Shown: positions 1-64,000 of the stretch, piece by piece
Numbering within the stretch: the stretch's first letter is position 1
Layout: every line of letters starts with the position of its first letter
DNA from: Ianthella basta
Lineage: Eukaryota > Porifera > Demospongiae > Verongiida > Ianthellidae
NCBI GenBank assembly: GCA_964019415.1
Contig: OZ025873.1
Location: 4,316,776 to 4,380,775 of the forward strand
Direction: 5' to 3'
DNA length: 64,000 nucleotides
Notes under the pieces: model-generated
Databases searched by the model: none
What the model saw: only the letters and a program-made list of their open reading frames with translations
Told to the model about the DNA's origin: nothing
Translations under genes and position numbers: made by a program

Positions 1-774
1 GCGCACACAGTACCCCTGATATATGGTCACCACGCCTCCTTTAGGTCTAAAAACTGTCCAAAATTATACATAGGACTAGCAAAAGGGGGGGGGGTTCCTT
101 TGCACCCTTGGATCCCTCTCTAGATCCGCCACTGCAATGGCAATATCTCCTCTGCAGGTGATAGATAGCCTGGTACATTAAAAATGTAACAGAATGCGGC
201 TAGAATACGTACAATAATTAATGTCCTGTTTCTCAAATGCCATTGGATTATTACTTCAAATTGTCTCTCCATTGCTTCTGTAATTTGGTCTTCTGCTGCA
301 TGGGTCTCCTTCCTGTCACTTCTCCTTCATATTATTACCCTTCCTTCACTAATCAGTCTCTATGAATTTCCTCCTTAGTCACCTACCACGTTAATTTGCT
401 TGCCTTGCAAATATCCCTTGCCAATTCCTGTCTAAGAGATCTCCTCACATCTGTCTCACTCTGATCAGCCCTGTCACATCATCTGCTTTCCTTGAAAACA
501 TTGTTTGCACTCCCTGTAACTTAATCTTGAACCTCCTCAGTGTAGCCCATTCTCAATCTTTAGATAAAGTTAGACACCACCATGGCAGTGAATACCCTGA
601 GCTCAGCTTCTTCTGTGACTCAATAGCTTGTGCATTGAACTATTGAATTCATTTGATTCATTTCTACTCACTCTGTGTATCGATGCATCCATTCTTGCGC
701 TTTTCTGTTCTAGTTTGTGTTGTCACCATCATACTGTCTATACCATCATGCCTTGTTTCCTTTCTGTATAGTAG
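1..774. other. Intron of gene A (upstream part), no exon seen
   Basis: Contains a G10 run (85-94) and CT-rich sequence. The exon matching gene B 45156-45299 is not here, so it must lie upstream of the window. Confidence 0.6.
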
Positions 775-3700
775 GGATAAAGTCAGTGTTGAGGCTGGTG
801 GTCCACTGCCTCCAGGAGTGTTGGCCTATTTCTTGGATGGTATACTCCCACTATTCAGGGTAGGTGCTGATAGTGATCTTGAACCCAAGGAATTTCAGCA
901 TCTCCAGGACGTTATACAGTACAAGTAACAATTATGAATGTATATTTACTCTATTGTAATTCACAGTGAGTGTCCTTATACATTCATTTATGCTTTCACT
1001 ATATATTACTCAACCCTTCAGATCTACTCCCAACAATCATTAGTTGTGCTGAAAAAAGCAAAAGAGGATAAGAAAACACAGGCGTTGCTCAGATCCTTAA
1101 CAACAGCATTGCTGGTATGTCTTGTCATGTCTAAATATATAGATTTCAACCCATTAAACATGTGGAACTGATCCTGGTATTGAATCAATAGTGAATTTAT
1201 CTATATACTTAGAACCAAAAATGGCAGCATAGGTGTATTCATATTCACTTGATGTTATAATTAGCTTACTCATCTTTGTAGCCTACGTACATACAGTATG
1301 TACAACCTTACTTATGATGGTCAAAAAATGGCAGGGTTATGGGCCATGGAGTGTGAGGTAGCATCATGATATGAGAAGGAGGGTCAGTGGCCGGAAGGTA
1401 CACTGATCAAGGAGAACAGTGATGTATCTTACAGTGGGGCCCTGCTTATCCTAGAAATTTGAGATTACACACAGGTATTACTGTACATCTACATACATGC
1501 CTGCTACACTCCATTTGTTTCTTAGTGAATGTAGGAGCTGAAGGCAAAATTGATTGCAACCAGTGATCACCTCCCATTTTGGATTATCCTAAAGACGCAT
1601 GAATACTCACAGATAACTGTTTCCCCTCAATGGGGCATTGCATCAATGCGGATGTATTGATGGAACATCTGGTGATCACTGGTCATGTAAATGACTGCAG
1701 CCTGTGGGGTCCACAGCAGCTTGTGTGATTGTGATGCTAGAACAGTAAAAATTGAGTAAAGAATATATTAAAGGCAATATAGAGATTATTTCCTAAGCTG
1801 CCCATGTTCCTGTGTGTGGCTGTAGATGCAATAAGGCATTAATCATTGCAAAACACTCTAAACTATTGCATTTACTCTAAAATACTTCATCCAAATTCAT
1901 TACAGTTACTGGTCTACACAGTGGGTGAGATTGAAGTACTAGTCTAGCCAGCTAGAATGCATAATATCTAACTATCTAGCTATATACGTATGTATTGATC
2001 AAGTGTCATGATGGAGTTAAGTAAGCTAGCTAGTCATGTCAGAGGAAATGTTGCAACTAGGTCTCTTATGGAGGTGGCCTCATAGCCAGCCCCATACATC
2101 TAATCCATTGTGTAACTGTTCTTTCATTTCCTTCAGTCATGGCAGCATGCTTCCTCTGAAGTGTGTAATGTTTGTGTTCTTCTCAATTCATTTGATATTT
2201 ACCAAAGTTGTATACATACATTTGCCCTCTAACTGAGCTTTGTGCTCTTGAGGTTACCACAGTTACCCTGGAACAAATTAGGTGCATTGAGGGCAAGTAG
2301 ATACTGAGCAAATGCATAGCATAATCAGTCAATCACAATAAACTGATTCCCACTGGCCTTTGTGATTTACATACATAAGCAGTTTTCTATGTATGCAGTT
2401 GGCAAAGCCAACAAGGCCAAAGCTTCTTGCAATCAGCTGTGATTGATTCTACTGGGTATTTGGCCAATTTCACTTACCTTTGCTGAACAAAGTAGCAGTG
2501 AGCTTCTACAACATTCACAGATGTTGTGCACAAAGAGCTCACATTGCTACTGTGATTGTCCACCCACTAGCACAAGTTGATAACAGAATACTATTTGGCT
2601 GTATCCTGGCCACTTGGTGAAGCTATCTCTCTGTCTTCTCAGGAGTCTGTCCAGGTGGTACAGCCATTCTTTAGAAGTGCTAAAGAAGCCGTCCTCCTGC
2701 GAGATACCCTGCTCGCACTCATTGGCTCTCCTGTTATGGAATACCACCTTCAGGTCTCCACAGAAGTATGTCTGTTAAGCATATATATATATATATATAT
2801 ATCACCTAGTGTTCCACTAACTTGCTTATTACAATGCGTCATATATATGGTTGCTGCTTGTGAATGCTTCTGGTACATACGTATGCTGTAATTGGCCTGT
2901 GTCTGGCTGTAGGTAAACCAATTCATTGAAGCAGCTGCTGCTACCAAGTGCAGTGTTCTGACGGTATGTATATATGTGAGATTATTTATGCATCATATTT
3001 GAAGAGAAGCTCAAAGGGTTCAGCATTGTGCTAAATACAATGATGTATGAAAAGAACATATATGATTCATGTCCTGTAAATGACCATTTTAATCAACAGA
3101 ATTACGAACATTATAGTATGTAATGTGAATGAAATGTAATAAGATTCTTTTATGAAATTTTATGTAAGACATATTACTAAAGTAAGTGTATACTTTCTCT
3201 GCACAAACTTCTTTTTTCTGTGTGTCTGCAGGCTTTTGCAGAGAAATATTCTGAAGAGCTGCAACTCAACACTGCTTTCAACCAGTTTGTCTCTGCTTAT
3301 GAAGATGCCTACAATGGACCCAATACCCGTCAGCACCAGTTGGGAGTGAAGAACAAGTACATAAGGAAAAAGGGTGAGTGGTACAAGTGTCATTCAATTT
3401 ACATTACTGATAAAGTGCCACCGAGCAAATACAATTTTACTTTTCCATCACTATACTAATGTACTCAACCTTGTTCATATATATGACACTTGCTAACCCA
3501 CTGATTGATTTACATTTGATTAGTATCTGGATCCAATCTGGATTAGATGCACATGATAGTTCTCTGAGTCTCAGTTAGTGTTTTGACGTGTCTGAGTCAA
3601 TATAAAGATACTAATCAATAAGTAGAAGTTATTACTCAGTGACGGGGACAGCAGCCAGAATATAATCTGAGGCCGGGGCAAAGCCGAAGCTGAGTAATTA

Positions 3701-6700
3701 TATATATTCAGGTGGAAGTCTGAGTCCATGGGCTACAACTTGTTTATACCCCTTTGCCATGGCAATCGGGGGGGGGGGGGGGGGGGGGAACCCAACCCAG
3801 CCGGTGAAAGAATAGCACTGGAGCAACCAACTTTGCTCCTGATTCTGATGCAGATCATGTTTACTATATGCAGAAGTAGTCTTCCTGGAAGTATTGGACT
3901 ATAGTTGCACTCACTATACAAAAGTTGAAGATCCTAAGTGACAGGTCCTCCTATGACATAGTGCTTCTGTGCATAGCTAACTAGAAAAGTAGCTACACTT
4001 TCTTACCATCAGGGCAGAATAGCTAGCTAGCTACTTACGTGTTTTGCTGGTCTTTGCAAGTTCACTGTATGTTCATGGCTCATTTTCTATAACAAACCTG
4101 GCAATCAAGTGCATTGCTTTCATGCATTGCTGACCAGTGCAAAGGTGTCTATTTGATTTGCATCCTGATCAAATCTTTGTGGGGAATATACTGGATGCAT
4201 GCAAAAATGTCTAATTAGTAATTATATGATGTTGTATATATCCAGAATATGCTCTGCCCACCATAAATCAGCCTGTTGCCATGGCAATGAGGTATCAGCT
4301 AATGGTAATATAGAACTACGGATTTCTTTGTGCTCATGGAATTTCAAAGGTTTAAGTTACCTTGTTACATGATGAAGCCATACATCAAAGGAAACAACTG
4401 TGCGTTATTTTGGCAAATGCACTGGATAACGCACAGTTGCCTTATTTGGAAGTGTATAACGCATTGTTTGTTTTATAACGCACTGCTTTGAAAGGGGCTC
4501 TTATTGACATATCCAATCATTTTCTAGCCTTATGTAAACGTTTTGTCTGCTGTTTTAGCAAAATACTTTTGATATTCAGCACCTTGTGAACTTTCACATG
4601 AACTTTGGCTCCTCAATGATGAGTGCATGACACTTAGAAATCCCCAAAAATTTATGTCTATAGCACAGCACTGCACATGCATGTTTGATGTCAGAGACTT
4701 GGAATTGTGCATGCAATATCTTTAGAGTTTTCTGAATGGGAGTTTAGTGTGTAAGAAGGTCCGTCCACTCTCCAAGCTCTACAGACCTTCCAATCCCATG
4801 CAGTCTGCATCCTGCAGGGAAGCTCTGAGTACATACGCCGTTAGCAGGTCTTCAAATCATCTGCCATAGCGCCGACTCAAAACACCGCGTCGGCTAATTT
4901 AGAAGGGGAGGCCGCTGACAGCCTTTACCCTCACTACACTTAGCCCTTCACCTTTCTTCGTCAAGAATAGCGTGTTCTCCGGTTTCCGTAGTAATTACAG
5001 TCTAGTTCGGTCGGTAAAATGATTCGACGGCAAGGGAATAATTCAATTCAAGCGCAAATCGTTTCTGTTCGAACTGTAACAAGCCAGTTATCACATGGCC
5101 CCTCGGGCGTTTCGCTAATTTATCGCACTCGGGCGCTTCGCGCCCTCGTGTGTTAAATTAGCGAACGCCCTCGCGGCCATGTGATAACTACTACTTAATA
5201 TACAGTTCAATTGTTCATATTTCCTCACTGTGTCACTGTCTAAATTTTGGCTGGGACTAAATTAACTTTTATGGATGGCTGCCAGTCTGTGTAAACTGCG
5301 TACTGCAAGTTTAGTACAGCGAAAATTTAAGTTCATACGGTATTTGACCACCACGGTTCTCCTGGGGCATCCTCTTAATGCTTTTCATTTTGGTAACGGT
5401 CTGATTGAGTATGCCAATGCCATTTCACTTCAACTACCCCAAGACTCCAATCTTTACACAAGACAGATTTGTCGTCTGAAAGCAGCATGTGAACAAATCT
5501 AGCAACAGGTTCCTCAAGCACTGCATGATTAATGGAGGTGTAGCAGATCTGAAAGTGAATACTATAATCTATTTTGAGCTGGGAGTCACAAATAAACAGT
5601 ATTCCTAATTATTGAAAGACATTTCTGCGTATTGATGGGCCAGTTGGTATGAGTGTGCATTTCTGCACTTGTGAATGTGTGCGTGTAGTGTGTGTAGCCT
5701 AGCTCCTGTGGCTCTGTAGGTCTGGTGCAGTGCTATGTGAAAATATTTACATCTTTTTATTAGAGTACAGTGACACAGCTGACGGTTCTTGTGGCCTCCC
5801 TCTTGGACCAAGCTTTCAAAAGTTTGTGTCATGCTTTGTCTGGTAAGTTCTGTGTTCAGAATGGTATATGTGTGAATGGCAAGCCTTTGAAATGGAAGAA
5901 GTTAGTGTATAACATGCCAGCATGGTGTGCACCGGGAATTTTGTATACCAGCAATTCACTGATTTGTTGACTAATCTCTTACTTTATCTTCTCTTTGCAG
6001 TCGAGACCGGTTAGCCATTGAAGTCTTACCAGCAACTGCAAACCTAATTCGTCAGTTGGAGTAAGTGCAATTTCAGCTTGGCATGCACCATCTGCATTCT
6101 CTCAATGCATGAGTATGTATTACATGCATTATGTATCTTTACATAATTATGTATGTACGCAAGTCAGAAACATAATTATTGTGTATGTTTGCATACACAG
6201 TATTTCTTTCAACAAGCTGGAGAAACTGACAGAAGCAGAACAGGCTCGCCAAGATGCTCTGGATGTAAAATGCCTGCAAGTGAGTGTACCAGACAACTGA
6301 CTAGTTACATGAACCACTGGCTGACAAGGTCCAAATGAATGATTGTATGAATGGGATAATTTTACTTTTCTTTGCTTCATATGTTAAACTGAACGTAAGT
6401 GCTACTACTGCCTGATGTCAGAAAAACATAGCACTGTAGCAATTGAATAATTACACTCATGTCACACCTTACTAACTTCATCTCTTTCTGCATGCAATGG
6501 ACTTTAGGCCATTGGGTGTTTTGCTTGATACACATGTTTTCTTAGTACAAGTGACTAAGTGTTAAATCACTGAATGAGCAAGTTACTGTACATTAACTAG
6601 CTGATGCATCATCACATTGCCGAAGTAACAATTAAGCATCAGCTCAATGATTCTAGATCTCATTGACTTGCTTTGGGGTTTAGTGTATGTCTGATGGGCA

Positions 6701-9700
6701 TCTTCCATGGGCAGAGAGTTGGACGAGTTGGATGCATGTACACTGAAAATTTGCATTCATTTTTGGCTACCTGCATGTACACATCATGTGTGCATGTGTT
6801 TCCTGGCATATTCTTAGTAGTTGGCATGGAGCAGCAACAGCTAGAAGTATGCAAATATCTGAGTTAATTGGGTATAGAACCCTAATGGGATTTTAGTTCT
6901 TGTCACATAATTTTAGCTGTCCTACTTCACTGGACAATGTTCTACCCATGACTTCAGGTGTTACGTGCTATTATCCACAATGAGATTGTGCGAATTGACC
7001 CTGAATTGAAGGAAAATGAACCAATGGAATATCACCGGTAAGTTCAAACTAGTTCAGTGCTTGTGTTTATTCTTCAATCACATTAAATTTCACAATACAC
7101 TGCAGTCTTGCAGAAAAGGTTGTTGAGGCTCAGAATGCTGTTCAGCGGTGGGGAGGCAACACTGCAGCAAAGGTATCGGGAGCTATTAGGTTGAGTTCAT
7201 TGTTGATAATTTTATGTGTCTCTATTTATACTCTAATTGACAGATGTTGACATAATTATGCATCGCACCAAGTAAAGTTAGACAGCACATGCGACATATA
7301 TGCCATATAATTATATTGTAGTTTTTCATTACAACATCATACAACTTGAAAAGGGGGAACTTCTGACCTATTTTCTATGCATAAAGTTATTTATATACAA
7401 GTTATTACCACCTTTTCTGCTATACTACATTGTCCAACAGCACCTATCATTTCATCACCAACTCCTACACTTGAACAACTCTCCCTCTAACACTTCAATC
7501 TTAACGAACAGTCTTTTCAACACATTCATTTGGTGATAAGCATGTAGAGAGCACATCTGTATCCATGTGCACTTACTTATATACAAATGGTACAAGTGGT
7601 CTTCTTTGATGTTGTGTATGTGTACATGTCTGTATAGAATTATGCATTCTTTTAATCTGCTGGTCCATTTCACAAGGTCCTTGTCAACTGTAGGTTATTC
7701 CTATTCTCCACCACCCAAATGACAAAGTGGGTGCAGAAGTGCTTGCTTTCCTCTCAGTTTTCATGTATGATGGGAACAAGGATGTGCAGGTATACCTTTT
7801 CACCTTCCAAAAGCTGCATGTAATTTTCTTTCTCCTAGTCAACAAATTTGGTTGTCATGGTTATATACTGTACACAAATCATCTCGGAACCTTGTACTTA
7901 TAAATTATGTTACTCTTAAAGTTAATAAACATAATGATTACGTGATCTGCTGGTTCATTGCACTACTATGATACTAATGAATTCTCTTTCTCTCACAGGA
8001 TGGCTGTGATTTTCTCTGCCACCGGAAAGAGGGGAAGTTTCTGTCAGGCATCAAAAGGAGATTGGACTTGTCTGTGGCTATCAGCAGGGAAACGTAAGAT
8101 TATGTCCAAACACATGAAAGACTACTGTTTTCAGTGTCTGTGTATATGGGTAATTTGAAAGCGTGCTTGCAAAATATATACAGTACTTGTGAGGCCTGGG
8201 CCCTATTTCCTTCAAGAGATTTTTGACCCAGCCTCTATTTGAGACCTGGCCTCTATTCGAGACCTGGCCTCTATATTGAGACCCTGGCCTCTATTTTGAG
8301 ACTTGTCCTCTATATTGAGACCTGGCCTCTATTAAAGCTTCACTGCTCAGATCTTGGCTTCTATTCGAGCCCTGACCTCTGTTTGAGCTCGGCTTCTATA
8401 CAGACAAATATGGTAGATACAATGTACATGTGGTGAACAAAGGTGGGTGAAACGCTGTATACAGTGGAAATGATTGTGATGATGATGCTGGTCGCATTAT
8501 TGTTGTGACTTAAGGAAATGGCAGAATTCAAGCTTTTTGTGGATCTACTTTTCAAGTTGTTCTAAACTGTTGGCAAGTGTGTGTACAAAGCTCAATGAAT
8601 GTCTGTAGTATATGCTTGTGCATTTTGCAGCCGAACTTTGAGGGCCCAACTCTTGATCAGGGAAAAAGAGAGTCAGAAGATGGTAATGTAGATTACATGG
8701 ATCTAATATTGATTGTCATGCATTTTAGCGTGCAGCATAACGTTTACCTCTCCTGATTGTGTATTTGTTCAGATGAAGGATTGCAAAAGAGCAGTTGATG
8801 AGCAGAAGGTAAGAGTAGAGATACATGACAACTTGTCAATATCATATGCCAGGCCATTTCCTGAGATAGAGTGAGAACATTACATCTTTGTGCTTATTGT
8901 GTGATGAATTTTGCCACAGGTCTTACCCTGGCCAACCTATTCAGAACAGCCAGCAATGGCTCCTACTGGTTACTGTGAGAGTGAGAGTAAGAATGAGAGT
9001 GAGAGTGAGAATGAGAGTGAGAGTGATGAGCTCGAAGAGCAGGAGGATTCAGAACATGGTGGAGAAGGCTCAGAGTTACAAGAGCCCTCTCACTCCCAAC
9101 CCTCTGCTAACCCTGTGGAGAGAGATGGTGCAGATTCTCTTGCCTTCCGTGACAGATTTCATTTTCAGCTTTCACTCCGGGTGCTGGGTCTTATGTGTGA
9201 TGGACAGAACCGTCATCTGCAGGTACACACATACAATACATTCCAAGTTAGTGTTTATATAGTATATACCTGCAGTTGTAGTATAGATGATGGTATAATT
9301 TGAATATACAGGCATAATATTATATAGGGGAATGTATGAGCATAGACTGATATGCATAGTGTGCTTGAGAAGAAAAGACACAGATACATGTGGAAGCATA
9401 TCATAGTATACGTAGTGTGCAGAAACTACACTAGTATTGGTATCTCAGCATGAACGGCTGTCTGTGGCTATTCCAGTCCATGCATCTTTGTAGGATGACT
9501 ATGGGAGAATGATCACTGCCTCTTAATTAGGTTTGAGGACTCCCTTCCTGTTGAGGCACCAACATGGTGTACAAGGAGGTCAGGCTATGAAAATGTATGT
9601 AGTAGTCTCAGTGAGCAGCGAACCAGCCAAAAATAGAGCTCTTTAAGCACCAAATAATATCTAAATGTAGCATTGAAGGCATTCATATAACGAAAAGACC

Positions 9701-11822
9701 CATACTTTGGTGTATTTTGTGACCATTTCCATATTTTAATGACATGGTTCTTTTATTGTCCATAACTACACCACTCTCAATCTTTTCCCCCTGTTCCATT
9801 TCCTTCCTTCACTCTTTACTCTTCTCTTCCACTCTCCGCCTGTCTATAGAACTTTTTCCGTGATCAACCAGAGAGCTTAGCCAATGTGAATCTCATCGGA
9901 GAAGTGGCAACATTTGCACAGCACTACTACAACAACATTAGACAAACCAATGCTCAAGTGGTCACCCAGGTTCTGCAGACACTGGTGGAAGTGTGTGTGG
10001 TATGTTCTGTTTTCAAGTGATCTGCAACATACAGAGAAAAATATGATATTGAATTAAGCTTTGTTTGTTATTGTTGATCCCTGTCAGGGCAACTATTACA
10101 ACCAAATTGTTGTGTTTGACTGCCAGATTGTGGACCTTCTGAATCAGATTTTGCTGATGGAATCCATGCCAGGAGAGGTACAGTGATTACAGTAACTTGT
10201 GTAATAACAAAAGAACTACTTTACAAGGCATTAGGCTAAAGGCAGTTTACTGTTCTTCTAGAATATTTTTGCAACTACGTCATTTTATTACTTTGAAGTC
10301 GTCTATCTGCAATCAATTATTCCATCACTTCCACCCATACTTGTGGCTTGTCTCCACTACATACATTTACCTTATTTTGCCAAATAGCCATTATTAGAAA
10401 TGACTACATCAGTGTGTTTGCCTCTGATAGCAGGAAAACCCACAGAGTCTGATGCTGGACTTGAAGGCCTCAGCTGTTGAGCTGCTGGAGGTTATGCTAG
10501 AGGATACACATGAAGACACGCCCAAGCTGGCAAGAGTGAGCTAGCACTTGCATGCATTAGATTGTTCTATTGACATAGTCTATCAGGTTGAATGATGAAC
10601 TCTGGCAGGCATCAGAGACTTACTGTATACTCTTCATATTATTATAATGGTCATAATATCAAGCTTCAAGACCATGATCATGTCAATCTATTAATGTGGC
10701 TTAAGGAATTATGTTCTAGAAATGCCTGAAATCAGATAATACTGACCTGAGGATAGCATGTGTCACAACCATTAACTTCTGTTTCTCCTTCATGTGTTCA
10801 AACAGAGTGTACTCAAGTCCCTTGACGTTGAAGCAGTTCATGGTACTCTTGTGTACTTCTATCACATGAAACGTGACAAGGACTTAGTGAGTGTTTGAGC
10901 AGTTCACTTTTGGAAGCCTTACGTACAAAATTTAATATTTTGGGTAAGGGTTTTCTGACATGGTATTGCTGTTAAATGTATGCATTGCTCAGTAGTTTGT
11001 ATAGCATTCATGCTCTTGTCTCAAAACTCCTTAGCCCTAATGTCTTAATAAACCTAGCTACTACACTTTACAGAAGTAACATGCCTCAATTGTGGAGCTT
11101 TGGGGCCATGTGGGTAGATATCTTACATTGGTCTGAAGTCTTTCATGACTTTCAGGAGTATATACTTACATGCTATCAACTGATCACGTTTCTATGCTGT
11201 GCCACACCCCCTATTAATTTCACACTTATACATAGGTAAGTCTAAGGAAAGATGATGATGCTCAGAGAGCACTTTTCAAGACCTTCCATGTCATGAAGCA
11301 CCTCTGTGATTTTGAAGGTGTTTCTGAAGAAACTTTAGGTGAGTATTCTTTCAGAAATGGCAGTCCACTTATTGGTGTGTAGTTTCTGTGCATCAGAGTT
11401 TAACACATTAAATGAGCATTAATTTTAATTATTGGGGTCCGAGGTCATAGGACAAAAGTCACAGCTGCTAGCTAGTAACAATTGCTACATTACATTGAGT
11501 GGGAGATATTTAGACATTAATATGTGTATATGCAGAGGCCTGTGTAGCTAGCTGGACATGCCAGCTTTGATACATGTACAGCTGTAATCACTAATGCAAA
11601 TAATCTTTGGATGTTCATGCGGAGTTATGACTATATATATATCTATAGTAACTGCTGGAGCAGCAGTGTCCTGTTCTAGCGCACACAGTTAACCATGTAA
11701 GTCTGCACAAGGCCTAGGGTTTGCTGAGATGATGGTTCTACTTGTGATATATGTTTGTATAAGTATATTGTTACTTGCACTGTATTTACGGTATGCATAT
11801 ATGCATACACACACACACACAC

Positions 11823-11915
<93 letters not shown>

Positions 11916-14900
11916 TATGCCTATACATGTACACCACTCAATATATTCAAACATACACACGAATACACCAATCCATATGCACACGCCACTCCCATGAAAA
12001 ATGATGTATTTTGTCCAAAGATTTGTGCCATGCACCCCCATCATGTAGGCAATCACTGTTTCTTCGTAATAAATCTGTTTCCCTTATTTGTGTATCATCA
12101 ATGAAATAATGAATGCCTTAATTGTAAGTAGGCGGGGGCTTGTGTGAGTGGGTGGGTGGGGATACTACTGAGTATTTATGGTTCCATTTCTATTCTGTTT
12201 ATCATTTTTGCTTCACTTTGACATGTGTTTGCATGTTTGCTTGACAAAGGTATGTGCAGTGACCCTGTCCCACTGACACACTTGTTCTTCATGTGTGCCC
12301 TTACTTCAGAGACATTTGGCACAAGGCTTACATCTTCCTGACCATTCTGCTCAACATCCTGGTATTGGTGGCTTGGAAGGACCCTGCAGATGTCACACCT
12401 GGAAATGATGTGTTAGTGAATACTCAGAGGATAGTGCAGTCACTTTCCCACACAGCTTTCTCAGTTTCAGTTGTCAGGCTATTTGCACTCTTGGCAATTA
12501 TAGATTTGCTCTGCCCTTGTACCCTTCATTTTGCCACAAAATGTATACATGTCCTGTATTGTTGCATGATCCAGTGGATTGTATGCACTTAAAGTACACA
12601 TCTGTGAAGTAGTTGTTGTTTTCCAGTGTCTGAAATAATATTTTATTATATAAGCCTGTGATTTTGTCATTATTCAGTTGCTTGTGATCTCATTTGCAGG
12701 CAGTTCACAAGTCGTTCTCTTGACCTGAACAATCCCAACAGCACTCGGCGGTCTGGCTTTGGCTTGCCGACCATACCTGCAGTGGAACTGTGGTTTGGCT
12801 TCTACTTGTTGTTCATTCTTGGAGGCCTGCATTTCATCATGACACTCAAGATAGTGTTCACCTACTTTCTTGTGAATTGGCCCAATTTCTACTTCATCCC
12901 AAACTTCTTCTACACAAATGCAATCTGGTACAGACAACAGCACACTACACTATTATAAGCTCAAAGATTATATGTATCATTTACTGTACAAGGAAAAAGT
13001 CACATGCATTTCAGATCTTCCCAGAATTGGGTGTTGCATTGCTAATGCTGATTTTACCTCTCCTTTCAGGTCTGCTTGGCACTCAAAATTGTACAAATTT
13101 CATTGCTGGCCCTCTTCTTTCAGGTCTGCTTTGTGCATAATATTGTGCTATTTTCATGGCTGGTCATTGTGTACAGTATGTAGAGTATTGGTATTAATTG
13201 CACTTCTGCAGGTGTAAGGAACGAGATGAGAGCTATGCAGATGTAGCTTTCTTTGGCCCAAAGACATTGTACTTCCTTGTGAGTGTCTTGAAGCAAAGGA
13301 AGTGGATGCCTGTCTGTAATATAAGATAGTATGGTAGTGCTGTCTATGTGGGCAGTGGCGATTGTTTGTATGCTGTAATACGATGAAAAAGTTGTGCTGC
13401 TCCTGTACAGGACCGATAACCAACAATTTAGCTCCCCATAAAAACAGGGCCTGTAAAGTATGCATAACTAACCTTGATGTTTCCTGTATTTCATTGTCTT
13501 CTTTCTTATTCTTATTCTTTGATAGCTTTGATAGATCATGTAATGAGCTAGAATGCACTTAGACTGAAGTATGCATATCAGATGTCACACTTGTGATGTC
13601 CATTTAGGAATGTGCCCAAGAAATATGGGTAAGGTAAATGGGGCAATTGTGCGATTGGGTAATTCCTCAACTTACCTCACTGGAGTGAAGAGAAAGAGAC
13701 AATGTCCTGCCATTTTGCTGTTGTTCAACTTTGACTAGAGTGATGTTAGTCAATGCATGCAGTGGCTAGCTACAGCTTGCGTCTGTCTCTGTCAGTGCAA
13801 AAATGCATGCTTCAAATTTTGTATAATTCATTCATGCAATTTTGCTCATGGTCTAGTTGAAATGACAGAGTGTGTGCCAGAATTCACTCACATTTCTTCA
13901 ATAGCTAACATTGGTACTACCATCATGTAGCTAATGCCAGAGGATTACTAGATACTCTTCATGCATTGGCTTTATTACAACTTCAGCTACTGGTGACAGC
14001 TTCATGCTCCCTGAACATTTCCAAAATTATCCCAACTCATATCAGCAACATACTTCGAGGTTATGTGCTTGAGCATGTGAACCTCTCTGGATACTGTTAC
14101 CTTCACTGAATAGAAGGGGTGGTGATACCCATTATTGACTTGAAAGTCTGTGCTGTAATTACTTTGCTAAACCTTTGTCTGCCTGTGCAGCTGTTGTTGT
14201 CCTGGTCTGGACTTTCCCTGGGATTCTGGGGATACTTTTACCCACTCTGCCTTTTACACATTGTTGTCAACAATGACATCTTGCAGAGGGTGCTTCGCTC
14301 TGTAACAAAGAACTGTGAGGGCAATGCATACATATTCTTATATCAGAACAGAATTAATCGACTACTTTTGGCCTCGTAGGCCTTAATGAACTGCATACAA
14401 GTACGATATTCTTGACTAGTTAGATATTTTGTATGCAGCTTATGAAGGCCTATGATGCCAAAGTGTCCTGCAATCAGTATTTGCTTAACGTCTGTTTGCA
14501 TTGAGTACTTTATATATTGCCTTCTAATGTTTCTTTTAGGGCGCTCCCTGTTCTGGGTGGCCATGCTTGGACTGGTAGTCCTGTACATCTATGGTCTGGT
14601 GTCGTATGCAGCTTACCAATCCTATTTCGATGACCCTGGGTCTGGCTCCCACTGTAGGACACTGTTCCAGTGTGTAGTGTCAGTGATCAGACTTGGCCTG
14701 ATTGGTGGTGGAGGATTGGTCACAGTGAGTTCATGCAGCATTCAATGCATAATACAATATGTTACTTACAGACTATGGAGAAGTGAGCTTGATGGCAATG
14801 GTATAATTACAGTACGTACATGGCCGGAGGAACACATGTACCAAATGGTAGTAATATGGTTGCATGTCTTAGCATCATAATGAAAACTTTAGTGTGTGTA

Positions 14901-17900
14901 TTGGGCAATGTTGCAATGTTCTTTTTCCAGCATTGCGTGAGTTGTAGAGGGGCTCTTGTGAATGGTTTCCGACACTTGACTGGCTATATGCACATGCTGC
15001 CTGTCATTTAAATGTCACATACCTGCACCTTCTCTGCTGAAACTCTCTTCCTCTGTTCTATGTATATACTTGTACCTGTTCTAATGATTGCTATTATAGC
15101 AATTCTTTGCCCATGCTTCACCTGCTGTCAGAGTGTAAACATCACTTCTGTATTTTAAATGTAATCCAATTCAAACTCCAAAACTATGGGAGAAATCCTG
15201 GAATTCTTCATCTTATCTGTTTCAGCAACAGACATTCCATCTGCCATGAAGTTATTGAGTCAGGACTGTTAATAGATGCTTGAGCACATCTGAAGAATGA
15301 AGAAGGCAACTAAATTAGCTCTCCAAATTGAATGGATTTCATTAATCCATATAAGCTACGTACATCAAGCATATGCTTGAACTTACTAATTGCTAGTGTG
15401 TAACTTACACATTTATACACATGGTTATACATTTAAAGCTTGCACGAACAATATATTTTCTAAAATATGTATGAACAGGATTAATTCCAAATTCCAGTAA
15501 ATCCCTCAGGGAAACCTCATACTTATGCATTGAATCTATTTTTATAATCCACTTTTCTCTATCCTTCTTAGAATGCAGATGAAGCCTTCACCGATCCTGC
15601 ACTAGTCTCTTTCTTCCCTGCCTACATCCCTCGGACCATCTTTGACATCTCTTTCTTTGCCATAGTCACCACTATAGGTCTGGGAGTTGTCTTTGGAATC
15701 ATCATTGATACCTTTTCTGAACTGAGAGATGAGAAGGTGAGCATCTTTCACAATTTCATTCTCACAATTTCATGTGGTGCAGAAAGTGCCCTTTCTGTAC
15801 CACATTGCACGGTTATTAATTATTGAGTGTAATGGCACAGGTTTGTCGGTCTAATAAACAGGTTGTGTTGTATTCCCTCTCTATCTGGTACTAATGCACC
15901 AATAGACTGAACTAGAGCACGCATGGTGTATGCACTAGAGTGTGTGTATAAACGTATGCCATAAATAACTTTACAGGCCCAACCTCATACTTATGCATTG
16001 AATCTATTTTTATAATCCACATTATACAGTGCTGTTTAAAATTACTTAACCATTAAACCGCACAGCACATGAGTTTGGACTAGGCCGTCTGCACGTACTC
16101 ACACGAGTCTTGCATTAACACCGCAATTGCGCAAACAGTGACGTAACATGTGATTTTTTTAGAAGACAGTTAGAAATATACAGCAGAGCACCTACATTCC
16201 ATAAACACATAGACAAGAGTCAATAAAACAATCGTTCAATAGTATATAGCATTGTCAATCATATACACTGAAGTAGTAGCGGTATATATATATATAATTA
16301 TATTTAGATTTTGGATTCAGAGATGGCCAAGAGTAGGGAATCAGGGATTGATGGAAATCTCCGATAGCGACTCCCTCTTAGGCACATGATTGAGGATCGA
16401 ATCAGTGAGAACGTTAATTGGCACCTCAGCCATCTGATGCATAGTGAGTATGGCTGCTTCCTCTTCTCCGCCAATTTGGAGGCCAATCTCTTGTAAAACA
16501 AAGTTGCAGCTTTCTCCATACCTCCTGTGGTGCTGAAAATCAAGGGGTGAATGATCCATGTTCAATCTCATTGATGCACTGCTCATATGCTCTCATTTTC
16601 ATCGTTTCATGTTGAGAATAGCATGCTTGGGGTTGGGGTTTCTAGTAGGAGAGAGCGCTAGGATTGAACACCTTGAAGTCTAAGTATGCGCTCTGATGGC
16701 CTTGTGCTGATCCCCAGAATCCCGGCCCCTTACACGTACATCAACTCTCACATTCTCATCAGTGATGGCTGTGATGTGTCTGGTAGCAAGTCCGTTGCAT
16801 GGCTGAAGGACTGGCTCAATGCTGACGTCGGAGCACACCTCGGCCAAGACAGTGGCTGCTATGTCTCTGAGTTCGTTATGCCTGTGAGTAGGAAAGGCTC
16901 CCTTAGGGCAGCTGAGGGCATGCTCCACTGAGAAAGGGGTATCACAGGCACACAATAGTGGAAGGCGAACCAGTGTCCAGCCATACCTGAGAGCAATGGC
17001 ATCCTGGAACTCGCTCCTGTTGAGGGCAAAGCCATGACTTTCCGTTGGCAGAGATGTCAACCATATGGAAGCACCCTTCTCTTGTTCAAATTGCACATTT
17101 TTCTTCAGCTTCCGGGTCAGGTGGTCTAAGAGGTCAGATGCAGCGGACTCTTGCTTTGCCCTCCTTGTCTGTGTGATCTCAGCTTTCTTTGATTTCATTT
17201 CTGAGTACAAGTCATCTTTCATTCCATACTTCTTCTCCAAGATCAGGAAAACGAGTGGAGAGGTGATGGTGTGGGAGCTTTCAAGTTTCTCATCTGCCAC
17301 AGCAGTAGGGTTGATAAGACCCATACCACCTAGACGACATGGAAGGGCAAGTATTTGTCTCTCTTCATCTGTGATGTTGTCCCAGCCTGTTAGCAGTGGA
17401 ATCATCTTGTATCGGATGACGTCTTCAAGTGGACTGAAGAGGTGAGAGACATTGGGGACTGTCCTCATGACATACTGCCACCGACTAGTCAACCCATGGG
17501 TAAGTGCAGCATAAGCTGCATGGGGATCTATTTCAGGTACCATGCACAATGTCTTCAGCTCCTTTTTCCATTGGCTAACTTTGGCCAAGATGTACTCTTC
17601 TATGAACACAGCATTGCTCAGTGCTGCACCAAGATGCTTTCGGCCACTTGTTACAAAGTTAATGCCATTGTCTTGAAACTGTTCCTGTGCATCATCTTCA
17701 CTTCCTTCTTTGACCAAGAGCCACATCGTTTTGGGATTGGGATGGTAACAATAGTTAGGGCCAATCTGTAACAATTTTACCCACCACTGATGGACTTCCT
17801 CCAAGGTCCCTCCAGCAGATGCATCATCTGCAAACCAGATTTGATGACAAGTCTTCAGTGCTCTGATGAGAGGGGTGATCCTGAAAGCAAACATGGCCAT

Positions 17901-18965
17901 GACCAGTGGATCGCCTTGCATTACTCGATCCTTCACTTGATTGCACTGTTTCTTTTTGGACATACAGGCTAGCATCTCTTCTGTACAGGTTGGTGAGGAC
18001 TGGAGCAATGGATGGGCAGATTCTATGGATGTTAAGCAATGCTAGCTGCTGGTTAAGCAGGTTAAAACACTTTGTGCATCTACAAGAATAACTGCTTGGG
18101 TATGCTCACCTTCCAGGATGGCACGCATTGCATGGACTGCAGTTTCACATCTGGCCTCCTGACCAGCGCAAAGCTGGCCAGACCCTGCAACCTCAAGAAC
18201 ATCCGATCTCACTACAGACAAAATGGCCTTGCTAATGATGCGTCTGGGTACTTCGCCAATAGCTATTGGCTGAACTCCGGGTTGCTTATCAACAGCTATG
18301 AGCCTACTGGAAGTGAAGGCGGTTATACCCACTGGATTCACATACCTTGTGCTGAGCTTCTTGGCTACCAGAGCAAGGCTGTTACAGAGACAGCTTGAGT
18401 GGAGTTTGAAGGCTGTACACATTCGTTTCCATCAATACTGTCAAATATGACCAGATGGAATTCTTCTCCTTCATCCTCCGTGATAGCTTCCAAAGAAACC
18501 TGTGCCTTGTCTGGATGTTGTATTTGAGCTCATCTAGAATTGTGCGATCTTCATTGCTGTCATTTGTTACAGGGGTGTCAACATCCAAAACCATTCCTTC
18601 ATATTTTGACAGTAGTCTAAGGGCAGACTTGACCTTTCCCTGTCTCATGAACTTTGAAAATGATTGGGCAAGCTGGTCATCTTCATCTTTAGTCTTCCTC
18701 TTGTTTACATTCAATCGCTGCTGGATACATCTACATTCAGACGCAAGCTCAGGTATTTTGCTCTCCCTCCATAGGTCCATGTGATTTTCTAGGCAAGTCT
18801 TTCATTTTCGAACGTGCAAATGGCTTCTGCAACAAAAGTGCAGGCATTGTCATTGAAGCCAGAGAGCCATAGGTTCCATTGTACTTGACTCACTATAGGC
18901 CCCGTAAAGGTGGGATTATTTGGACACGAAAGAATCTAAGCCTTCCCTAAAGTCTAAGTGAATGG

Positions 18966-19058
<93 letters not shown>

Positions 19059-22000
19059 TGTGTATGTGTTTCTGTGTGTGGTGTGTTCTGTGTGTATTCC
19101 GTTCAGTTCAATCAATTGTGCCTGTAATTATAATAGTGTATGCACATTTATGTTCAAGACCGATATCTGCATAGTTAGTTACCTATTATTGATTATCGAC
19201 CAGCAACTGAAGGGAGCAAGTGATTTGAGTTAGGGCAGCAGCCCCATGAATGTTTTTCAACTATGATTACTAGCTTGTTTACTCAAAAGTGGTTATACCA
19301 TTTATTGTTTCAGCACAACTATGATCCTCTACAGCATCACTGAAAAATTATCACTATTTTGGTTATGTGTGTTCTGCAGCACAAAGCTATAGATGATATG
19401 GAGGAAGTCTGCTTCATCTGCAATATCCCTGCTTACAAGTTTGACCGATATACAGAGGAGGTCAGTGTTTGTCATTATTATGACTAATCATTGCTTGTTT
19501 AGAGCATAAACTGTTAGCGCTGTAACATTATACTTAGAAGCTAAATTATTCTCTATCTGTGGGTTATCTATTGTCATTTCTAAAGTACACCTGGAAACAC
19601 ATGATGCAAGTCACTCATCCTGTCATTCTAGCAAGTTTATCCTTAATTTCTGGACTTCCATCTGTGGATGCCTAACACTGTCCCCTGCTATAGCTCAATA
19701 AAGCACCACCAAAAATTGAGTCACATTGTGGGGAACAACATACCCAATCATGCTACCATTCTGACACCTGTATATGTAGCCTTCAGCGTCCATCTTCAAT
19801 TATAGCCAAGCCAGTTCAATCATTGTTCCCTACATCTGCAGAACATCAGTCCAATATAGCCAATTACCTGTGAACCCTCATCCTGTGTTTTCTGGAGTCT
19901 ACTTTGAAGTAGACCATTGAACTCTATACTTTGAGGTTTTGCTGATAATCACATTGAAAGTCTTATGACTTATTAAGCACTCCAGTAACATGGGAGACTT
20001 TACAGACCCCATCCCTAGGCCTCTGCCAGCAGTATGAGCTAAATATTATTAGGCTTCCACCAGACTACATGCGGCCTACATATCTCGAACAATATACAAA
20101 TTCACAGTGGAATCTGACTTGGTGTGTGGGAAATATTATATGTTGAAAGGGACAACCATACAATAGTTAGTGGTCTGGATGGGTAATTCAACAGCTTTCA
20201 GCTCAGTGAAATGCGAAGGTACTGGCAACTGATGGAGTGTTAATTAGTCACCCATATTCAGTGCCCAGTTTCCAGTGCTACTATGCATGGTGCCCGTCCT
20301 TTAAGTAACTGAAGAATAGTGTGAGTCTGATACATAACAGAAGAGTCTGTCCATAAATTATGTCATGATTTCATACGGCCCCCAGTAACAGCATCCAGTG
20401 CTGCTTCTTGTACTATGTTATTTTTTATGTCATATGTGTATACATGACTTTTGGCATTGAAAAAACGGGCATTTGATTGGACGACGCAATGACGTGGCCG
20501 CTCTGGCAGTATTCATGTGCCTCGCAGCCAACCGTCTCTTAGACACTCTGCGCCCCTCAGTTTGGGTCTCCCAGGCGCGAAGCCCACTTGCGCAGACGTT
20601 TACTGTTATTGTCTGGTGCGAGGAAACTGCCCTGGCTATCGGCACGTGAGTATTTTTGGTTCGTTATTTGGGTACTTTAGCTGTCAGCGCTCTGGGCTGC
20701 TGAAAGCCCTTTTTCTATGGCGAAGTAAGCTATTGGGCAGAAAGCTTGCTTGGCTTCGGCACTGCCTTATTGGCTAAGGAAATACATGACCAAGCAATTC
20801 TTTTAACATGGTGTAGGTGTAGCTAGCTTTATGTATAGCTATGTGCATGCAAGTGTATGGCCAATGTCAGTGCAAATAAGATCAGCACTATACCCAGGCA
20901 GTGTCACCCAGCTGCAATCACCCAAATGGTGATGGATGGCCTGCGTTGTCTACTGGGCAACGAAATGCGGACCGAGCACAGCCGAAGGCCATGCTTGCTC
21001 GTAATATATACTCATTAGTACAAATGTTACTTGAAGTGGGCTAGTAGTGTTTTACATGATTCATGGCTTGCAACTGAGGTGTGGAGGTCAAGTTGCTGAT
21101 AAAACATGTTGATAAAATGTGAGTGCTTTATCATGCCATGAGACCCTAACATGTACTGAGTGCCATAAATGGTGTAAGGCACTCCTAGCCCAAGTTAAAT
21201 AAAATTGAGTGATATGCGAGGGCTAAAAGCTGGCCTTTTCAAGTCGTTCGACATCCAGTAATCTGAATGACTATCTTCCATCAACTAGAAGCCGATCGGT
21301 TGATTTCAATCTAACTTGTCATGTGCATTTTAGGCAGTGGGGAGGAGGGTGAAGTGAGTAGCTGTAGCAGTAACAGGTGAATGTGCTCCTCCACTGGTGA
21401 ATAGACTCTTTGTTGAGGAAGAGCAAGTTGTTGTTTACATGGTTGCTTTACCCTTAACTGCGAAGATTACAAACCACTCCACTTACTGGAGCACTCGTTG
21501 CTGCCTTCCGGAAGCAAATAATGAATATGACAGGCTTTAACGTGCAGAGTGGTGAGCCAGTCGAGCAATGGCAGAAATTTAGAGGAACAATTAAAATTGG
21601 CAACGTAAATCAAACATGACTGGCTCTACAATTCAAAGTGCAAGGAAGGCGTCAGAGTTCCTAATGTCCTTTATGGCACCCTAACATTCTTTATGGAAGT
21701 TTATGTATGGCCGTAAGGCATGCTATAGGATTATACAATATAAAGCACTCAAAATTCCTTTGATCCCCAATGCAAGTCACTATCTATCTTTAATATCCAG
21801 GGCTTTGCACACCATGTGGGCTGTGAACACAACATGTGGGACTATATCTACTTCTCCCTTGAGCTGGACAGAACAGACAGCAGTGATCAGAATGCCATTC
21901 AGTTCTATGTGCACAATCAGGTATGATATTACTAGTAATAACAAGAATGACATGTCTGCAGAGATCAAATGTTGGTGCTGCAGGGTCAAACTTATATCTC

Positions 22001-22519
22001 TACTTCGTGCAGTTTACTGATCAACGGTTTAATATGTATACTGTGTGTACAATGATAATGGTGGCCTCTTCAGTAAATCTAACTGCTTATACTGTACAGA
22101 TGGTAACATTTTCTGACCTCTCAACACATGTGTGGTTCTTTGACCTGTACGTACAGATTCAGAAGGGAATACCTCGATTCTTTCCAGTATTGAAAGCTCG
22201 CTGTCTTGAGCATGATGAGGATGAGACAAATCGCAGGCTCAGAGCTATTGAGGGTAGTGTTAATCAGATTTTGGAGCGCTCTGAGAGTGAGGTTAGTTCT
22301 ATACCCAGTGAAGGTGCATTCCCCATTTAACTACTCTTCACAAGAAGTAGCACCTAACTCTAACCCCACCCACTGCCATACATTTCAGCATTCATCATTT
22401 TCATCGCCATACTGTGGATATAATGTGTTATACTTGCACTGCAGGAGAAGAAGACTGCAAAGTCTCGATTCTTCAGGAATGAAGAAGATGCCTGGGTACA
22501 GTACAAGACCCAGAAGTAA
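775..22519 (+). CDS. ITPR-like: Gene A: IP3 receptor/RyR-superfamily channel, C-terminal part (5' end outside window)
   Basis: About 30 exons, joined by GT-AG introns with matching phases, give about 1,077 residues ending at a TAA (22517-22519). In order they encode helical solenoid repeats, an RIH-associated segment, transmembrane helices S1-S5, a pore loop, S6, a CxxC...HxxxxH zinc finger and a short charged tail. This is the family architecture of tetrameric calcium-release channels of the endoplasmic reticulum. The first visible exon matches the gene B exon at 45572, so roughly 1,540 residues lie upstream of the window. Gene B follows in the same orientation 2 kb downstream and shares almost every exon boundary, so this is a tandem duplicate. 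Oddities: the filter reads GGGGLVT, and three exons that gene B has before S1 are missing here. It could be an expressed divergent paralogue or an early pseudogene; no stop interrupts any recognised exon. Confidence 0.92.
1551..1690 (-). repeat. Decayed copy of the hammerhead-bearing repeat, reverse orientation
   Basis: Read on the minus strand it contains TTGATG, a GCCCC/GGGG stem, GAAACAG and CTGTGAG, then GGTGATCACTGGTTGCAA, in the same order as the 42.9-kb copy. The core has substitutions, so catalysis is unlikely. It lies in the gene A intron 1115-2642. Confidence 0.45.
3768..3788 (+). repeat. Poly-G run of 21
   Basis: A run of 21 G on the plus strand in the gene A intron 3374-5770, next to a small ATTACTCAG/CTGAGTAAT inverted repeat (3631-3698). 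It can form a G-quadruplex and may be length-variable or mis-assembled. A shorter run of ten G is at 85-94. Confidence 0.85.
4395..4439. repeat. Perfect 14-base inverted repeat
   Basis: CAACTGTGCGTTAT (4395-4408) and ATAACGCACAGTTG (4426-4439) flank a 17-base loop. ATAACGCA recurs twice in the next 50 bases. Confidence 0.55.
5086..5189. repeat. CG-rich hairpin MITE-like element
   Basis: AGTTATCACATGGCC at 5086-5100 pairs with GGCCATGTGATAACT at 5175-5189. Pairing continues inward through GGGCG...CGCCC and GCTAATTTA...TAAATTAGC to a GGGCGCTTCGCGCCC core. The whole 104-base unit can fold back on itself. It is in the gene A intron 3374-5770. Confidence 0.75.
8226..8402 (+). repeat. Minisatellite, about 20-base unit
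   Basis: Six or more imperfect tandem copies of a unit like GACCTGGCCTCTATTCGA. It lies in the gene A intron between exons 7999-8093 and 8631-8682. Confidence 0.75.
9440..9592 (+). repeat. Decayed copy of the hammerhead-bearing repeat
   Basis: It shares GGCTGTCTGTGGCTATTCC, GGATGACTATGGG, GATCACTG and GAGGCACCAACA with the 42.9-kb copy. The catalytic core before the helix III region is largely lost. It lies in the gene A intron between 9222 and 9850. Confidence 0.5.
9850..11338 (+). other. Gene A exons: RIH-associated domain
   Basis: Exons 9850-9999, 10088-10177, 10434-10535, 10806-10886 and 11236-11338. The motif NFFRDQPES followed by NLIGEVATFAQHYY and GNYYNQIVVFDCQ is the signature of the RIH-associated segment shared by IP3 and ryanodine receptors, where 'NFLRCQNNK...' and 'GPCHENQ' occur in vertebrate IP3R. 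The last exon encodes KTFHVMKHLCDFEG and ends one base into a codon. In gene B the next exons encode the pre-S1 linker; in gene A that stretch (11339-12309) has a long (AC)n array and no recognisable exon. Confidence 0.88.
11806..11913. repeat. (AC)n microsatellite
   Basis: An array of about 54 AC units with one interruption near 11822. It lies where gene B has its three linker exons. Confidence 0.95.
12310..14724 (+). other. Gene A exons: transmembrane helices S1-S5 and pore loop
   Basis: Exons 12310-12411 (S1, AYIFLTILLNILVLVAW), 12700-12927 (S2 region, FYLLFILGGLHFIMTLKIVF), 13212-13278, 14191-14314 (S3-S4, LLLSWSGLSLGFWGYF then NNDILQRVLRSVTKN) and 14540-14724 (S5, LFWVAMLGLVVLYIY, then the pore loop). 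The SVTKN stretch matches the IP3R S4-S5 linker SVTRN. The pore loop contains CRTLFQC and ends in GGGGLVT at 14704-14724, directly at the exon edge. The loop between S5 and the filter is short, closer to RyR length than to vertebrate IP3R. The first exon can start at 12310, or at 12312 if the second AG is used; the latter is in phase with the exon ending at 11338. Confidence 0.9.
13069..13168 (+). repeat. Tandem duplication of about 50 bases in an intron
   Basis: Two adjacent diverged units, each beginning CTTTCAGGTCTGCTT, lie in the gene A intron 12928-13211. Each unit looks like a splice acceptor but the reading frame of neighbouring exons does not use them. Confidence 0.5.
15513..16020 (+). 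repeat. 40-base perfect direct repeat around the S6 exon
   Basis: The same 40 bases (AACCTCATACTTATGCATTG onward) occur at 15513-15552, just before the S6 acceptor, and at 15981-16020, downstream of the exon. Confidence 0.9.
16300..18785 (-). mobile_element. Antisense non-LTR retrotransposon (RLE-type LINE), broken
   Basis: Minus-strand pieces read in order: a coiled N-terminal part (18780 downward), RPIxIGEVxRRIISKA-type fingers (seen as VQPIAIGEVPRRIISKAIL), QGDPL, and the palm motif WFADDAS near 17825. They are followed by a thumb (LPCRLGGMGLINP), a zinc-knuckle plus RHNELRD motif typical of restriction-like endonuclease LINEs, and a C-terminal block (KAATLFYKRLASKLAEK). The longest uninterrupted stretch is 442 codons (16680-18008). 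At least three frame changes separate the pieces, so it is inactive. This reverse-transcriptase family is common in cnidarian and sponge gene sets; I could not give it a clade name with certainty. It sits antisense in the gene A intron between the S6 and zinc-finger exons. Confidence 0.75.
18968..19099. repeat. (TG)n microsatellite
   Basis: About 43 pure TG units to 19054, then imperfect repeats. It lies just beyond the 5' side of the antisense LINE in gene A. Confidence 0.95.
19297..19346 (+). repeat. Fragment of the fold-back element flank
   Basis: ACAACTATGATCCTCTACAG and CATCACT match the sequence that follows both longer fold-back copies. Only this end is recognisable. It lies just before the gene A zinc-finger exon. 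Confidence 0.35.
20455..20780. promoter_or_regulatory. CpG-rich block inside a gene A intron
   Basis: This stretch is visibly enriched in CpG compared with the surrounding intron. It contains an ATTGG box near 20476, a CRE-like TGACGTGG near 20491 and a strong donor-like GTGAGT near 20646. It has the look of a promoter plus untranslated first exon, upstream of the three exons that encode the zinc finger half and tail of gene A. It could equally be a transposable-element remnant. Function is not shown by sequence alone. Confidence 0.3.
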
Positions 22520-23480
22520 AGAAGACAACTCCTTAGTTTAAGCCAATCCAATATAATGTAGTAGCTATACACATCCAAAGTTGGCACATTCTAGTCCTGC
22601 TGCCATATAGCATTAGATGATTCAAACTTGAGAACTGTAGCTGTAGTTTTCTTAGATAGGCAAGTTGTAGTTTGCCACTGTTTAGTTTTAAACAGGTGGT
22701 GTAGCTAATATGGTTTAGCTACATTTGTAGAAACTTTCAATGCAATTATTTGGCATATCCCTTGTAGTAGTCAAATCATTGACTCAATTCGAATCCACAC
22801 TGGCAACGCATGCGATCTTGTAGTAAATGTGTGATGAGAACTGCATGGATTGTTTGAATGGGAAAATGACATGTTATGAATGTAGCTGGTAATTATATTA
22901 GGCGAGGGCACAAGTCATGGTCATGTGATGTAATACAATCCATGACACCATTTATATACCAGACAGCTGAGCTATAGCTAGCTATATATATTCAATTCAA
23001 TTCAATTCAATTCATTATTAGAGTGTACCATGCCAGCAGTAGGCACTTAGGACACATCATAGTCCAATGTAGCACTGCACACATCATGCACCATGAAAGA
23101 TGCAGTGACACAGATGAGTATACAATGTTCAGAAAAACTGGTCAATGTTAAAGGGCGTGACAGATTGCTTGATAGCATGTATAATATAGGCATATATATA
23201 TATGCAAATTGGCATCACATCTGCAATCAATTTCCAAGGACCCCTAGAGTATCTTAATCTGTGTCAAAGATTTAGTGTGTGTATCCAGAACTTCAATTGT
23301 GCTTCAATTTTAGGATGTAGTTCGTCATTTTGACATCTTTAGGACTGTCGCTGTTAGGGTTAGAGTTTTTTGATTTCTTTAGGACTGTTGCCGTTAGAGT
23401 TAGTGTTTGCCTGTAGTTGATGGACTCGGTTTTGTGTTATTTCCTGTAAATATATATATATATATATGTGTAATCCATAT
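22520..23480. other. Intergenic spacer after gene A
   Basis: Holds the presumed 3' UTR of gene A, a short (ATTCA)n repeat near 22988-23014 and a (TA)n run before the hairpin at 23481. No clear AATAAA lies close to the stop. No gene is seen. Confidence 0.6.
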
Positions 23481-23609
23481 AGTACGGTAGGGAGGTCTAT
23501 AGCCGATATATAGGACCGAGGCGCTTACATATTTACCGAGGCGCGAAGCGCCGAGGTAAATATGAGCGCCGAGGTCCTATATAGTGGCTATAGACCGACC
23601 TACCGTACT
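23481..23609. repeat. CG-rich hairpin MITE-like element upstream of gene B
   Basis: AGTACGGTA at the left end pairs with TACCGTACT at the right. Inner pairs include GGTCTATAGCC/GGCTATAGACC and ATATAGGACC/GGTCCTATAT, around a core GGCGCGAAGCGCC. A related direct copy of GGTCTATA...ATATATAGGACC occurs near 24356-24381, so the DNA between may be part of a larger element. Confidence 0.75.
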
Positions 23610-23739
23610 TTATGTCTTATATAGTATGGTGAGTGCGCAACAGGAACGAACCTTCTGCAGCAATATCGAGCCTAGACCTCTCTGGCGACGACGCCATTTG
23701 CATTCCATAAGCGCCTGCATTACGTCTACGCCACCATTG

Positions 23740-23830
23740 CATTCAGTAGACGCCTCCGTGACGTCACAACAAGCTTCAGGGCTGACCAATGAGAATACTG
23801 CGCGCCTATTGGCAGTACGCTGACCAATGA
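23740..23830 (+). promoter_or_regulatory. CRE and three CCAAT boxes upstream of gene B
   Basis: A perfect palindromic cAMP-response element TGACGTCA is at 23759-23766. CCAAT boxes are at 23786-23790 (plus), 23808-23812 (minus, ATTGG) and 23824-23828 (plus). The first and third sit in a near-duplicated module, GCTGACCAATGAGA. The block lies in CpG-rich DNA about 0.75 kb before the gene B start codon, a plausible core promoter position. It directly follows a hairpin element, so the block could instead be element-derived. Confidence 0.5.
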
Positions 23831-24039
23831 GATTACCGAATTCAAAATAATGCACAGTCAGCAGTTTTGGTTGTGGCCGTGACAGGGTGCTGGACGGAGA
23901 GTCCTGAAAACGCTTCTTTTCTGGCAGAACACCGACTTCGATGCGGACTCAGAACTAGAGGGGACAATTTTAACCACATTTGAGAGCTTTCGACGATATC
24001 CAGCTGGACTTTGTGTTCGTCATCTGAAGAAGTCGCTCA

Positions 24040-24550
24040 ACGGACCGTGTCTGCGCGTCTTCCACGCCATAGTTTCGCGCAACAGAGCCGGACTCAGTGC
24101 TCGGTTCCTAGAATACGTTCCTTTACGCATGTATCTTGTCCAACTGACTTTCCTTCGTGCGACGATTTTTAGCGGTCGCGTTTTTTCTTGGAGCGTCAAG
24201 ATCCTCCGCAGCACTGATTGTCACGGCCACAGTGAAATGGTAAGACTGCTTTGCCTGACAGTACACACATTTGGCTCTGGTTTCATTACATTCCTTCTTG
24301 ATATCAGACCTGTTGCGCAATCAGAGCTTTGATATCGTGATATCAGACCTCTTTTCAGGTCTATATCACATATATAGGACCACCTGCCAATGCACACGTT
24401 TGTGAGGGGTCGTTGATCTGCGATGGCTCACACGGGAGTCTCAAGTCAATGTGAACAAATATAGCAAAATTTTGTTAGTCACGTGTGGGTGCTGCAAACA
24501 CCTGACTACTGTTTACATAGGACAAACCCCATAGCCATTGCCCTATCACC
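24040..24550 (+). promoter_or_regulatory. Probable 5' leader region of gene B
   Basis: The 500 bases before the gene B ATG are richer in CpG than the introns and lack long open frames in the gene's direction. A good donor-like GTAAGA follows AAATG at about 24239, so a non-coding first exon may end there, but no clear acceptor is visible before the ATG. The ATG at 24551 has the context CACCATGG. This is inference from composition and position. Confidence 0.4.
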
Positions 24551-27500
24551 ATGGACGAACCCATGAGGGCTGATACGGCTGATTCTGCAGCCAATGATCC
24601 GGCTCACTCGCTTCAGGCAGGTCTGTACGGCAGCTTACCGGGTGCTGCTGTTTCGAGTGTGTCACCTGTAGGGGGACAGGCCGGCACTCTTCGCCTGGGA
24701 GATGTAGTTTTGCTGTATGCGCAGGACAAGAAAGGCTACGTGTTCTCAGACATATCAAGGTACAGTGGGTGCGGTGGTAAGCTTGCGTACAACTGATTGA
24801 AGCATTCACTGTGACACTCCCGAATGTGTGTCGTAGACTGTCGATGTAATGAAGTCGACTCCCTACTCCAATCACTCGTATAGCTATTTTCGCGAACGAT
24901 GGTGGGTAGCCTAGGTGCCAAGCCTTGGCGTGCAGAGGAAAACCCAGTGATACGGCTGAAAGTACGTACGCGCAAAGACTTCGGCGAGGAAATGACACGA
25001 TGATTTATCAGATCAGAGCTGTGCCATTGCTGCACTAATCTCTCGCTTGCCGTACCGGCTACACGCCAACGGATCACAATGCTGCTGCCCCCATTCCTAG
25101 CTACCAGCCTACAGAGCCATACCATTGAGGAAGTAAGTGCTGGTGATGTTACATCATAATGAGGGCATCTTTAAAATACGGAGTACGGAATAGCGGAATA
25201 ACGGAATATCATACCAACATTATAGTATTATGAAAATTGGGGGTGCTGGTGGTCTGGTGGTCAAGATCAAGTCCAGTGATCCAGGGACAATGGGATGTTT
25301 GAAGCTCAAGCCCTGGCCATGGAACAAATTTTCAGTGGCAGCACCCCCCTAACAGCGAACTCCCCACTGAACAAATAACAAACTGATTAGCTACTGACTG
25401 ATCATGTGTGTGTATGTGTTATGTGTGTTGTGTTATAGGGCTCGCAGGAAGACCAGCAAATTGCTGATGCGACTCCCTATTCAAATAATCATTATCATTA
25501 TCATTATCAAATGCACCAGATCAATGTGGTGTGCCCGCTTTGGTCTATGGCTCTATTATTCATGTAACAACTTCCTTCACATGTCCATGTCAGTCTATGT
25601 ACCTTTGTGATAGTGCTACACTGGACCTATCTGTGTCCTAGTACCTTCTGGTGCGGTGCACTCGAATAATGATTGATATCATGTTAATTGGCAGACGACT
25701 CGTACGTGAACAAGTGTCGCTGGCGCGAGTTTCTACCTAGAAAGGTTCGAAGTTCGAACGAAGTGAAGGGAAATGGGTATATTGACAAGTATTCATAGGT
25801 GGTTCGCGCAGAAACGTTTCTTCGAATGAAAACAGTAGCTAATCGCAGTTTCCTCGCAGATAAACTCCAGAAGTCACCGTACAAGCTACTGTTTGCATTC
25901 GAAGAACTGTCGGTTAAAGGACATTCACAACTGCTATTTAGCACCGCTGTATCTATTGACTCAGTTCCAGTTGGCAGGTTTGTATACAACCACTTCCATT
26001 CATATGTATACAGAATACACATATTGCACACTACACATTAATTTTTTATCAGTTTACTTGTAGAATGCTACATGCATGCTGTAGGAACCAGGTGCATACA
26101 CTGCAATAGTGATGTCATCATTAACACTAAATGATTGATATCTTTCCTTTTCCTCATTCCTGTAGCAATGTCATCCAGAGTGTGGCAGTATGCCCTGTTT
26201 CACAACCCTTTCAACAAGATGACCCAAACTTGCCTGACACACATGGTAACACTGCATATACAGTACTATCAGTATGTTATTTGATTTCACAGTGCACTAT
26301 TGTTTACCACTTTCCCTGACAAGGTGCCTGCTTAAGAGTTCTCACTGCCAATAAGTACAAAGCCCAAGAGGATCTGTCTCAGCTCAAGCAGGAGTTGAGC
26401 TTGTTTGGCGAACAGAAACTCACTCCACAGGATAGGCGGCGACTGAAGGCAGCCGAGGTACATAAGTGGAGACTCCCTTGTTGACACACACTATTCTGAG
26501 CAGCTGGATAAAAAGAATGACATATTAATAATCCAAATAGAGCCTAACTAACTTTCCCAAACATGCTGTTGTTTCAGCACTGGTAAGCCTTGGGATAAGT
26601 AGTAAAATCTTAATTAGTATGTAAGATAAAATCTTAGTTTGGAGCCAAATGCAGGGTTAGCTTAGTAAAGATGACCCTTGTCCCATACTTTACATAGGCA
26701 AGGGTGCCAGGGCGACCTTTGCCTATGTGTGTATGCATTGCATGCATGCAAATGTATGCATTAGGAAATGCAAGTTTAGATGCTTCTATTTATGAAGAAA
26801 TTATCCTTTTGGCTTCAAATCTGGAGATTTCACTACTTAACTCAATGCCTATCATTGCTAAAACTTTACATGGGTTACCAGCACACTGACAATCTTTGGT
26901 AGGATATAATTATTCCAAATTATCATTACGTCTCATTGCAACTTTCATGATGCAGTAGAGGCTCATGCTACGGCATTCAGACAGGAATAGGATTGTTCTT
27001 GGGCAATATAAGGAGATAGCTAGGTAAATTAGTGAGACCATTCGACCACGAGAGTCTGCCTCAGTCACTATTTAGAATATTGTGACTGTTAGTGACTGTT
27101 TAAGACCCTTGTGGTCGGAGCATCTCACTAATTTACCTCCACCTTATTATGCAATTGCTCCAGAACAACCCTGTTCAGAACAACTTTTATTGTATTGTAC
27201 TTCACATCATAGAGGATTGTGAACAAAGAGAATGTGAACAATGAAGAGGAGCAGAAAAGGATTAGAGGGAATGCTGTAGCCTATGGAGCAAAGATACAGG
27301 TGCGTGTTTTTAGATCTGTTTGTAGTGTGCTTGTCCTGTGCTGGGCTGCCACAATGTGTCATGTAACTTCATGGCAAATTATAACACCTCATACACAAAA
27401 ACAGGATTTAGGAATTATTTAAGCATGTAAGTAGTTGCATGCAATAGTTGTACAAATTCTGCAGCATTTCACATTTACAGCTAGTGCTGTATAAACTTTA

Positions 27501-30500
27501 ACCTGCTCAGTCACCATTATAATTCCATACATTTGCAGTTGCAACATATCTACACTGGAAAGTATCTCTGTGTCAATGCATCTCAAACCTCCGCTTTGGA
27601 AAGCACCAATCTCAGGGTAAGGTGTTTACATCTTTACGTGTTGCTTTGACAGAGTGTGTGTGAGTGTGTGTATAACCTACCTACAAAACTCTGCAGGGGT
27701 ATGGCTACTTATGTAAATATACTGTATGCCTATAAATTGCAATTTATGTGTTTGGACCACTTTCTACTACTGCAACTATTGCTGTATTATTATCAGTAGC
27801 ACGCATGCATGTGCTCCCATGCAAGAAATTAAATAGGTCATTGATGATTGGGCCCGGGGGAGGGCTTGAGGGGCACTTCCCAACACAAGCTTAGTTTAGT
27901 TTTCTGTACTAGATATGCATTTGGTTTACTGTTATGACAGCAATCATCTGTTTTCTTGTTTCAACACCTTAGCTATTATTTATCAGTAGTATTTTTGTCA
28001 ATGCACCTCCATCACATACGTAGATGGAACTGTCTGCAGAGAATTCGCAGGACTGCATTTTCAGATTCTTCCCTCGGTACAAAGTCAGATCTGTGGGAGA
28101 TGAGGTGAGCATACATGTGACATGACTCGTGGATCCGTAATGACAAATCAATGAGTTGGGCTTACCTGTTGGACTCCTTTCAGAGTTAAGGTTTCACAAA
28201 TCACAGCAACCTTCCTTGGGCATTGCCAGCACTAACTTTAACACCTCAGCCGTTACTGATATCCCTGATGGCTGAATTAGCCATTTTAAAGCTCTTATGA
28301 ACGTGTCTGATCCTCCCCCCCTCCCCCCTCCCCCAAATAAATACCTGGTGCATGGAATTGCTCAAGTGATGACTCCAAATACACAACCATGCTGGTAGTA
28401 CTGTGCTTGAAGTTTAGGATTTTGGTATCTCTAGCTATCCTGTCTTTTAAGTTCTTGTAGACAGGCACACAGTAAAGTAACCCTTACAGGTCTGCATGAT
28501 GCTTTTACCTTAGGTGCTGATGAATGATCAAGTCATTTGTGAAAGCATAAAGACAGAGGGCCAGTACCTACACTGCAGTGCAGACTGCATTGGGAGGACA
28601 GGGCGGCAACTGCATAGCAAGTAGTGAGTCTACTGACAATTAGCACTCTTTGGGCACATGTAGATGAGAGGAATAATGGTAACAGCTGTATGAACTTGAA
28701 TGCATGTATTCTTACTGGTCTCCAGAAGGACTGAAGCAAAGGGAACTGAGTTACCTTAATGGTACTATTATTAGAGAGTACTAATGTTAGTGTATCTTTA
28801 GATATCTAATTCACATTAGCGGGTATTACTTTTTTAGTGAATAAGGCAAACTAAACTATATTTGGAATTGCCCATTACAACTTGCTCCACAAAACATTCA
28901 CAGAGTTTCAAGTTAGAATAATTTTGACAAGTACATGTTGTAGTGGATTTTATAACTTGTTAACATTTTGCTGAAATTACTACCCACTAAGAGTGTGGTA
29001 TACCTTTAATTTTGAAGGCATGCTAAACTTCTTAACTGCACTTGTAAAATGATATACTCAATGGATGAATTATAACTCTTACCTCTCCCATTTTGATGCA
29101 TGCAGCCATGAACTGAACCTGTCCGCCACTGGGTCTGCCTTCACCATTGTGCCCCACTTCTGTCCGAAGCGAGAAACAGAGAATACTGATGTCCTGACAG
29201 TTAGTTCTTGGCACATTTATAACATTACATTCTGCATGTGTCATTGAAGACTACATTATACATGCAGTGTTTGTACCACTGTAAAGGAGCAGTGATATTG
29301 CATATACTGTATTCCCCTTAGGCTGGCAGTGTTGTGCGTCTATTTCACCGTGAGATGGAATGCTACCTTGTGGCAGAAGGCTCCTTTGCAGACATTGAAG
29401 AAGTTGGAGTTAACGTTGTTGAGAATGGTAAAGCATATCCAATACATGCACCTTCACAGAAGTGGCAATTCCTAAGACAGACCCACAATACATAGGCACA
29501 ATTTACAGTTCCCAGCAAGAACCAGACCTGGGTGTACTCAGAATGTATCCTTTGCTGTAACTTTCTGCTCTTTAATCTTGGTACTCTCTCTTGGTCTGTT
29601 ACTTAGTCCACCTGAGGAAGCGTAGGACTGACCGTGGTCGACTGAAGCCACCTTCCACCTCAGCCATTACATATTGGTCTATTGAGAAGCACCTTCTGTG
29701 GCTGAGTATGTACACATGTGCTATACAGTAGATATGTCAGTGTGTATCACTAATTCACATTTCATGGATTGTATGTGATTATGTATGTTTTGAGCAATTC
29801 TATATACTTGTTGTCTAAGTTCAATCAATCAATCAATCAATCAGTGATCATGAAGGATACATATCTCCAGTTTCTGGAGGTCATCCCTAAAAAACAAGCT
29901 GTCTTAAGGCAACATACATCAGTCTGAACATTACATACCAGTACATAAATCACTTAAAATTATCACTCCATCTCATCCTTGGTCTACCTCTCGGCTTTCT
30001 TCCTTCAATCTCTCCTACATACACCTTCTTTGTCACTCTGTCGCTGCTCATCTCATTCAGTTTGCCCTTCCAATTTTCCTGCCTTCTCCTTATCACCTCT
30101 AATACACTTTCCTGCCCAAGATGCTGTCTAATGTGTTCACTCCTTATTCTCTCCATTCTACTTACTCCTTGTACTCTTCTCAAAACATTCATTTGTGTTG
30201 CCTACACTTTCGACTGCTGCTGCTTTGTCAAGCTCCATGCCTCACACCCATACAACAAAGATGGCATCATTGTGGCATTGACTACTTTCAACTTTGTGCC
30301 CTTACTTAACTCTCTCCTCCTCAATACTGCCTCACTCATTCCTCCAATCATTCTCGTAGTACTCCCAATTCTTGCCTCCATTTCCTTCTGCATCCTACCA
30401 TCACTACTTAACATCACCCCCAAATATTTCATTTCATCTACCTGCTCAATAGCCTGGTCACCAACTCTTACTTCACAGTCACCTCTCTCCCTTGCTACCT

Positions 30501-32477
30501 TCATCACTTTTTGTCTTCCTCCAATTAACCTTCAAGTCCCATCTAACCATTGCCTCACTTAGTACCTGCAATTTGCAGGTACTAAGTTGTCTAAGTTGCA
30601 TATGTTATATTGCTCCTTTCTTCACTTACATACTTACGTATGTTCAGGTGACACTCTGCACTGGAGGGAGCTGTGTCGCATCAAGCACTTGCCCACAAGG
30701 CAATACCTTGCTGTAGTGAAAGACCAGGAAGGCCACAGAGTAACTCTACTGGAGCGATCTGCTGGAAAAGAGTTTGAAGCCGACACCTCCTTCAGACTGG
30801 TTCCCGTTGTTGAGGTCGATGATGATGTGAATTTTGAATCTTATACTAGGATCTATCACCCCCATACAGACTCCTGGCTGCATGCATCCACAGGTATGCA
30901 TTGACAATGTATATAGAGGATTTTGATTATGAAGCTTGTGTAGCAGCATGGGCATATTTAAACAGTGCTGTGACATAGTATATGTAGTTTAACATGTTGA
31001 ACATAGATAATGCCAGCACCCCCTGTGGACACTTCCGGTCCTGGTCACTGTCCAGATGGGACTGTTTTAACGTCACACTGTGCAAATGGTGTCACAGTCA
31101 CATGCAACTCTATTTGCCCTCTGCAGACAACTATGTGAAGCAGTCAGTGGATGAAGGAGAAGGAATGCAATGGGATGGAGCAGAGCTGTTCTGTGTCACA
31201 GCAAGTCAGAAAATGCATTATCATGATGCTTTCATCCTCATGACAGTGAGTGGCACAAATAACAGTGAAAGAAAATTCACATGACAAGGTGTAGCATATT
31301 AAAGGTTTTCTAACGATGTTGTTTTCTTAATTTACATAAGCTGGCACAATTGAACATTTATAGATAACTGAAGTTGGCAATTACGTCTATGAACCTAATG
31401 TTTACAAATCAATAGAAGGGAGTTAGTTTGGGGTTGGCATGCATGACATTGTGTGTGTTATGACCTGCTTATGGTGAATTATAGTTATTAATTTTGAGAG
31501 CTGCACATGGTACGGAAAGGTGGAGTGGGAGGGAAATTGTAGCCAACAGGACCAGACCTCCAGATCTGTAGTTGACCCTTTCACAGCCAAGCCATGGCCA
31601 TTGCCAGGAGCATTGAATCCATCCCCTCCTTGAGTACTAAGTACTGACGTGGGGCCACTGCTGGCAGTGGCAATGGCTCAGGTACTAAAGGGTCGGCTGT
31701 GGATCTGGAGGTTGCTGGTTGTGGTCCAGTTGGCTAAAGGTCAAGTTTAAACGTGATTTCCGATTTTAGGATGCACAAGCCTTGTTGCTTTCCCTTAACA
31801 GGTCAGTCCAGACCTTGTGTCCAAGTTCAACTTTGTAGCAGGAATGGTGCCCATCCTGCAGGCCTACCTTGCAGAGGTATGTGACAGCTGTGCATTTACT
31901 TTACTTATGCTAGTAGTACACCAATTGTATTTTCTAATATGCTCCTTTAGAGAAGGCAGTCAACCAGGGAGCTCACTGAAAAGCGAGCAAGAGTTATGGA
32001 GCAGGTATGGCTAGTGTGATTATGCAATTTGATTGTCACAAGTGTAATATCATTCAGAGCGTTTAATGCATGACAACCCAGCTATGTGACCATCGCCATG
32101 GTCTCATTTATGGTGCATAAGTATGTTGTTTTCTTTGTGCTTATGACCATCACTTTACAGGCCCTTTCTGAGCTGGTGGAGTTCATGACTGACCCCTATG
32201 CCAGATGTAAAGATCACCAGAAGCTAGTCAGAAACCTGAGGGTAAGTGTGATCTGTTTAACTTCTCAACCATCAAAGAAAATGGAGTCTTCCGAATATTA
32301 ATATTCTGCTGTTGACACTCCAAGTAGCTGACTAGCCTTTCTAGACTGCTTGCTTTAATCAAATACATTGAATTGCCCCTGTGATGACATGCACATATAG
32401 ATTCTAAGTTGTATGGTCCAGACTAGCTTTTCACATCTGGCTGACCCAGGCAATGAATACCTTCTGCAAAGGAGGAT

Positions 32478-32555
<78 letters not shown>

Positions 32556-35500
32556 CACACACACACACACACACGCGCACACACACACACACATACAACA
32601 GCCCTGGGTGCAGGGACTACCCCTACTGCAATGCATAAATTCACTGCCAATGTGTAATGTGAAAAATAGTGGACTTATAGAGAATTCTGTGCACCCTGAA
32701 ACATGTTATGAAGAAACCTGTAAATCAACTATAATTGTTGAAGTCAACAATGTATAATTATAGGTTTCTTGCATTTGCTAGTGCTTCAATGATGTAGCCC
32801 ATTTTGCAGGCTAAGAAGAATGTTATTAATGTCCTTTACTTTAATTATGTACAATAGATACTGGAGTTGCTGGTTGATGTTCTCAAACTTAAAGGTCTCA
32901 ACCCACCTCTGAGGTAACTTGTAATGGTCCTTCAGGGTGATGACAATGCACTGAGTTAGACACACCCACCATGCTGCACATGTTTGCATATTAATGTAGT
33001 GAAACTATGGCCGGGTTGAATGTATCTATAAGTGATACCTGTTCATGCTAGGTGTTGTTAACTCTCTGTGATATGTAAAATATGAGTATTAATAAATTTA
33101 TTTTACAACAGCACCTAGCACCAACACAAAACAGTTGTTACAGCTATGACTGTGTAATATACGCAACCGTGTAAATTGAGTAACTGATAAATGTAATTGT
33201 TTTTGTACTACATCTGTTAGGCTTGCCTCGAGCAATCTTAATCAGCTGCGGCAACAGTACATGGCAACTTTGGCAAATGTGTTGTCACTTGTTGCCATAC
33301 AGTACTACCACTTGAATGTACACATAAGAATGATGTCTTGCGTAAATAATGCAGCTCTTGGTTTAGAACTGCCTCCTTTGTTTTGTGAATCACCATGTGT
33401 GTTGTCACTGTTGGATTGGTGATCAGATTACAATTTTTATCCTTTCTACACTTTTCTGACCAGCCCGTCTGGGTACCAAAAGCAGGTGTGCCAGGCTGCG
33501 TACAAAGTGATTGAAGTGTTCCTTCAAGGAAACAGTCGGAAGAATGAGCTCTATCTCTCACGCTTCATCCCCTTTTTTGAGGACCAGGTATGGAAGCTTA
33601 ATAAAGTCAGTAGGCAGCATCTGACTTTCTTTGTTAGTGGAAGTTTATGTATCACCACCATGATAACTGCAAGCCGCCATCCTTTCATCCTGTCACTCCA
33701 CATGTATTATATGCTTGCATAACTTGCTCAGGATTGTTGTAGCTTGCTCTATGTAACTGGGTGTATCAATCGAAAGATAATTGTATGTATTTATAATTAA
33801 AATTTCTTTGTAGGTGAAAATGGGCCTAAATGCAGAGGATATGCTCATTGAGTTGGTCCGAGACAACCTGTAAGTGTGGTCTACTGTGCACTGTGTAGCT
33901 GCACTGCCACTGCCACATGTATGGTCCTCACTTTAGGAAGATTGTTTCCACCTACACTGTGCCTAAGATGGACAGAATCATGAGTTTCTTGTTGGAAGGC
34001 GAGAAGAAGGTTTGTGGTATCACTCTGTTTCTGAGTGCAGCTACAACTATGTATATACGTATGTGATATATCTGAAGTTTAACTGTACGATTGTCTTATT
34101 TGACCTTGATGTGATTTTTCTGCTGTAGGACTGCAGATTCTTTGACTACCTTGGTGTGCTCTGTGTATGTGAAGGCAAGGCATTGGTCTCCACACAGGGT
34201 GCGTTGTAGCCATCTGTCAGCGTATTTATGATCCTTTACAGGCAGTATCTAATGGCATCATTCTTTCTTCTTGTATCTTCTAGATCACATATTATCAGAG
34301 CTAGTGTGTAAGCATAACCACGTACGTACTGTAAGTTCTCATGTCACTTGTATTCAGTTACAGACTTGTTTAGTTTCACATTCTGAAGGGTAATGCTGTC
34401 ATCTAGAGGAGACAGGTTAAAGTAGGCATCAGCTCTCTGCCCATCCCTCAGAGCCTGTTTATTCTGACCAAAGTGATGCCAGACCATGAGCACTCTGGTG
34501 ACAGATCGAGAGTGTTCTTTCAAGATCAAGAATCTGGCCAATGGAGGTGTCTGACAGAGATTGCACACAAGGTACAGCGCCTACTAGGTAGCAATAGTGG
34601 TTGTGTCTTCTCTGACAGCAGTAACTCACGGACCATGTGTATAGTGAATAAGAGCAAATCTTTACAACAGTACACGTTCAATTGGTTGCATTCCTTTGTA
34701 GGTTAGGCAGCTCTGTGAGTATTGCACAAATAGAGGTTCTGGCCTGTGGGAATTAAGCATAGCTATGAACAAGATGCCACTTTTGGCAGCCCCCATAATG
34801 CATACCTAAACATTGTAGCTAAGACATGTGAGTGAGAGTGTGTTGTTGGATACTTTTACCATTGTATAAAGGATTTAGAGCCAAAAAAGAATGATTTTTC
34901 TACTCAGTGGAAGCTGTTGGAATCTCAACTTGACTTCTTTTCAAAGCTTGCCAAGGTAAAGTAAATAAGCACATGGTCCAAACATTTCATTCATCCAAAT
35001 CATAATGATTATGATTTGGTCACTTGAGTGTTCAATTCCTGTACAGGGTAACAATGCTAAAGCTATCAAAGCTATCACTGAGGTAGAGTGCATATGCAGT
35101 ACATACAGCATTCAGTGTATGTTAGCATGAAGGCATTGGTTTTCAGGTACAAATCTGAATATATCTCCTAAAGGCAATGTAAACAAGTTAATTGCATCAA
35201 GCCTTATTGAAAACTCAATGGTGTTGTGTCTATTACTGGTGTAGACAAGTGTCCATCAAGGTTAATGTGAAGTTTCTTGTTCTTTGTCCACGTCATTCAG
35301 TGATGCATGAGCTCTTATAGTTTGAAACAATTTGAGAAGTTGGATTTGCAGTCACTTGAAGCTGTCTGCTGTAATCATATAACATGCTTAGGGCATCTAC
35401 TGTATATATTCAGGAATGACCTCACAAAAATGGCTATTTGGATGGTATAGTATTATATAGTGTGCTTTATCAAAATTTGCCAATCAATTTGATAGAAGGG

Positions 35501-38500
35501 TGTTGCAGTCAGCAGTATTGAGCCCACCATGTCTGTGCACCCATGTAGGAGCTCTGCTGTGTGACCTTTGAGGAAGCACTTGCTGGAGCAGATGACCCTG
35601 AGCTGCATCCTACCATCAGGTCAAAGTATGCAGAGCTCTTGATAGGTAATGAATGCTAGCATACAGGCCATCTGAATGGGTATATGCAGACAAAGCAGAT
35701 TGTTTGAATGTACCCCATCAACCATTCCTCCTCTGCAGTCTTGTTTGTGGATGTGGGACACAACCACTCTGTCCTGGAGACCCTGGCCCATTCCTTTGTA
35801 AGAGATGATGCATGCACACATGTACTTGGGTACTTAATTCCTACCTGTTACTTAGTGCGTCATTTACTGTCTTGACCCTGTGTGCTACACAGGGCATATA
35901 CGTGTGTAAGCAGTCTCACTGTTTGTGGTGGAGAGCATGAATACAGACAAAGCCCAAACTGGCAAAATGAATCATACACTGCTTGCCCTTACAATAATAC
36001 TGTCAGCCATGATAGACATGAATCACTGCTTATCAGTTGTGAATACGTGGTAGTCATGCAGGATGTGACTCCTCCATACACAGATAAGACAGGCTGATTC
36101 TAATACATTGACTGCACACCCTGTAGCAAACTTTGCTGTCTAAGCAGAGTTAACACATGAAGATATGATGCTTTTAGGGTATCTGAATTAAGTTTACCAA
36201 TTTTTTAACAGGTCCTGTTTTTAGCAAGCAAATCAAAATTGCAAAAGTTGTACCTGCAAAATGATTACTACTTGCATATAGTAAATTTTCACCCTGTAGA
36301 TAAATCTATTAGATGCAGAAAACCTGAAATTGCTAAAATAGTTACCCACCAATTCCTAGACTAGTCAATGGTTAGATTTAGTGTATTACCCTTAAGTTAT
36401 TTGTGTCCATGAATGGCAGCAGAACACAGTGTTCCACACTGCAATGGAAACCATCCAGCATCTTGGCCTCACAGTTGTGAAGTCTGCGTGCAACTTCAGA
36501 ACTTTAGACCAATTTTCAACCTAGGATTGCTAATGGGCAAACCATCCATTTTGTCCTAGTCTTCACTTCATTGACAGTTATTATGAAGATTGTGTAAGAG
36601 TCTAACGAGTGAATAGCACTGTTTTGCATAATTATGCAAATATTGACATCCCACAGCTCATAATTGCATTCTGCGTGGGCATGTTGCTACAGTATGTTAG
36701 ACTGACTTGTCTTCCCCCTCCTAGAGAGGAGTCAAGTGACATCTGCCTATCCCCAAAGAAGTAGTGGAAAAGCTTGAACTGAACTGATACTGTACTGTCT
36801 ACCAGTATTGGGTTTCAACTGTGAAACTGTAATGGGAACTGCACAAAACATGCAGTGATATTCATTGTTCCTGCCAAGCAGATTAAATGTGGAACAACCA
36901 CTAATGAATATTTAATCTTCTGGTTGTCCTGCACAATATCAAGTGATACGAGGTGGCCTCAGGATAATTCAACAAGAAGTTCTAAATCAATTGAATTGTG
37001 ATAAATGACCCTTTCTGCCTTACATCTTGTGCGTAGCTGTCAGTGAAATGCATTTCTTTCTTTTACTGGGTAGGCTATTGCTTTCCCCAGTGTAAATATG
37101 ATGTTGTTCAATGAATCAATCAATTCCTCTTCAGCCCTTCATGGGTTTACAGTATATGCTGCATTCTACATTGCATAATATATACTACAGTTATGCTTCA
37201 GCATTATAACCAGGTTATCAACCACAGCATACACAAGATAAATGGAGAAGAAACAGTGTACCATCACAATTGCCTCATTTTATAGCTCACCAATTATTTC
37301 ATGGATGAGTGTCCATTATCAATAACTCTATTTATTGGTTGGCATCCACACAGGTGTACTGTGAACTGCAGGAGAGTCCTTACAAGGAGGAAGCAGATGG
37401 CATTGCCATATCTCTCACTGGGGAGCGAAATGAGTATGCTGCCCGTCTTCGGGATTGGTTGCTCCAAGTGGTTAAACGAAATCGCGAGCTAGTATGCTCT
37501 GAGGAGATGATCATGCAGAACAAACTCTTGGCACAAGTAAGTGTAGCTGTTGATGAATTATGCAGGTAGTCTTTGCAAGAAATGCAGCAGCAACAAGCAA
37601 TAGTTTAGTTACACTTTTTAACTGGTACATGGACACAACTCTGAGTTTTGTTAGTGGCTTTGTGCAAGTTGCATGTTGTTGCTACAGTACATCCCATTCC
37701 AACTTAATTGTGCCAATCGAAGTTAAGGCATATCATCTTTTTGCTTAGGAATGTATCTATTCTGTCAAGATTCACAACACCCCAGTATTCTACTGCACTA
37801 ACGAATAGTATTTAATTTACTTTTGTATTTGCATATTTGCTATGTTCTGTAGATCTTGGGTTTGCTGGAAATGCTAGTGAAGTATGGTTACTATGACAAC
37901 CCTGATGACATAAAAAATGTGGTTCACCCACTGATTGATATGTTGGATGGCAGAACAGATGTACCCTATGCAAGTGAGTGCATGCATGTAGTCATGACAT
38001 ATGATTCACTGCTGTGGTGGGTAAGAGTAGGTTGTGGTGTATTAACTATGTGAAGGAATACATTGTAATTGTTGGTTATTAAATCTTCTGCATTTATGTC
38101 ATTCAATTATCTTCTCTGTGTGTTTCTTCTGTAAGCCATTATTTAATTCCATTTTTATACGTACACATTCAACTTTAGGAGAGGTATCAGCTCAAGGAGA
38201 TCTGGAAGCATTTGAGCGAGCCCTGGAGACATTCAAGAAAGACCGCTTCAAGGATTCACCTGCCAACAGAGCTGTGTTTGCTGTCAAGTACAGGTAAGTA
38301 CAGCCATCTGAGATGTATCTTCATTTTAACATAAGAATGGAAGGTTTATATAGTCTTCTGGCTTTTATGTACAGAATCATGAAGATTTTTGATTTTCTGT
38401 TCAACTTTCGTGTACATCTACGACTAATGGTGAGATTCTATGTAGCACTTTCACATTTCAATGATTTAAGGAAGTATTGATTGGATTGTTTAGTTTACGA

Positions 38501-41500
38501 CTACTGAACTATGAATACTTTTCTGTTTCCTTTTAACCTCAGAGTTTCATTTGTCAATATCGAATGTTGAAGAGTGGATTAAGCTCACAAGGACCAAGAA
38601 GCCGTCATCAAATTAGCCAGAAACCAGACCCTTCTGCAGTAGTCTTAGTGGATATACATGAGCCAGAACCCTGGACTGTAGAAAGTATCATGAGTTTGGT
38701 GAGACTCTCCTCTTTGTTATAATGTAGTGTTCAACTACCAAGATTTGTCTTTCACCTGTTTTCCACTGCATGTATTTGAATCTCTATCTGGTGTAGGAAA
38801 TTTATGACTCCCTATTTTACTATCCATTCTGAGGCCAGACATGCTGACTCTTGTGTCTATTGACTTGCCTTACTTCTATTGGAATTGTCAGCTCTTTATT
38901 AGTGTGAACAAACGTGAATGAAACCAAGGACTCTGTGTGTGGTATAATATTAACACTTCATTGACTGAAAGAGGATCTCTTCTTGTACTGTGCAAACTGT
39001 GGCGAGTACTCTCTGCTCATCTAAAGTGGGACAAGACTCCCTGTGTGTGGGCATCTAACTGTTAAGGACAAATCAAATGCAGGATGTTTTGACTCTGAGG
39101 TCTTTGTCAACTGTATACAGGACAATGACCTCTGGGTCGAAACGTCTTTCTTTTGATTTATTTTAAACAGTAGTGTCCTGCTCAAGAATCTGTTATCAGT
39201 GGAATTATCAATGCGACTGCTAGCCTTTACAGCATCATCTAGTTATTGTTGACCACTAGCTGTGGCAGTGAATGTTTATAACCACTATCCTGACCAATCA
39301 GACATTCTTTTTTGTTGCTGTTGCTTGTCTTTGTCTTTGTTACTATTCTGTCCTGTTTCTGTACATCCTTATAGAGTCCTCCAGTAGAACTGAGGAGGTT
39401 GGAAGATAGTGCAGCAGAAGGAGAGAGACCACACTGGTAAGCACATGTGGGAGCTGTAGGTATTGGAACGCTAAAAACCTGGGGGGAGGGGCAAGACTTT
39501 TGCTCACTACGGCCACATTACGCGATTACTGTATTTATGTACAGTAGACATCTAGACAGACAGTATTCTTCTGCTAATAATTAAAAGAGGGAAAGAACAG
39601 TGTATTGAGAGGTTTTTGTAATTACAATGCAAATACAAAGTGGCCAAATTGGTTAAAACTATGTGATTCCTTAGGATGTAAGTAGTCTCACGTGTCAGAT
39701 CCCTAGCAGAATGGTCTGGTAGCATTATGTAAGCTGAATCATACCATAGGAATGTAATTATTGCTCTCAAACATTATTGCAGTTAATGCCTGACAAGTAG
39801 AGTCCCCCGGGCTTCTTCCCAGGCCTGGAACTCCAGATATAGCTGTGGGAATAGTTAGTTTGTTTGTATAATGTTGCCTATGCCAATGGGCTCAGGCTGA
39901 CATGTGCATCCACAATTAATACCAAAGTCCTAAATTTGTGTTGACTGCTAATTTAAAATATATAAATTTGTAAAAATAATTGATAAAAGTGCTAAATACC
40001 TACAATGTGGTTGAGTAACATCCAGTGCTCTACCTCCTCTGCCCACAGCTCTCTTGGCCCAGTAACAAGAAAACACTTTGGTGACATAATGAAGCCCACA
40101 GCTTTTTTTGAAGAGGGACAGGGTCATGCCAGAGATGTACCCTTTGTGCAGATCCTACTGGTTAGTACTCTCCAACAAATTATAGTCACTTTGTCTTGCA
40201 TCTTCCATAGATTTCTTATAGTACATATTCTGCTGCTTTGGCACAGTAGTGTTTACAAATCAACTTTGTTTTCCTCTCCTATGCTCAGGACACTGCTGAC
40301 TATGATGATGCCAACCTTGTGATGTGGTCCATGAGCCTACTCAACAGATTCTTCTCATCAGAGTCAGACGTGTTTGAGAATGCTATTGATACACAGGTGT
40401 GAGCTTGTAGGATTCTCCCAGTAGTATGCCATAGTATGAGTCAGGAAATAGTCTAGTGTTAGCTACCATATATGTAGCTATTAACTGGCTTGGAGATTGA
40501 CATGTTGCTGATTTCCTGCTGCCAATGGTATGATACACTATTTGTAGCTGCTGATGACAACTGCTTCTGTCTCAGCACTGAAGACAGCTGACAGTCAGGT
40601 TGCTACCTTTAGGAGGATTACTCAGCTTGAGTTGGACGTTTCTCTGATGGCAGAACTGGAGAAGGTCTTGGACAAACTAAGAAGGTGTGCTCATTATGTG
40701 TACATTAATTATGTCTGTACCAACTACTTTCTAATGGTGAATGGTGAGGACTGATCCAACCTGTTTACCAAGCCAGGTTGAACTGCCATTAACAGCCTAA
40801 GTCGTCCTCCTATTCACACACATAACACTTGTATAACCCTAACACCCTTTCAGTGCTGAAAATTTCCTTTTAACACCTGAATCCTTCACTTATATGTAAT
40901 CACTCCATGAAGTTGATGTAGGCATCTAAATGTTGGGCAAAGGCTAGAAAGTATAAGTTATTTGCCATTTATTTCCCATCCTAGCCTCACAGATCTATAC
41001 TAGAACATCCCAATTTTGTTTTCCACCCAGGCATCTCAAGTACACCACCTTTATTATTTATGGTTTCACCATAGAATATTGTAACTTACACTTGATGGAT
41101 TCAAGCATTTATTGTAATTCACTAAACCATTATGCCTTTTGTTGAGTTTGTATTAGAGATTGTAAAGTCAACCTACTAATCCAACTTTACTTCTTGTTGT
41201 ACTTGTAGGCTGTGTGTGCTTGATGAAGCCTTGAGAGAGCCAAACTACCAAAACCAGAAAATTATCTGGAACAGTGGTTGGTATCATCACATCCCATGAT
41301 TACTATGTAATGTACTATCAACAGCACCTCAGGCATGCATAGTCCCACACCCTGCCACATTCACTCTCACTCACAATCTCTTGTTTGCAGGAGTTTTGAA
41401 TGATGTACTGCACCTTGTTCTCCATCGTCTCAAGGACAGCAGCTTTGTAAAGATTTCCTCTGACCATGAGCAGAAGGGCATACTAGAGGAAGAACAAGCC

Positions 41501-44500
41501 AAGGAGAGGCTTGCTGGAAAGGCTTACCAGTTTTTGGCTGCTTTTGCTCTGTTAGTCTAAGTAATATGTATTTCATGCATGCACATGATATGCACTCAAG
41601 TTCAATGTTGCAACCTTAATGCCATGGTAACAGACTGTTCTTCGGAGCAACAAAAACTATGCAGTTAAGTCCCACCTGGAGTTGTAGTCTGTGCAATGAA
41701 CTGAATGAACTGTGCACTAGCTACCTTGCCAGTCCAGCTATGATACATGAAATAGCCTAGCTTTGTATACATACGAGTCCAAACGTTTTTCCTTTGGTGT
41801 CACTCTGCAAGCAGTGTCAATCTAGGAGTCCACTCTATGCATCAGTCTTCATTTGAATATGTTTGATTATCAATTATCCTCAGCAAAAAGTGTCTTATCC
41901 ATTAATCGTGACAATGGACTAATTTCTGATCCAATTTCAAGGCTGTGTGTTCACCTGTTGCTTACTGTACTGTACCAGTGTAGTTCAATGAAACGAGATT
42001 CTTGAGCAAGACACAACTGATAATGATAAATCAATCAAATGCAGGACGTTTTGACCCGAAGGTCTTTGTCAACTGCATACAGGAACAAAGACAAAGACCT
42101 TTGGGTCGAAACGTCCTGCATTTGATTGATTTATCATTATCAGTTGTGTCTTGCTCAAGAATCTCATTTCATTGTATTATCAACGCAACTATGAGCCTCT
42201 ACAATATCACCAGTGTAGTTGTTTACCCATTTCTTATCATACTCTTTTGCTATACATTTCAAACCCTTCCTTGTGTAGTGGTCACCGTCCGGTACAGGAA
42301 AAGTTGTTTGCACAAGTGGATGCATTGTTGGATGCACACTATGGTGTTCCATACATGGCACTGGTCATCAGTGAAGTGAGCATAGTGACTATTAGTACTA
42401 TAGCATTGGTTGAGTGGCATTGGCTTGCAGTTCATGCACAGATTTCACCTAAATACATCTACTACTGCTTCACTATGTGATGTTGTTTTTTGCTTGCACT
42501 GGTGATAAAAAATGAGAGAGTTTGGGCCAAAGTTTTGAATGAAAACATTGTGTGATTGCCTCTCCTACAATATACGTACCTAAAATGCCCATAAAGTGTG
42601 CCTTATTATTTTATTAGCATTCATACATTTCCAAGTTTAAGGGACAAGGTCACACCCCCACTTTGTTATACCATAGATGTTGTAGAGTATTTATGGTTAC
42701 ACTTTAACTCTAACCCTAGCTTAACCCTATCCCCCAGGTGTTCACCAACTACCATGAGCTATGTGTGAAGCTGCAGGGGCCTCAGATCAAGCAGGCTGTT
42801 AATGTCATCACAAAGAGCAGTCCACTAGGACAAGCTGCACTGCTACAGGCACTCAAGTCTATGACAATCACTAGAGTGAGTGTGTAGGTTATATGTAGTA
42901 GTGGTTGCATCCAACCATTAACCATCAGTACGCCACACTGATGAGCCCCAATTAGGGCGAAACAGCTGTCTGTGGCTCTTCCCATCTTTGTTGGATGACT
43001 GGGGGGAGGCGATCACTGGTTGCCAACCAATAGGGCTTCGTGCCCCCCTGCCAACTGAGACACCAATACTGGTGTAGTTGGTAGGTCAGGCGTAATATCC
43101 AGTGATTAACCTTTCAACCAATGATAAGAATTAAGAGGTAACTATTAGGGCAGGTGGAGGGTGGAATTGCTTAGGTGTGCTGAGCTCTGAACAGATCTAT
43201 TGAGAGCTCACTGTCATATGCTACAAAGAACTGCTAGCCAGCAAGCATCGTGAAGTGAGCAGATCATGAGGAACACAAGAAAAAGTGTACCTATTTGCAC
43301 ATATAATGCCCCTTAAGCCCTTCCCTGAGCTTTCAATCACCCACAATTTCTTTTCCTTGCATTGGAGCACTTGTATGCATGCTCTGAATTAAGATGAACT
43401 TATTATTTTATTGTGTTCTTATATTCAAATGAATAAACCTAGCTGTAGTCTTATTAGAGTTTCAAAATACGTTTTTGACAGGTTCTACTTAACAATGGTG
43501 ATCTGTAAATGGATCAGTTCAGTACACAGTACAATGAAACACTACGCTGTTTGTAAGTAAATGTAATGTAAGTCAGTAGTCAAGCCAAAACATATCATTC
43601 CATTACACAGAGACATTCCAACGTATTCTTGACACATGTGAGTATAATTATAAATTGCATACAGTATTCCAGAGTGTTGTCACGTGCTACATGCAGGTGA
43701 ACAGTATTGATCTGCCAGTGAAGAGGACACAAGATTATGTGATGAAGTATTTTTGTCGCCACAGAGAGTGCTTCAGTGATATCCTGGGACAAGAAGCAAG
43801 TGACTGCAAGAATCGGTAAATTTGTGTGACATGCAAGCTCCTTCGCATTTAAGGTGATAGCTAGTTAACATCCTACACAACCTAACTGAAATCATTTAGT
43901 TGCTAAATTATCACGATGAGTAGTGATGAAGGCCCGTGGATACTATCTTTGATTGTGTTTTCCTGATAAATCTCTGGTAAATTATGACCTCACATGATCG
44001 ATTCTGCTTACATGCTGTGTAAAAATTGACTCAGGATGACTTGCAATGGGTGTAAGTTAGTTTCTGCCTCTCAAGTAACATTCCACTTTCATACACTGTA
44101 CCTACCACTACCATTGACTCTGCATCTGCAGTCTGGATCACACTGTTAAAGTGTGCAGTGACATATTACTGAGGTCACCATGCATGCATGAAGCCTGTGC
44201 ACGGGAGGCCGCAAGCATATTCCAATCAAAGTGTGCATGGTTTTCCATAAACATTCCCTTCATATAAGCACAGTGGAACTTCTGAATAAAGGACACGCTT
44301 GGGACCCAGCATTTTGTCTTTGAGGGAGGTTGTCCTCTTTCAGAGGCTATTTTGCATAAATTGAGTATACAAATGTACTATCAGCTCGTTTATTGTTTGG
44401 AGGTTTTCCTTTTTTGGAGTGTCCTTTATCAAAGGCTTAACTGTTCATTGATGTGTGGTTGGCATTTTCTAGGTTGCACATTGTCTCAGCATCTACCGAT

Positions 44501-47500
44501 GATGACCCACGCTTGCTACTACTGCTGAGTGTGGTAGACCTGTTGGCAGCCTGCAGCAAAGGGAGGAATTTATCTGTTCAATCCATTTGTCAGACCATTC
44601 TCAGTAGTGATGAAATTCTTGAGGTATGAACATACACACAATGCATGGTACTTTGTTATAATTAACCTAACTAGATAGTGTTGCATCTCCCAGATCACTT
44701 TGCCCCTCTGTTTGTATATTCTTACATCATCAGTCGGGATCTGTCTTATTGTGCATTAGCAGAAATGGAAGGATAGGTCTTTTTATGCAAGACTAAGCCT
44801 AAGATTGTATGTCAGCACACATACACTGAGCATACAAGTATCTGTGTCATTTACTCAGTTGCTGTGTAGTGACCAGATTGCCATCAGCAGGAAGCTGCCC
44901 TTCTGCTTGTACCTGGTGTGGGTGTACCTTGATGCTGACCTAATGGCTACAGAGACGCACAACACATTGGAGATAAAGTAAGTGCCTGACACTACGTTCA
45001 GAATATTGTAAAATACATAGCTTATGCAAGGAATTACTATTCCTATAAATATTGTAGTTACATATGTCTTTTTTTACCATTTCTGTATAACACATTATGT
45101 AACCCCTTTATGTAACCTCTTACTATAATCTCTAATCCTTTCTCTCAATGCTTAGAGACCAACGTCTGCTTCAGTACATGCAACAGACATGCGATGTTGT
45201 TACTGAACTAGCCCACGAGCTTCCACGCATAGAGCACAGTGAGGAAATGGTCAGGCATTTGCGGTACACCCATTTTGGATCCCAAGAGGAACATACAAGG
45301 TGATGACATGGTACACACTCTGGCTGACTGTGGGTTAGGAAAAGGTAACGCGTAACGATTTGACATTTAAATACTATAAATCACGTATCTTCTTGCTTTA
45401 TATCCTTCAATTGTATCATAATGCAAATTGCTTATGCAGTCAAGTCATTTCTGCATGTTTAGTGCATTTTCTTTATAATCCATTCTTCCCTTATACACTT
45501 CTGGTTAGTATTTTAATCTTCTTACTGTGTAACAATTGGCTAATGTGTTTATCATGTCTTGTCTCTAGTAGGGATAAAGTCAGTGCTGAGGCTGCTGGTC
45601 CACTGCCTCCAGGAGTGTTGACCTATTTCTTGGATGGTATAGTCCCACTACTCAGGGTAAGTGGGTATGATAATCAGAATGTGGAAGCTGCATGGTATGA
45701 GGCCAACTTTCAAGTTTGTAATCTACTATAGACAGAGCTTACACTGATACAGTACTTTTTGGGTCGGTTGTCCCGACCAGATGCCGGTATCTGGGAAACG
45801 CTTGTACAATATTATACGGATTCATACACATACTTACAGTATAATTGCAAAATCTAGTGTTGACATACATTGCGAGCTAGAGATTTTATACAGCAATACT
45901 GCTCCTGTTTATGTATAATACCATGAAAACTACTCCGGTACCCGGTGCCCAGTGTGGACAACCAACCCGAAAACGTCTGTAATAGACTGCCATACTGATT
46001 AGTTGTTAAGCACACTTACCTTGTAAGTACATAAATTATAATATTTTAAGCACAAATTCCAATGCATGTAAACTACATGAGGAAGATAGAATTATTTGAC
46101 TGCAAAATTGAAGCCAGTGGTTCTGTGCATCCATTTATGACTTGCTTATGATTATCATCTCAGGTCTACTGCCAGCAATCAGTGGCCATGAAAAGAGCAG
46201 CAGAGGATACAGACACTCAAAAGTTGCTCAAATCCTTAGCAACAGCATTGCTTGTAAGTCTAATTACCTGTCATTTGACCACTTTAATCCATTAACATGT
46301 GGAATTGTTCCTTGTATTCAGTCTCCTCTGGGATCAACTCACAGTTGAATGTAACTTTGCATGTTCCATGAATTAATCAGCTGATAACTGATTCTTCAAT
46401 GCTATCTGTGTAGGCCTTTGTCATCGTAATCATAAGCTGTTTGTATGCCTACAAAGCCTAAACCTCCTGCAATCAGATGTGATCAATAGATTATGCCATG
46501 TACAGTATGTGCTCCAGATTAGCTGCCTGCTGTACCTAACAACATTATGATGAGCTTCTACAACATTATGAGATGCATGGTTTGCACAAAGACTCACACT
46601 GCGGCTGTGATGTCCACCAGCTAACACACGCTGAGGGCAGAAATACACTATGTGTCTTACTTCATGGACATTTGGTGAAATTCTCTCTTTATCTTCACAG
46701 GAGTCTGTCCAGGTGGTACTGCCATTCCATGGCGGTGCCAAAGAAGCCATCCTCCTGCGAGATACCTTATGCACACTCACTAGCCCTCCAGTTGTGGACC
46801 ACTGCCTTCAGGTCTCCACAGAGGTACATACGTACGTCAGACTATTACATACACTATGACCTAGTGTTCTGCCAATTTAAAAAGTGCTGTTGCTGCTTGT
46901 CAAAGCATCCTGATAGATATGTGTATATTGCATTTGACTTGTGTCTGGCTGCAGGTGGTACAATTCATTCACACAGCTGCTGACACCAAGAGCAGTGTAC
47001 TGATGGTATGTGTGTGAGGTACTACTATGCATCTTATATATTTGCAGAGAAGATCAAAGGATTTACAATTATGACAAATTCCATGTTGCATGTATGGGGG
47101 GGTGTATGCACTTAGTGTGTGGAGAACTTGTATTCAATGTGTCTTGTAGATTTAGTTACTACTTTTGAATGCAGCATAATGACAATGCCTGCTGCAAACT
47201 GTATGTATATAACCATGAAATGTAATTTGATAAGCATTACTGTGGTGGAAGGCTATTCTGTGAACGTGCAACTTATAAGTAAGTTTCTTGCTTCCCACTT
47301 ATGAGCTGCTCTATGTTTGCATGTCTGCAGGCTTTTACAGAGGCATATTCTGAAGAGCTGCAACTCAATACAACTTTCAACCAGTTTGTCTCTGCCTATG
47401 AAGATGCCTACAATGGGCCAAATACCCTTCAACACCTGTTGGGAGTGAAGAACAAGTACATGAGGGAAAAGAGTGAGTATTGTGTGGGATCATTCAAAAT

Positions 47501-50500
47501 ATATACAAAAATGGTCAAATATGGCAGCTGCCTTGACCAGTGTATGAATCTCTTGCACATGGAGCATGCTAACTCCTGATTACATGTACACTGATATTTA
47601 CACCTTTCCTCCAGAGTACAGTGACACAACTGAGGGTTCTTGTGGCCTCCCTCTTGGACCAGGCTTTCAAAGGCTTGTGTCATGCTTTGTCCAGTATGTT
47701 GTTTATTCAGTACAGTATATATGTGTAAATGTGGCCAGGAGCAATGCATGTTCATTAACAGTTCAATGAATGCTGAATGGTCTCATCTATGCAGCCGAGA
47801 TCGGTTAGCCTTTCAGGTTTTACCAGCAACTGCACATCTAATTCGTCAGTTGGAGTAAGTGCATTTCAGTCTTTTTCACTATCTGCATGTTTAGTCAGGC
47901 GTCACTTGACCCCTCCCCACAAGGAAGGTCAGGTACCACCGTGTACACTGACATGTGCATAGCGCAACTAGAATTGCACTCAAATTAGATTGTAGGACAG
48001 CTCATTAACACCTCAATTTCATTATAATGAATGTTTAATGTTTAGAAATTACTCTGCCAAAATTGTGACGGATGGCCACCAAACATAGTAGGAATATAGA
48101 CATTGTGAATGTAAGATGGTTGAGCCAAATTTGGTTTAAAGTCATTCAGTTTGAGTTCTTAAGTGTCTTTTACAGCACCACAATGTCTGTTGTGCTTTGG
48201 TTGAACCCGAACTTTTCCTAGTGTACTTTGACGCAAGCAAGGCACACCACATTTGGATGGTCTTGTGTACTCACAACTAGACGCGAATGAATTGAGCTTT
48301 GCAGCTTACGATCTCTTTCAACTACGTATGTACACAGCACACATGTGTGCATCAAGTATTAACTGCACCAAAAGCATTCCAGTTGCAAATAGTGCATTCC
48401 TGGTGCTATAATTGCATTCCAGTGTGACAAGCCAAACTTTGCCTGACTACTACATGTTAACAAAGACTATGTATTGCACTATGCATCCTTGAGTATGCAA
48501 TGTATCTAAGAAACAAATTATTGATTGCATACATAGCGTTTCTTTCAACAAGCTGGAGAAACTGACAGAAGCAGAGCAGGCTCGTCAAGATGCTCTGGAT
48601 GTAAAATGTCTGCAAGTGAGTGTACTAGACATTTGACTAGTTACATGAACCAGTGGCTGACGAGGCTCTTGTTACAAAATTTTACTTAACGTATATATCA
48701 CTATGTGCCTATGGAGATGTGAGAACCTGCATGTGTTTGTTTGTGCAAGTGTGCATGTAGTACTGTTTGCAAGGGTGCAAACAGTGCTATGAAAGATGCA
48801 TAACTTTGGAGCACTGGACAAAGTAAAACAACTTTTGTGGGAACAATACATTTTGGCTGTAACATACTGTTCATGAGTTACTAATTTTGCAGGTCCATTA
48901 CTCCAAAGTTTGACTATTTTTTATTTGACACTACATAGCAATAAGCCCCTACAGCGCTATGAGTGGTGTGTGCATGTGTGGGCATATGAATGGATATATA
49001 TACATGACCACACCACTTTCATTTGACCCTGCTGTATCGGATTTGTGCTCTATCATGAGGGCTCCAGTTAATGTATGACATCATGTGTGTGTGGTTGGGA
49101 GTATGGGTGGGAGCGCACTCATGAACAGTGTTCATTTTATCTATGTATGTACAAGTCTGTTTCGTGCACATTTAATGTAGTAACTTACATATGTAGCAGC
49201 AACTGAAGCACACAGGTATTCTGGGGTTGTGGCATGGCAGTTGCTCAGAAAAACTCCTAGACATGTTCAGCAGCAGTTGGGTGGCAGCACTGTGTTTTTA
49301 ATGCCTAATACTTACTTTGAGGTGATATTTACTACTCTACTTCAGGTGTTACGTGCAATTATACACAATGAGATTGTGCGAATTGACCCCGAAGTGAAGG
49401 AAAACCAGCCATTGAAATATCACAGGCAAGTTCAAACTAATGCAGAGCTGACTTGTGTGCATTCTTCAATTACATTTGCACAATCTATTACAGACTTGCA
49501 GCTAAGTTTGTTGAGGCTCAGAATACTGTCCAGCGGTTGGGGGGCAATACTGCAGCTAAGGTGAGAGAAGAATAAGAGTATTAGGATGGGTTCACTGTGT
49601 AATCTTTTGTATGCACTGTTACTCCATGTGTCCATGTGTTGACATGCACTGTTAAGTTAATGCAAAACCAACTTGTACTAGTGACATGCAGTGTATGTTG
49701 TATATTACCAGTTTGTGAATATACTGTATAATGTCTGTAGGCAGCTAGGTGTATACTCACCAATTCCTTGGTGTTGCTGTAGTATATGTAATGTACGTAT
49801 GTATAGGCATGGAGCTAATTAGTTTGTCACATTAGTCAAAGCTACTGGTTCAGTAAACTCATTGCTTGTCAACTGCAGATTATCCCTATTCTCCACCACC
49901 CAAATGATGAAGTGGGAGCAGAAGTGCTTGCTTTCCTCACAGTTTTCATGTATGATGGGAACAAGGATGTGCAGGTATTACCTTTACAGCTTCCAAAAAC
50001 TGCATATACATACATATTCTTTTGAAAGCTCCTGGCTACACCAATCATCGGGGAGCCTTGTACACTCCACATTGAGCAACCTATCTAGCTACCATTAGTC
50101 CCTTCTTCGGTTGTATTGCTGTAGACGATTACGTTATGCTTCACTGGCAGCTGTGATAGTGGGGTGTGGTGCTACTGTCGAAGGTGGGTTATCCTGTCTT
50201 AGGTAGCACTGAATCAGGTCTCTCAAAGTAGCAACCTTGAACATAGACTTTCTTCTGGCCTTCTGAGCCAAGCGTACATAGCTGTTGCCATGCGTCGCAG
50301 TTGCTAGTCACCTAAATGAGGATGTATGCCATCATCTTTTCTTAGTTCGCCACCAAACATATTAAAACATAGGGTTAATGCAAAATGTTTGTGGAGAATA
50401 TTTTGCGATTCATAATCTATCTGCAAAAGTATTCTCCCATGAATATTCCCGTTACACAGTATGCGGCACTCTTGAATTAGATTGTTCTCTCACAGGATGG

Positions 50501-53500
50501 CTGTGATTTTCTCTGCCATCGGAAAGAGGGAAAGTTCTTGGCAGGCATCAAAAGGAGATTGGATCTGGCTGTGGCTATCAGCAGGGAAACGTAAGATTGT
50601 GTCCACATGCATACATGTAAAACACTGTTTTGATATTTGTATAAATCCAGGGGTGGTCAATTGGTGTGAAGTATGTATTTCTGGTCTCCTCCCAGTGTTA
50701 CATAGTCGACATAATGAGGGCTGTCATAGGTCATGAGTTTCTACTTGTACTCATGTGTTTAGCCTTTAAGTGTAGAGGGCACACAATGTAATTATGAAAT
50801 CATTTGTAGGTACATGCCAATGAGACCACTTCAGGCATCCTGACAGGCATTGCAATTTATGAGCATACTTTCACAGGTTACAAGAATCTGACAGAATTGT
50901 CCACTTATGAACACCCACAGCCTTTGGTCAACACCTTACCTGGATCTGGGTGGTGCTCGAGGCACGCAGTGGGCTGCACAAAAGAATACTCTGTCCTGTT
51001 TGCCAGCACCATATACTCTCTTTAATTTAGTGATTCAGCTCAGAGAAATGGTCCAGCGTGGAGAGTTCTTGCTGTATATTTGCTTAGGTTACATTGCATC
51101 TAAGCACCTTAACTACCAGTAGTATACAGTACCATTAGTTGTCTGCATGTGCATGGACCAAACCTGCAGCAACTTAGTCTGTATGTAGTGTTTTCTGTCA
51201 ACTAGTGGTGTTCTGCAATAGTTGTGTGATAAAAATAGGATTGTTGTGATTGGTATGCATTTGTATCTGCTGTATGCTTGTACATTTTGCAGCCGCACTT
51301 TGAGGGCTCAACTCTTGAGCAGAGAGAAAGAGAGACAGAAGCTGGTTGGTTAATGCAGGAATACACGATTCATGGGTGTCATCTATTGAAGCGAACAGTA
51401 AAAGTGTCACTCCATATGACTGTGTATTCTCTATGTGTCCTTCCTTGTTATATCGGTGATGTGTAGTGTGCAGTGCAGTTATAATGGAAACTTACAAGTG
51501 TATGAGATTCTTAGCTAAATGAGTACTGGACATTGACACTAATGTAGCTATAGAGACAGAGGTACCATGAAGCTAAGGCAGACACTTGGATGGCAGTTAC
51601 ATAGCAATGCAAAGAATGAAGAATTTTTCCATAGATAAAGTTTGGAAGGAAATTAGAGAAGAGAACTAGTTGGGTATCTGTGGATGGTTCTGGAAGAGAC
51701 TGAGAAAGATCCTAATCATAGTGGGTGGCTGTTGACTGTATCAGGCATAAGTCACAAACCAGTGAAACAAGTGTTAAAACCCCATGGGGCTGCCACCCCA
51801 ACGAAATTGATAAGTAGAGATAAAGGGTGACTGTAACAATACATCAGGCTCACCTTGTGAATTGCACATGTCATATGTCACTTCCTCACAAAGGAAGTGA
51901 GCACTACTTCGGACATGTTTTTCATATGCTGATATCCTTGTGTCATAGGTCTTTACATCCCACTCAAAACAGTCAGAATTTACTCCTTCTGGTAACAGTG
52001 AAAGTGAGGGTAAAAAGAAAGAGGAGCAAGAAGGAATTGAGTTGCAAGCACTCCCTCATTCCCATCCCTCTGTTGACCCTGTGGAGAAGGATGGTGCAGA
52101 ATGTCTTGCACATCATGACAGAACTAATTTTCACCTATCACTCCAGGTGCTGGGTCACATGTGTGATGGACAGAACCGCCATTTGCAGGTATACAGATAT
52201 ATACAGTACAGAACATATCAAGTTTGTATACTATATCTCACTAATACAGATGCAGGCATCAGCATGAGTAATATTTTGGCCTTAGACTGCATGCAAATGA
52301 GTATGGGTAGACTATAGGTATAGGCACAGGGCAAGTGCAGCTCATAGTGATTCCCTGTGCATTGCGATTCTCAAAAATGCAGTTAAATTGCATTGGCTTC
52401 GAGGACTAGTATACGGTGTTACACTGTGTTGGATATTATATATGCCTATATGAAACTGCTATCCTGTTGCAATGTCAATGAGGGTGGTTCAGTCACTCCA
52501 CCCTGTTCAGTGGCAATAATGCTTCAAAGTGTGTCAATGGTAGCCAAAGGGTAGTCAGAATACCTGCATGTTTTTATAGGATATGGCTATTTAATCACCT
52601 ACAGCTACAACACTACCTTCTCTTAAAGTTTCTTTCTATCTCTCTTTTCTGTCTCCTTTCATCTCCCCTCCCTTTCTTTCTTTCATTATCTCACTCCTCT
52701 CTTCCACTTTTCCTCTGTTGTATCAAGAACTTTTTCCGTGATCAGCCTGACAGCATTGTCAATGTAAATCTCATTGGGGAGGTGGCAACCTTTGCACAGC
52801 ACTACTACAGCAACATCAGGAGCTCCAATGTTCAAGTGGTGACACAGGTCCTAAAGACACTGGTGGAAGTGTGTGTGGTATGTTCTGTTCTTGGATTGTT
52901 CTTGAATTAGATCATTTGTTGAGGTGACTATTCATTTTCATTCGCAAGTGTTCGGTATCATGCAGAAGACAATGTGGCATTGCTTTGAGCAAAGTTTCCT
53001 TTGCTGTATTCCTGATAGGGCAACTATTACAACCAAGTTGTTGTGTTTGACTGCCAGATTGCGGATCTTCTTAATCAGATTTTGCTGATGGAACCAAATG
53101 CAGGAGAGGTACAGTGATTAGTTGCAGTCATTATTTTGACCAAGCACACGTACTAATATTGCTTATGACATTAAACCAAAGGCTTGTCCCAAACTTTTTA
53201 TGTTGACTATAATACTTCAGCTAACTGCAACAACTATTATGCTTGCTGTTGTTGTTCAGCATGTGCAGCTTGCACACTATGGAAGTACAGAAACTAAGGG
53301 ATATTATATTTTGTCAGAAAATGAGGGGAGTGCAATCTGCTACTAGAGATGGTCTTGGTGTATTACATTGCATACTGTCATAAACAGACACCTCAGCAAG
53401 TTACTTAGCAGAAATATATTTATTTGTACTTTCATGGCATATGTATTCCTTTCTTCTTCTGCTTCTGGAAGAAATGCTCACCATTGTGAATGAAACATTT

Positions 53501-56500
53501 GGTGACTTTACTTTGTATTGTTCACTTGCAGTGCTAGCTCTCTGTATGCAGAGAGGCATGGTAGATATTCTGCACCACATCACCAGCTTCCACTGCCTCC
53601 TTGATATCCTTGAACGACTCCTCCATCTCTTTTACAAATACTTTACGCAAAGTTTCACTCGTAACAGAATTGAAAGCACGGGTATCATTACAGACTAGTT
53701 AACGTCTAGAATGGTTTTGATCCTGGACCAATTTTTGTGACATTTCCAACCTGATATGGGCAAGCATGTTTGGCAATAAGGAAGGTGGAGTGATGACTCA
53801 GTGTCCTTAGCATTAAGGAGTAGCAATACCTACATCTGGCAACATCTCAGTGTCTTTAATTCACAGAAATATCATCTGATGTCAACAAATGCAGGTACAT
53901 GTTGCTCCCACATAATTCTAAGAGACACCGGGTCACTGCTTTCCTTCCTTATCTGAACATTCTGTACCAGTATACAAGCTGGACCACTGCAAGCATTCCA
54001 TACCCCTTTTTTCTGGAAACTATATATGTAGATCCCTGTACTATTTGACAGTATGTAAAGGTTATAATCCCCTTAGATTTACACCTCTGGGAGTATCACA
54101 GCATACTAGGCATGTTTTAACTAGTAAGACTGGTCTAGAACCACCTGGTACAGTACACTATTTGGAGCTACTCCTCCTAGCCTGGGGTGGGTGATGTGGT
54201 AATCACACAATGACCTCTTTGGATTGATATGCTGTAATCCCACTATGTACAAATTAGCTGTTTAACTGTTAAAACTGTAACAACTATCAAAAATGGGAGC
54301 TACAGAATTCTTGATTTTAGAGTAAACCATGTTATTCAGTATTGTGCCAAAATGTTCACTATAAAGACATGACTACATAGATTTTACTGAGATTCATGTC
54401 ACTACATGAGTTTGATTCCTTCCAACAGCTGCACTTATCACAAATGCTGGACTTGAAGGCCTCAGCTGTTGAGCTGCTGGAGGTTATGCTGGAGGATACA
54501 CATGTCAACACACCCAAGTTGGCAATTGTGAGCTTGCATTTACAGTAATGTGAGCATCTGCCTAAGTGAACTCTGGCAGGCATCATATGAAAGATTCAAG
54601 ATTTTGGACCTTTTCCCATGATACATGTGATCCTTGTTATGTAGCATAAGTAATTAGGTTGAACAAATGCTTGTATTTTGGTAGGAACCTTGTCTAAAAA
54701 TGGCATGCATCACAACCAGCTGCTTTTGTTCATTCCTTTCACTTGAAACAGAGTGTATTGAAGTCCATTGACATTGAAGCAGTTCATGACACTCTTGTTT
54801 ACTTCTACCACATGCAAAGTCACAAGGAAATGGTGAGCGGTTGAGCAGTTTATTTTTAATAAGTTATTAGGCATCCTGAGTTTATGATAGCTTGATTTTT
54901 CTTTGGACAATTGAGCACACCAGGTACAATAGTCAATTCAATGCAACGTTACGAAATGAACAAGACAGGGTATGACAGACTTAGAGCTACATACAGTGCA
55001 ACAGCTCAGCTGTATGGCCTACCCAAAATACACAAGCCAAGTAGCTCTGAGAGTCATAGTATCCAGCATTGACTCCCCAACATACAACTTAGTGAAGTTC
55101 CTAACACGCATAGACTCCCCACTAACAGGCAAGTCACCTACATTCATCCAGCACTCTGGAGACTTTGTTGAGACGGCATGGTAGCTGAAACTAGAGGAAG
55201 GCAGCACACTGGTGAGCTTTGATGTGACCTCACCTTTTACCAAAATTCCTATTGCAGAAGTGTTGGAAGTGATTGGCAGAAGACTGGAGGACCAAGAAGC
55301 CAAAGATAGGAGAACCACTCTCTCTCTCTCTGTGCCAGTGGAGCCTGTCAAAAGACTGCTACACCTGTGTGTGTGATATCCACATACTTTATACAAAACA
55401 GCAGATTCTACGAGCAGAAAGAAGGTGCAGCCATATGGCAACCCACTGTCCCCAGTGGTGGCAAACATCTACATGGAGCACTTTAAGGAAATGGCCCTGG
55501 AATTGGCCGAGTTCAAGCCAGCCACATGGCTCTGTTATGTTGATGACACCTTTGTTGTCTGGAACGAGGGAAGGGACAAGCTGCTGGACTTCCTTGAGCA
55601 TCTAAACTCAAACAGGTCCAGCATCCAGTTCACAATGGAACTGGAGGAGGACAGAAAGTTTCCTTTCCTGGATGTAATGGTGACTAGACATGATGACAGA
55701 CTTTCAACATCAATCTACAGAAAGAAGACCCACACTGACTGTTTCATCCACTTCTCATCTAACCACCATGACAAGGTAAAACGCAGGGTGATCCAGCGCT
55801 TGAACAGTAGAGCAATAAGGATTTGTGAAGTAGAGGACTTGGAAACTGAAGAGGAAAGCCTAAGAATGACCGTCCACAAGGATGGATACCCAAGAGGATT
55901 CATCACAGGTGCAATGAAGCCGAGAAGGGAACAGGAAGAGACGCAACGAGGAGTAGAGCTAGGGAGGAAGACCTTGTGTGTATTACCATATGTGAAAGGG
56001 ACCTCAGACAAGCTGGGGAACGTCTGCTGGAAGCTTGGAATACACCCTGTGTTCCAGCAGAGAAGCACCTTGAGGAGTCTGCTCACAAGAGTGAAAAGAC
56101 CACAGAAACATGTAGACAAGGGAGTGGTGTGTACCAGCTAGATCCCTTGCACAGAGTGTGATGAAGTCTACATCAGAAAGACAGGGAGGCCACTGAAGAT
56201 CAGGATTACTGAGCACAAGAGAGCAGTAAGCACATGAATGCTAATGCAGTCCACTGTATGAGGACAAGCCACTGTATGGACAGGGATGTGGCGACGGTAG
56301 GGACAGGTTAAGTAGATGGAGAGAGAGAGGAATCAAGGAGACTGTACATATTAGGAAGAGAAAGGCCTACAACATGGACTTGGGGTTCCCCCTGAGCCCA
56401 GTGTGGAACTCTGTAATTAGGCCTGTAGAGGATTAAACATTTCTATTCATCTGATTGGTCTGAACATAGTTATAACAAAAGCTGTCCAATCATTGCTCGT

Positions 56501-59500
56501 TGTGCTTGTATAAAGTTGTCACCTTTTCTTTTATTCCCAGTTGTGTATGCCTGACGAAACCTGTGATGGGTGAACCATTGCATTGAATTAACAATTGTTT
56601 CCTGGTGTGCTCAATAATCCAAGGAAGAATCAAGCTATCATAAATAGTAACTCAATACTGTGACACACCTCATTTCACTTTGCGTTCCTTACTCCTTTGC
56701 AAGTCCATCAGAGTTGCAATTGCTATTATACAAACACTTGTAAGAAGTTGCCATTGTAATGTGCTATATATGCATGGCCTACTGCTTTATGTCCATGTAT
56801 GTAGCTAATAATTGAGCAGCATAACTATACTTGATCTTGAAATGTACCATTGTATAACGTAATTATGTATGTGAAGTTTAGAATGACATGGCTGCATTCC
56901 ATGATAGGCTATGATCATGAGTATGCCATGTGAAGCATTGCTAGCATAATCATTGAATACACTGCTGCATTATAGTCAAAAGCATTTTACACCAAATGAG
57001 CTAAAACTCGCCCTTGCAGTAATTCATAGGAGTTTGGCTTCAATGCTATTCATGTAACTAGCTAAAGATATGCAATTTGGGGATTGCTAGCTATAGGGTG
57101 CTCGAGCCATCTTCTTGCAAACATTTAGCTAGCTACAATGAATATTTGTAATTTGTAGCTAGCTAGCTACCAGGGTCTCTGTTGACTTCTTAGTACGTAC
57201 CTCCTCATTGGCAATGCTGAGCGTAATGGCTGAATACGTGCATAATTGTATGGACATAAAACAGTAGGCTATATACTGCCTATTACCATGGCTACTTCCA
57301 ACAAGTGAAGTTACTGTAACACTTCCTATTTAAATTTTACATTATTTTATAGGTAAGTATGAGGAAGCAGGATGATGCACAAAGAGCACTCTTCAAGACC
57401 TTCCATGTAGTGATGCACCTCTGTGATTTTGAAGGTGTTCCAAGAGAAAAGTTGGGTGAGCATTATACCAGAAATGACTGTACTATCTATGGGATGAGCC
57501 AGCTTGGTTCTTTAGTACAAGCAAAGGATGCATTCATTCTAATTCATATGTGCACTTTTCTGTGGATTCGCATTGTACTCTGCCTAGTTTCTTCCTGTTC
57601 TCATCATACTGAAATGTGCAATTGCATTTTCACATCAATGTAGAAACTCATTCTGTTCTCAGTGGCACATGCATCAATGCTAGTCAATCCTTAAAAGGAC
57701 AGCACAGAATTACATTGTGCGCACTACTTGTCAGTTGGGAATGTGTCCACAACCTTAACTCACAGTAATTCTTATACATGTACTTATGCTGTCCCCTAAT
57801 CTCATACTAGTTTTGATGGTTTTGCTTTCATGATCAGTACCCAGTAAAGCCACTGAGGATGATGATGAGGAGCTCTTCAAGGCATGGAATTACTGCAGTG
57901 AACGCTCCAAGTCAGTGGAAGTGCTCTATGAGAACCTTGATGGGGAGAAGATTCTTTCCAAAGTTCACTTCCATTATGACCCTGATGTAAGTGCTGCAGG
58001 TTAGGTACACATGCATATTGCTTGCACAACAGATATACGTACACTCAATAACCAGTTTGAATGATTCAATATTTGGAATAATGATTATGTTTGACCATTA
58101 CATAAAGTGTGGGTAATTTGGTAATTCATAGCTGAACTACGCAATTATTCAATCTCAAAGACTTCAGTTGTCTCAATTACTATGCAATTGATTTGCTGTA
58201 GATGTAAATTCTCACCACTCATATTGTTGGTGTTGGACTTCCTCTCTCACCTGTTAGTGCACCAACTTAGGCCCTATACCATATAGAAGCATATGCTTGA
58301 CTATGTTCCAGTGGATCTTGTGATGTTCATCAATAATGGATACTTTCTGTAGACACGCCAACTGTATCCATAATTGTACCTTAGCTTCTTCCATGTTGCA
58401 AATCATTGACATGATAATGAACAGGATTGCACTCTTCTTGTCATTTTGTAGTACACACTGTGTGTGCATTATTTGTGCATTAACAAGAGTGGCATTGCAT
58501 CAGAGTGTATTTGTGGCACCATTAGTTACCATATCACTGTGTAGGATAAGCTGACTGAAGAAATGGTGGAGAAGATTAAGTGGCAGGTGAACCGTGAGTC
58601 TGCAGAAATCAAAGTGCGAGACTTCTTGAAGTGGATGAAGGCCATCAAGGGAGAAGTGCAGCATATGGTGAGCTGCATATACATATATGCTCTATATTCT
58701 ATATAATACTATTCAGCAAGGTTGTACTAAGATGAGGTAAAGTTGTACTCAATACATTTAAGTAGCAAGTGTACATTTTCTTTACTCAGAATACCTTGAA
58801 GAACCACCGATTCACGAGGGTATTCATTTACAAACCGTGAGCCGAGTGCCATATTTAGTTAGTTACTACATGTGGTTATCGTTCTGCTTCTCTTTGTGGT
58901 ACACACCTGTTAGCTTAACAAGCTTGAGGGTATGTATGTAAAGTGACTCTGTCCCACTGACACACTTAATTGTTCTGTACATGTTTCCTTACTTCAGTGA
59001 CATTTGGTACTGGGCCTACATCTTCCTGACCATTCTGCTCAACATCCTGGTAATGGTATCTTGGAAGGACTTTGCAGATGTCAGTCCTGGAAATGAGATG
59101 TTAGTGGAAATTTGGAGAAGAGTATTTTTTGTTTTCTCTCGCTCATTTGATGTGCATACCTGGTTACAATACTCAGGCTATTTGTACTGTGTTGCAATGA
59201 AGAAGTTGATCTGCTTTTGCCCTTCATTTATTATAATATAAGCAGTCCTTCCTATGTATACGTACTGTGTTTAGCATGATTCAGTGCACGGTAAATGCTT
59301 ATTTTAGAGCGTGCACTAGTCTATCAAGCTAGGCCTCTTTGGCGTTAAGGCATTAATGGAAGTACTCGCCGATTACTTTAATTAACGTCTTAATGAGAAA
59401 GAGGTCTAACTTGATAGATTAAGTGCACACCTGTGATGCACTTGTTTTTCCTGTTTGTATGCAAATGCCCTACAATGTTATATCTTGATCTGTTGGGTTG

Positions 59501-60588
59501 CTTGTGGTCTCATTTGCAGGCAGTTCACAAGTCGTTCTATTGAGCTCAACAACCCCAACAGCACTCGGCGGTCTGGCTTTGGCTTGCCGACCATACCTAC
59601 AGTTGAGTTCTGGTTTGGGTACTACTTGCTGTTCATTCTTGGAGGCCTGCATTTCATCATGACGCTCAAGATAGTGTTCACCTACTTTCTTGTGAACTGG
59701 CCCAATTTGTACTTCATCCCAAGATTCTTCTACAAAATCAGGTACAGAACACAGTGCATTGAATTATAGGATAACCGGAGAGTTTACTATTTTACAAAAT
59801 AGAATTGAATTTCTGATCAATTGACTAATTGCAAGTGCATTTCTAATGCTGAACTCACATCTTACGTCTGGTCTGTTTGGCACCATTCATTAGCGCTTAC
59901 TACGTAGGTGGCTGATTTGTATGTTGCTTAATTGTATTAACTGCAATCATCTCTGCAGGGGCAAGCGGAGAGATGAGAGCTATGTGGATGTGGCTTTCTT
60001 CAGCCCAAAGTCATTGTATTTCCTTGTGAGTGACTTTGTAAGCAAATGGACTGGATGCCTTACTTGTATTTTATTCTACTGTGGGAATTTGAGGTGCATA
60101 AGCACTGTGGAAGACTCATTCCAAGTCATGCCATGTATTAGGTTTGCAGCTTGTGTGCTATTTCACTGAATCACTACACTCAATCTTTGCCTGGAATGTA
60201 TCCCACAGTATGAGCATCTCTGTGTACTGTTACTTTCAATGGAAGGGAGGGGCTGACACCCTTAGCTTTTGATGTTTGTGCTGCAACATAACTACATACA
60301 TGCCTTACTGTACTTTACTGTGTCAGTCATTTCATCTGCACATGCAGCTGTTGCTATCCTGGTCTGGGCTATCCCTTGCATTCTGGGGCTACTTCTATCC
60401 ACTCTGCCTTTTACACATTGTTGTCAACAATGACATCCTGCAAAGGGTGCTTCGCTCAGTGACACAGAACTGTGAGGAAAAAGCATTGTTTCCATATTTA
60501 CACTAACACATTGCAGTATGATGAAGGGTGTTTGGCACGCTCGAATTTATTCACTGATCATCATGCAGATGTAGTTTATAATGTATAG

Positions 60589-60624
<36 letters not shown>

Positions 60625-61005
60625 TGACAACTGCATACAAGTACTAGTGAGGCATGTGGCTGGCTTGATGTTCAGTATCATTTGTGGCAGCTGATGAAGA
60701 CCAAAATCCTGTAATCAGTCTATTGATTAATTCTACTATATCTGCTCAGAGTCAGTTCAGTGTAGGAACTAAGATAGCTTGCATTCTAACTGTGTACACT
60801 GTGTTTCTTTCTCCTTTCAGGGCGCTCTCTGTTCTGGGTGGCCATGCTTGGACTGGTAGTCCTGTACATCTATGCTGTGCTGTCGTATGCAGCTTACCAA
60901 TCCTATTTCGATGACCCTGAGTCTGGCTCCCACTGTAGGACAGTGTTCCAGTGTGTAGTGTCAGTGATCAGACTTGGCCTGATTGGTGGTGGAGGATTGG
61001 TCACA
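24551..61005 (+). CDS. ITPR-like: Gene B: complete N-terminus through pore of an IP3 receptor/RyR-superfamily channel (3' end outside window)
   Basis: About 70 exons join in a single open frame of about 2,499 codons with every splice phase consistent, ending at the pore filter. Adding the S6-to-stop part seen in gene A gives about 2,690 residues, the usual length of an IP3 receptor (about 2,700) and about half of RyR. The start ATG lies in CACCATGG and is followed after about 50 residues by LRLGDVVLLYAQDKKGYVFS, matching IP3R [20 protein letters not shown]. The expected product is a homotetrameric ER calcium-release channel. Whether it is opened by IP3 is unclear because the ligand site is only partly conserved. 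The remaining S6, zinc-finger and tail exons were not found between 61006 and 64000, where two antisense LINE 3' ends sit in what should be the next intron. One intron (49426-49493) starts with GC instead of GT. Confidence 0.95.
25240..25350 (+). repeat. tRNA-SINE-like fragment
   Basis: GGTGGTCTGGTGGTCAAG resembles the A-box region of tRNA-derived SINEs, and GGGATGTTTGAAGCTC about 35 bases on resembles a degenerate B box. No tail could be defined. Low certainty. Confidence 0.3.
26975..27181. repeat. Hairpin MITE-like element with about 75-base arms
   Basis: The left arm (GGATTGTTCTTGGGCAAT, GGTAAATTAGTGAGA, CGACCACGAG) and the right arm (TCTCACTAATTTACC, ATTGCTCCAGAACAACCC) are reverse complements with scattered mismatches. 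No open frame. It lies in the gene B intron between exons 3 and 4. Confidence 0.7.
29322..31245 (+). other. Gene B exons 9-12: second beta-trefoil (MIR-like), ligand-core beta domain
   Basis: Exons 29322-29427, 29607-29705, 30648-30893 and 31007-31245 (residues 291-520). VVRLFHREMECYLVAEG matches IP3R VVRLFHAEQEKFLTCDE, including the arginine that contacts IP3 in the vertebrate receptor (here R296). The RTTGR loop of IP3R is replaced by the strongly basic LRKRRTDRGR (residues 328-337). HWRELCRIKHLPTRQYLAV matches IP3R YWNSLFRFKHLATGHYLAA. SYTRIYHPHTDSWLHAST matches SYVRLRHLCTNTWIQST. A LINE is inserted in the intron between the second and third of these exons. Confidence 0.92.
29819..30586 (-). 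mobile_element. 5'-truncated LINE 3' end with target-site duplication
   Basis: On the minus strand the sequence encodes the end of a LINE reverse transcriptase: MKYLGVMLSSDGRMQKEMEA, MPSLLYGCEAWSLTKQQQSK, then MNVLRRVQGVSRMERIRSEH and GRKPRGRPRMRWSDNFK. The 3' tail is a (TTGA)n microsatellite (29821-29843 on the plus strand). The insertion is flanked by the direct repeat TTGTCTAAGTT at 29811-29821 and 30587-30597, the expected target-site duplication. It lies antisense in the gene B intron between exons 10 and 11. One short frame break splits the two coding pieces. Confidence 0.85.
31540..31736. repeat. Inverted-repeat, possibly tRNA-SINE-derived element
   Basis: TAGCCAACAGGACCA and CCTCCAGATCTG on the left are complementary to sequences ending at TCCAGTTGGCTA on the right. 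The right half (GATCTGGAGGTTGCTGGTTG) resembles the B-box side of tRNA-derived SINEs. It sits in the gene B intron between exons 12 and 13. Confidence 0.4.
32481..32593. repeat. (AC)n microsatellite
   Basis: A long AC array with small ATGC and GCGC interruptions at its end, in the gene B intron between exons 15 and 16. Confidence 0.95.
33040..33126. repeat. Small inverted repeat
   Basis: TGTTCATGCTAGGTGTTGTT (33040-33059) and AACAGCACCTAGCACCAACA (33107-33126) are near reverse complements around an AT-rich centre. Probably a MITE remnant. Confidence 0.5.
35798..37353. other. Large gene B intron without recognised content
   Basis: A 1.56-kb intron between exons 26 and 27. No conserved exon, element or strong repeat was recognised; small open frames here lack coding signs. 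Confidence 0.55.
39066..39240. repeat. Diverged copy of the 42-kb fold-back element
   Basis: It shares AATCAAATGCAGGA, GTCTTTGTCAACTG, GGGTCGAAACGTC and CTCAAGAATCT with the 42-kb copy, followed in both by a flanking ATTATCAAYGCRACT stretch. The arms are less perfect, indicating an older insertion. It lies in the gene B intron between exons 31 and 32. Confidence 0.65.
41986..42174. repeat. Fold-back element (85-base arms)
   Basis: Arms 41986-42070 and 42090-42174 are reverse complements with about three mismatches around a 19-base loop. The right arm contains GACCTTTGGGTCGAAACGTC, a helix II-GAAA-helix III-like string resembling hammerhead cores, and the left arm carries its reverse complement. 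It lies in the gene B intron between exons 37 and 38. Confidence 0.8.
42896..43095 (+). repeat. Dispersed hammerhead-bearing repeat, best copy
   Basis: The hammerhead is followed by a tail (GGATGACTGGGG, GATCACTGGTTGCC, TGAGACACCAATA, GGTAGGTCAGGC) that recurs at 9440-9590, and in reverse near 1551-1690. No open frame is present, so it behaves like a short non-autonomous element such as a SINE or a Penelope-derived fragment. Exact ends are uncertain. Confidence 0.6.
42932..42976 (+). ncRNA. Type-I hammerhead ribozyme candidate
   Basis: All parts of the hammerhead core are present in order. Helix I is GCCACA (42932-42937) pairing perfectly with TGTGGC (42971-42976). CTGATGA is at 42938-42944. 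Helix II is GCCC/GGGC with a six-base loop (42945-42958). GAAA is at 42959-42962. A minimal palindromic helix III CAGCTG (42963-42968) is followed by TC, predicting cleavage after C42970 in a GUC context. Tiny helix III hairpins are known from hammerheads in Penelope-like elements and retrozymes. It lies in an intron of gene B between exons 39 and 40, inside a dispersed repeat, and is transcribed with the host gene. Confidence 0.82.
44271..44443. repeat. MITE with CAGT termini (mariner/Tc1-like)
   Basis: The left end CAGTGGAACTTCTGAATAAA runs into GGACAC. The right end is the reverse complement of a CAGTTAAG...ATAAAGGACAC terminus. CAGT termini and AT-rich inner sequence are usual for non-autonomous mariner/Tc1 relatives. 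No transposase is present. It lies in the gene B intron between exons 40 and 41. Confidence 0.6.
50134..50299 (-). pseudogene. Short antisense coding-like remnant
   Basis: On the minus strand about 54 codons (ATHGNSYVRLAQKARRKSMF, then KVATLRDLIQCYLRQDNPP) end in a stop. Composition is protein-like and CpG-rich compared with the surrounding gene B intron. It may be the C-terminal end of an unrecognised transposon protein. No family was identified. Confidence 0.25.
53109..54428. other. Large gene B intron without recognised content
   Basis: A 1.3-kb intron between exons 59 and 60. An open stretch near 53441-53698 has no counterpart in gene A and no recognisable domain. Confidence 0.5.
54881..56644 (+). 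mobile_element. Penelope-like retroelement with GIY-YIG endonuclease, broken
   Basis: The element carries a YGLPKIHK-type motif near 55015, then a reverse transcriptase with NPLSPVVANIYMEHF, LCYVDDTFVVW, FPFLDVMVTRHDD and STSIYRKKTHTD, the Penelope signature. Near 56145-56230 is a GIY-YIG-type endonuclease piece (CTECDEVYIRKTGRPLKIR). Long imperfect inverted repeats of about 65 bases bound it (54881-54946 and 56575-56644), sharing TGATAGCTTGATT and TTGAGCACACCAGG. The coding region is interrupted several times, so the copy is inactive. It is inserted in the gene B intron between exons 61 and 62, which gene A lacks at the matching place. Confidence 0.85.
56645..57352. other. Intron remainder after the Penelope-like element
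   Basis: AT-rich sequence with many AGCTAGCT-type palindromes and no coding signs, leading to the acceptor of exon 62. Confidence 0.5.
59311..59428. repeat. Hairpin MITE-like element
   Basis: GTGCACTAGTCTATCAAGCT and GGCCTCTTTGGCGTTAAG on the left pair with CTTAATGAGAAAGAGGTCT and AACTTGATAGATTAAGTGCAC on the right (imperfect). It lies in the gene B intron between the S1 and S2 exons. Confidence 0.65.
60590..60621. repeat. (AT)n microsatellite
   Basis: A run of AT dinucleotides in the intron before the gene B pore exon. A shorter one is at 2780-2803. Confidence 0.9.
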
Positions 61006-61489
61006 GTGAGTACACACAGCATAGTGCATTGTATTACTAGATGTTACAGATGCAACAGTTCTAATCTATGCATTCATGTAATGATAGCAATATGTATCCA
61101 CAGCTAGAGCAACACACTTACCCTCACAAGCAACAAATGTATCACATAGCAATATCGAATGGCCAGATATTTTGTCAGATTTCTCATACCGTTAAAATTC
61201 TCAGATTTTGCTTTGTCCGTTGGGCAGACATTATGCCATTAGTGATATTATGTTAATAATTTGACAGGTGGAAATATTGTTGGATTACTCTCAAAGCTAC
61301 AAATCTGCCAATATAATATTCTCCTCCAAAGTTTCCAGCTGTATAGTAGTAATACAATAGTACCGTCATAAAAAAGATAGATAACGAGTGCATTAGTCTA
61401 ATGATAGAAGATGCAGAGTTTTGAACAAATAATGGAATAATAATTATGTATTTAAACTTTTAGTTAATAAATGCACAGAGTGATGGGGA

Positions 61490-62220
61490 CCTAAAACAAC
61501 AACAATTAACAAAATATAGCAGCAAGACCATTCTGAGACAAAGGATTAAAATTAATAGGTAAACGGTCAGCTGCCAACTCCAGCTTCCCACGAGTGCCTA
61601 AGACAGCAGCCGCGTTACCACGCTGCATTGCCACCGAGATCCTTTGCAGCAGGTAATGATAAGACGAGGGCTCAGACATTGCCTCTCTCAGACACCGACC
61701 CAGGTCCCGGAGGAAGGACTGCGCATCTGGCCCAAGTGCTCCCAGGGATTCTACAGCCATAGGGGTGAAGTGGTGGCTGCTCTCCAAGTGAGAGTACTTG
61801 CCTCTCTTTCTTCTCTCTGCCTCATCTGCCACTGCTCCAGCCTTTCTGGTGGCTAAGCTGGAGTAGGAGGGTGCCAGTGTATCTGGGCAGGTGACATCCC
61901 ACACCAGCACCCTCCCACCCTTCCAAGGGACTATGGATGCTCCATCCAGACGCTTTCCATCAGATTAATAGAGGCCCACTGGTTCAAGATGATAAGGAAT
62001 CTTAGCAGTGACAAGTGACCTCTTAAATATGTCATTAAGGGCTGCATGATGTGGATGATGGCATTTGCTAAAATGGCAGTGCAATCCATGGGTGCCTGCT
62101 CATCAACTATTGTCTTGCAGTGTTGGCATTGGTAGGGGGCACACAGCGATTCTCCTAGTCGTAATCCCACAGCAACCCAAATAATGCGTAGACTAACTGA
62201 GGACAAAGGGGGGCACTCAA
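61490..62220 (-). mobile_element. LINE 3' end (RLE-type family), decayed copy
   Basis: Minus-strand pieces LVWDVTCPDTLAPSY, HHFTPMAVESLGALGP and YLLQRISVAMQRGNAAAVLG match the C-terminal block of the neighbouring element at 62.6-63.7 kb. Upstream, VGLRLGESLCAPYQCQHC is the zinc-knuckle part. The copy is 5' truncated and contains several breaks. It lies in the region after the gene B pore exon. Confidence 0.7.
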
Positions 62221-62617
62221 CCAGGGTCTAGACTCCATGGCTGTTTTGCCGGGGTAACTTAGTTGTTGTGCAACATTTTTGCATTCGAAAAATGGCATCC
62301 TTTTTCCTATGCTAGCAATGTATAACGGATATCATTCCTCCGAGTTTTTCAGAAGAAACGGCTCGGTGCATCTTATTGTTGGTAATTGCTTAGGTATTTT
62401 GGTATTGGTCTAATCTTACTCCTTATTTTTCCTGCAGTTTTGAGGAATGTATGTGCGTAATGAACATTTAGTATTAAAACAAAATGTACATGGGCAAAGT
62501 AAGTTAATACTATATTGCAAATAATAATAATAAAAGATTGAAACAAACTGAAATCCTAACAATAAATCATGCATGACATTAATTAAACAATCATACTGAA
62601 CAATTAAATCAAATATA

Positions 62618-63745
62618 ATCAATCAAATCAAATCAATTAAATCAATCAATCAATCAATGCTTAGGGAGCTAGTCCCCAAGACGGAAGCTGCGTTGCCCTT
62701 TTGGACGGCCACAGATAGCCTCTGGAGGAGGTAGGCAAACGAACTCTCCTCACCCGTCGCTTGTCTGAGGCGGTTGCCGAGGTCCTTCAGGAACTCCAGG
62801 GTCAGCGGGCCACAAGCACCTGAGGTCTCAATGGCAACTGGGGTGAAGGAGTAAGCTGGGCCCAGACAGCTGTACTTGGACTTCTTCTTGTTCTCTGCTG
62901 CTGCTGCCACTGCACCTGCTTCATTGGTGGCACTTAAGAGGTACGAAGGGGCAAAGGTGTCTGGGCTGGTGGCATCCCAAACCAGATGCTTCCCACTCTT
63001 CCAAGGGACCACAGTGACCCCATCAGGATGTTTTCCGTCTGCACGTTCCAAGCCTGATGGCTCAAGTCGCGAGGGGACATTAGCTGCAGACAGTGATCTG
63101 TGTATGACATCATTTAACGCTGCATGGCGGTAGTGACGTCCCTGGCTTCTTCGACAGCTGAGGCCATGCGTTGACAGGGCATCGACCTCTGCACCACAGT
63201 GAAGGCAAGTGTGGGGGCTGCACAAAGGGGTTCCCAGGCGTAGACCAATTGCAATCCTGACTGTCTGGTCTTCCATGCGTAGGACAAGGGGAGAGATTGG
63301 CAAAGCTTCCAACCAGGCTCCTGACTCTCTAGTTGAACATGCAAGCAAGCGGGCTCGGGCAGTGGGGTTGGGCGCTGTCTGCAGGAGGCTGTCAGCGACT
63401 GAAGCCACTATGATGCTGTCCCATGACCTCTGATGTAGCCTGGCTTCTCCTTCTGGTGGTGGAAGTCTGTGACCCTGTGACCAACAGGCCTCAGCTTCAC
63501 CCTGGTTGGGGAGGGGTGCATCATGAAGATGGCGAGGCACAATATGGCGCACCAGATCAGAGGAGGCGGCTGTTGAGGCCAAATAAGCTGATGGTGCCAG
63601 CTGCACTGCTCTTCTGATGCCTAGGCCCCCTAACCTCACTGGGAGTGTGGCCTGGCTCCAGCTGGTACTGTCATCCGGAAAACGGATGTTGGTGATATCA
63701 CTTACGATGGACTTCAGGAGCTCATCATAATCTTGAAGCCTGGAA
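62618..63745 (-). mobile_element. LINE 3' end (RLE-type family), long open copy
   Basis: A minus-strand frame of 372 codons (62650-63768) carries the thumb end (ATLPVRLGGLGIRRAVQLAP), a CxxC...H...C knuckle (CLHCGAEVDALSTHGLSC) followed by a RHAALND motif, then HPDG...W..GK..VWDATSPDTFAPSY. The last is the PD-(D/E)xK core expected of a restriction-like endonuclease. The 3' tail is a TTGATT-type repeat at 62618-62658. Similarity to the family begins only near 63745, so the copy is 5' truncated. The open frame suggests a younger insertion than the copy beside it. Confidence 0.75.
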
Positions 63746-64000
63746 GATAAGAAGCAGAAAATATACACGTGTTTACAATATAAAACATACTGGTCCTGGA
63801 AACCTGCAGAAAAAAAGGAGTAAGACGGGACCTACACCAAAACGTCTATAATAATACCAACGATCAAATGCTGTATATCATTTCTCTAGGAAAAGCCGGA
63901 GGACTGATATCCTTATACATGGCTAGCATACGGCAATGGGCGCCATTTTGCTATTGCACAAGAATTACTAAGTTGTACACGCAGGATACAAGTGAAACAG

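What the first reader, a model, noticed from the sequence alone, without database searches (positions are those of the whole stretch)
42932..42976. Complete hammerhead ribozyme fold in an intron of an IP3R-like gene
Every conserved hammerhead position is present (CTGATGA, GAAA, GUC cleavage site). Helix I pairs perfectly over six bases and helix II over four, while helix III is a minimal palindrome. Hammerheads with tiny helix III are known from Penelope-like elements and retrozymes. Because it lies sense within a gene B intron, self-cleavage would cut the pre-mRNA intron.
Basis: partly seen in the sequence, partly recalled or inferred. Interest (0 to 1): 0.78.

Follow-up and report, generated by a model that had tools for sequence, protein, structure and literature searches.

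The report
Retrozyme copy with hammerhead in intron
The self-cutting RNA motif is real, but it belongs to a small, widely copied animal jumping element (a retrozyme) that landed in this intron, and the way its relatives sit in the genome suggests that Penelope-type retrotransposons move it.

Summary
The hammerhead is real: Rfam RF00163 matches 42932-42976 (+) at 40.1 bits (cut-off 34). It is one piece of a dispersed mobile repeat. The window copy spans 42908-43117. The family forms tandem units of about 350-374 bp, and the genome holds 601 such hammerhead cores at two mismatches or fewer, with none in the reversed control. It fits the metazoan non-LTR retrozymes of PMC7229834. Helix I continues beyond an internal loop (8 bp here, 13 bp in complete copies).

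It is one 5'-truncated copy among hundreds; nothing found points to a gene-specific role.

Many retrozyme insertions here are head-to-head. In 12 of 13 two-armed cases one arm ends short and the other later (median 42 nt). Exact target-site duplications of 11-15 bp flank 10 of 13 (0 of 156 swapped controls). Six of six two-armed Penelope-like elements examined show the same asymmetry. This is the published PLE "tail" signature (PMC11167929), so PLEs probably mobilise these retrozymes. Self-cleavage and circular RNA were not testable.

The parts
42908..43117 (+). Retrozyme copy: 5'-truncated, one arm, ending at the family's short 3' end (...CCTTTCAA)
   Evidence: Genome search: 81 matches at 82-100% identity including itself, the best full-length ones 93-99%; alignments of copies; end compared with other insertions
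42932..42976 (+). Type I hammerhead ribozyme core; cleavage predicted between 42970 and 42971
   Evidence: RF00163, 40.1 bits, gathering 34; sequence printed
42908..42915 (+). 5' strand of outer helix I (CATCCAAC), truncated from 13 bp in complete copies
   Evidence: Pairs with 42990-42997 in the fold; 13-bp version counted over 36 copies
42990..42997 (+). 3' strand of outer helix I (GTTGGATG)
42923..42943 (+). Alternative hairpin CATCAGT/ACTGATG that would cover the catalytic CUGAUGA
   Evidence: In the minimum-energy fold; 99.6% of cells paired over 36 copies, but no pair changed on both sides
42738..42875 (+). Exon just upstream; donor GTGAGT at 42876
   Evidence: Peptide conserved in 5 other C6 places (65-83% identity) and 2 on C10 (37-38%); sequence
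42876..43612 (+). Intron that holds the retrozyme (3' limit inferred from reading phase and paralogue match)
   Evidence: the acceptor is inference
52728..52889 (+). RIH_assoc (RyR and IP3R homology associated) domain of the host gene
   Evidence: PF08454, 3.1e-9; also found by genome search

Best explanation
This is a copy of an animal-type non-LTR retrozyme: a small retroelement whose units of about 350-370 bp are transcribed in tandem and cut by their own type I hammerhead into monomers that would then be circularised. The RNA is copied into new sites by a reverse transcriptase supplied in trans, most likely that of the Penelope-like elements (PLEs) of the same genome, which start at two nearby internal sites on the RNA and extend from both cut target strands. 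That yields head-to-head arms of unequal length between target-site duplications. The window copy is a one-armed, 5'-truncated insertion in an intron of an IP3R/RyR-like gene. Shown here: ribozyme sequence and fold model match, family, unit length, copy number, duplications, arm asymmetry, co-resident PLEs with the same asymmetry. Inferred: self-cleavage, RNA circles, PLE mobilisation, any effect on splicing. I hold the retrozyme reading at about 0.93 and PLE mobilisation at about 0.75; the number below is for the retrozyme reading with PLE as the likeliest mover.
For: RF00163 at 40.1 bits; 601 core sites, 0 in the reversed control. Tandem units: an array with 350/362/350 spacing; among the 100 of 601 sites that one search listed, neighbours within 700 bp are 11 same-strand (368-374 bp apart), 14 head-to-head, 0 tail-to-tail. 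Hammerheads over the cut-off in 13 of 20 family loci scanned (20 matches; one locus is the window's own). Over 36 copies 96.3% of ribozyme pair cells form, against 29.6-37.2% with slid partners. Unit RNA folds with z -7.82, 0 of 100 shuffles as stable. Of 13 two-armed insertions, 10 have exact TSDs of 11-15 bp against 0 of 156 swapped pairs; 12 have one short and one long arm. In the 11 with TSD >=9 the short arm runs 3-15 nt and the long arm 38-62 nt past a common anchor. PLEs with RVT_1 and GIY-YIG: neighbours within 4 kb among 55 GIY-YIG hits are 13 head-to-head, 2 tandem, 0 tail-to-tail; 6 of 6 two-armed PLEs examined have one short (49-53) and one long (80-88) arm, TSD 9-15, and a minimal hammerhead lies just before the ends. 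PMC11167929 maps this PLE tail to two reverse-transcription start sites.
Against: The window copy is a monomer with one arm and no detectable TSD (best shared stretch 6 nt). L034 has two short arms and no TSD; in L050 the repeat is only 7 nt, within the control range, and its arms were classed by eye; L056's 9-nt repeat is also within the control range (9-10 nt in 11 of 156 swapped pairs). Four further insertions judged by coordinates alone fit (short/long), but six are unclear. Retrozyme ends resemble PLE ends only weakly: random pairs score as high in 8, 37, 89 and 579 of 5000 for the four comparisons. For the window copy the ribozyme is not the lowest-energy fold: -28.3 kcal/mol free, -27.6 with inner helix I enforced, -21.7 for the full textbook hammerhead, and the 96-nt stretch folds with z -1.87 only. 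Pairs changed on both sides number 2, no more than in shuffles. Seven of 20 family loci had no hammerhead over the cut-off. Rfam finds no hammerhead in four PLE loci; the minimal one came from my own pattern. No RNA data.
Confidence: 0.85

Rival explanations
1. The retrozymes are moved by LINE-type (TPRT, apurinic endonuclease) elements; the inverted arms arise by twin priming or template switching.
For: LINE-type endonuclease domains are abundant here (150 scored hits of 604 candidates); TSDs of 11-15 bp fit LINE insertions too (recalled); PMC7229834 names LINEs and PLEs as candidates.
Against: In twin priming the inverted piece is internal (recalled), whereas here both outer ends are 3' ends of the unit, one short and one long, as in 6 of 6 PLEs. 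No two of the 150 LINE hits lie within 10 kb of each other, against 13 head-to-head PLE pairs of 55 hits; this control is weak because that domain sits at the 5' end, which truncated arms lose.
Confidence: 0.15
2. The hammerhead is a PLE pseudo-LTR fragment and not a separate retrozyme.
For: PLEs here carry a minimal hammerhead close to their 3' ends and have similar insertion structure.
Against: The PLE hammerhead differs in sequence and lacks a helix III, whereas this one has a 2-bp helix III with AGCU loop and a 13-bp outer helix I. The tandem unit is 350-374 bp, and no reverse transcriptase frame belongs to it in the loci read: the only RT-like frame seen, in L058, is a separate stretch more than 2 kb from the array.
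Confidence: 0.05
3. The hammerhead has been kept for a function in this gene's pre-mRNA, like the conserved intronic hammerheads of amniotes.
For: Sense orientation in the intron, 95 nt behind the exon, with an intact core.
Against: 98-99% identical copies lie elsewhere in the genome, so it looks recent; none of the scored copies lies in the paralogous genes; it is 5'-truncated. Conservation in other species could not be tested because the genome has no relatives here.
Confidence: 0.03

Closest known systems
Metazoan non-LTR retrozymes with type I hammerheads (Cervera and de la Pena 2020, PMC7229834)
   Same: Type I hammerhead with 2-bp helix III and palindromic tetraloop; tandem units within the published 170-400 nt (here 350-374 bp); many dispersed copies; TSDs longer than 4 bp; highly self-paired unit RNA; PLEs in the same genome.
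   Different: Head-to-head arms with a PLE-type tail, which I did not see described for retrozymes in the parts read; species and sequence differ; unit GC 47%, where the paper gives <45% in one place and <50% in another.
Penelope-like elements of the Penelope/Poseidon kind (PMC11167929, PMC3846280)
   Same: Head-to-head inverted arms, one arm with an optional 30-40 bp tail, short TSDs, and a hammerhead.
   Different: Retrozyme units have no RT/GIY-YIG frame; their hammerhead is not the minimal PLE form; the retrozyme arm difference is 23-52 nt (median 42) against 30-37 nt in the PLEs here.
Plant LTR retrozymes (PMC4918200, seen as listing only)
   Same: Non-autonomous element with hammerheads and, as published, circular RNA.
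   Different: Type III hammerhead, units of 600-800 nt and 4-bp TSDs in plants according to PMC7229834; here type I, 350-374 bp, and TSDs of 11-15 bp.
Conserved intronic hammerheads of amniotes (recalled; cited in PMC7761336)
   Same: Hammerhead in a gene intron.
   Different: Here a copy of a multi-hundred-copy mobile family, not a conserved single-copy motif.

Membership tests
Metazoan non-LTR retrozyme | Type I hammerhead above curated threshold | tested here: met
   RF00163 40.1 bits, cut-off 34; 13 of 20 family loci
Metazoan non-LTR retrozyme | Tandem units of about 170-400 bp (family) | tested here: met
   350/362/350 in L033; 11 same-strand neighbours 368-374 bp apart
Metazoan non-LTR retrozyme | Tandem arrangement (the window copy itself) | tested here: not met
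   One partial copy only, 42908-43117
Metazoan non-LTR retrozyme | Target-site duplications longer than 4 bp (family) | tested here: met
   Exact 11-15 bp in 10 of 13 two-armed insertions, 0 of 156 swapped controls; none for the window copy
Metazoan non-LTR retrozyme | Low GC (<45% or <50%, both given in the paper) | tested here: inconclusive
   Unit 47%, window copy 52%, window 41%
Metazoan non-LTR retrozyme | Highly self-paired unit RNA | tested here: met
   One unit: z -7.82, 0 of 100 shuffles
Metazoan non-LTR retrozyme | Tertiary contact between loops 1 and 2 | not testable with these tools
   An internal loop in helix I exists; the contact itself was not modelled
Metazoan non-LTR retrozyme | Self-cleavage and circular RNA | not testable with these tools
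   Needs RNA work
Penelope-like element | RT plus GIY-YIG open reading frame | tested here: not met
   The window copy is 210 bp; RVT_1 and GIY-YIG were found in separate elements
Penelope-like element | Head-to-head arms with tail and TSD (retrozyme family, not the window copy) | tested here: met
   12 of 13 retrozyme insertions and 6 of 6 PLEs examined
Conserved intronic hammerhead | Conservation at the same place in other species | not testable with these tools
   The genome has no relatives held

The most novel reading that the evidence does not exclude
Animal retrozymes are moved by PLE proteins, which start reverse transcription at the same two-site arrangement on retrozyme RNA as on their own RNA and extend from both target strands. 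The tail and head-to-head arms are the footprint. The retrozyme would then be to PLEs what a SINE is to a LINE, and its conserved hairpin CATCAGT/ACTGATG could act as a switch that hides the ribozyme in the RNA circle.
Probability: 0.7. Interest if true: 0.65.

Novelty: new member of a known kind. Interest (0 to 1): 0.45.

Why it matters
PMC7229834 left open which machinery moves animal retrozymes and named LINEs or PLEs, with PLEs as a strong candidate by co-occurrence. The insertion anatomy here gives direct structural evidence for PLEs and a simple test: count arm ends and TSDs in any genome with both. It also supplies a genome with hundreds of copies on which PLE initiation on retrozyme RNA can be tested in vitro. 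For the window itself the message is sober: the hammerhead is a mobile-element footprint in an intron.

Tried and rejected
Rejected: that the motif is a chance match. Rejected: that it is a PLE pseudo-LTR. Considered and left unproven: a switch hairpin. It pairs in 99.6% of cells, but one strand is the catalytic core and cannot covary.

Led nowhere: PDB search with the exon peptide gave no match. Ten exon-like frames gave no Pfam match. PF01365 rang only on C9 and C17. A PDB search with another exon gave only designed proteins and weak signal-peptidase matches, and one more gave none. No tRNA gene in the window. Rfam at E<=1 found no hammerhead in four PLE loci. A second, unrelated hammerhead family among the 18 matches was not followed. 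The organism was not identified; no phylum is claimed. Searches for prior reports were (listings and abstract starts). They showed no paper that describes a PLE tail on retrozymes, and (Porifera with hammerhead ribozyme) returned no paper. Two of the papers were then read in part (PMC7229834 parts 1-4 of 6; PMC11167929 parts 1-2 of 4) and two in passages (PMC3846280, PMC7761336).

Choices behind the counts: 41 loci were scanned for arm ends, some overlapping. The 13 two-armed insertions were picked by eye as those with an antisense arm on the left and a sense arm on the right. Left out were near-duplicates of counted insertions (L015, L023, L060), arrays (L033 and the C14 cluster), and one-armed or unreadable cases. 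Some head-to-head pairs are probably segmental duplicates (C4 3.407/3.408 Mb; C5 7.29-7.31 Mb). The six PLE insertions were those with both ends in hand; the 9-nt TSD of L075 is weak. The 36 aligned ribozymes were chosen from 60 distinct stretches found. The four coordinate-only insertions that fit (C16 730 kb, C12 1684 kb, C3 10226 kb, C20 3029 kb) and the six unclear ones (C14 4838 kb, C1 8669 kb, C1 5718 kb, C1 5765 kb, C22 1779 kb, C22 4535 kb) come and were not read as sequence.

Full report
What was claimed.

The motif is there. Rfam's Hammerhead_1 model is the only family to reach its gathering score in the 64-kb window, at 42932-42976 +, 40.1 bits against 34. Sequence and helices are as described, and the predicted cut lies between 42970 and 42971. 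The 33-base core pattern with up to two mismatches occurs 601 times in the 209-Mb genome, and its reversed control 0 times.

The motif belongs to a mobile repeat. A search of the genome with 421 bases around it gave 81 matches, 39 of 1032 candidates being scored, so counts are lower bounds. Homology covers 42908 to about 43117. The same 210 bases recur on many chromosomes, the best full-length copies at 93-99% identity. In L033 the repeat stands in tandem at intervals of 350, 362 and 350 bp. Among the 100 sites that one search listed, neighbours within 700 bp are 11 same-strand (368-374 bp apart), 14 head-to-head and 0 tail-to-tail. Of 20 family loci scanned, 13 hold a hammerhead over the Rfam cut-off (20 matches; one of the 13 is the window's own); seven do not.

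The ribozyme is bigger than 45 bases. In complete copies helix I resumes outside an internal loop with 13 further pairs; the window copy, truncated at its 5' end, keeps eight (42908-42915 with 42990-42997). Over 36 copies (of 60 found) 96.3% of pair cells form, against 29.6-37.2% when partners are slid. Two outer pairs change on both sides (C-G to U-A in 9 copies, A-U to U-A in 8). The number of such pairs does not exceed shuffles, though the number of such cells (17 against a mean of 7.2) and the covariation score exceed all 500 shuffles; related sequences can do that by descent. A competing hairpin, CATCAGT with ACTGATG, is kept in 99.6% of cells without covariation and is part of the minimum-energy fold of the window copy (-28.3 kcal/mol). 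Enforcing the inner helix I costs 0.7 kcal/mol, and the full textbook fold scores -21.7. A full unit RNA is strongly self-paired (z -7.82).

Insertion anatomy. Of 41 loci scanned for arm ends, 13 were readable two-armed insertions with an antisense arm on the left and a sense arm on the right. Ten have exact target-site duplications of 11-15 bp; no swapped pair of flanks among 156 shares 11 or more. L056 has 9 bp and L050 7 bp, both within the control range, and L034 has none. Twelve of 13 have one arm ending at the short site (...CCTTTCAA or the equivalent) and one ending further on (...TTCCCCCTTT or the equivalent); L034 has two short arms. In the 11 insertions with a repeat of 9 or more, the short arm runs 3-15 nt and the long arm 38-62 nt past a shared anchor; the difference is 23-52 nt, median 42. 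Four more insertions fit by coordinates alone and six are unclear.

Penelope-like elements in the same genome. The GIY-YIG model gives 55 hits. Neighbours within 4 kb are 13 head-to-head, 2 tandem and 0 tail-to-tail. Two frames tested carry RVT_1 and GIY-YIG. Near their ends lies a minimal hammerhead that Rfam does not report at E<=1 in four loci. In six of six two-armed PLEs examined, one arm ends 49-53 nt and the other 80-88 nt past the hammerhead, with duplications of 9-15 bp. None of 150 LINE-type endonuclease hits (of 604 candidates) lies within 10 kb of another. That is a weak control, because the domain sits at the 5' end.

What this means. PMC11167929 (parts 1-2 of 4 read) shows that a lizard PLE protein cleaves and extends both strands and starts reverse transcription at two internal sites, which explains the 30-40 bp tail seen in genomic PLEs. 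PMC3846280 (passages) describes the inverted arms, the tail and short duplications. PMC7229834 (parts 1-4 of 6 read) describes animal retrozymes and calls PLEs a strong candidate for their mobilisation, because both carry hammerheads, stand in tandem and co-occur. The retrozymes here carry the PLE footprint, which goes a step beyond co-occurrence. Sequence likeness between the two sets of ends is weak (random pairs as good in 8, 37, 89 and 579 of 5000) and is not relied on.

The host gene. The exon 42738-42875 upstream of the element is conserved in five other places on C6 and two on C10, and the next exon likewise. Downstream on the same strand is a RIH_assoc domain (3.1e-9). RYDR_ITPR was found only on C9 and C17. 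The gene is IP3R/RyR-like and one of a local cluster. The element starts 32 bp into the intron, and the predicted cut lies 95 bp behind the exon. No duplication flanks the window copy. Whether transcripts are cut there is unknown; hundreds of copies and the truncation argue against a gene-specific role.

Verdict. Observation confirmed; interpretation partly supported. The element is a new member of the animal non-LTR retrozymes. The useful extra is evidence that PLEs move them (about 0.75, inference from anatomy).

Noticed in passing
window 9844-9999 and 52722-52877, and C6 4.25-4.53 Mb of the genome: A cluster of IP3R/RyR-like genes: six RIH_assoc matches on C6 within about 255 kb, two of them in the window, and two more on C10. 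Exons of the window's first gene match those of the second.
   Followed up: partly
window 41981-42179: A near-perfect inverted repeat, two 90-nt arms 94% complementary with 19 nt between them, in the same gene region; possibly another small mobile element.
   Followed up: no
L016, L020, L022, L024, L025, L026 (each around 1501-1556): A second hammerhead family in the same genome with a longer helix III and, in most copies, CTGAAGA instead of CTGATGA; no tandem repeats seen within these 3-kb loci.
   Followed up: no
genome C4 9562715, 9567647, 9572581: Three hammerhead sites on one strand spaced about 4.93 kb apart, as if a 4.9-kb tandem repeat carried one each.
   Followed up: no
L065-L078: Minimal PLE hammerhead (CTGATGA or CTGAAGA with GATC-TACG-GATC helix II and no helix III) missed by Rfam at E<=1 in the four loci tested.
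   Followed up: partly
window 42923-42943: Hairpin CATCAGT/ACTGATG conserved in nearly all copies that would hide the catalytic core; possibly a switch, possibly just loop 1 of the ribozyme.
   Followed up: partly
genome C14 4.276-4.291 Mb (L035, L036, L038, L040, L046, L055, L058): A large array of diverged retrozyme units in two opposite halves.
   Followed up: no
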